Origin: a virus
Virus record (IMG/VR): IMGVR_UViG_3300013195_000005
Location: 13,577-43,337 of that record
Reading direction: 5' to 3' (one strand)
Length of the DNA stretch: 29,761 nt
The number at the start of each line of letters is the position of its first letter. Positions within the stretch are counted from its first letter, which is position 1. This document shows, in pieces, positions 1 through 29,761 of this stretch. A program made the position numbers and the translations under genes. The notes under the pieces were generated by a model. That model was not told the origin of the DNA, made no database searches, and worked only from the letters and a program-made list of their open reading frames with translations.

Positions 1-509
1 GTGGTTATCGCCGGGTAATTTCTACACTCAAAGAGCAGTATGAAGTTATCATCTTGCCTGAACTTGAGGCTGATGATGCAATGGGTATTTATGCTACGGC
101 TAACCCTGGCAACATCATTGTCTCACCAGACAAGGACATGCGCCAGATACCTGGCAAGCTGTACAACATGGATGAGGTTATGACCATTACACCTGAACAA
201 GGTATGCAATGGCATCTTATTCAGACACTTGCAGGTGATCAGACGGATGGTTATAGCGGTGTTCCTGGCATCGGTGTCAAGCGTGCAGTCTCCTTGTTTG
301 AAGAGGATGGTTACACATGGGATACTGTTGTCAAAGCTTTCGCTTCAAAAAATTTAGATGAAGAGGTAGCCTTGACCAATGCACGACTCGCACGCATTCT
401 TACACACGAAAATTATGACGCAACAACAAGAACCGTCATACCCTGGTGTCCCACCGATGCCAGTATTGGAGCTGACAATGGAGCAGAGTTTCAAGCTAAG
501 ACGGCTTGA
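1..509 (+). CDS. 5'-3' exonuclease, T7 gp6-like (5' truncated)
   Basis: The reading frame is open from the window edge (first full codon at base 3), so the N-terminus is missing and about 168 residues remain. Visible motifs belong to the FEN/5'-nuclease family: ELEADDAMG (acidic metal-site cluster), SPDKDMRQIPG, and LAGDQTDGYSGVPGIGVKRA, which combines an acidic motif with the helix-hairpin-helix DNA-binding loop. In T7, gp6 degrades host DNA to supply nucleotides and removes RNA primers. The position at the head of a nucleotide-metabolism block fits this role. The conserved C-terminal part (ARLARILTHENYD) is followed by a short divergent tail whose DNA also encodes the start of the next gene in another frame. 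The TTG at 54 is an internal Leu codon, not the start. Identity is secure; only the truncation limits description. Confidence 0.93.
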   Translation, partial: GYRRVISTLKEQYEVIILPELEADDAMGIYATANPGNIIVSPDKDMRQIPGKLYNMDEVMTITPEQGMQWHLIQTLAGDQTDGYSGVPGIGVKRAVSLFEEDGYTWDTVVKAFASKNLDEEVALTNARLARILTHENYDATTRTVIPWCPTDASIGADNGAEFQAKTA

Positions 510-654
510 GGATCTGCTTCCAGCAGCTGACAAAGACGACATCATCACATTATTTTTAGCACTACAGAAGCAGAACTTCTGCCTTAGTAACACCGTATCA
601 AACCTAGTCAAAAAGTGGCCAACTCACCACCCCACTACACCCGAGGAAACATAG
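415..654 (+). CDS. nblA: NblA-like phycobilisome degradation adaptor (candidate)
   Basis: This 79-residue protein overlaps the exonuclease 3' end by 95 bases in another frame. Its core (residues about 18-68) can be laid without gaps on cyanobacterial NblA as I remember it: LTMEQSFKLRR matches the NblA start (L-[ST]-x-EQ-x-F-x-L), a DD/LF segment follows in the middle helix, and NLVKKW matches the C-terminal helix with the L-x-K spacing implicated in phycobiliprotein binding. NblA is a small helical dimer that links phycobilisomes to the Clp protease. Freshwater cyanophages and some uncultured marine cyanophages are known to carry it. ATG 415 gives a proline-rich leader; ATG 457 would give 65 residues, closer to the usual NblA length of about 60. 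Neither start has a clear ribosome site. The homology is by eye, so this is a strong candidate rather than a proven nblA. Confidence 0.62.
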   Translation: MTQQQEPSYPGVPPMPVLELTMEQSFKLRRLEDLLPAADKDDIITLFLALQKQNFCLSNTVSNLVKKWPTHHPTTPEET

Positions 655-896
655 AAGTCTGGGATTTCATTAGAGATCAGCAGCTCAACTACCACCTTGG
701 CAATGCAATCAAATACATTTGCCGCGCTGGCTACAAGGACAGCAAGGTAGATGATCTTAAAAAAGCTATCCACTATCTTGAAAATGAACTCCTACATACA
801 CACGAGCCTGCTCGATCAGGCGGAGCACTTTCGATCTGCGTACAACCTGACTCCTGGGAAGGAACACCGGACTACACAGAAGACTTTGATCGATGA
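615..896 (+). CDS. DUF3310 family protein (nucleotide-metabolism associated)
   Basis: This 93-residue protein starts at GTG 615 inside the 3' end of the preceding gene. Residues 6-60 carry the DUF3310 signature: HYTRGNIEVWDFI, then LGNAIKYICRAGYKD, then DDLKKAIHYLENEL. The same domain occurs in T7 gp1.7, which has been described as a nucleotide kinase, but the short cyanophage versions have no proven activity. The last 30 residues are divergent and overlap the start of the MazG-like gene. The overlap chain exonuclease, NblA-like, DUF3310, MazG, ribonucleotide reductase suggests co-translation and a shared role in nucleotide supply. The GTG start is chosen because the domain begins immediately after it and no in-frame ATG precedes it in a sensible place. 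Family assignment is confident, biochemical role is not. Confidence 0.85.
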   Translation: MANSPPHYTRGNIEVWDFIRDQQLNYHLGNAIKYICRAGYKDSKVDDLKKAIHYLENELLHTHEPARSGGALSICVQPDSWEGTPDYTEDFDR

Positions 897-1155
897 GGAA
901 TGGTCAGAGTTCCATGAAGCATACCATTTAAAAGATGAGTGTGAACAACTCAAGGAACTTGCCGACCTAGTGTATGTATGTTTTCAATTTGCTGCATCAC
1001 AAGAGTGGGATCTCGATGAAGCTATGCACAGAGTACACGCTTCTAATATGTCTAAGCTTGGTGAAGATGGCAAACCTATCTACCGAGACGACGGTAAGGT
1101 TCTAAAAGGACCGAACTACAAACCACCTACATTGAACGATCTAATTCTTAAATGA
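784..1155 (+). CDS. MazG-like / PRA-PH type NTP pyrophosphohydrolase
   Basis: This is a 123-residue all-alpha NTP pyrophosphohydrolase. The family's metal-binding signature is visible as DEEWSEFHEAY (EExxE) followed by KELADLVYV (ExxD) one helix later. The C-terminal half has the phage-typical pattern HASNMSKLGEDGKP, DGKVLKGPNY and a closing proline-rich strand. Such enzymes hydrolyse (d)NTPs to monophosphates; in phages they are thought to adjust nucleotide pools or alarmone levels, which remains a proposal. I chose ATG 784 (MNSYIHTSLLDQAEHF) over ATG 751 because the upstream 11 residues lie within the DUF3310 gene and look like shadow sequence. It ends in an ATGA overlap with the reductase large subunit. 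This is not the MazG type with the longer two-domain layout of E. coli. Confidence 0.86.
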   Translation: MNSYIHTSLLDQAEHFRSAYNLTPGKEHRTTQKTLIDEEWSEFHEAYHLKDECEQLKELADLVYVCFQFAASQEWDLDEAMHRVHASNMSKLGEDGKPIYRDDGKVLKGPNYKPPTLNDLILK

Positions 1156-2528
1156 CCACCTCTTATATCTCACGCACTGGACGTGTACAATCGTGGCTTG
1201 ACAATCCTGAGTCACGGCTTCCAGTATCATGCACAGTCTTTGTAGTCGAAGATTCGATGGAAGGTCCAGAGGGTATTGAAGCCAGCTGGAGGTTTGCTAG
1301 TCACGCTCTACGTAATGGAGCTGGTGTTGCTATCCACTTGTCGAAGCTGCGACCCAAAGGAACCGAAACAGTTAAAGGAAACGATAGGCTTGTTGCAAGC
1401 GGACCAGTCTCCTTTGGCAAAATCTTCTCAACGCTCAATGAAATTCTCAGGCGGGGTGGCACCTATCGGAACGGTGCAATTGTGTTGCATTTGGATTTAT
1501 CTCATCCTGATGCCCTTGACTTTATTACTGCTTCTCGATCCGATTTACCTTGGGTCAAGCGATGCATCAACATCACCCCCGACTGGTGGGAAAGGTGTAC
1601 GTTTAAGGAGGAACTCCTCTACGGAATTAAATCCGGTGACATTTGGCTCAACAAAGTAAAGTACGATGAAGACAACAAACGAATCCGAGGAAATGTATGC
1701 CTCGAAGTATACTTGCCCTCACGAGGAACGTGCCTCTTGCAGCATATCAATCTCGGTGCCTGTGAGTTCGACGACATCCCAACAGCTTTCAGTGAAGGTA
1801 TGTCCCAACTGTGCGATCTCCATAGCAAAACAGGTGTTGGATCAACTGGCGAATACCTCCCAGCTGCAACCGATCGACAAGTGGGACTTGGAGTACTCGG
1901 ACTTGCAAACCTTCTTCGGCGGTACGGAGTAACCTACGAGCAGTTCGGTGTTGCCTTGGAGCAGTACCTGGATGGTGAGATGGTGAAGACTCCTGCCTTT
2001 GAGCTGGTTGTACAGCTTGGATTGGGTATTGATTTGGCTGCTAGCATTGCACGTGGAAACAATATGGTACGTGCCTTTGCTATTGCACCGACTGCATCCT
2101 GCAGTTACCGCAGCAAAGACTTAGATGGGTACACCTGTACCCCAGAGATTGCACCTCCTATCAGCCGTACGGTTGACCGGGATAGCGATACATTTGGTGT
2201 ACAAACATATGATTATGGCGATGTAGAGATCGCTAGTGAAGTCGGTTGGGACAATTACAAGCGTGTTGCTGATGGCATCATGCGATTGTTCGATCGTACG
2301 GGACTTCTTCACGGGTATAGCTTCAACAGTTGGAGTGATGTCGTCACATATGACGAAGCCTTTATCGAAGAGTGGTTGGAATCTCCGCAAACCTCCCTTT
2401 ACTACAGTTTGCAAGTCATGGCTGACACTCAAGATAAGTCTGATGTGTATGCAGCACTTCAAGATGATGCTGATGACCTTCTTGCAGACATACTAAATAA
2501 AGAACTCGAATGTGACTGTCAAGAATGA
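1152..2528 (+). CDS. Ribonucleotide reductase, class I large (alpha) subunit, compact cyanophage type
   Basis: At 458 residues this is far shorter than the usual 700-800 and has no ATP-cone domain. The catalytic set is present: Cys27 in VSCTVF (equivalent of E. coli Cys225), Cys183 and Glu185 in NVCLEVYLPS (Cys439/Glu441), Cys194 (Cys462), the RQVGLGVLGLANLL helix, and the APTASCS loop. The adjacent tyrosine pair in SLYYSLQV (Tyr417-Tyr418) corresponds to the radical-transfer Tyr730-Tyr731 pair of class I enzymes, and the C-terminal CDC carries the cysteines used for re-reduction. The enzyme makes deoxyribonucleotides for phage DNA synthesis. Related podovirus enzymes (P-SSP7) were once called class II; the tyrosine pair and the downstream small subunit support class I. 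Lack of an ATP cone means no classical dATP overall-activity control. ATGA overlap joins it to the next gene. Confidence 0.92.
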   Translation: MTTSYISRTGRVQSWLDNPESRLPVSCTVFVVEDSMEGPEGIEASWRFASHALRNGAGVAIHLSKLRPKGTETVKGNDRLVASGPVSFGKIFSTLNEILRRGGTYRNGAIVLHLDLSHPDALDFITASRSDLPWVKRCINITPDWWERCTFKEELLYGIKSGDIWLNKVKYDEDNKRIRGNVCLEVYLPSRGTCLLQHINLGACEFDDIPTAFSEGMSQLCDLHSKTGVGSTGEYLPAATDRQVGLGVLGLANLLRRYGVTYEQFGVALEQYLDGEMVKTPAFELVVQLGLGIDLAASIARGNNMVRAFAIAPTASCSYRSKDLDGYTCTPEIAPPISRTVDRDSDTFGVQTYDYGDVEIASEVGWDNYKRVADGIMRLFDRTGLLHGYSFNSWSDVVTYDEAFIEEWLESPQTSLYYSLQVMADTQDKSDVYAALQDDADDLLADILNKELECDCQE

Positions 2529-3241
2529 ACCCTTATGAAAAACTAATGGCGCGTAAGCGCAAGTGGACACCAGTACAAACTACAGCTGGTATCTGCAAAG
2601 AGGGTGCGGAGGAAACAATCTTCCGTGCTCTCGCACTCCGACACATGGAACTTCCTGTCGGAGATTTTATCACCGATGCACTAGAAAAGAATGTCCCTGC
2701 TGCGGCTCGCACGTTACTCGAATCAAACGTCAGAGATGAAGAAAACCATGACGTCGCTTTGGGTTACATTGCCAACGCTTACGGCACTGATGCCAAAGCT
2801 GAAAGGGAGGCGCTGGCGCTCCAAAAAGCGTGGATTGAGCATCCTGATCACACGATCACCAAGGCAATGGTTGCCGAGCGTGCGATCTTCTTTGTTCTAT
2901 TACCCTTCTTTCGTTTTTGTGGTGACGCTGGCATGCGCACGTGCAGCGCAGACATCTCAAGAGATGAACAAATACATGTGGCATGTAACTCGCTCGTATG
3001 CAAAGAGTTGGGGCTTGAGATCTCGCCGTCCTTGGATAAACTGAGGAAGGCTACAATTAACTGGGTCATGCAGCCTCTCAAGGTTGGTGCATCCGATAAA
3101 TATTTAGACAAAAAATTTTGGGTCGATTCTAGTGATCGGCTAATGTATGAGGGCAAAGCGCCCGAACTGTCTGCCACCCGTGCAGCTCGTATGCCTGCTT
3201 TTTTTGAACATGCAAATACAAACCTCCCCCAATACGCTTAA
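2525..3241 (+). CDS. Ribonucleotide reductase, class I small (beta) subunit
   Basis: This 238-residue ferritin-like protein starts within the stop of the alpha gene. Metal-ligand motifs are Glu72-x-x-His75 (DEENHD), Glu118 (VAERAIFF) and Glu148-x-x-His151 (SRDEQIHV, close to E. coli RDEALH). The first carboxylate is probably Glu42 or Glu30. The position seven residues after the first ExxH glutamate, which is the radical Tyr122 in E. coli, is Leu79 here if the alignment is ungapped, so a standard stable tyrosyl radical is not expected. Class I variants that lack this tyrosine hold the oxidant on the metal centre (for example Mn/Fe or Mn/Mn). A tyrosine near the C-terminus (Tyr237) could take part in radical transfer. 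It is shorter than typical beta subunits (320-380). Family assignment is firm; cofactor type is inference. Confidence 0.87.
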   Translation: MNPYEKLMARKRKWTPVQTTAGICKEGAEETIFRALALRHMELPVGDFITDALEKNVPAAARTLLESNVRDEENHDVALGYIANAYGTDAKAEREALALQKAWIEHPDHTITKAMVAERAIFFVLLPFFRFCGDAGMRTCSADISRDEQIHVACNSLVCKELGLEISPSLDKLRKATINWVMQPLKVGASDKYLDKKFWVDSSDRLMYEGKAPELSATRAARMPAFFEHANTNLPQYA

Positions 3242-3401
3242 CTTCGGTTTAACTGTAGACGCTCTAGTTGCTGAACTAGAGGATAGATTCCGGCTGACCA
3301 ATCCCAGTCCAGATACAAGTATCACTACGATCATGTATCAAGCAGGTCAGCGCAGTGTTGTGGACTGGATCAACTCACGTATTCAAAACGAGGAACTTTA
3401 A
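3210..3401 (+). CDS. Conserved small cyanophage protein, unknown function
   Basis: This 63-residue protein starts at ATG 3210 inside the last 32 bases of the reductase small subunit. I chose this start over ATG 3147 because the sequence between them is the shadow of the small subunit gene. The protein is mildly acidic with no membrane segment, signal peptide or cysteines. The stretch VDALVAELEDRF is a probable helix, and the C-terminal part QRSVVDWINSRIQNEEL looks like an amphipathic helix. It lies between the nucleotide block and the virion block, directly ahead of the gp7.3-like gene, so it could belong to either. I do not recognise a family with a known function. Confidence 0.72.
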   Translation: MQIQTSPNTLNFGLTVDALVAELEDRFRLTNPSPDTSITTIMYQAGQRSVVDWINSRIQNEEL

Positions 3402-3404
3402 AAA

Positions 3405-3749
3405 ATGAGCAGAGGAGATGGTGGCGCCGCTCGCCGAGCAAGGCGACGGGAAGAACGCGCACGTCGCGAAGCTGAAGAACGGGCACGGCGCGATGCCGAG
3501 CGTGCTCGTCGTGATATGATGAATCAAGAATCAGCAAACCAACAACGGATTGCACAGATTCAAGCACGCAATGAGCAGCAAGCTCAAGCTATGGAGGCAA
3601 CCATGGCAGCTAATGTTCAAAACCTGACGCAACGGCGTCCAACTACTATTCAACGTAAAAAGCGTAAGCGTCGTGGACAAGGCACACGAGGTCTTGACCG
3701 TCTTCGCATCGCAATGACCGAACAAGGTACTTCAACTAACTTAGGCTAA
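3405..3749 (+). CDS. T7 gp7.3-like small virion/tail assembly protein
   Basis: This 114-residue protein is extremely basic and helical. Residues 9-40 are almost pure Arg/Glu/Ala (RRAREREE-type repeats), residues 40-75 are Gln/Asn/Ala-rich, and residues 80-95 hold a KRKKRRG cluster. The C-terminal segment RGLDRLRIAMTEQGTSTNLG resembles the tail end of small podovirus virion proteins encoded just before the portal. T7 gene 7.3 has the same place and size and makes a protein needed for tail assembly and adsorption. The assignment rests on position, size and the C-terminal pattern; sequence similarity to T7 itself is weak. Its stop overlaps the portal start (TAATG), implying translational coupling. 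Confidence 0.6.
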   Translation: MSRGDGGAARRARRREERARREAEERARRDAERARRDMMNQESANQQRIAQIQARNEQQAQAMEATMAANVQNLTQRRPTTIQRKKRKRRGQGTRGLDRLRIAMTEQGTSTNLG

Positions 3750-5308
3750 TGAGCGCACGTAGCAGGTATGATCATCTAACCAGCTACCGTAATCATTTTC
3801 TTGACATTGCTGTTGAGTGTTCTGAACTGACCCTACCGTATCTTATCCAACGTGATGAGCTGCGACCTTCTCACAAGAACCTGCGTCAACCTTGGCAAAG
3901 TGTTGGCAGTAAAGCGGTAGTAACTCTAGCATCTAAACTGATGCTTGCGTTGCTGCCGCCGCAGACTGCCTTCTTCAAACTTCAGATGGATGATTCCAAG
4001 CTAGGCACCGAACTGCCTGCTGAGATCCGATCTGAACTTGACCTGAGCTTTGCTAAGATGGAGCGCATGGTGATGGATTCGATTGCCGCCTCTGGTGATC
4101 GTGTTGCCGTACACCAAGCTATCAAGCATCTTGTGGTCGGTGGTAACGCCCTGTTGTATATGGGTAAGGAAGGGATCAAGCACTACCCACTCAACCGTTA
4201 TGTTGTAGAACGTGATGGTAACGGTAACATAATTGAGATCGTAACCAAAGAATTAATTAACAAACAGCTCCTACCTAAGGAGTTTCAAGAACTGAAAGCC
4301 AGGGAAACTGTAGCCCTTGGTAGTAACACAAATGACGTTGAGATCTATACTCACGTCAAGCTAGACAACAATCGTTGGGTCTGGCATCAAGAAGCTTTTG
4401 ACAAACTAATCCCCAACACTGATGGTAAGGCACCTAAGGATGCCAACCCTTGGTTGGTTCTTCGATTCAACTCTGTTGATGGTGAGAACTACGGACGTGG
4501 ACGGGTTGAAGAATTCTTGGGTGATTTCAAGTCACTCAACGCACTGTCACAAGCTATGGTAGAAGGCTCTGCAAGTGCTGCTAAGGTAGTGTTTGTTGTC
4601 AGTCCTTCCTCCATGACCAAGCCGCAAACTATTGCGCAGGCTGGTAATGGAGCTATCGTTCAAGGTCGCCCTGAAGACATCGGTGTTATCCAAGTTGGTA
4701 AGACTGCTGACTTCTCGACTGCTATGCAGATGATGCAGAATCTTGAACGACGTTTGTTGGAGGCATTCCTTGTGTTGAACGTGCGTCAATCAGAACGCAC
4801 TACAGCTGAGGAAGTACGACTGACACAACTGGAACTTGAACAACAACTTGGTGGACTGTTCAGTCTGCTGACTGTTGAGTTCTTGGTTCCCTACCTTAAC
4901 CGTAAACTGTTGGTCCTGTCACGTAGTGGTCAGCTGCCTAAGTATCCTAAGGATCTGGTACGACCTACTATTGTTGCAGGTATCAACGCACTAGGCCGCG
5001 GCCAAGATCGTGAGTCTTTGACTGCATTCATTACGACTGTTGCACAAACACTTGGACCTGAAGCTCTGATGAAGTTCATCAATGCTGACGAGGCTATCAA
5101 GCGTCTGGCAGCAGCACAAGGTATTGATGTTCTCAACCTTGTTAAGAGTATGGATGACCAGCAAGCTGAAGCCGATGCTGCTGCTCAACAAGAGCAGGAA
5201 CTGGCGCAGATGCAGATGGCACCTCAGTTACTCAAAACTCCTATGATGGATCCATCTAAAAACCCTAACGCCGAAGCTATGTTGTCGGAGGCAATCTCAC
5301 CCGAATAA
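3749..5308 (+). CDS. Portal (head-tail connector) protein, T7 gp8-like
   Basis: The 519-residue length is close to T7 gp8 (536). The N-terminus has the podovirus portal pattern: ARSRYDHLTSYRNHFLDIA, then TLPYLIQRDEL, then QPWQSVGSKAVVTLASKLML followed by LLPPQTAFFKL. The mid-region contains the wing and crown segments, including YGRGRVEEFLGDFKSLNALS and ERTTAEEVRLTQLELEQQLGG, both typical of this family. The C-terminus is Gln/Ala/Glu-rich. Twelve copies form the ring at the unique capsid vertex through which DNA is packaged and ejected, and to which the gp11 and gp12 tail proteins attach. It is followed after six bases by the scaffold gene, as in T7 (genes 8-9). Confidence 0.96.
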   Translation: MSARSRYDHLTSYRNHFLDIAVECSELTLPYLIQRDELRPSHKNLRQPWQSVGSKAVVTLASKLMLALLPPQTAFFKLQMDDSKLGTELPAEIRSELDLSFAKMERMVMDSIAASGDRVAVHQAIKHLVVGGNALLYMGKEGIKHYPLNRYVVERDGNGNIIEIVTKELINKQLLPKEFQELKARETVALGSNTNDVEIYTHVKLDNNRWVWHQEAFDKLIPNTDGKAPKDANPWLVLRFNSVDGENYGRGRVEEFLGDFKSLNALSQAMVEGSASAAKVVFVVSPSSMTKPQTIAQAGNGAIVQGRPEDIGVIQVGKTADFSTAMQMMQNLERRLLEAFLVLNVRQSERTTAEEVRLTQLELEQQLGGLFSLLTVEFLVPYLNRKLLVLSRSGQLPKYPKDLVRPTIVAGINALGRGQDRESLTAFITTVAQTLGPEALMKFINADEAIKRLAAAQGIDVLNLVKSMDDQQAEADAAAQQEQELAQMQMAPQLLKTPMMDPSKNPNAEAMLSEAISPE

Positions 5309-5314
5309 TAATCT

Positions 5315-6097
5315 ATGGCTGAACTACTCACCTACGATCCTAGTAACGACCCACAAGCAATTCAAATCGCTGAAGAGCGGGACGCCGAGACCCTTGCTGT
5401 CGGTCAAGCAATGGAAGATGCACAAAACAACCTGCTTGCAGGTAAGTATAAAAGTGCACAGGATCTAGAAAAAGCTTACATTGAGCTGCAACAAAAACTC
5501 GGATCAAATGATCAGCAAGCCGAACCCCAGCAAGAAAATACGACTCAACCAGAGTCTGAATCCAATCCAACGTTTGACCTATTCGATTCCATTGATGATG
5601 AGATGTCAGATGGTGGTCAACTCAGCGAAGCTTCGATTGAGAAACTCACTGCAATGGATAGTAAAGATCTTGTTGATGCGTATTTTAAGTATCAAGACAC
5701 TCTAGAAGATGGTGCTCCTGTTGGAGGGAGAGAACTATCTGACAGTGAAGTATCTGCTATCTTCGATAGTGTTGGTGGTGAAACGCAGTATCAACGGATG
5801 ACTGCGTGGGCTGCTGAAAACCTTGACCCTACATTAGTTGATGCATTTGACAACGTTATCGAAAGCGGTGATGTTGCTACAATCAACTTGATGCTGAAGG
5901 GTCTTCAATCACAATACAAGGACAACGTGGGCTACGAAAACAACATGATTCAAGGTAAACCTGCTCAAGCGGTAAACGGTTATCGTAGTCAAGCCGAAGT
6001 CGTGCGTGACATGAACGACCCTCGCTACGATCGTGACCCTGCTTATCGGCAGGAGATCATGAACAAACTTGCTAATTCACCTGGTCTTAACTTCTGA
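5315..6097 (+). CDS. Capsid assembly scaffolding protein, T7 gp9-like
   Basis: This 260-residue acidic protein sits directly after the portal gene and before the capsid gene, the T7 gene 9 position (T7 gp9 is about 307 residues). It is rich in Glu, Asp and Gln. Residues 15-55 and 95-125 read as helices (for example AGKYKSAQDLEKAYIELQQKLG, split here by its natural helix caps), a middle stretch of Gln/Pro/Ser/Glu is likely disordered, and the C-terminus NDPRYDRDPAYRQEIMNKL is a helix-rich segment typical of phage scaffolds, which bind the capsid protein through their C-termini. Scaffolds guide procapsid assembly and are then lost. There are no cysteines or membrane segments. The TGATG junction couples it to hli. 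Confidence 0.88.
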   Translation: MAELLTYDPSNDPQAIQIAEERDAETLAVGQAMEDAQNNLLAGKYKSAQDLEKAYIELQQKLGSNDQQAEPQQENTTQPESESNPTFDLFDSIDDEMSDGGQLSEASIEKLTAMDSKDLVDAYFKYQDTLEDGAPVGGRELSDSEVSAIFDSVGGETQYQRMTAWAAENLDPTLVDAFDNVIESGDVATINLMLKGLQSQYKDNVGYENNMIQGKPAQAVNGYRSQAEVVRDMNDPRYDRDPAYRQEIMNKLANSPGLNF

Positions 6098-6288
6098 TGT
6101 CTACTGTTATTGAAGACGGTGGACGGACAAACATTTACGCAAAGGAACCACCCATGTACATTGACGAGAACTCTATTCCTCACAACGAAAAGGCTGAACG
6201 ACTCAACGGACGTCTTGCTATGCTTGGCGTCATTGCTGCAATCGGTTCGTACGCTGTGACTGGTCAACTTATCCCCGGAGTCTGGTAA
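6097..6288 (+). CDS. hli: High-light inducible protein (Hli), chlorophyll-binding
   Basis: This 63-residue protein contains the Hli/CAB signature in residues 30-60: KAERLNGRLAMLGVIAAIGS (ExxNGRxAM with the conserved Glu, Asn and Arg that bind chlorophyll), followed by YAVTGQLIPGVW at the end of its single transmembrane helix. Hli proteins sit in the thylakoid membrane, bind chlorophyll and carotenoid, and protect photosystem II and its assembly intermediates from excess light. The N-terminal 28 residues are the usual phage leader. It is placed between scaffold and psbA exactly as in P-SSP7-type cyanopodoviruses, so both photosynthesis genes would be transcribed with the capsid genes. TAATG overlap leads to a tiny basic ORF. 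Confidence 0.95.
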   Translation: MSTVIEDGGRTNIYAKEPPMYIDENSIPHNEKAERLNGRLAMLGVIAAIGSYAVTGQLIPGVW

Positions 6289-6362
6289 TGCCTTACGGTC
6301 CCGGTACCTACGGCAAGCCCGTAAAAAAAGGTACCAAGAAAAAAGGTGGCAAAAAAAAGTAA
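6288..6362 (+). CDS. Tiny basic protein MPYGPGTYG family (24 aa)
   Basis: This 24-residue ORF starts in the TAATG overlap with hli and ends after the next gene has begun. It reads MPYGPGTYGKPVKKGTKKK followed by GGKKK: a Tyr/Gly/Pro head and a lysine-rich tail. Many phages encode tiny proteins with a near-identical MPYGxGTYG head and a basic tail close to structural genes, so I consider it real despite its length. Function is unknown; the charge suggests nucleic-acid or capsid-interior binding, which is inference. Tight overlaps on both sides argue for translation as part of the hli-capsid transcript. Confidence 0.68.
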   Translation: MPYGPGTYGKPVKKGTKKKGGKKK

Positions 6363-6597
6363 ACGCAAGAATGTCAGTCTAAAGATTGGCAAGCACAAAT
6401 CGAGGTCCGGTGGCTTGACAGCTGCCGGTCGTCGTAAATACAACCGAGAAACAGGATCAAACCTCAAGGCACCTCAGCCTGGTGGTGGTCCTCGTAAGCG
6501 GTCCTTCTGCGCTAGAATGAAAGGTGTAAAAGGTCCGATGCGTAAAAACGGTAAGCCAACCCGTAAAGCCTTGGCACTACGCAAATGGAAATGCTAA
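6346..6597 (+). CDS. DUF6321-like small basic phage protein
   Basis: This 83-residue, strongly basic protein carries a pattern seen across many phages: RSGGLTAAGRRKYNRETGSN, then LKAPQPGG, then RKRSFCARMKGVKGPM, ending RKALALRKWKC. I recall this pattern as DUF6321. Two cysteines occur, in FCARM and at the very C-terminus. No enzymatic residues stand out. The protein is followed by another tiny basic gene by an ATGA-type overlap (stop 6595-6597, next start 6597). Given the charge and the neighbours it may bind DNA or act during head assembly, but nothing in the sequence proves this. Confidence 0.78.
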   Translation: MAKKSKRKNVSLKIGKHKSRSGGLTAAGRRKYNRETGSNLKAPQPGGGPRKRSFCARMKGVKGPMRKNGKPTRKALALRKWKC

Positions 6598-6749
6598 TGA
6601 AACAAAAACGTGGTCTTTATGCAAACATCCATGCTAAGCGTAAGCGTATTGCTGCTGGGTCTGGTGAAAAAATGAGGAAGCCTGGGTCTAAAGGAGCACC
6701 CACGGCTGCTAACTTCAAACGCTCCGCTAAAACTGCTAAAAAATCTTAA
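6597..6749 (+). CDS. Small basic phage protein, RGLYANIHAKRKRI family (50 aa)
   Basis: This 50-residue ORF begins at the ATG that overlaps the stop of the preceding gene. It reads RGLYANIHAKRKRIAAGSGE then KMRKPGSKGAPTAANF and a Lys/Ala tail. The same pattern accompanies the preceding basic family in many unrelated phages, often beside capsid or terminase genes, which supports it as a real gene despite its small size. About one third of its residues are Lys or Arg. The function is unknown. The run 6288-6749 therefore encodes three consecutive tiny basic proteins. Confidence 0.75.
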   Translation: MKQKRGLYANIHAKRKRIAAGSGEKMRKPGSKGAPTAANFKRSAKTAKKS

Positions 6750-6759
6750 CTCTAATCTA

Positions 6760-7110
6760 ATGAAATTTCTCGCTATCCTCCCCGCAACCCTCCTCGCCGC
6801 TGCTCCCGCACTGGCAGGTCCGTATGTGAACGTCGAAAACAACTCTGGTTTTAACGGTTCCAACTATCAGGGCATGGCTACTGATTTCCATCTCGGCTAC
6901 GAAGATGGTGATGGTCTCACCTCTTGGGGTGTGCAAGCTGGTCCTACCGTCTTCTCCCCTGATGACGGTGAAGCTGAAACTAAACTCACTGGTAAGGTGT
7001 TCGGCTCTGTTGCCGCCACCAAGCGTCTCGACGTCTATGGCGAGATCTCTTTCGTGTCCGACGACACCAACTCCTATGGTACTAAAGTCGGTCTGAAGTA
7101 CAAGCTCTGA
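6760..7110 (+). CDS. Secreted small beta-barrel-like (outer-membrane type) protein
   Basis: This 116-residue protein has a clear signal peptide: MKF, a hydrophobic core, and APALA followed by Gly20 as the probable signal peptidase I site. The mature part alternates polar and non-polar residues in about six strands (YVNVENNSGF, TDFHLGYEDG, SWGVQAGPTVF, KLTGKVFGSVAAT, RLDVYGEISFV, YGTKVGLKYKL) with Gly/Asp/Asn turns, as in small outer-membrane barrels. The coding strand uses C-ending codons heavily, like the neighbouring capsid gene, suggesting high expression. It is not a T7 gene. It could modify the host outer membrane, for example to block further infection, but this is inference. A hairpin follows its stop. 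Confidence 0.72.
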   Translation: MKFLAILPATLLAAAPALAGPYVNVENNSGFNGSNYQGMATDFHLGYEDGDGLTSWGVQAGPTVFSPDDGEAETKLTGKVFGSVAATKRLDVYGEISFVSDDTNSYGTKVGLKYKL

Positions 7111-7120
7111 TTATATCCCA

Positions 7121-7153
7121 AGCCCTCCACTGGATGTGAGCCTTGGGAGGGCT
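7121..7153 (+). terminator. Stem-loop downstream of the beta-barrel gene, before psbA
   Basis: AGCCCTCC (7121-7128) and GGAGGGCT (7146-7153) are perfect inverted repeats with a 17-base loop. The stem starts 11 bases after the preceding stop codon. No U-tract follows, so this is not a classical intrinsic terminator. It may be a weak terminator, an RNase processing site or an mRNA 3'-end stabiliser separating the hli group from psbA. Confidence 0.5.
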
Positions 7154-7204
7154 ACATTAAAGTGCTCAAATACATACCCTGTCTAACAAATCTCTGCACT
7201 TTTA

Positions 7205-8281
7205 ATGACCGCTGTACTTTCTCAACAACGGAGGTCTGCCTGGGAAGAATTTTGTTCTTGGGTAACCTCTACTAATAACCGACTTTACGTTGGATGGTTC
7301 GGAACTCTTATGATTCCAACCCTACTGACCGCAACCGTCTGCTTTTTGGTTGCATTCATCGCTGCTCCCCCTGTGGACATCGATGGCATTCGTGAACCCG
7401 TTGCCGGATCTCTACTCTATGGAAACAACATCATCTCAGGAGCAGTCGTTCCCTCAAGTAACGCAATCGGGCTACATCTTTACCCAATCTGGGAAGCCGC
7501 TTCACTTGATGAGTGGCTCTACAATGGAGGACCATATCAACTCGTCGTCTTCCACTTTCTCATTGGCGTCTTCTCTTACATGGGACGTGAATGGGAACTT
7601 AGTTATCGACTAGGCATGAGGCCTTGGATCTTTGTCGCATATTCTGCACCAGTCGCTGCCGCAACAGCTGTATTCCTTGTCTACCCTTTCGGACAAGGCT
7701 CTTTCTCTGATGGAATGCCGTTGGGAATCTCGGGTACCTTCAACTACATGTTTGTTTTCCAAGCTGAGCACAACATTCTTATGCACCCTTTCCATATGCT
7801 TGGGGTCGCTGGCGTTTTTGGCGGTAGTTTGTTTTCAGCTATGCATGGTTCCCTTGTTACTAGCAGCTTGGTGCGTGAAACGACTGAAGATGTTAGCCAG
7901 AACTATGGGTATAAGTTCGGGCAAGAGGAGGAGACGTATAACATCGTCGCTGCTCATGGTTACTTTGGGCGTCTCATCTTTCAATACGCTAGCTTTAATA
8001 ATTCTCGCAGTCTCCACTTCTTCCTGGCTGCCTGGCCTGTGCTTGGCATCTGGTTTACTAGCCTTGGTGTGTCTACTATGGCGTTTAACCTGAACGGGTT
8101 TAACTTCAACCAGTCAATCATCGACTCACAAGGTCGTGTGATCAACACCTGGGCTGACATCCTGAACCGTGCTGGTTTGGGTATGGAAGTTATGCACGAG
8201 CGTAATGCTCACAACTTCCCACTGGACTTGGCTGCTGCTGAGTCTGCACCGGTTGCATTGACTGCACCAGCAATCGGTTAA
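7205..8281 (+). CDS. psbA: Photosystem II reaction centre protein D1
   Basis: This full-length D1 of 358 residues, uninterrupted by introns, is one residue shorter near its N-terminus than the usual numbering. It contains the five transmembrane helices and the cofactor ligands, including [16 protein letters not shown], the [15 protein letters not shown] segment with the P680/non-haem-iron histidines, and the C-terminal [14 protein letters not shown], where His331, Glu332, His336, Asp341 and Ala343 match the Mn-cluster ligands H332, E333, H337, D342 and A344. CtpA cleavage would follow Ala343, removing 15 residues. Residue 129 (standard 130) is Glu, the form linked to high-light D1. Phage D1 replaces photodamaged host D1 so photosynthesis continues during infection. 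Its place between scaffold and capsid genes is typical of cyanopodoviruses. Hairpins lie on both sides. Confidence 0.98.
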
Positions 8282-8305
8282 TTATTCGTACGTTCATCCT
8301 TTGTT

Positions 8306-8467
8306 ATGGAACTACAAGTTAATGACCTATGGATACGTTTAGTACATCGTGCTGTTGCACGCTATCTTGAGACTTGGCCTGGGGGTGATCCTCAGGAACA
8401 AGAGGTCTACAGACTACTTAAAACTGATCTAGATAGGCTTTTACTTGAAGTAGCCTATAACGAATAG
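8306..8467 (+). CDS. Small conserved protein of unknown function (53 aa)
   Basis: This ORF starts at ATG 8306, 24 bases after the psbA stop, and encodes 53 residues: MELQVNDLWIRLVHRAVARY, a LETWPGGDPQEQ turn, then a leucine-rich helix VYRLLKTDLDRLLLEVAY. The predicted shape is two amphipathic helices joined by a Pro/Gly turn, soluble and slightly acidic. Sensible codon use, a unique start and the fit between psbA and a hairpin support it as a gene. I do not know a function. It could be specific to the psbA cassette. Confidence 0.65.
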   Translation: MELQVNDLWIRLVHRAVARYLETWPGGDPQEQEVYRLLKTDLDRLLLEVAYNE

Positions 8468-8478
8468 GACGCATGCTG

Positions 8479-8502
8479 CCTGACCATGGAACGGGGGTCA
8501 GG
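8479..8502 (+). terminator. Stem-loop downstream of the psbA/53-aa gene pair
   Basis: CCTGACC (8479-8485) pairs perfectly with GGTCAGG (8496-8502) around a 10-base loop, 11 bases after the stop of the 53-residue ORF. Only TTTA follows, so termination would be weak. Together with 7121-7153 it brackets the psbA unit. Confidence 0.5.
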
Positions 8503-8520
8503 TTTACCTCAGTACGAACT

Positions 8521-8637
8521 ATGTCTATCAACCTCATTCGTTTCATCAAAAACAATCAGCGCCGCGCAGCTCGCTATCATGTAGAGACGCTCCGTTATCG
8601 CGGTGTTGAGTATCGTAATCCTCACTATGCCCGCTAA
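8521..8637 (+). CDS. Very small basic protein with DUF4278-like LxYRG motif (38 aa)
   Basis: This 38-residue ORF encodes MSINLIRFIKNNQRRAARYH followed by VETLRYRGVEYRNPHYAR. The motif LRYRGVEYR resembles the LxYRGxxY core of DUF4278, a short family common in cyanobacteria and their phages; this match is by eye over nine residues only. The protein is basic and Tyr/Arg-rich. It overlaps the start of the next gene by 11 bases in a different frame, in keeping with the tight packing here. Function unknown. Confidence 0.55.
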   Translation: MSINLIRFIKNNQRRAARYHVETLRYRGVEYRNPHYAR

Positions 8638-8884
8638 AAAACAACCAGCTGCTGCTAAATCTGAAGTAACTGCTGAACCTGAAGTAGCTGCTGCACCTAA
8701 AGTAGCAGCAACACCTAAGCCAGTAACTAGATCACGTCAACAACAAGCCGCCGGTTTGGGTAAGGCTACTCCGGTACCTTATCACCCTCAAAGCGGTGAA
8801 GTTGTTTTCAAACGTTGCGGGTTTTGTGGTGATAAAAAACCCGAATGTCGTAAACAGAAGAAGTGCCTAAAAGGTCTTCTGTAG
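8627..8884 (+). CDS. Ala/Lys/Pro-rich protein with C-terminal Cys cluster (85 aa)
   Basis: I place the start at ATG 8627 (MPAKKQPAAAKSEV) rather than ATG 8603, because the upstream eight residues are the shadow of the preceding ORF and the Lys/Ala-rich head is a natural N-terminus. Residues 1-45 are low complexity (repeated AAxPKV/TAEPEVAA units), probably unstructured. The C-terminal 25 residues hold CGFCGDKKPECRKQKKC: a CxxC pair plus two further cysteines, which could bind one zinc ion. Such a layout suggests a flexible tether with a small nucleic-acid or protein-binding knob. It lies immediately upstream of the capsid gene control region. No known family is recognised. Confidence 0.7.
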   Translation: MPAKKQPAAAKSEVTAEPEVAAAPKVAATPKPVTRSRQQQAAGLGKATPVPYHPQSGEVVFKRCGFCGDKKPECRKQKKCLKGLL

Positions 8885-8891
8885 ACAGCTT

Positions 8892-8918
8892 GGGAGGCAC
8901 CTCAGAGTCGGACCTCCC
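8892..8918 (+). terminator. Stem-loop between the small Cys-cluster gene and the capsid gene
   Basis: GGGAGG (8892-8897) and CCTCCC (8913-8918) form a six-pair stem with a 15-base loop just after the stop at 8884. There is no U-tract. It has the same GGGAGG/CCTCCC core as the hairpin at 7121-7153. A weak terminator or processing site is plausible. Confidence 0.42.
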
Positions 8919-8954
8919 TTGCATTGGCATTGGCCTCTACGGAGACACCCTTTG

Positions 8955-8966
8955 CCGTCTAGACGG
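8955..8966. other. Perfect 12-bp palindrome upstream of the capsid gene
   Basis: CCGTCTAGACGG reads the same on both strands. It lies in the roughly 150-bp gene-free stretch 8885-9037. It could be an operator-like dyad or a short hairpin; no function is shown by the sequence. Confidence 0.45.
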
Positions 8967-8997
8967 TGGGATAGACCACAAATTTTGACTAAAAAAT

Positions 8998-9011
8998 TCT
9001 GAACGTTCAGA
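8998..9011. promoter_or_regulatory. Perfect 14-bp palindrome 26 bp upstream of the capsid start
   Basis: TCTGAACGTTCAGA is a perfect dyad inside an A/T-rich leader, directly ahead of the capsid gene. Just upstream lies TTGACT (8985-8990), like a bacterial -35 box, but no properly spaced -10 box is seen. The strongest late promoter would be expected here, so the dyad may be part of a phage RNA polymerase promoter, an operator or a 5'-leader hairpin. Function is inferred from place only. Confidence 0.4.
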
Positions 9012-9037
9012 GAGTAATTTAAAGTTTATTCTCTACA

Positions 9038-10192
9038 ATGACCCTTACTAACCAAAATACTAATACTGAAATGCAGGCCAGCCTTTCACGGCTTGGTCAA
9101 GATAATTCTACGGGTGATGCCCGTGCACTATTCCTTCGCCTGTTTAGTGGCGAAATGTTCAAAGGTTTCGAGTACAATGCAATCGCTCGTGACCTGGTTA
9201 CCCGTCGTACGCTGCAGAACGGCAAGTCTATGCAGTTCTTGTACACTGGTCGCACCAAGGCTGAGTTCCATACGCCTGGTAACGCCATTTTGGGTAACAG
9301 CGACGGCGCACCTCCTGTGTCCGAGAAGTACGTCACCGTTGACGACCTGCTGATCTCCAGCGCATTCGTCTACGACCTCGACGAGACTCTCGCTCACTAC
9401 GACCTGCGTTCTGAGATCTCCCGTAAGATCGGCTATGCTCTCGCTGAGAAGTATGACCGCCTGGTCTTCCGTTCGATCGCTCGCGGTGCACGTGCTGCTT
9501 CCCCGATCACTAAGGCTAACTTTGTTGAGCCCGGTGGTACTCAGATCCGTGTTGGCACTGGTAACGCTGATGATGCTTATGATGCCCAAAAGCTGGTCAC
9601 CGCTTTCTACGACGCTGCTGCTGCAATGGACGAGAAAGGTGTCAGCTCTGAAGGTCGCGTGGGTGTCCTGAACCCCCGCCAGTACTACAAGCTGATCCAA
9701 GAAGTTGGTGATAACGGTCTGATCAACCGCGATGAGCAGGGTACCGCACGTCAACGTGGTCAAGGTATCGTCGAAATCGCTGGTATCAAGATCTACAAGT
9801 CGATGAACATCCCGTTCTTCAGCAAGTATGGTACCAAGTATGGTGCTGCTGATGCAACTACTCCTGGTGTGACTTCGCCGACTAACCCTGGCTCCTTCCT
9901 GTCTCCCGACATCGAAGATGCTGCTAACGATGTTACCGGTATTCACAGCGAGTACGGTGAAGAAACCGAATTCGCTAACAGCTGCGGTCTCATCTTCCAG
10001 CGTGAAGGTGCTGCTGCTGTTGAAGCCATCGGTCCTCAAGTGCAAGTCACCAGCGGTGACGTCTCCGTGATCTATCAGGGTGACGTGATCCTTGGTCGTC
10101 TCGCCATGGGCTCTGACTACCTGAACCCCGCTGCCTGCGTCGAACTGATTGCTGGCGCTGCTACTGGTTCTGCTGGCAACGCTGCCTTCTGA
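9038..10192 (+). CDS. Major capsid protein, T7 gp10-like
   Basis: This 384-residue protein has the T7 gp10 / HK97-fold pattern. The N-arm region leads to ARDLVTRRTLQNGKSMQFLY, then GRTKAEFHTPGN, the ITIDGLL-equivalent VTVDDLLISSAFVYDLDE, and LRSEISRKIGYALAEKYDR, which is the spine-helix region. The rest holds the P-domain and a longer C-terminal part than T7 gp10A (345). Codon use is strongly biased to C-ending codons, consistent with the most highly expressed phage protein. Unlike T7, no minor capsid form from a -1 frameshift is evident, because a terminator follows the stop within about 20 bases. The 150-bp leader with palindromes upstream is the likely site of its promoter. Confidence 0.97.
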   Translation: MTLTNQNTNTEMQASLSRLGQDNSTGDARALFLRLFSGEMFKGFEYNAIARDLVTRRTLQNGKSMQFLYTGRTKAEFHTPGNAILGNSDGAPPVSEKYVTVDDLLISSAFVYDLDETLAHYDLRSEISRKIGYALAEKYDRLVFRSIARGARAASPITKANFVEPGGTQIRVGTGNADDAYDAQKLVTAFYDAAAAMDEKGVSSEGRVGVLNPRQYYKLIQEVGDNGLINRDEQGTARQRGQGIVEIAGIKIYKSMNIPFFSKYGTKYGAADATTPGVTSPTNPGSFLSPDIEDAANDVTGIHSEYGEETEFANSCGLIFQREGAAAVEAIGPQVQVTSGDVSVIYQGDVILGRLAMGSDYLNPAACVELIAGAATGSAGNAAF

Positions 10193-10212
10193 TCTTTTTT
10201 TGATCTCATATT

Positions 10213-10240
10213 GGGGTGTCTTCGGACGCCCCTTTTTTTT
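10213..10240 (+). terminator. Intrinsic terminator with UUCG tetraloop after capsid gene
   Basis: GGGGTGTC (10213-10220), a TTCG loop (10221-10224) and GACGCCCC (10225-10232) form an eight-pair stem (one G-U pair) followed by eight T (10233-10240). The C(UUCG)G loop is exceptionally stable. Its place between capsid and gp11 genes is that of Tphi in T7, where partial termination lowers expression of tail genes relative to capsid. Confidence 0.95.
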
Positions 10241-10253
10241 ATTCATTACTACT

Positions 10254-10868
10254 ATGCCTGTCACTCATGCTGCGTCCACCGAACTGGATGCTGTCAATCA
10301 AATCCTAAGCTCCGTGGGACAGGCTCCTGTCACCACGCTTGACCTTCAAAACCCTGAAGTTGCTATTGTTCTTACAACCCTACGGGAAGTAAACAAGCAA
10401 GTACAAAGCGAAGGTTGGACTTTCAATCTAGAACGTCATTACATTTTAAAACCAGATTCCAATTCTCAGGAAATTCTGTTCCCTACTAATGCCTTACAGA
10501 TCGACACTAATGTCGAAAGCCACCGTGATGACTATGATGTAGTACGACGTGGAAACAAACTCTACGACCGACATAATCACACCTTTCAATTCACCAAAGA
10601 TATTACAGCTGATATTACTTGGTTCTATGAATTTGAAGATGTACCGCCTGTAATTCAAAACTACATTACAGCTAGAGCTGCTCGTATGGCAGCTGTTAAA
10701 ACAGTTGGTGAGGCTCAACTCGCTGGACTGCTGCAAGAACAAGAATTAATGACCCGTGCCGCTGCAGTTGAGTATGATTGCAACCAAGCTGATTATAGCA
10801 TCTTTGGTTGGCGTGACGGTGAAAACTACTACAATTCCTACAAACCGTATAACGCACTTGCACGATGA
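10254..10868 (+). CDS. Tail tubular protein A, T7 gp11-like
   Basis: This 204-residue protein (T7 gp11 is 196) starts at ATG 10254, just beyond the terminator; the frame is open upstream only as a shadow over the capsid 3' end and terminator. The start is supported by STELDAVNQILSSVGQAPVT, the canonical N-terminal pattern of the gp11 family, and later by EGWTFNLERHYILKPD, DITWFYEFEDVPPVIQNYIT and ARAARMAAVKTVGEAQL. Twelve gp11 subunits form the ring that joins the portal to the nozzle (gp12) and anchors the fibres. It is coupled to gp12 by an ATGA overlap. Confidence 0.95.
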   Translation: MPVTHAASTELDAVNQILSSVGQAPVTTLDLQNPEVAIVLTTLREVNKQVQSEGWTFNLERHYILKPDSNSQEILFPTNALQIDTNVESHRDDYDVVRRGNKLYDRHNHTFQFTKDITADITWFYEFEDVPPVIQNYITARAARMAAVKTVGEAQLAGLLQEQELMTRAAAVEYDCNQADYSIFGWRDGENYYNSYKPYNALAR

Positions 10869-13819
10869 GTACAATTTCCCAAAGGATTCCAAACTTGCTG
10901 ATGGGTGTATCCCAGCAACCAGATAAACTTAAGTTTCCTGGGCAAGTTGTGGAGGCATCCAACGTTTTCCCTGACTATGCGCTAGGTTTGCTAAAGCGAC
11001 CTGGTGGTAAATTTGAAGCAGAACTGTACAATGCAACAGCCCGAGGACGTTGGTTTCCAATCCTTCGGGATGCTGGAGAAAAATATGTTTGTCAATATGA
11101 TACGACTGATGGTGTTTTTCGTATCTGGGGTTTGCTAGATGGGCAACCTCGTGCTGTGGATATGGGTACCACTGCTGCTACAGGACAGCCTGTTACTTGT
11201 AACGTTACTAATCTTGAATCAGCTTTAGATACTTACAATACTGCTGATACTGCAACAGCAACTAATTTGACTGCGTTGCATGCAGCTCAAGCTACACGTA
11301 CTGAGACTAGCGACGGTCAAACAAAAACCAAGGAAAGTATTTTTGAAATAGAAGTGACCTATAAAAATGGTTACTACGAAGAGATGCTTAAATCTGGTGT
11401 GTTAGAACGGATCGATAATGGTCAACGTATTGTTAAAGATAACAGCCTTGTTAACAGTACGGTAGCTGTGGTAGCATCCGGTGGTGCAATGCCTACTAAC
11501 TACACACTAGGTAGTGATAGGACTGAAGACTACCCTTGGATGAAACGTGACGGGTATCGTGTATACGAAGTAGTTAAAGAGACTGCGGCTGCCAACACAC
11601 CTGCTCAGCTGACTCAAGCAGACACTGATATGGGTACAGCGCAGACTAATTACAACACTGCTGTCAGTTCAGAAGCTACAGCAAAAACTGCGTATGATAT
11701 TCAAGCCGGGTTGTGTGCTATTGGAGCATCAAACATCCCTGCTACAGCATATCTAAAAGATGCGACAGCGGATGACATTGAAATCCTAACTATCAACGAT
11801 TATACGTTTGTCTTGAATAAAAACAAGACAACAGCTATGAAGGCTACGCTTTCGCCTGCTCAACCTAACGAAGCGTTTATCGTTATCCAAACTGTTGCAT
11901 ATAACGCAAACTACAAAGTAACGATTAACGGTACAGCTGTCACGCACACAACACCTCAAAGCGTGTCTGGTGCTACTCTTGACTCTGGTACTATTGCTGC
12001 TGCTGTAGCAGCTCTACTGCAAGCACAGCCAAACATCACCGCCACACAGATTGGTCCTGGTATCTATATATCTAGTACCGCACCATTTACTATTTCTACA
12101 GAAGGTTCTTCACAGGAAGAAGGTATCTATGTTTTCCAAGAAAAGATTAATATAGCTTCTCGTCTTCCTAACCAATGTGAAAATGGTTACATTGTCCGTG
12201 TTACTAATGCTGACGATGTTAGTGCAGACGACGTGTATGTGGAATTTAAAACTACCAACAACCAAGCACGTGGTCCTGGTGTGTGGGAAGAGACTATTGG
12301 ACCTGGACTTAAATTTGAGATTGATGAGACCACAATGCCTCACCAGCTCGTAAGGCAGGCTAATGGTATTTTTAAATTTGAACCTGTTAACTGGGACGAT
12401 CGTGTAGTTGGTGATGATACCACTAACCCTATTCCTAGTTTTATTGGTAAAAAGATTACCAACCTATTCTTCTATCGTAACCGGTTAGGGATGCTATCTA
12501 ATGAAGCTGTGATCATGAGCCGTGCTGGTGATTACTTTAACTTCTTCGGTAGTACTTCCCAAGCTGTGACTGCAGACGATCCTATCGACATTCAGGCAAC
12601 GTCTACACGTCCAGTGACTCTGAACTACACACTTGCTACCAGTATCGGTTTGCTGTTGTTTGGTCCTAATGAACAGTTCCTGCTATCTACGGATGCTGAC
12701 ATTCTTAGCCCTACTACAACTAAAATCAATACTCTTAGTACGTTTGAGTGCGATGCTGATATAGATGCTGTTTCCGTTGGTACTATCCAGGGATTCATTA
12801 GTAAATCTAATCTATACAGCAAGTTGTTTATGATGCTCAACATCCAAAAGGAATCTGCTGCATCTATTGACGAAGCTACTGCAAACGTACCGGAATACGT
12901 ACCAAGTGATATTGACTCAATGGTAGCTTCACCTGCTATGTCTATTACTTCACTAGCTAAGGCTGGGTCTGATACTGTATACCAACACCGATTCTTTGTT
13001 CAAGGTGATAACCGTGTACAAAGCTGGTATAAATGGAAACTGACTGGTGATCTGCGTCTGCAGTTCTTCGATAAAAGTACGTTTTATGCTGTTACTAGCG
13101 CTGGTAGTAATGTTTATCTTACTTCCTATGACTTGACGCAAGCTAGTGAAGCTGGTTTCTTGACGCTACCTACTGGTGAAAAAACTGATGTGTGTCTTGA
13201 TATGTTTAATATCAACCCATACAGAACCTATGATGCTGCCACAGATACCACAACAGTTAACCTACCTTTTGATCACATCACTGGTAAACGATTAGCTGTT
13301 GTAGCTGTGGGTACTTACATTGGTGATACTACCGGTACAAACAGCGAAGCCGAAGGCTCTGTGTCTTATTTTGAAGATGCGGATATTACTGCCAATACTG
13401 TAGATTTAGTTGGTGATTTCCGTGGACGTGACTTGATTGTTGGTTATGTTTATGATATGGAGCTCCAGCTCCCTGTCTTCTACACAACCCAACGTGAGGG
13501 TCAAAGCAGCGTTGCTGACGTTACTGCTGATCTCATCCTGCACCGTATTAAAGTATCTACAGGTCTTAGCGGTCCTGTGACTTATCGTGTAGATATTACT
13601 GGCCGAGACCGCTGGACTAATGTAGTTAACGTTACACTCCCATACTCGTATGTGTTGAACAATGTTAACCTTGCTGCTTCTGCGTTACATGATGTTCCGA
13701 TTTACCAAAGGAACGAAAACCTAAAAATCACTATTATTGGAGATACTCCTTTCCCAGTTAGCCTCCTTAACATCGTTTGGGAAGGCAACTATAACCGTCG
13801 ATTCTACTCTCGCCAATGA
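10865..13819 (+). CDS. Tail tubular protein B (nozzle), T7 gp12-like
   Basis: This protein of 984 residues is larger than T7 gp12 (794). The N-terminus is diagnostic: QRIPNLLMGVSQQPDKLKFP followed by GQVVEASNVFPDYALGLLKR and PGG. The middle has the family's NPIPSFIGKKITNLFFYRNR and LSNEAVIMSRAGDYFNFF and the later TLSTFECDADIDAVSVG. Extra length lies in residues roughly 115-150 and 235-370, which are Ala/Thr-rich with helical repeats (LDTYNTADTATATNLTAL) and a beta-rich insert. Six copies make the tail nozzle through which DNA leaves. The inserts could decorate the nozzle outside. The ATGA overlap with the next gene is typical. Confidence 0.94.
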   Translation: MSTISQRIPNLLMGVSQQPDKLKFPGQVVEASNVFPDYALGLLKRPGGKFEAELYNATARGRWFPILRDAGEKYVCQYDTTDGVFRIWGLLDGQPRAVDMGTTAATGQPVTCNVTNLESALDTYNTADTATATNLTALHAAQATRTETSDGQTKTKESIFEIEVTYKNGYYEEMLKSGVLERIDNGQRIVKDNSLVNSTVAVVASGGAMPTNYTLGSDRTEDYPWMKRDGYRVYEVVKETAAANTPAQLTQADTDMGTAQTNYNTAVSSEATAKTAYDIQAGLCAIGASNIPATAYLKDATADDIEILTINDYTFVLNKNKTTAMKATLSPAQPNEAFIVIQTVAYNANYKVTINGTAVTHTTPQSVSGATLDSGTIAAAVAALLQAQPNITATQIGPGIYISSTAPFTISTEGSSQEEGIYVFQEKINIASRLPNQCENGYIVRVTNADDVSADDVYVEFKTTNNQARGPGVWEETIGPGLKFEIDETTMPHQLVRQANGIFKFEPVNWDDRVVGDDTTNPIPSFIGKKITNLFFYRNRLGMLSNEAVIMSRAGDYFNFFGSTSQAVTADDPIDIQATSTRPVTLNYTLATSIGLLLFGPNEQFLLSTDADILSPTTTKINTLSTFECDADIDAVSVGTIQGFISKSNLYSKLFMMLNIQKESAASIDEATANVPEYVPSDIDSMVASPAMSITSLAKAGSDTVYQHRFFVQGDNRVQSWYKWKLTGDLRLQFFDKSTFYAVTSAGSNVYLTSYDLTQASEAGFLTLPTGEKTDVCLDMFNINPYRTYDAATDTTTVNLPFDHITGKRLAVVAVGTYIGDTTGTNSEAEGSVSYFEDADITANTVDLVGDFRGRDLIVGYVYDMELQLPVFYTTQREGQSSVADVTADLILHRIKVSTGLSGPVTYRVDITGRDRWTNVVNVTLPYSYVLNNVNLAASALHDVPIYQRNENLKITIIGDTPFPVSLLNIVWEGNYNRRFYSRQ

Positions 13820-14244
13820 CCTACAGACCACGCCGCAGACGTTTAACATCTACTATTAAAATAGGTAAGCACATATGTAAGGTGTTTGTTGAACCCTGGG
13901 ACAAAGTGCCTAACGGTACTGTGGTGTGGAAAGTAGGGTTTGCTGTAGGTAAATCTAGACGACAGATTAACGACTGGTATCACGAAAAACGAAATCGACA
14001 CAGCCGCTCCTTGCACAAGCGCATGACTGGCACTGAGGGCTTCAAAACAATCTCTCGTGGATTTGAAGAAGTCCTTAGATTGCGTTGGATGATACCATCA
14101 GGAGATACGATCTTTTTAGATTGTACAAGTGCTAACCCAGACAAACAATTCAAAACGTGGTCTAGGTGGCTACGATGGCATCCTGACTGGTATGTCAACT
14201 CAGATCTCAAAGAATTTTATTGGACTAAACCATGGATCCCATAA
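13816..14244 (+). CDS. Protein at the T7 gene 13 position, unknown function
   Basis: This 142-residue basic protein, rich in Trp and Arg, sits between gp12 and gp14, where T7 has gene 13 (138 residues, needed for correct particle assembly). I see no convincing sequence match to T7 gp13. Features are a basic N-terminus (TYRPRRRRLTSTIKIGKH), a strand-rich core (TVVWKVGFAVG), and an aromatic C-terminus with TWSRWLRWHPDWYV and EFYWTKPW. The sequence GDTIFLDCTSANPDKQFKTW resembles the late part of small GNAT-like folds only loosely. The function is therefore given by position only. It overlaps the gp14 start by 13 bases. Confidence 0.7.
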   Translation: MTYRPRRRRLTSTIKIGKHICKVFVEPWDKVPNGTVVWKVGFAVGKSRRQINDWYHEKRNRHSRSLHKRMTGTEGFKTISRGFEEVLRLRWMIPSGDTIFLDCTSANPDKQFKTWSRWLRWHPDWYVNSDLKEFYWTKPWIP

Positions 14245-14981
14245 CAATGATTGGTGCAGGGATGGGACTCTTGCAAGGTGTGTCGTCGATGTTTGCGACC
14301 AAACCAGTGCAAGACCGTTCTTCACAAATCGGTGCTGCTGCATACAATAACACATTAGGTATGTATAAAACCCGGATGCTCAATGAGTACCGGCAACGTG
14401 CATACGAACGTAAAGTAGCACAAGTTACTAAACAGTTTGACGAGAACTTTGCAGCCGCAAACGCATCATTTCAAACTGAACAAGCTAAATATGCTGAACA
14501 GATGATGCAATTCGCTTTCCAAAAGGAAGGCTTATTGAACGAACTTATGCAAGCTGAAGGCGTTGCTGCTGCTACAGAAACCTACGGGCGAAGTGCAGAT
14601 AGGGCAAGGGCTATTCAGACCTTAGGTGAATACGGACGGAATCAAGCTAGATTTGTTGAAAGTATTACGAGTGCACAACGTCAATATGGTCGTAATGTTG
14701 GTGGTATTGGTGGCGCCTTGCGTCAAGCTAATATGAACACCATTGCACCTATTATGGATGGCGGTCCTATGATGCAGATGGAATCACGTGGCTACATACC
14801 TGCTTACACACAGAGCAGCGGTGGTGGCGGCTTCTTTAATACTGCTATGAAGATCATGGGTGGTGTGCAGTCTGGTCTTAAGACTTTCCAACAGTTTGAT
14901 ACTGCGTTTAATGCGAACTCTGTATTTAGACCTCGTACAACCAACAAGATTACTATTAACAAAGACGGTAAACAAGCCTAA
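14232..14981 (+). CDS. Internal virion protein B, T7 gp14-like
   Basis: This 249-residue protein (T7 gp14 is 196) begins with a hydrophobic, Gly-rich segment MIGAGMGLLQGVSSMFA, followed by long Ala/Gln/Glu helices (residues about 35-150) with little interruption, and a Gly-rich C-terminal part containing SSGGGGFFNTAMKIMGGVQS. This layout is that of gp14, the core protein that is ejected first and inserts into the host outer membrane during infection. Gene order (12-13-14-15-16) and size support the assignment. The downstream gap to gp15 is only 16 bases. Confidence 0.83.
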   Translation: MDPITMIGAGMGLLQGVSSMFATKPVQDRSSQIGAAAYNNTLGMYKTRMLNEYRQRAYERKVAQVTKQFDENFAAANASFQTEQAKYAEQMMQFAFQKEGLLNELMQAEGVAAATETYGRSADRARAIQTLGEYGRNQARFVESITSAQRQYGRNVGGIGGALRQANMNTIAPIMDGGPMMQMESRGYIPAYTQSSGGGGFFNTAMKIMGGVQSGLKTFQQFDTAFNANSVFRPRTTNKITINKDGKQA

Positions 14982-14997
14982 TCCCACGGGATAACGA

Positions 14998-17829
14998 ATG
15001 AAACTACCAAACTTGACTCAGGTTCAGTTTCAGTCAGCTGCTCAATCTCAAGAGTTTGATCCACTTAAGCTGCCTGATCCTAACCCATCATTACAACAAA
15101 ACCTCGCTGCTATTCAGGGAACCTTTGACACTCTCGCTCAAGATGACAAACTGAATGCCGGAGCTTTATATGCCGACAGTACTGGTGAAGGCTCGCTTAC
15201 CGAAACTATTGGTAAGTTTTCCGAGCTTTTGCCACAAGCTGTTAAAACTCTAACTGATGTTCAAAACGTAGACGTTGCCATTCAGATGGCACGTGCTGAT
15301 GATCAATACTACCAGATGCTGCGGCAAGGGTTGATCCCTCAAAATGCAGAGATGCTGGCTATTGAGCAGAACGAAAAGGATATTGACAACGTAACTAGAC
15401 AAGCAGCTGCTAGAGCTTCAGAGATTGCTGATAGTTACGATGTACCTCGTGGTATCTTGAACTTCTCGAACCACGGTCAGATCGCCCTTAAACGTAGGAT
15501 CGCTGGACATATGTTCCAAAACGTCTATCCTGAATGGATGGCGACACAGCTAGAGGTCAACGATACTGAAGTTATGGTTCGTGACGAGAACAACGAGCTT
15601 GTTCCCGTAAAGATTAACCAAAAAGGTCTGCCCGATTTTCAATTTAAACAAATTATGTCCCATTTGCGTACTGCATTTATGGGTCATGAGTTACTTGCTG
15701 ATGTCAATAACGATCTAATTCAGCGTGAAATGACGACTGGTTTTACCGTTGATGCACAGCTGGAGCGGGCTTATTCTAGGCAGACTAGGGGTACTGATGG
15801 GGACACTAGATTCAAGTCTGGTGTAACCAACCTGATGGAACAGATTAAGTTGGGCAACTATGCTGCACTTGCTGAGTTTCAAGTAGATGCTAAAAGCATG
15901 TGGAGTAAGGATGGTAAAACACTTACCAACACTCCTACACGTTTTTTCCAACGTTTAAAAGATTACGTTAGCACAGTTGCACTTAATGGTGCAGAGTTGC
16001 CAATTGGTAAGCTTTTGAATGAAGGTGTACTAGAAGACGGTCAAAGGTTTATTGATCGAGCACCTGCAAAAGCTGGAGAAATCCTCAGGGTTTACAGAGA
16101 AAACATCACCAAGTACCGTACCAACAAACGTAAAGCCGATAAAGCTGAAATCGATTTTGATACCACACAATTTGTGCAAAGTTGCTTGGAAAGTGGCCAG
16201 TGCACAATGGCTGATATTATCGACAAACAAGATGAAATTACCTTAAAATCTGGAGAAGCTGGTGTTCCAGCTGCAGAAAATTTAGCAACCCTAGCACGTA
16301 TTGGACGTCTTGCTACAGTTGAGGGGGAGCAGCTTACTGAGCTTGATAAAGCTGCTAGGCTTGCAATCGAAACTGGTCAAGTCAGTCTAGATGCTGATTA
16401 TGCTTTGAATCCTGTGATTTATAATCGCTATAAAGATAAGCTAGAAGGCATCGCTGCACGTAGAGACTCGCAAGAATTTAAAGACGGATCTACCCGCATT
16501 GAAAAAGCTGTCAAAGGTAAGCACGGTAAGCTTGTCGATCCAAAAGGTGATTTAACAGAAAAAGCTTTTGTAGTTAACAACCACTACCAGCGCATCTATA
16601 CACAAGAATATGATAGGCTTGTTGCTGCAAACGCTGCACTACCACCTGCTGAACAGAAAACTAAAACAGTAATTGCTAGAGAAGCTACAGAGCTTGTGCT
16701 AGGTATGTGGCGAGCAGATTCTACGGATGAAACAAATGATTTCTATGTAAATCCTAAGAATGGTAATTTTGACAACTTTCCTGAAGAGCCGCTTGAAAGA
16801 GCCAAAACAGCTCAACGTACCAACATGGTTACGTTGGCTGAGGAAAGTAAAACAACCAAAGGTATTTCTGAAGCTATTGTCAAAAACCCTTCATTGATTT
16901 TCCAAAGTGCTGAAGAAACTACTGAAGCTCTGAGAAACTTTCTAAAAACTGGGTTGATTGGTAAAGATATAGAATACAAACGAAATGTTTTAAACGATAC
17001 TTTAGGAGTTAATGTGATCCCTAAACCTGAAGCATTGATTCTAGCCGCTGCTGTAGGTTATGGAGTCATCACCCCTGAACAAGCTAAAACAGCTCAGAAC
17101 CCATATATTTTACGTAACGCTAGTGCACAGCAGGCACATATGTATCGCCTAAAACGTAGGGCAATTCGTAACGGTCAGGATTATTTAGATCCAGCTCAGT
17201 TCGGTCCTGTTAATGGTATGGCTGTACGACCTGGTTTTGAAAATCTTGTCGCTTCACAACCTCCTGGAGACACTGCATTCCCACAGCAAACCTTCCGTAG
17301 AGCACCTAAGGGTCAGCATAGATTCTTGGTAACGGTTGGTATTAACGAAGGTAACCGTACCTTTGATGGTGGTTACACCCGAAACTGGGATGGTCATGTA
17401 GACCCAGCAACTGGCGGTCCTGCACGAGGACGTCGTAATGTAGGAAGTGTTAGTTATGGTGGTTTCCAAGGAAGCCCTGCCGAAGCTGATGCTATTTTTA
17501 ATCGTAGGTTTGCAGCACTAGAGCAGCAATATGCTCCTAAGCTGTCGCAACTTGGCGTCCGTCATGGTACAAAAGCTTATGAAGCGCTGATGTTTAATAT
17601 CGCTGATTTAACAGTGCAAGCACCAGCAGCTGTGCCTGATTTTGTAAAACAATTCCCAGCTTTAATTAAGCAGGGGTTGTCGATGCAAACAATTGGAAAA
17701 GCTCGTGCTGATTCATTTATTGTAAATGGTAAACTACAAGCCGCTGGTTTTGGCAACAACTACAACACACTACTGCGAGACCAAGAGGCACGCGCTATGA
17801 CATTTCAACTTCTTAGGAGGGGACGCTGA
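14998..17829 (+). CDS. Internal virion protein C, T7 gp15-like, with C-terminal lysozyme-like domain
   Basis: This protein has 943 residues, longer than T7 gp15 (747). The first 700 residues are helical and Ala/Gln/Glu-rich, matching the ejected core protein that spans the periplasm. From about residue 772 the style changes: FLVTVGINEGNRTFDGGYTR, DGHVDPATGG and RNVGSVSYGGFQGSPAEAD. Glu784, His800, Asp802 and Asn814 are spaced as in a recurrent phage muramidase-like module (NEG...DGG...GHxDP...NxGxxS). I infer a peptidoglycan-cutting function for DNA entry, a job done by the N-terminus of gp16 in T7. The domain assignment is from memory of the pattern. It is followed by AGGAGG (17815-17820) eight bases before the gp16 ATG, with a TGATG overlap. 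Confidence 0.83.
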   Translation: MKLPNLTQVQFQSAAQSQEFDPLKLPDPNPSLQQNLAAIQGTFDTLAQDDKLNAGALYADSTGEGSLTETIGKFSELLPQAVKTLTDVQNVDVAIQMARADDQYYQMLRQGLIPQNAEMLAIEQNEKDIDNVTRQAAARASEIADSYDVPRGILNFSNHGQIALKRRIAGHMFQNVYPEWMATQLEVNDTEVMVRDENNELVPVKINQKGLPDFQFKQIMSHLRTAFMGHELLADVNNDLIQREMTTGFTVDAQLERAYSRQTRGTDGDTRFKSGVTNLMEQIKLGNYAALAEFQVDAKSMWSKDGKTLTNTPTRFFQRLKDYVSTVALNGAELPIGKLLNEGVLEDGQRFIDRAPAKAGEILRVYRENITKYRTNKRKADKAEIDFDTTQFVQSCLESGQCTMADIIDKQDEITLKSGEAGVPAAENLATLARIGRLATVEGEQLTELDKAARLAIETGQVSLDADYALNPVIYNRYKDKLEGIAARRDSQEFKDGSTRIEKAVKGKHGKLVDPKGDLTEKAFVVNNHYQRIYTQEYDRLVAANAALPPAEQKTKTVIAREATELVLGMWRADSTDETNDFYVNPKNGNFDNFPEEPLERAKTAQRTNMVTLAEESKTTKGISEAIVKNPSLIFQSAEETTEALRNFLKTGLIGKDIEYKRNVLNDTLGVNVIPKPEALILAAAVGYGVITPEQAKTAQNPYILRNASAQQAHMYRLKRRAIRNGQDYLDPAQFGPVNGMAVRPGFENLVASQPPGDTAFPQQTFRRAPKGQHRFLVTVGINEGNRTFDGGYTRNWDGHVDPATGGPARGRRNVGSVSYGGFQGSPAEADAIFNRRFAALEQQYAPKLSQLGVRHGTKAYEALMFNIADLTVQAPAAVPDFVKQFPALIKQGLSMQTIGKARADSFIVNGKLQAAGFGNNYNTLLRDQEARAMTFQLLRRGR
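17815..17820 (+). promoter_or_regulatory. Strong Shine-Dalgarno of the gp16-like gene
   Basis: AGGAGG ends eight bases before ATG 17829, inside the 3' end of the gp15-like gene. Most genes in this window lack so clear a ribosome site and rely on overlaps, so this one fixes the gp16 start and suggests independent, efficient initiation. Confidence 0.8.
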
Positions 17830-20800
17830 TGGATTATGATCCCTTACAAGAGATTCAAATGCCTGATTTGTCAGACGCTCTGGCAGATAAAATAGCAAAT
17901 GAACAAGAAGATCTTGTAGATACCGAAACCCTCGATGAAGGTGGTGAATCTGCTGACACGTTTGATGCAGGTGCTATCGGCGATGCACTGCAAGAAATCT
18001 ATCCTGACATTGAAGTTGAGGATGAAGAACCTGCACAAATTGAACCTACCTTTACCCCAGAAGAACAGGCTAACCTGGCTCAACAGGAGCAGATGCGTAC
18101 AGATATGTATGCAAAAGATCCGAGAACTGAAAGTGGTCTGAATGAAGATAAAGGTGGGTGGGATTCTATAATGGACAACATTGATGCGGTATCAGCCGGT
18201 ATCAATGATTATATTATCGATGAGGTTAACAAACTTCCGTTTGCCGATTTCCGCAAGCGCCCGCAGTATGAAAACGAGCTTGCTAAAAGCATCCGGGGTA
18301 TGAGTGGTTTGATCTTGCCATTCTTAGGTCTGCGTGGATCAGTCAAAGGTGTGAGCGGTAATATCGCTGCTCGTAGTCCGTTGGCTACACGTGCTCCTAA
18401 AACCAACCGAGCACTCAAGTGGATGCTTGACTTGGGCATCGATACTGGTATTGGTGCGTATGTTGACTCTACTTCTAAACAAAACCAACTAGACGACAAC
18501 TTTGCTGGTTTCTTGAAGAAAGAGTGGAAAGCCGTTGGTAAGTATATCCCTAGTGACTGGGCTACCCTTGATGGTGAGTCACCTGATGTGTGGGCTGAAA
18601 AGAACCGCAATGAAGGTGTCATGATGGGCTTTACCTCTAGTTTCTTGGAAGCTGGTATTAAGCTGTTCCGTTCTATCCGCGGAACCCGTAGCATGACTGA
18701 CTACGTGTTTAAAGATGAGTCGGCAGCTAAAGCATTTGCTAGAGCTGAAGAGACTAACCCACAAGAGTTCATGGAAAACATGGAGGCTGCTGCTGCTAAA
18801 ACAGAGCAGGCTTTGGATGAACTCGGTGAACTGGCTCTATCTAAGAACCCTAACCCAGAGGAGGCTACAAAGGGCGTACACGACGTTTTCCACTCGGATG
18901 AGCTTGGTGTACGTACAGCCGATGACATGGGTGTTGTAGGGGCTTCTGTGGACCAGGTGCGTATCGATGGCAACATTGGCACAGTCCAGGGTAGGTTACG
19001 TAGCATGGTATCTGAAGCAGCTCTTAAGTATGGTTTAGAAGCAGACGAACTGCCTAAGCGTACTATTATGGAAGCTGTGCAAGAACAGATCCGTAAAGCT
19101 GGATCTTACGATGCTATTCTACCCGATGGTGCTAAGATTGGTTTTGAACAAATTGACGCTGCTGGTACTCGACTAGCCGAACTTCTTACTGATCCACAAG
19201 CTGATCCTGGCTGGCTCAAGCTTATGCTAAATGAGTTTACCGAAGAGTATACTCGACTTGGTAAAAGTGCTAGAGTCTTAAATGATGAAGGTCTCAATGC
19301 TGGCATGAAAGCTATCAAGAAATATCTTGATGATTATGCCAACCTTGATGCTGAAAAAGCTCGTGCATATCTTACGACTTCTCTGGCTGGTCAGGTTTCT
19401 GACATTGCCGAGCAAGCACGTAATATGGAAGGCACTCTTGCAGTTAAGGAAGCTCAAGACCGCATCTTTGATCGCTTGACCTATCTCGTTATGGAGACTG
19501 GTTTGGCTAAAAAAATGCGTGGTCAAAAGCTTAACTTCCTGAACACTTGGAAACGTAACCCTAATAACCCTAAAGCTGTTCAAGACGCTGCACGTGAAGC
19601 TGCTAAAACAGCAGACGATCTTACAAATGAAGCTGCTGATGAAGCGATGAAGTTTGTTCAGACGCTTAAGGCTGTTTCTGAAGAACGTCCTGAGTTCTTT
19701 GATCCACTGCGTTTAGCTTATGAGTTTTCTGATGGCGACATCAACACCATGGCTAAACTCAACGAGTACATCAAAGAAAGCTTACCTGCCATTCAAAAGG
19801 CTGTATATGATAAGCGTCCTGACATCCCCAACGTTATTGTACAAGGTCTTTACTCCAACTACTATAACTCTATCCTGACTTCTGCCTCTACTCCTATGAA
19901 GGCAATCATGGGTAACACTGGCGGTATGATCGCTAAACCTGTAGCACACCTTGGTGGTGCAGCTATTGGTCTCGATGTTCGTCAGCTAAAACGTGGTTTT
20001 GTCACGTATAGTGCTGTTATGGATTCCTTTATTAAAGGTACCAAGCACATGGGTAAGGTGTTTACCATGGCATCTAAAGATCCCAATAGTGTCAGCTATA
20101 TGGTACGTGATGATCTTGTCACACGTAACTTAGAGAACTTTGAGCTTTTACGCTCGTTTGCTGATGCTTCCGCAAAACGTGGTGAACACGGTCCCGCCGC
20201 TCTTTTAGAAGTTGCAGAAACTCTCGACGCACTTGGTAACAATCCTATATTGCGATTTGGTGCTAACGCTATGTCTGCGTTTGACGGATTTACGCGTGCT
20301 GTCATGGCTAACGGTCGTGCACGGATGCTGGCATATGACGACTTTATTGACGAAGGTATAAAGCCAACTAAGGAAGCTTTTAAAGCTAAGGCTAAGGAAT
20401 ACTATGACTCTATGTTTGATACAAAGGGTCTGATCAAAAATGATTACGTAGACTACGCTACTTCTGAGATTGCCTTGAACCTAGACACCCCTCGTGTCCG
20501 TGCGTTCTCCAATCTTATTAAAGCTAACCCTTGGCTAAAACCGTTTGTACTGTTCCCTAAAACCAGCGCTAACGTCGTATCTACTTTTGGAACCTACAGT
20601 CCAGTCACCATGTTTATGGATGATTACAAAAAGATTGTAGGCACCACAAAGATGCACAATTTTACCGCAGACGAGCTTGAAAAGCTGATGAAGCCTCGTG
20701 GTCTCAAAGCTACACAAGCTGAGTTTGATGGATTGCGTGCTGAGATGCGTGGTAAAAAAGCTATCGGCGTTGCTGCTATTTACTCTGCCTTCCATATGTG

Positions 20801-21809
20801 GCAAGCAGGTAGAATTCGTGGTAACGGTCACTTTGACCCCAACCGACAGCGTATTAGGCAAGAACTTGATTATAAGAAGAAGACCTACATGGATGACGAT
20901 GGTAACTGGCACAGTTACGACTGGCTTGGTCCGGTTGGTGACTGGATGGCATTTACTGTTGACGTCATGGATAACTTTACTAGCATTGCTGAGCCTGACT
21001 TGTATCTCAACAAAGCGTGGTTTATCCTTGCTGCATCTTTGACTAGCCGCGATATGTTTGCTGGTCTTGAGCCTATGTTTGACGTGGCTCGTGGTGACGC
21101 AGGTGCTCAAACCCGTTGGGCTGGTAACTTCCTGAGTCCGATGGCACCATTGCATGGTGTGCGTCGTGATATGGGTCGTATTATTAACCCAGCTTTGCGT
21201 GTAGTTGAAAACGAACTAGCGGAGCACATTCGTAATAAGAATGGCATTGCTGATGTTCTTGATCCTGAAGGTGCGCTGCCTGAACTTCATGATTGGCTTT
21301 ACGGCGACAAAGTAGGCTACACGGAAAACCCGTGGTTGCGTGCTTGGAACGCTGTGATGCCCATGAAAGTTTTTGAAGGTCGTGATCGCCCTGAGGCTGA
21401 TTTCTTGATGCAGATTGAGTATGACACTCGACCTGTATTTAACGTAGCTGAAAACGGTGTACGATACACCGCTGAAGAGAAGGCTAAGTTGTTTGAAATT
21501 ATGGGTAAGGATGGTTACTTCCGTGAACGTATTGCCTATTGGATGGGTATTTATAATGCTCAAGAATGGCGTGATACTATCCACGGGTTGCGTCTAAAAG
21601 ATGGTAAGGAAATCGACGAAAAAATCTTCGACAACCTTTACATCAACATTGATGCAGCAGCGGCTGAAGCTAAGAAAATGGCTGAGAGCCGACTTCCTCA
21701 AGAGATGCAAGATGCTATTCAAGCTCGTGTGCACCAGGCTGGTGTCAACAAAGATGACCAACGCATGGGTCGAGCACCTACCTATACTATTGATAACATG
21801 GCTAAATAA
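17829..21809 (+). CDS. Internal virion protein D, T7 gp16-like
   Basis: The largest gene in the window: 1326 residues, nearly the length of T7 gp16 (1318). In T7, gp16 is ejected, crosses to the inner membrane and helps pull the DNA in. Here residues 1-85 are very acidic (Asp/Glu/Gln) and contain no transglycosylase motif, unlike T7. Hydrophobic segments occur at about 150-170 (GMSGLILPFLGLRGS) and 695-730 (PMKAIMGNTGGMIAKPVAHL, then GGAAIGL). The C-terminal half has conserved-looking aromatic stretches such as NPWLKPFVLFPKTSANVVST and DDDGNWHSYDWLGPVGDWM, typical of gp16-like proteins. A strong Shine-Dalgarno precedes it. Assignment by order and length is firm; the missing lytic domain matches its apparent presence in the upstream gene. 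Confidence 0.9.
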   Translation: MDYDPLQEIQMPDLSDALADKIANEQEDLVDTETLDEGGESADTFDAGAIGDALQEIYPDIEVEDEEPAQIEPTFTPEEQANLAQQEQMRTDMYAKDPRTESGLNEDKGGWDSIMDNIDAVSAGINDYIIDEVNKLPFADFRKRPQYENELAKSIRGMSGLILPFLGLRGSVKGVSGNIAARSPLATRAPKTNRALKWMLDLGIDTGIGAYVDSTSKQNQLDDNFAGFLKKEWKAVGKYIPSDWATLDGESPDVWAEKNRNEGVMMGFTSSFLEAGIKLFRSIRGTRSMTDYVFKDESAAKAFARAEETNPQEFMENMEAAAAKTEQALDELGELALSKNPNPEEATKGVHDVFHSDELGVRTADDMGVVGASVDQVRIDGNIGTVQGRLRSMVSEAALKYGLEADELPKRTIMEAVQEQIRKAGSYDAILPDGAKIGFEQIDAAGTRLAELLTDPQADPGWLKLMLNEFTEEYTRLGKSARVLNDEGLNAGMKAIKKYLDDYANLDAEKARAYLTTSLAGQVSDIAEQARNMEGTLAVKEAQDRIFDRLTYLVMETGLAKKMRGQKLNFLNTWKRNPNNPKAVQDAAREAAKTADDLTNEAADEAMKFVQTLKAVSEERPEFFDPLRLAYEFSDGDINTMAKLNEYIKESLPAIQKAVYDKRPDIPNVIVQGLYSNYYNSILTSASTPMKAIMGNTGGMIAKPVAHLGGAAIGLDVRQLKRGFVTYSAVMDSFIKGTKHMGKVFTMASKDPNSVSYMVRDDLVTRNLENFELLRSFADASAKRGEHGPAALLEVAETLDALGNNPILRFGANAMSAFDGFTRAVMANGRARMLAYDDFIDEGIKPTKEAFKAKAKEYYDSMFDTKGLIKNDYVDYATSEIALNLDTPRVRAFSNLIKANPWLKPFVLFPKTSANVVSTFGTYSPVTMFMDDYKKIVGTTKMHNFTADELEKLMKPRGLKATQAEFDGLRAEMRGKKAIGVAAIYSAFHMWQAGRIRGNGHFDPNRQRIRQELDYKKKTYMDDDGNWHSYDWLGPVGDWMAFTVDVMDNFTSIAEPDLYLNKAWFILAASLTSRDMFAGLEPMFDVARGDAGAQTRWAGNFLSPMAPLHGVRRDMGRIINPALRVVENELAEHIRNKNGIADVLDPEGALPELHDWLYGDKVGYTENPWLRAWNAVMPMKVFEGRDRPEADFLMQIEYDTRPVFNVAENGVRYTAEEKAKLFEIMGKDGYFRERIAYWMGIYNAQEWRDTIHGLRLKDGKEIDEKIFDNLYINIDAAAAEAKKMAESRLPQEMQDAIQARVHQAGVNKDDQRMGRAPTYTIDNMAK

Positions 21810-21838
21810 CCACCCATGTTCTAAACACAAAACGTGTA

Positions 21839-22774
21839 ATGTCTACAACTGAAGCACTACGTGATGGTGATGGTAATACCGTCACCTTCAATTTTCCATT
21901 TGAATATTTAGAGGAGTCCGACGTCAAAGTAACTGTCGTCGGAGAACCTACACAAATCCAAGATACCCATTATTCGTTTTCGAGTTTAACTGAAATCACA
22001 TTCGTTACACCGCCTCCTGCTGGAACTGGTAACGTTCGTATTTTTAGAGAGACCGATTCAACCAGCCTGCGAAGCCAGTTTTTCGCAGGTTCGGCTATTC
22101 GAGCGCAGGATTTGAATGAAAACTTCAACCAGACGCTTTACGTTAGTCAGGAAGTTAATGAACGCTTCATTGATACTAACAACGCTGTTTTTGCTGCAGA
22201 TGTCAGCTTAGGTGGTTTTAAAATTACCAACCTTGCTGATGGTGTCGCGACAACAGATGCTGTCAATAAAAGCCAGCTAGACGCAACACAAAACGCTAAT
22301 GATGCAGCGCTTGCAACAGCTGTAAGTAATGCACAAGCAGCACAAACCGCTGCAGAAACTGCAAAAACAGGAGCTGAAACTGCTGCAAGTACTGCAAGTA
22401 CTTCTGCTACAACTGCTGGAACTAACGCAACAACAGCAAGCGGTCATGCAGATGCTGCTGCTGCCAGTGCTGCTGCAGCTGCTGCTTCGGCTGGTGCTGC
22501 TGCTAACTTTACTGGAGCACCTGTATTTCTTGGACTTAAGCGTAATGTTGCAAACGGTCGAACCGTTTTACGCGTAGATTATTCCGAAGGATCTAATACG
22601 ACTAATACGTACGATCCTAAAGATTATTACTACAAACAGCAATACACATGTCAGATTCTCGACAACGGTATTTTGCACACAACTGGTGACAACCTTGGTG
22701 AGCCTAAGTTTGCCTTTGCAACAACGACTGATGCAAGTCGTACCTCTGGTCACGTTTACATTCAACTACACTAA
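21839..22774 (+). CDS. Tail fibre protein, T7 gp17 N-terminal-type adaptor
   Basis: This protein has 311 residues. Residues 1-150 match the T7 gp17 N-terminal (tail-attachment) domain: TFNFPFEYLEESDVKVTVVG, RIFRETDSTSLRSQFF, GSAIRAQDLNENFNQTLYVS, then GGFKITNLADGVATTDAVNK. Residues 150-225 are Ala/Thr/Ser heptad-like repeats, probably a trimeric coiled-coil shaft. The last 85 residues form a small beta-rich head. It is shorter than T7 gp17 (553), so it likely carries a further fibre protein, the next gene, as its tip. Function: attaches to the gp11/gp12 tail and links to receptor binding. A TAATG overlap links it to the following gene. Confidence 0.92.
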   Translation: MSTTEALRDGDGNTVTFNFPFEYLEESDVKVTVVGEPTQIQDTHYSFSSLTEITFVTPPPAGTGNVRIFRETDSTSLRSQFFAGSAIRAQDLNENFNQTLYVSQEVNERFIDTNNAVFAADVSLGGFKITNLADGVATTDAVNKSQLDATQNANDAALATAVSNAQAAQTAAETAKTGAETAASTASTSATTAGTNATTASGHADAAAASAAAAAASAGAAANFTGAPVFLGLKRNVANGRTVLRVDYSEGSNTTNTYDPKDYYYKQQYTCQILDNGILHTTGDNLGEPKFAFATTTDASRTSGHVYIQLH

Positions 22775-24642
22775 TGGCATTTATTGATCTCGGAAAACTT
22801 AAATTTAACTGGCAGGGAACCTGGAATAACGGCACAGCCTATGAAACGGATGATGTCGTCTTCCACGGGAGCCAGACTTTTGTAGCAACCGCTGATGTTG
22901 CTGCAGGACAAGCTGAACCACAAGCTAATGCTTCCTGGAGCCTAATGGCTGCAGGCTTTAACTACCGTGGTACCTATGCAGGTGGTACTACTTACTATCT
23001 GCATGATGTAGTTACTTACGGTAGCGCCCTTTACATGCTTGAGGGTATCGCAGAAACTGGCAGTCAAACCGGTGTTGATCCTGGTTCTAATCCTGGTTCT
23101 GATAACTGGGAACAGCTGACTCCGGCACCTGCTGCGAACGTCATGCACTCCGTTGGTGACATGGTGTTCCGTAATAACGCTAACGCAAACGCTCGCCTGG
23201 TTATTAGCGAAACCGCTGGTCTAGCACTAAACGTCGGTGAATCTCCTAAGGAGACATATCCTTCTCGTGCCTTTACTTATACCCTAAATGGTACTAACGG
23301 TAACGTAATTAACACCCCTGGTTCGATTGCTGCTGTTACTTATAACATCACGACTAAAAATCAACGTGCTACTAACTATGTTATTGATGGTAGCGACCGC
23401 GACGGTGATATTAACTGGGAGTATGATGGAATCATTCGTGTAAACATTGGCGATACCATTGTATTTAACAACACTAATACTCACAGTGCCCACCCGATGG
23501 CAATCCGTGTTGCCGATGGTGGTGCAAGTGTATCTACTGGTACTTACTCTGGTGAAGGTACTGCAACTGTTACTTGGGTAACTACTGGTGTTACTGCTGG
23601 TACTTACTACTACCAGTGCACTAACCACGCTGGAATGCTTGGTCAAATTATTGTTGAGTCAACTGAAAACCGTCAAGGTTCTGCTGGCGCTAACGGTACC
23701 ATGGAAGTTTGCCGTGGTAAGTCCTACACCATCACTTTGGATGGTCTGACTAGCGGTTTGAACTACAACCTGTTTAATGCTGCTGCACCACAAGCTGGTG
23801 TTACTAATGCTATTACTTCGGGAGAAGGTAACAGTGCTCCTGGGGGTACTGCTTACAGCGGTAGTGCCGTTACATTTACTTTTACTCCGAACGAGACAAC
23901 TCCTGACACTGTTTATTTGAGCAGTGCCTCGAACACTAGCGATCAGGTAGCTATTACTGTCAACGACCTGGCTTACGTGCCTGGTTGGGCTACACCTACT
24001 CCTAGTAATCAACTGGTTCTAGATGATTCTGATGGTACAAATACTTTTACCATCAACACAAATAACCAATCAAACAACCTTCAGTGGACTTTACCGGCCA
24101 TTGCACCTGCAACTAACGACAAAATTATGCAGGTCAGCACTAGCGGTAACATCACTTATGTTGACAAGCCACAGGGTTATATTGAAGCATCCGGTTTCTG
24201 GACAAACCGCCGGAACATGAATAGCAGCACTCAGTATGGCGGATCCGCTAATGTTTGGATTAGAGGTAAACTTACAACTGAAGAATGGGATGACGGTAAC
24301 TTAGGTACTGTCTCTAGCGATCAACTTACTGTCGCCAGTGCAGGTACTTACCTTATAAACTTCTTCGCTTCAGGTCACTATTTTAATGGTTATGTCGCCC
24401 GTCTCCACAATGTAACGACTGGCACAACCTTGTCAGGTTCCCAAGCCGCTTATTCTACGCAGTACTACAACCATACCATCCCTATTGAAGGTATGTGGTA
24501 CGGAACTCTTAATGCCAACGATGTAATTGCTGTTGATTTTAATATTCAATCAGCTTACTCCTCTGGTTATCAATATAACTATTGGGCAAACCCTGTCCAA
24601 ACCTTTGAAACCGGCATCCTTATGTATAAAATCTCTACTTAA
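22774..24642 (+). CDS. Tail fibre/receptor-binding protein with CBM-like repeats and cupredoxin-like domain
   Basis: This 622-residue protein appears modular. Residues 10-60 and 65-120 are two related repeats (NWQGTWNNGTAYETDDVVFH and NYRGTYAGGTTYYLHDVVTY) like the chitin/cellulose-binding CBM5/12 type found in phage fibres. Residues about 170-300 look like a cupredoxin: GDTIVFNNTNTHSAHPM (His237/His240) and YYYQCTNHAGMLGQI (Cys282, His285, Met288) give a His, Cys, His, Met set like type-1 copper ligands. Two beta segments follow, then a C-terminal jelly-roll-like head (SSDQLTVASAGTYLINFFAS, ending GILMYKIST) resembling C1q/TNF-type fibre tips. A 12-bp tandem repeat (23078-23101) encodes SNPGS linkers. 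Likely role: host recognition. Domain calls are by eye; copper binding is untested. Confidence 0.78.
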   Translation: MAFIDLGKLKFNWQGTWNNGTAYETDDVVFHGSQTFVATADVAAGQAEPQANASWSLMAAGFNYRGTYAGGTTYYLHDVVTYGSALYMLEGIAETGSQTGVDPGSNPGSDNWEQLTPAPAANVMHSVGDMVFRNNANANARLVISETAGLALNVGESPKETYPSRAFTYTLNGTNGNVINTPGSIAAVTYNITTKNQRATNYVIDGSDRDGDINWEYDGIIRVNIGDTIVFNNTNTHSAHPMAIRVADGGASVSTGTYSGEGTATVTWVTTGVTAGTYYYQCTNHAGMLGQIIVESTENRQGSAGANGTMEVCRGKSYTITLDGLTSGLNYNLFNAAAPQAGVTNAITSGEGNSAPGGTAYSGSAVTFTFTPNETTPDTVYLSSASNTSDQVAITVNDLAYVPGWATPTPSNQLVLDDSDGTNTFTINTNNQSNNLQWTLPAIAPATNDKIMQVSTSGNITYVDKPQGYIEASGFWTNRRNMNSSTQYGGSANVWIRGKLTTEEWDDGNLGTVSSDQLTVASAGTYLINFFASGHYFNGYVARLHNVTTGTTLSGSQAAYSTQYYNHTIPIEGMWYGTLNANDVIAVDFNIQSAYSSGYQYNYWANPVQTFETGILMYKIST

Positions 24643-24644
24643 TC

Positions 24645-24971
24645 ATGAAAGTTTCTTACGCAATCATGCATGGAATTGAAACTGGTACTATTCAAAAACC
24701 AGAATTCATGCATTATAGTGAGGATGATTCTACCATCCTCAGTTGGGAAGGCTCTCCCAGACCAACTGACGAAGTACTGCAAGCAGCTTGGACAGCTTTT
24801 GGTGGTGAAGCAGCGATTTCTGATGCCGGTAAAAAACAGGCACGGAAAGAGCGCTTTGCAATTGAAGCCGATCCATTGTTCTTCCAAGTCCAACGTGGTG
24901 AAATCGAGCAAAGCGTTTATGACGCAAAAGTTGCTGAAATCCGCGCAGACCTTCCTCTATCTACTGATTAA
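24645..24971 (+). CDS. Small protein next to tail fibre, tail-assembly-chaperone-like
   Basis: This 108-residue acidic protein starts two bases after the fibre stop. The C-terminal half has the pattern KKQARKERFAIEADPLFFQV followed by QRGEIEQSVYDAKVAEIRAD LP (Asp-Pro-Leu, then Val-x-x-Ile-Arg-x-x-x-Pro), which is common in small proteins encoded just behind fibre genes of marine phages and in XkdW-like families. The N-terminus is a short beta segment (SYAIMHGIETGTIQKPEF). A role in fibre folding or assembly is a reasonable guess based on position and pattern. No catalytic residues or membrane segments are visible. Confidence 0.68.
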   Translation: MKVSYAIMHGIETGTIQKPEFMHYSEDDSTILSWEGSPRPTDEVLQAAWTAFGGEAAISDAGKKQARKERFAIEADPLFFQVQRGEIEQSVYDAKVAEIRADLPLSTD

Positions 24972-24973
24972 AA

Positions 24974-25144
24974 ATGATCACCCTTATCCGTCCAATCCTG
25001 TTCAGCTTTTTGAACTCTGACAAAGTTAAAATGCTTATCGTTGACATGCTGACTAAGTTGGCAGAGTCTACTGATAATGAAGTTGACGATAAAGCCGTTG
25101 AGTTTATCCGCAACGGTTTGTTCCCTGCTAAACCCCTTGATTAA
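24974..25144 (+). CDS. Small conserved phage protein (56 aa), unknown function
   Basis: This ORF begins two bases after the preceding stop and ends in a TAATG overlap with the next gene. It encodes 56 residues: MITLIRPILFSFLNSDKVKM then LIVDMLTKLAESTDNEVDDK and AVEFIRNGLFP. The N-terminus is hydrophobic and may associate with membranes, but the segment is short. Similar small proteins with an N-terminal IRP[IL]LFSFL motif occur near fibre genes in other marine phages as far as I recall. Function unknown. It was too short for a standard length cutoff, but its tight packing on both sides supports it. Confidence 0.68.
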   Translation: MITLIRPILFSFLNSDKVKMLIVDMLTKLAESTDNEVDDKAVEFIRNGLFPAKPLD

Positions 25145-25698
25145 TGAAATTCCTTACAACTGGATATGATCTAACTGCTACTAGCAGCGGTGCTAGCCAA
25201 GCATTATCTGGAAAGGCTACTAAAGTCAGCTTGTTTGCAGAAGCAGCTATGAATTTTAGTGTTGTACCTGGTACACTGGGTTCGTTTAGTTTTGCTGTTT
25301 CTGCAGCTGCTGCAGCTGAGGTGTTTGAATCCAGAACCGTTACGTTTACCGGAACTGCTTTTGGTGTTGGTGATGTACTTCGTATCACTGTTGATGGTAC
25401 TAATGTTGATGTAACTGTTAGTGGGTTTGAACCTGAACCTGCAGCTTCTGATTTTCAAGCTGCTGCTGTTGCTAACGGTACAGTTGATGCAGCTTTTACT
25501 GTAACTGTAGACAAAAACGTAGTCACTATTACACATAAAACGGTTAACACTGCTTTTACTTTAAGCAGTACTATTGTAAGTCGCAACATTCCTCACCACA
25601 TCGGTGCCAGTGAGCGGCTTACTATTGATGTACCACCCGGCAGCACCATCCGTGCTAAAGCCAGTAGCGGTACTTTGAATATCTCTGAACTAGAATAA
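25144..25698 (+). CDS. Beta-rich putative virion protein, unknown function
   Basis: This 184-residue protein is dominated by Thr, Val, Ala and Ser with alternating beta patterns (RTVTFTGTAFGVGDVLRITV, DGTNVDVTVSGF, FTVTVDKNVVTITHKTVN). There is no signal peptide. One Ala run (SAAAAAEVF) may be a hinge between two beta domains. The middle segment resembles the Ig-like or adhesin beta sandwiches found in phage decoration and fibre proteins, but I cannot name a family. It lies between the fibre genes and the lysis/packaging genes, so a structural or adhesion role is likely by position. Overlap TAATG on both ends indicates co-translation. Confidence 0.72.
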   Translation: MKFLTTGYDLTATSSGASQALSGKATKVSLFAEAAMNFSVVPGTLGSFSFAVSAAAAAEVFESRTVTFTGTAFGVGDVLRITVDGTNVDVTVSGFEPEPAASDFQAAAVANGTVDAAFTVTVDKNVVTITHKTVNTAFTLSSTIVSRNIPHHIGASERLTIDVPPGSTIRAKASSGTLNISELE

Positions 25699-26156
25699 TG
25701 GATTTAGGTGAGCCGCCAGTACTACCCTACATACGGCTCCCTGAGCCCCTTCAATTACCCCGTCCTATACTGGAGGTACCAAGCGCCGATATACCCTCGT
25801 ATAAGCCGCTTGTAGTGCCTCCTAGCAACCTTAGACCACCTCCGGGGATCAAGGGTACCACACCCTCAGAACAACCACCCGCTAAACCTCGCATTCCACA
25901 AGTACCGCAAGCACCACCAGTCCCTACAGTTCGTATACCTACGACAGAGATTGATGTGCCGGTACCTGACGGAATTGTACTAACGACAGCTGCTACAACT
26001 GCTGTTGTGTCTGTTGCAGCCACCCTGACTGCTACCTCTTTGTTTAAGTGGCTAGTTACTGCGATGAAACCCATCTTTAAAACGGCATGGACAAAGATAA
26101 CAAAAAAGAAGGCTTCATCAAATTCCTCGTCCTCGTCTGGTCCGCAGGACTCCTGA
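25698..26156 (+). CDS. Proline-rich protein with C-terminal membrane segment
   Basis: This 152-residue protein has a striking design: residues 1-90 are about one quarter proline (PVLPYIRLPEPLQLPRPILE, PPSNLRPPPGIKG, VPQAPPVPTVRIP), residues 93-115 form one transmembrane helix (VLTTAATTAVVSVAATLTAT), and the rest is basic with a Ser tail. No signal peptide precedes the Pro-rich part. It is followed by a nested membrane ORF in another frame. Such topology could place a stiff proline arm on one side of the membrane to span the periplasm or bind a partner in lysis, but no named family is recognised. Calling it a spanin would go beyond the evidence. Confidence 0.75.
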   Translation: MDLGEPPVLPYIRLPEPLQLPRPILEVPSADIPSYKPLVVPPSNLRPPPGIKGTTPSEQPPAKPRIPQVPQAPPVPTVRIPTTEIDVPVPDGIVLTTAATTAVVSVAATLTATSLFKWLVTAMKPIFKTAWTKITKKKASSNSSSSSGPQDS

Positions 26157-26263
26157 CGGCATCGTACGCAGGATGGATGGAAAAGATGGACCCTACTTAT
26201 GTAGCCTCTATCCTTAGCGGCACTCTAGCAACTTTTTCTATTACACGAGAAAAAAAAGAATGA
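26087..26263 (+). CDS. Putative holin (58 aa, nested)
   Basis: This ORF starts at ATG 26087 inside the proline-rich gene (overlap of 70 bases, different frame) and ends in an overlap with the next start (AATGA at 26259-26263). It encodes 58 residues: a charged head (MDKDNKKEGF), a hydrophobic segment (IKFLVLVWSAGLLTASYAGW), a short loop with charged residues, a second hydrophobic segment (YVASILSGTLATFSI) and a charged tail (TREKKE). Two membrane helices with charged ends and under 70 residues is the layout of class II holins such as T7 gp17.5 (67 residues), and the gene sits at the corresponding place after the fibre genes and before small terminase. Holins time lysis by opening the inner membrane. 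No sequence homology is claimed. Confidence 0.66.
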   Translation: MDKDNKKEGFIKFLVLVWSAGLLTASYAGWMEKMDPTYVASILSGTLATFSITREKKE

Positions 26264-26610
26264 AAAAGCTACTTCTGTTGCTGCTGTTGGCTACGCCGGC
26301 ATCAGCTCAAACTGTTACCCCGCAGTTTACGCAGGGTTCGATGCAGTCAAACACCACTACTACCACCAACATCACCAGAACCATTAACACTGATGTATAT
26401 GGTGGTGCATATTCATCATGGTCTGGAACCAATGTAACCCCAAGCGGGGATATAACAGATTCTGCAACTACCTGGTCAATTACTACCGCAGGAAACGATT
26501 TTCAACTGGAGACAGTAACCAGAGCTGCAGGAATCGTCGAGGACATCGACCTCACCGAAACAATTACGCAAACTTCTACCACTACTTCCTTATCTATTTT
26601 CTCGCAGTAG
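26260..26610 (+). CDS. Secreted protein with signal peptide, unknown function
   Basis: This 116-residue protein starts in the overlap with the holin candidate. It has a textbook signal peptide (MKK, seven leucines, ATPASA then Gln17). The mature part is Thr/Ser-rich and beta-like, containing TTTTNITRTINTDVYGGAYS, a SWSGTNVTPSGDI segment, and a Gln/Leu/Glu motif FQLETVTRAAGIVE followed by TSTTTSLSIFSQ at its end. I recall similar endings in cyanophage proteins of unknown function. It is presumably exported to the periplasm or outer membrane late in infection or packaged in virions. Another reading frame with its own signal-like segment overlaps its last 190 bases. Confidence 0.76.
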   Translation: MKKLLLLLLLATPASAQTVTPQFTQGSMQSNTTTTTNITRTINTDVYGGAYSSWSGTNVTPSGDITDSATTWSITTAGNDFQLETVTRAAGIVEDIDLTETITQTSTTTSLSIFSQ

Positions 26611-27143
26611 CGCCAGCTTATGCAGAAGAACCTAGAGTACAGAATACGTCTAACCCAGTCGCAGCTGCAACAGGAAATGTTACTAATCAAGCGGTCCAAT
26701 TTCAGAATAACGGTGCTCCTAGCCGTCAATATTTTGGCGCTAACAATTCTTGTAATGGAGCTACTATGACGTTTAGCCCGTTCTATATGGGCAACGACAC
26801 TATTCCGATGGATCCGACTGGTTATGTTACTAGCAATAACTGGGGTGCACAGCTAAACTTTAGCGTACCCCTAGATGGCAGCATGGTCGAAACATGTAAA
26901 CACATTGCTAAGCGACATGAACAAAAGATGCGGTTAGAGTACGAGCTTTTTCGTGCTAAAAGTTGTACTGACATTTTAAAGGCTGGGTTTATGTTTAGAC
27001 CTGGCAGCAGAGTAGAAGCGCTTTGCAACGATATTGTACCAATTGTATCTATAAACAATGCTAGAAGCCCTAGTGAGCGTAGCGATAGCCGGAATAGCGG
27101 CAGGAGCAGCTCTCAACAACCGCCTACACCAAAGAGTGAATAA
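26418..27143 (+). CDS. Secreted/envelope protein, start uncertain (overlaps preceding gene)
   Basis: The convincing coding part begins near 26590 with a signal-peptide-like stretch (YHYFLIYFLAVAPAYA then EEPR, cleavage about 26624/26625) and continues to 27143. The mature part has YFGANNSCNGATMTFSPFYM, WGAQLNFSVPLDGSMVETCK, a helix of charged residues (HIAKRHEQKMRLEYELFRAK) and four cysteines that may pair. No ATG, GTG or TTG lies close to the signal core; the nearest in-frame ATG is 26418, which would add about 50 basic residues ahead of it and overlap the preceding gene by 193 bases. Alternatives are a rare start codon (ATC 26592, CTG 26472) or a -1 frameshift from the preceding gene. The C-terminus is Ser/Arg-rich and overlaps the spanin-like gene by 86 bases. 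Confidence 0.65.
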   Translation: MVWNQCNPKRGYNRFCNYLVNYYRRKRFSTGDSNQSCRNRRGHRPHRNNYANFYHYFLIYFLAVAPAYAEEPRVQNTSNPVAAATGNVTNQAVQFQNNGAPSRQYFGANNSCNGATMTFSPFYMGNDTIPMDPTGYVTSNNWGAQLNFSVPLDGSMVETCKHIAKRHEQKMRLEYELFRAKSCTDILKAGFMFRPGSRVEALCNDIVPIVSINNARSPSERSDSRNSGRSSSQQPPTPKSE

Positions 27144-27312
27144 TGTACATGATCGTATCAGTGGTCTCGACCGGCGGATAGATGCAATTGAACTTGGCGT
27201 TGCCCAGGATTATGTGTCTAAAGCCGATTTGTCAGTCATGACAAAACGTATGGAAGACCACATGGTACGTATCGAAAACAAACTTGATCAAATAGTCTTA
27301 CGCAATGGCTAA
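27058..27312 (+). CDS. Spanin-like (Rz-type) membrane-anchored coiled-coil protein
   Basis: This 84-residue protein has one N-terminal membrane helix (MLEALVSVAIAGIAAGAALN) followed by a coiled-coil body: NRLHQRVNNVHDRISGLDRR, then VSKADLSVMTKRMEDHMVRI and ENKLDQIV with heptad spacing of Leu/Ile/Val/Met. This is the shape of an inner-membrane spanin (T7 gp18.5, lambda Rz), which joins inner and outer membranes to finish lysis. In T7 the equivalent gene lies right beside the small terminase, as here. No lipoprotein partner (lipobox LxxC) was found nested in it. The family has no proven function in cyanophages, and an alternative is a virion-associated membrane protein. Confidence 0.62.
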   Translation: MLEALVSVAIAGIAAGAALNNRLHQRVNNVHDRISGLDRRIDAIELGVAQDYVSKADLSVMTKRMEDHMVRIENKLDQIVLRNG

Positions 27313-27550
27313 CAAAAAGGCAACAGAAGATCAGTTTAACGAGCTACATAACCTTGTGACTACAGAATTCCTTGCCCGTATTAAATCTGGTGAGGCTACG
27401 ACACAAGACCTTAAAGCAGCTTGTGACTGGTTGAAAACTAATGACATCAGTGGTGTAGCCTACGAAGGCAACCCCTTGTCTAAACTGGCACAAGTAATGC
27501 CACAGGTAGACCCGGAACTCGTACAAAGTAGACTTTATGGCAAGCGGTAG
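27305..27550 (+). CDS. Terminase small subunit, T7 gp18-like
   Basis: This 81-residue protein (T7 gp18 is 89) carries a pattern typical for podovirus small terminases: KKATEDQFNELHNLVTTEFL, then ARIKSGEATTQDLKAACDWL, then GNPLSKLAQVMPQVDPELVQ and RLYG. The central part is a helix-turn-helix-like segment that would bind DNA. Small terminase recognises the genome end on the concatemer and delivers it to the large subunit for packaging. It overlaps its upstream neighbour by eight bases and the downstream basic gene by 14 bases. In T7 gene 18 and gene 19 are nearly adjacent; here three extra genes separate them. Confidence 0.86.
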   Translation: MANKKATEDQFNELHNLVTTEFLARIKSGEATTQDLKAACDWLKTNDISGVAYEGNPLSKLAQVMPQVDPELVQSRLYGKR

Positions 27551-27782
27551 CACCTCAAATTACTACAAAAACAATGATGGCGCTAGAAAGCGCCGTAATG
27601 CACAGCAAGCTAAGTACAACAAGACCAAAAAAGGTCTAAAAATTCGTACAGCTGCTAACAAACTCAATCGAAAGCTGGGAACTTATGGAAACGGCGACGG
27701 TAAGGATGCTTCTCACACAGGACCAAATCGAGGTAAACTCGAAAGTCCTAAGAAGAACCGTACCCGACCTCGCCTTGCATGA
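27537..27782 (+). CDS. Small basic phage protein, KLNRKLGTYGNGDGKD family
   Basis: This 81-residue, very basic protein contains YYKNNDGARKRRNAQQAKYN and KTKKGLKIRTAANKLNRKLG, then TYGNGDGKDASHTGPNRG, and ends KKNRTRPRLA. The central motif NRKLGTYGNGDGKDASH occurs in many phages, generally beside terminase genes, and no function is known to me. Asp, Gly and His in DGKDASH give it a possible metal- or nucleotide-binding loop but no catalytic set can be argued. The gene begins inside the small terminase stop and ends in ATGA with the HNH gene, so all of these are probably expressed together. Confidence 0.76.
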   Translation: MASGSTSNYYKNNDGARKRRNAQQAKYNKTKKGLKIRTAANKLNRKLGTYGNGDGKDASHTGPNRGKLESPKKNRTRPRLA

Positions 27783-28108
27783 CCCCGCTATTCCCAACTC
27801 CTGATCATTATTTACACAACCTAATAACCATGACGTCCCCTGAAGCTAAACGCCTTTGGAGGCGTGCCGTTAAGGAACACTTCGGCTGTACATGCGTTTA
27901 TTGTGGAGAAACTTATGAATTACACGAACTTACACTGGATCACGTTCATCCTCGCTGTCTTGGGGGTGAAGACATTACATCGAATGTCGTACCAGCCTGC
28001 ACCTGTTGTAATCAGGACAAGGGAAGCCACCATTGGCAATCTTGGATGAGAGCCAAATTTGGAACAAACCTCCTTAGAGAGGGACTAATATCATCACACA
28101 TTAACTAG
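27779..28108 (+). CDS. HNH endonuclease, terminase-adjacent
   Basis: This 109-residue protein has the HNH/zinc-finger layout: Cys39-x2-Cys42, Asp54-His55 (LDHVHPRCLGGEDITSN, where His55 is the first H and Asn69 the central N), then Cys74-x2-Cys77-Asn78 with a Lys81 (CTCCNQDKG). The N-terminal helix (SPEAKRLWRRAVKEHFG) may bind DNA. ATG 27779 overlaps the previous stop; ATG 27830 (MTSPEAKRLW) is an alternative start that also keeps the whole domain. HNH nucleases beside terminases assist packaging-site cutting in HK97-like phages, but T7-like phages normally lack one; it could also be a free-standing homing endonuclease. The catalytic His and metal-binding residues look intact. Confidence 0.86.
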   Translation: MTPLFPTPDHYLHNLITMTSPEAKRLWRRAVKEHFGCTCVYCGETYELHELTLDHVHPRCLGGEDITSNVVPACTCCNQDKGSHHWQSWMRAKFGTNLLREGLISSHIN

Positions 28109-28113
28109 GTTTT

Positions 28114-29061
28114 ATGACTCCTGCAGAGTGGATTAAAGCAGTTAATCAGTTGTTAAAAGCTGATCCTAATTTAACTTATAAAGAAGCTCAACAGCAAATG
28201 CTGGATAGGGGTCATTCTAGACCGCCCGGCATTACACAAAAAGGTAGCTCTAAAAGCGGGCGGCGGTTTGGTTTAAAAGCTAAACGTACACGTGGTCAAG
28301 ACCTACGACGAGCTACACAAGAACAGCTTTCTACTGAAGAAGCTAAAGAACAACAACGTCGATTAGCAGATCAACGTCGGGAACAACAAGGTATTGCAGA
28401 TGCAGCCGGTTTAGCCGGTCCACACCGAGAACACTTACATAGTCAAGATATTTCTGGTGAAATCCGCGAAGGTGCACCTGGAGATTATGTTCAAAACGTT
28501 CCTGAAGATATTGCAGCGGCTAAAACTGCTTTAGAACAGTTAATCCGTACACGTTACGGAGGTCGTTACGCAGTTGGAATCGGTAATGCCGGTTTACGTG
28601 TTATCCCAAAAGAATACTTTGACGAAATTGTTAGCCCAGACGATTTACCTGGTGTTGATATTAACGAAAATAATTCTTTAGAAAGCCAACTTGGGGTGCT
28701 AAAAAGTATTTCACAACAAGCACCTCCAGAAAGATTAGGCGGTTTCCAAACACAACAACCTAAAATTAATTCTACAGCTGGTACTATTCATTTTAAACCA
28801 CAACCATTAGGTGGGTTTGATACTACAGCTGTGCCACAGATAGAACAAGAACGGTTAGAAACAGACGATTCATTGCAACAACCACCTATCCAACGCTTTG
28901 CTGATCAAATGATGGGCATTGCTACGGAAGCCAATAAAATCAAAATGTATCACCAAGCTGGTAAAGTTTTTATTCAACGAGTAGTTCCTGCTGCTGTTTC
29001 TACCGGCGCTGCTATTCTTCAAACTGCTGGAGCTTTAGCTGGAATAGGTGGTGAACTATGA
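28114..29061 (+). CDS. Protein of unknown function, AT-rich gene between HNH and large terminase
   Basis: This 315-residue protein has several regions. Residues 1-35 form a helix (AEWIKAVNQLLKADPNLTYK). Residues 40-95 are basic and Gln/Glu/Arg-rich. At about 105-140, HREHLHSQDISGEIREGAPG is followed by DYVQNVPEDIAAAKTALEQL, which resembles the end of an HNH/endonuclease VII-like module but lacks its full residue set. Residues 150-175 (GGRYAVGIGNAGLRVIP) are beta-like. A Gln/Pro-rich linker follows, and the C-terminus is a hydrophobic helix (VVPAAVSTGAAILQTAGALA). Its DNA is more AT-rich than neighbours, with frequent TTA leucine codons, hinting at separate origin. No known family is recognised. 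Confidence 0.7.
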   Translation: MTPAEWIKAVNQLLKADPNLTYKEAQQQMLDRGHSRPPGITQKGSSKSGRRFGLKAKRTRGQDLRRATQEQLSTEEAKEQQRRLADQRREQQGIADAAGLAGPHREHLHSQDISGEIREGAPGDYVQNVPEDIAAAKTALEQLIRTRYGGRYAVGIGNAGLRVIPKEYFDEIVSPDDLPGVDINENNSLESQLGVLKSISQQAPPERLGGFQTQQPKINSTAGTIHFKPQPLGGFDTTAVPQIEQERLETDDSLQQPPIQRFADQMMGIATEANKIKMYHQAGKVFIQRVVPAAVSTGAAILQTAGALAGIGGEL

Positions 29062-29761
29062 CCGACGTTGTAACCGCCCTACAAGACGACTTTAAGCTGT
29101 TTCTGCAAGCATTGTGGGGACAACTGGATCTACCAGAACCTACCCGTGCCCAATATGCCATCGCAGACTATCTACAAAATGGTCCTAAACGACTCCAGAT
29201 CCAAGCCTTCCGTGGTGTCGGTAAGTCATGGATTACTGGAGCGTTTGTTCTTTGGACTCTATTTAAGGATGCAGAAAAAAAGATCATGATCATATCAGCG
29301 TCTAAAGAACGCGCTGATAACATGTCTATCTTCCTACAAAAACTAATCATTGAAACGCCATGGCTTTCTCATTTACGCCCGAAGTCCGACGATGCAAGGT
29401 GGTCAAGGATAAGCTTCGATGTGAACTGCTCACCCCACCAGGCGCCCAGCGTAAAGTCGGTGGGCATCACTGGGCAGCTCACAGGAAGCCGCGCAGATTT
29501 AATGATTCTAGACGACATTGAAGTTCCTGGTAACTCAATGACAGAGTTTATGCGGGAAAAACTCCTGCAACTCTGTACTGAAGCGGAGTCTATCCTTACA
29601 CCCAAGGATGACTCCCGCATTATGCACCTTGGCACCCCCCAAACGGCTTTTACGCTCTATCGTAAGCTTGCAGAACGCAACTACAGACCGTTTGTGTGGC
29701 CTGCACGCGTCCCACGTAAGCTCAATAATTACGAAGGTCTTATAGCTCCACAGCTACAAGA
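29058..29761 (+). CDS. Terminase large subunit, T7 gp19-like (3' truncated)
   Basis: The reading frame starts at ATG 29058, overlapping the previous stop (CTATGA), and runs open to the window end (234 residues seen; T7 gp19 is 586). The ATPase domain is clear: Walker A-type FRGVGKSW (Lys56, Ser57) after QIQA, and Walker B LMILDDIEV (Asp152-Asp153) after LTGSRAD, as in gp19. A later conserved segment (RIMHLGTPQTAFTLYRKL) is the coupling region. The nuclease domain lies beyond the window. Large terminase drives DNA into the procapsid via the portal and cuts the concatemer. The gene is close to the end of the T7-type genome, so few genes should follow. Confidence 0.94.
   Translation, partial: MTDVVTALQDDFKLFLQALWGQLDLPEPTRAQYAIADYLQNGPKRLQIQAFRGVGKSWITGAFVLWTLFKDAEKKIMIISASKERADNMSIFLQKLIIETPWLSHLRPKSDDARWSRISFDVNCSPHQAPSVKSVGITGQLTGSRADLMILDDIEVPGNSMTEFMREKLLQLCTEAESILTPKDDSRIMHLGTPQTAFTLYRKLAERNYRPFVWPARVPRKLNNYEGLIAPQLQ

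Follow-up and report, generated by a model that had tools for sequence, protein, structure and literature searches.

An nblA homologue between the exonuclease and nucleotide-metabolism genes of a T7-like cyanophage

The nblA locus and its reality as a gene

The window, by which we mean the whole 29,761-nucleotide stretch of DNA analyzed here, spans positions 13577-43337 in a virus record 43,337 bases long. The phage is T7-like, since the part of the record upstream of the window encodes a T7-type RNA polymerase along with a primase-helicase, a Thy1 thymidylate synthase and a piece of a terminase. Near the start of the window, a short open reading frame had been proposed, in a sequence-only reading, to encode the phycobilisome degradation adaptor NblA. 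The features of the locus and of the photosynthesis genes farther along are:

3-509, plus strand: T7-like 5'-3' exonuclease, C-terminal part (PF01367, E = 7e-7, below the curated cut-off; upstream sequence; annotated orthologues)
415-654, plus strand: nblA, a 79-residue NblA homologue (PF04485, PDB NblA matches, conservation, AlphaFold model)
475-501, plus strand: N-terminal motif T21-R29, TMEQSFKLR, with L20 before it; lines up with the LSLEQQFxxR stretch of cyanobacterial NblA, close to where ClpC is reported to make contact
604-618, plus strand: C-terminal L64-V65-K66-K67-W68; lines up with the L-x-K...W of cyanobacterial NblA, which has been implicated in binding phycobiliproteins
615-896, plus strand: DUF3310 protein, called 'nucleotide kinase' in some records (PF11753, E = 1.8e-17)
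751-1155, plus strand: MazG/PRA-PH-like pyrophosphohydrolase (PF01503, E = 1.7e-8); the coordinates are those of the longest ORF, whose real start is probably more internal
1152-2528, plus strand: ribonucleotide reductase (RNR), next in the conserved block (annotated orthologues in S-SBP1 and S-TIP37)
6097-6288, plus strand: hli-like protein, a weak chlorophyll a/b-binding match (PF00504, 21.2 bits, just below the cut-off of 22.3)
7205-8281, plus strand: psbA, photosystem II D1 protein (similar at the DNA level to psbA as annotated in many cyanophages)

The phage thus carries psbA together with an hli-like gene. Upstream of psbA, positions 6760-7110 encode a beta barrel like a cyanophage outer-membrane protein (PF24653, E = 1.8e-40). 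The exonuclease gene is cut by the window start, its N-terminal part lying upstream behind a run of N; a frameshift in this gene was considered and dropped, as that run of N accounts for the gap immediately before the window. Between the DNA polymerase and the exonuclease, also just upstream of the window (L133:12718-13329), lies an endonuclease VII-like ORF with a weak match (18.3 bits, cut-off 23.6), and an endonuclease VII is annotated at the corresponding place in phage WH11-B.

The nblA frame runs from an ATG at 415 to a stop and encodes the protein MTQQQEPSYPGVPPMPVLELTMEQSFKLRRLEDLLPAADKDDIITLFLALQKQNFCLSNTVSNLVKKWPTHHPTTPEET. This start agrees with what is seen in the relatives: at the same distance from the EQ motif, almost every one has an in-frame ATG or TTG and then Thr. 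An alternative ATG at 379, twelve codons upstream, is open but absent from many relatives, making 415 the likelier start. The gene shares 95 nt with the exonuclease gene at its 5’ end and 40 nt with the DUF3310 gene at its 3’ end. These overlaps, and the fact that several records leave nblA unannotated, would fit an accidental open frame, a reading that the selection test refutes and to which we assign virtually no probability. A scan of viral contigs found relatives encoded on at least 105 viral stretches, 80 of which were kept, and 62 distinct proteins entered the selection test. In the 105 nt free of both neighbors (510-614), pN is 0.15-0.18 against a pS of 0.77, a pN/pS of 0.19-0.23 with synonymous sites near saturation, and nblA is under strong purifying selection outside the overlaps. 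Within the exonuclease overlap pN/pS is 0.46, as expected of doubly coding DNA, and here the invariant residues (P14, P16, T21, E23, Q24, K27, R29) sit in the nblA frame while the exonuclease tail varies in both sequence and length. The related phage NATL2A-133 (L137) cleanly lacks nblA and shows a natural empty arrangement of the site, with the exonuclease gene directly overlapping the next gene. The frame at 415-654 is a real gene.

Family membership, motifs and predicted fold

Profile searches place the protein in the family that the sequence-only reading had named. PF04485 (NblA) matches at E = 3.3e-6 and 27.9 bits, above the gathering score of 25, over profile positions 1-49 of 50; the gathering score is also passed in a search of the phage’s own genome, and 48 of 51 relatives match the same profile. 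Against the PDB, the NblA structure 3cs5 is the top chain both in a phmmer search with the single protein (E = 0.0043) and in a family-profile search (E = 1.7e-4), with more NblA chains lower down (two and one, respectively), each not significant alone. We then compared a profile of the viral proteins with one built from NblA collected from cyanobacterial genomes. The two align end to end over 55 columns (P = 1.5e-4), the best of 20 column-shuffled controls reaching 0.064. L20, E23, Q24, F26, R29, L50, Q53, L64, K66 and W68 are conserved in both sets. With cyanobacterial NblA the identity is low, about 22%, and the NCBIfam equivalog NF045916 scores 23.1 bits against a cut-off of 100, so the protein is not filed under that equivalog, though it is homologous. 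On this sequence evidence, we regard the 415-654 protein as belonging to the NblA family, though diverged.

Both functional motifs of NblA appear to be present. At the N-terminus, LTMEQSFKLR shares L20, E23, Q24, F26 and R29 with the cyanobacterial LSLEQQFxxR, and E23, Q24, K27 and R29 are invariant in the viral set. By alignment this corresponds to the conserved N-terminal NblA motif to which ClpC binding has been assigned (PMC4103541). At the C-terminus, L64-V65-K66 is in register with the cyanobacterial L-L-K in the profile alignment, with the spacing the sequence-only reading had described. L64 and W68 are invariant in the viral set and K66 is found in 77% of it. The alignment thus points to the L-x-K implicated in phycobiliprotein binding, whose Leu and Lys we take to be part of the conserved C-terminal NblA site of Anabaena NblA. 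The gapless alignment of about 50 residues that had been proposed holds for about 48, with a one-residue gap between L-x-K and the Trp (K66-K67-W68 against K-H-Q-W).

An AlphaFold model of the single chain has a helix at 22-37, a loop and a second helix at 40-66, with pLDDT above 90 in the core and low confidence in the Pro-rich N-terminal tail. A core of about 60 residues is therefore predicted to adopt the helix-loop-helix fold of NblA. A Foldseek search with this model against the PDB and BFVD returned zero significant matches of any kind, the model being a poor query of two short helices and flexible tails. The cyanobacterial proteins (PF04485; 1ojh, 2q8v, 2qdo, 3cs5) share with it the helix-loop-helix, LxxEQxFxxR, and L-x-K plus a Trp near the C-terminus, and 3cs5 also has a Pro-rich lead-in, LPPLPD, like that at the N-terminus here. 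The viral protein differs from them in its longer N-terminal tail, the one-residue shift before the Trp, and many helix-2 residues. Many helix-2 positions conserved among the viral proteins differ from cyanobacterial NblA, so the bound surface could differ as well.

Given the short length of the protein, its modest Pfam score (27.9 against 25) and a fold search without a match, one might suppose that a small helical protein with another function resembles NblA by accident. We consider this very improbable, since 48 of the 51 relatives match NblA, the profile alignment runs from one end to the other, keeps both functional motifs in register and far outdoes the shuffled controls, and NblA tops the PDB sequence search twice.

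nblA among cyanophages and the likely host

The gene occurs at the same place in the Synechococcus phages S-SBP1, S-RIP2, S-TIP37, S-CBP1, S-CBP3, S-CBP4, S-SRP01, S-B28, WH11-B and DSL-LC07, and in Mediterranean metagenome contigs. The name NblA appears in none of the 37 matching phage records, among the features listed. Annotators have widely overlooked the gene, its short length and its overlap with the genes on either side being the probable cause. The novelty implied in the sequence-only reading is nonetheless not borne out, as nblA of marine T7-like cyanophages is already published: PMC9602691 refers to its prediction in 14 cyanopodovirus isolates by Nadel et al. 2019, and PMC12892361 and PMC13386980 cite Nadel et al. 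2025. In these marine phages (S-TIP37, S-SBP1, S-RIP2, KBS-P-1A, S-CBP1/3/4), the gene order is, as here, exonuclease-nblA-DUF3310 or MazG-RNR, and the proteins are 60-77% identical to ours over the matched part, with like motifs. The S-TIP37 protein scores 27.8 bits with Pfam, the same as the 415-654 protein. Unlike the latter, S-TIP37 has Thr, and S-CBP1 and S-CBP4 have Ser, at the Lys-66 position, and the S-CBP1 and S-CBP3 proteins carry two extra loop residues. In S-RIP1, an HNH endonuclease ORF (L085:2886-3419) starts at the 3’ end of nblA; small indels, which may be sequencing errors, seem to break the nblA, exonuclease and polymerase frames of that phage. The freshwater cyanophages Ma-LMM01, MaMV-DC and PaV-LD, of other phage groups, also encode viral NblA. 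During infection, freshwater phage nblA is expressed and phycobilin is lost (PMC9602691, PMC4103541); in phylogeny this nblA is reported to lie far from the marine cyanopodovirus cluster (PMC9602691). The gene at 415-654 is thus an unremarkable and well-conserved orthologue of an auxiliary metabolic gene that is known and has been studied before.

Relatives are also found in phages of Prochlorococcus, which lacks both phycobilisomes and nblA (PMC7439483). P-SSP7 (PSSP7_019A), P-SSP3 and NATL1A-7 carry an NblA-like gene there too, diverged to about 48-53% identity. The P-SSP7 copy (L083:2968-3276) scores too low for detection by Pfam NblA; its loop is two residues longer, and Glu stands in place of Lys-66, where the NATL1A-7 copy (L134) has Gln. 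A change of the C-terminal Lys to Glu or Gln is shared by P-SSP7, NATL1A-7, P-SSP2 (L136), whose record lists Synechococcus as host, and two contigs filed under Prochlorococcus (L092, L093), and one uncultured relative has Asp. The copy in P-GSP1 (L135:904-1131, host MED4) retains the Lys but is otherwise degenerate: HQ replaces the EQ motif, the C-terminal Trp is gone, and identity to the P-SSP7 protein is 39% across 61 residues. The Lys change in Prochlorococcus phages is a lead suggested by few sequences and not a result. The residue is not obligatory, as several Synechococcus phages have Thr or Ser there, and the Synechococcus phage WH11-B resembles P-SSP7 in its two extra loop residues and absent Pfam match, so neither trait marks Prochlorococcus phages. 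Some contigs with the phage nblA are filed under bacterial genomes: ALPF01000041.1 (L092, Prochlorococcus W8), QCFJ01000008.1 (L093, SAG AG-363-G03), NZHS01000063.1 (L094, Flavobacteriales MAG) and L090-L091 (TMED88). Either infection of the sampled cells or mis-binning probably explains why phage contigs are filed there.

The sequence-only reading had argued from nblA for a Synechococcus host. From this gene alone the argument is weak, because phages of phycobilisome-less Prochlorococcus (P-SSP7, P-SSP3, NATL1A-7) keep a relative, but the genome as a whole points the same way. The closest isolate genomes are S-SBP1 and S-RIP2, from WH7803, with 69-70% of a 20-kb query covered at 78%. The GC content of the window is 45.7%, compared with 40.5% at the P-SSP7 locus and 48-50% at the S-SBP1, S-RIP2 and S-TIP37 loci. 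From whole-genome similarity and GC content, we favor Synechococcus as the better guess. A recent transfer of nblA from a present-day picocyanobacterial host was also considered and looks unlikely: PF04485 matches in 4 of 121 genomes in a sample of the picocyanobacterial family, one of them above the cut-off, against 38 above it among 98 genomes sampled across the phylum.

Proposed role and the question of cargo

Very probably, the gene is a viral nblA whose product steers the host antenna to the host Clp protease. Its family, motifs, purifying selection and position come from the analyses above; by analogy with studied NblA proteins, the product would be expected to dimerize, bind ClpC and phycobiliproteins, and bring about antenna loss to the benefit of the phage. 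In this model, nblA would be expressed from the DNA-replication and nucleotide-metabolism block, and the helix-loop-helix of its product would pair into a four-helix dimer. The C-terminal face may then bind phycobilisome proteins while the N-terminal motif binds the host ClpC chaperone, so that the antenna would be delivered to the host Clp protease. Light harvesting would be lowered and amino acids freed for phage synthesis, and psbA could meanwhile keep photosystem II supplied with D1. In line with such a role, nblA from marine viral metagenomes led to phycobilin loss in S. elongatus, as PMC9602691 relates in citing Nadel 2019.

The protein could instead be a Clp adaptor that derives from NblA but has given up the phycobilisome as its main cargo, and either recruits other host proteins to ClpC or occupies it. 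The persistence of relatives in phages of Prochlorococcus, a host without phycobilisomes or nblA (PMC7439483), is suggestive of this, as are the Glu or Gln replacing the C-terminal Lys in most Prochlorococcus-phage relatives and the helix-2 residues unlike those of cyanobacterial NblA. For the copy in the window, we think such a shift improbable: it belongs to the PF04485-matching branch and keeps the Lys, its nearest isolates infect phycobilisome-bearing Synechococcus, and degradation of host antennae by viral NblA is published (Nadel et al. 2025, Nature 648:434-442, as cited in PMC12892361 and PMC13386980). Somewhat less remote, though still unlikely, is the broader idea that the cyanopodovirus NblA lineage comprises Clp adaptors acting beyond the phycobilisome, with the ClpC-facing motif kept and the cargo helix diverged, most of all in Prochlorococcus phages (Lys to Glu or Gln). 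If this is true, cyanopodovirus NblA can deliver other host proteins for degradation.

Antenna degradation through the host Clp protease remains our preferred reading of the gene described here. The window contributes one further viral nblA orthologue to a family whose literature runs ahead of its annotation. According to PMC12892361, citing Nadel et al. 2025, viral NblA ties infection to lost host light harvesting, an effect put at as much as 5% of photosynthetic light capture worldwide.

Follow-up and report, generated by a model that had tools for sequence, protein, structure and literature searches.

Phage-encoded plastocyanin is a photosynthesis gene, and the petE of cyanophage P-SSM2 (181223-181444) is, like the domain described here, a cupredoxin encoded by a cyanophage. 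It differs in being a 131-aa open frame with a C-x-P-H-x4-M loop, presumed to be a host photosynthesis gene and not a virion module; plastocyanin itself is a free protein with a C-x2-H-x4-M loop, whereas the loop considered here is C-x2-H-x2-M and lies inside a 622-aa tail fibre. Amicyanin, the best profile match in the PDB, shares the ligand order and the exact Cys-x2-His-x2-Met spacing of the phage domain; in the accessible text of PMC12723479 its ligands are His53, Cys92, His95 and Met98. However, amicyanin is the free electron carrier of methylamine dehydrogenase and the phage domain is embedded in a virion fibre, identity between the two is about 22%, the Pro of the amicyanin CTPH is Asn in the phage domain, and the phage side has an extra N-terminal part with a G-x-D-R motif that is conserved in an alignment of 55 viral domains. 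By structure, the best VIA-align matches are the N-terminal cupredoxin of three-domain copper nitrite reductase (2dv6, 6tfo) and the two-domain laccases (Z 9.5 and 9.0, among the matches listed), yet these belong to enzymes and the fibre has no enzyme context. Metal ligands built into a phage fibre, as predicted here, are described for T4 gp37-type proteins in the accessible text of PMC11705849; those are repeated His-x-His sites that hold iron in a trimer, in contrast to one predicted Cys/His/Met site per subunit within a cupredoxin. The fold and the copper site of the present domain are of known kinds, and its use as a virion module is new. To our knowledge no cupredoxin has been described that forms part of the machinery by which virions adhere and that is shared by unrelated tail proteins; a search of the mostly open-access literature turned up no phage virion protein reported to have a blue copper, plastocyanin-like or cupredoxin domain. 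The accessible text of PMC10436341 and PMC9325289 is unrelated to cupredoxins in virion proteins.

The window, a stretch of 29,761 nucleotides, is taken from a virus record of 43,337 bases, of which it covers positions 13577-43337. Its gene order runs from ribonucleotide reductase through portal, capsid assembly, psbA, major capsid, tail tube, nozzle and internal virion proteins to a T7-type fibre adaptor, and its DNA resembles that of the Synechococcus phages S-RIP2 and S-SBP1; because of this gene order and likeness, the source virus is a T7-like cyanophage. The fibre ORF follows directly on the adaptor gene (Table 1), and the N-terminal repeats of its residues 1-176 are also found in fibres without a cupredoxin. 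Over the 22 kb upstream the window is similar to S-RIP2 and S-SBP1, but its fibre (22774-24642) is unlike theirs, which suggests an exchange of the fibre cassette.

Table 1. Features of the window, and proteins of other phages that carry the domain; positions refer to the window unless a genome is named.
Feature	Position	Strand	Basis
Fibre adaptor, 311 aa: T7-tail-fibre N-terminal domain and short coiled stalk	21839..22774	+	PF03906 E=1.2e-19, PF05662 E=5.5e-8
Tail fibre with cupredoxin domain, 622 aa	22774..24642	+	ORF translation; PHROG tail-fibre matches
Fibre residues 1-176: W-G-x-W / D-V-V repeats of the conserved N-terminus, weakly CBM5/12-like	22774..23301	+	PF02839 E=0.035, short of the cut-off
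Cupredoxin (type 1 copper) domain, fibre residues 177-295	23302..23658	+	Profile, Pfam and fold matches, AlphaFold2 model
His240, predicted equatorial ligand 1	23491..23493	+	Alignment column H64, 55/55; 68/73 of rows with a residue there, ligand-independent set (among matches listed)
Cys282, predicted equatorial thiolate ligand	23617..23619	+	55/55; 72/79 ligand-independent set (among matches listed)
His285, predicted equatorial ligand 2	23626..23628	+	55/55; 73/79 ligand-independent set (among matches listed)
Met288, predicted axial ligand	23635..23637	+	55/55; 76/79 ligand-independent set (among matches listed)
Second beta domain, fibre residues 297-402, weak likeness to a ligand-free cupredoxin copy	23662..23979	+	hhalign, VIA-align
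TNF/C1q-like jelly-roll tip, fibre residues 477-622	24202..24639	+	VIA-align on low-confidence model
T4 gp10-like / gp9-like baseplate protein with cupredoxin	Syn9 79017-80237; P-SSM4 79112-80341		
Proximal tail fibre with cupredoxin	P-SSM2		
S8 proteases with cupredoxin at C-terminus	marine cyanophages		
Large structural-looking, neck-proximal protein upstream of gp13, with cupredoxin	marine cyanophages		
'Virion structural protein' with cupredoxin	S-TIM5		

The initial annotation placed a cupredoxin-like domain inside the tail fibre at 23380-23665. Agreement among PF00127, PDB profile matches, the AlphaFold2 model and fold matches bears out the identification; the location stands, and the extent is corrected to a slightly longer domain at about 23302-23658. 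The two stretches on which that annotation drew, GDTIVFNNTNTHSAHPM and YYYQCTNHAGMLGQI, are both in the fibre and span 23449-23649. The isolated domain scores 23.1 bits against PF00127 (Copper-bind), above the cut-off of 21.2 for membership, and the whole 622-aa fibre scores 18.9 bits, below it. Searching the PDB by phmmer returned pseudoazurin and amicyanin at E of about 6e-4, and a profile of 55 relatives returned amicyanin at E=3.6e-7. These 55 viral domains, the chosen set below, are the window's own and those of 54 of 88 loci; PF00127 is matched by 54 of the 55 at E<=0.1. The structure prediction that the annotation had proposed gave a confident beta barrel with a mean pLDDT of 92.3, in which Cys106 (domain numbering) ends a strand and His109 and Met112 lie in the next loop, the arrangement of cupredoxins. 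Its best solved structures by Foldseek are copper proteins, namely pseudoazurin, NirK and amicyanin (33 matches at E<=0.001; E 6.4e-5 to pseudoazurin, with modest query TM-scores of 0.37-0.54), and VIA-align pairs it with NirK and small laccases at Z 8.3-9.5 over 92-99 residues and 2.2-2.6 A (among 50 matches listed). The predicted model is a Greek-key beta barrel matching solved cupredoxins, and on this model the segment is a true cupredoxin domain. A chance match is ruled out by the phmmer and profile matches in the PDB, the Pfam score, the ligand columns (55 of 55) and Foldseek. PHROG 677, 9158, 27200 and 15006 are matched by 54, 55, 54 and 48 of the 55 domains, respectively; PHROG 677 is labelled 'baseplate wedge tail fiber protein connector' and PHROG 15006 'tail fiber protein', and none of the four bears a copper-binding or cupredoxin label.

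Four plausible type 1 copper ligands are present in the fibre, two His, one Cys and one Met in the right order, which upholds the earlier reading of plastocyanin-type ligands; the numbering Cys282, His285 and Met288 agrees with the ORF translation. His240, from an 'HP' pair, completes the set of four, and His237, also in that stretch, is unconserved. The His-Met spacing of three had been remarked on as shorter than in plastocyanin, which it is, but it is no anomaly: it equals that of the amicyanin loop, and therefore the copper reading is not weakened. The same Cys-x2-His-x2-Met loop occurs in 47 of the 55 relatives and a Cys-x4-His-x2-Met loop in 8. A Pro between Cys and His is present in amicyanin, pseudoazurin and P-SSM2 plastocyanin and in none of the 55 phage domains, and for want of this CTPH proline we do not class the domain as an amicyanin, although it may work like one. 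Replacement of that residue in amicyanin (P94F, P94A) makes the potential more positive, according to the accessible text of PMC12723479, and since the phage domains have no Pro at this place their site might, by analogy, be high-potential. At four further loci (L219 at ~9293, L248 at ~10074, L263 at ~2116 and L276 at ~3131) Cys-x2-His-x2-Met is found without the 'HP' first His at its usual place; the site there may be shifted or have three ligands.

Across the 55 aligned domains of the chosen set, for which one scan pattern contained His and Met, none of the four ligands varies. A wider tally found the full set in 75 of 91 non-redundant viral rows; of the other 16, 12 are split or incomplete matches and 4 have truly lost ligands (L090 twice, L058, L060). 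A ligand-independent test was based on a DNA scan for AGTYYYQ (at least 120 stretches), with members called by a ligand-masked HMM at E<1e-10; in the N-terminal half of the domain no stretch was conserved enough to serve as a scan query. Among the matches listed, 122 occurrences gave 105 distinct rows after removal of 17 duplicates, and C-x2-4-H-x2-4-M is present in 78 of these and absent in 27. The masked HMM kept 79 of the listed rows (72 with the motif, 7 without), at least one of which (L300) is not the AGTYYYQ match itself but a domain next to it on the fragment, and dropped 26 (6 with the motif and 20 without, the latter mostly unrelated proteins or weak scores). With no ligand in the scan pattern, the four ligands are 91-96% conserved among the matches listed. 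Outside AGTYYYQ, Met ranks about 4th in conservation, the first His 8th, the second His 10th and Cys 13th; two glycines and one proline are more conserved than all four ligand columns (79 rows, among the matches listed).

Some or all ligands are lost in 8 of the 79 rows, and among the matches listed the losses coincide: for the first His and Cys, which are 42 residues apart, the two-by-two counts are 67, 1 and 0, 5 (Fisher p=4e-7), with p=2.5e-8 for Cys and the second His and p=2e-5 for the two His, p-values that overstate the case because the losing rows are related and stem from perhaps 4 or 5 lineages. Thirty-two tables of ligand against control columns gave p from 0.0077 to 1, and Met is kept in 5 of the 7 rows without Cys (both among the matches listed). 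At the level of sequence, the joint loss of His, Cys and His is the behaviour expected of a metal site; the three strong ligands would form a selected unit, with which survival of the axial Met through decay of the site fits, as expected. Virion cupredoxins in which most or all ligands are gone and the fold signature is kept occur at L090/L210, L227, L231, L265 and L300, and to judge from their residues these are natural metal-free controls.

The initial annotation had set the domain in a receptor-binding protein; the protein is indeed a tail fibre, but the domain sits in the conserved shaft and not in the variable tip. Among 7 relatives, identity is 43-98% in the N-terminal 120 residues, 54-95% in the cupredoxin (177-295) and 50-95% in the next domain, and only 7-28% in residues 470-622. 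Of 12 loci with a related fibre N-terminus, 5 have the cupredoxin, 5 that are more distantly related do not, and the other 2 are truncated; by this sequence comparison the cupredoxin is therefore an optional shaft module. The second beta domain matches the cupredoxin profile by hhalign at E=6.4e-4 with a probability of only 28%, and a NirK chain (24-284) spans residues 187-401 of the full-length model in a flexible match with an rmsd of 16.7; this domain (297-402) is possibly, on weak likeness, a ligand-free cupredoxin-like copy. At pLDDT 51 and pTM 0.35 the full-length model is poor, and the tip assignment depends on the fold matches of this low-confidence model: Z 9.7-12.1 to TNF/C1q-family heads, 9.9 to the short tail fibre of cyanophage A-1(L) (8ke9) and 9.8 to cyanophage A4 (9k09), all by VIA-align. 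Close relatives carry unrelated tips in place of the last ~145 residues, and the modelled tip is probably a receptor-binding head.

The survey of other cyanophages that had been suggested found the domain in their tail and baseplate proteins (Table 1), and the view that it is peculiar to one receptor-binding protein does not hold, as it recurs in several kinds of virion protein in marine cyanophages. Relatives are encoded on 436 IMG/VR stretches. In a collection of named phages, tblastn at E<=1e-3 matched 19 of 50,697 records, every one a Synechococcus or Prochlorococcus phage. P-HM1, which is grown on MED4, and S-CAM4 are further laboratory cyanophages that carry the module. Four of 11 phage genomes chosen by name match (P-SSM2, P-SSM4, Syn9 and S-TIM5), and S-PM2, S-SM2, P-SSP7, Syn5, HTVC008M, T4 and T7 do not; of six further phage records, the 4 picked as matches were confirmed and S-SBP1 and S-RIP2 are without a match. 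His, Cys, His and Met are kept in 9 of 9 complete, well-scoring isolate domains, a count that leaves out plastocyanin and the weakest matches. P-SSM2 (AY939844) has a free plastocyanin plus cupredoxin modules in tail proteins; because it carries both, the virion modules are separate from phage plastocyanin. The S8/subtilisin-like cyanomyovirus proteins L010 (4285-6333) and L012 (4348-6354) end in the cupredoxin domain. For Syn9 gp102, a phmmer search of the PDB gave no convincing chain for the cupredoxin part and matched only the N-terminus, to T4 gp10/gp9.

In cells, a genome scan whose pattern contained the Cys found the nearest relatives in marine Bacteroidota, one Euryarchaeota MAG and Thaumarchaeota (best 80 of 104). 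The marine Bacteroidota loci L095-L135 encode a no-proline cupredoxin that is often the last domain of predicted lipoproteins. Lipoprotein domains of this kind, not cyanobacterial proteins, are the closest cellular sequences among the matches kept, and nothing supports the earlier idea that the module mimics a host surface protein. A tree of 97 rows, built on few columns and with long branches, largely separates viral from cellular domains (3 label changes versus 32.8 in shuffles). Capture of a plastocyanin from the host is not favoured, given that the nearest cellular relatives among the 80 matches kept are from Bacteroidota and archaea and that viral and cellular rows lie largely apart in the tree.

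We propose that a cupredoxin domain whose type 1 site is complete and has amicyanin spacing serves as a building block of the fibre shaft, in which bound copper locks and stiffens the beta domain, and we put the probability of this reading at roughly one half. The predicted site of His240, Cys282, His285 and Met288 would bind copper picked up from the host or from sea water, and the main job of the metal would be mechanical, by analogy with the histidine-bound iron in T4 gp37; host recognition would be left to the tip, and redox cycling or delivery of copper would be unneeded. Recurrence of the module in baseplate gp9/gp10-like, proximal-fibre and neck-proximal proteins fits a general structural role better than a tie to one receptor. 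Relatives without ligands exist, and therefore the fold does not need metal and structural necessity is weakened; the site may hold zinc, or the domain may be metal-free with a conserved core. Because the ligand set looks intact and the domain recurs in tail and baseplate proteins of ocean viruses, some virus particles may carry copper.

That some relatives without ligands keep the fold signature, and that 13 of the 55 members also weakly match an Ig-like Pfam model, would suit a plain Ig-like beta-sandwich decoration whose ligands bind nothing and are left over, as a fossil, from a cellular cupredoxin. We consider this unlikely, as a fossil would decay residue by residue, whereas the ligands in the ligand-unconditioned scan (among the matches listed) are both highly conserved and lost jointly. 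The Cys might instead serve as a disulphide or free thiol, the fibre having two cysteines, 282 and 313. Cys282 is kept in 8 of 8 fibres, however, including the two (L020, L022) from which Cys313, the only other shared cysteine, is missing, making a disulphide unlikely; loss of the Cys also accompanies loss of both His, and we hold either role to be highly unlikely.

Other readings would give the metal a more active part than the structural one we prefer. The copper of the fibre could be recognised by a host metal-uptake receptor, or aid sticking to the envelope, as a 'copper Trojan horse' analogous to the iron-in-tail-fibre (Ferrojan) hypothesis in the accessible text of PMC11705849. Such metal-mediated adhesion suits a domain located in adhesion devices, but appears quite unlikely for one that lies in the conserved shaft instead of the host-specific tip and that also forms the C-terminal end of S8 proteases and occurs in neck-proximal proteins. 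Alternatively, Cu(I)/Cu(II) cycling in the fibre would sense or use electrons at the host surface, for example gating adsorption or detoxifying oxidants. The intact type 1 ligand set agrees with such a redox-active module, as does the absence of the Cys-His Pro in 55 of 55 domains, given the potentials of the amicyanin variants above; we nevertheless judge it very unlikely, as beside the fibre in the window neither a redox enzyme nor a redox partner or electron path was recognised. Adsorption of S-PM2 is light-dependent, yet its genome is without a domain match, a further point against redox gating.

A broader claim would extend copper binding from the shaft block proposed here to the particle as a whole: many marine cyanophage virions would be copper metalloparticles, with type 1 centres, tuned by the missing Pro, in fibres, baseplates and tail-associated proteases, and this copper would play a role in infection, be it in adhesion, redox gating or metal delivery, and would belong to the pool of copper ligands in the sea. 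We regard this as rather unlikely. A cupredoxin in the adhesion machinery of virions would provide phage fibres with a type of metal site that differs from their known histidine-iron sites. It would also let a copper version of the Ferrojan hypothesis be tested directly in cultured phages, and abundant ocean viruses would be possible copper ligands. The bland labels of these proteins, 'hypothetical', 'immunoglobulin domain' and 'baseplate connector', are corrected by the present identification. Elsewhere in the window, opposite the major capsid gene, lies an antisense open frame of 378 aa (9128-10264, minus strand), which is probably a composition effect.
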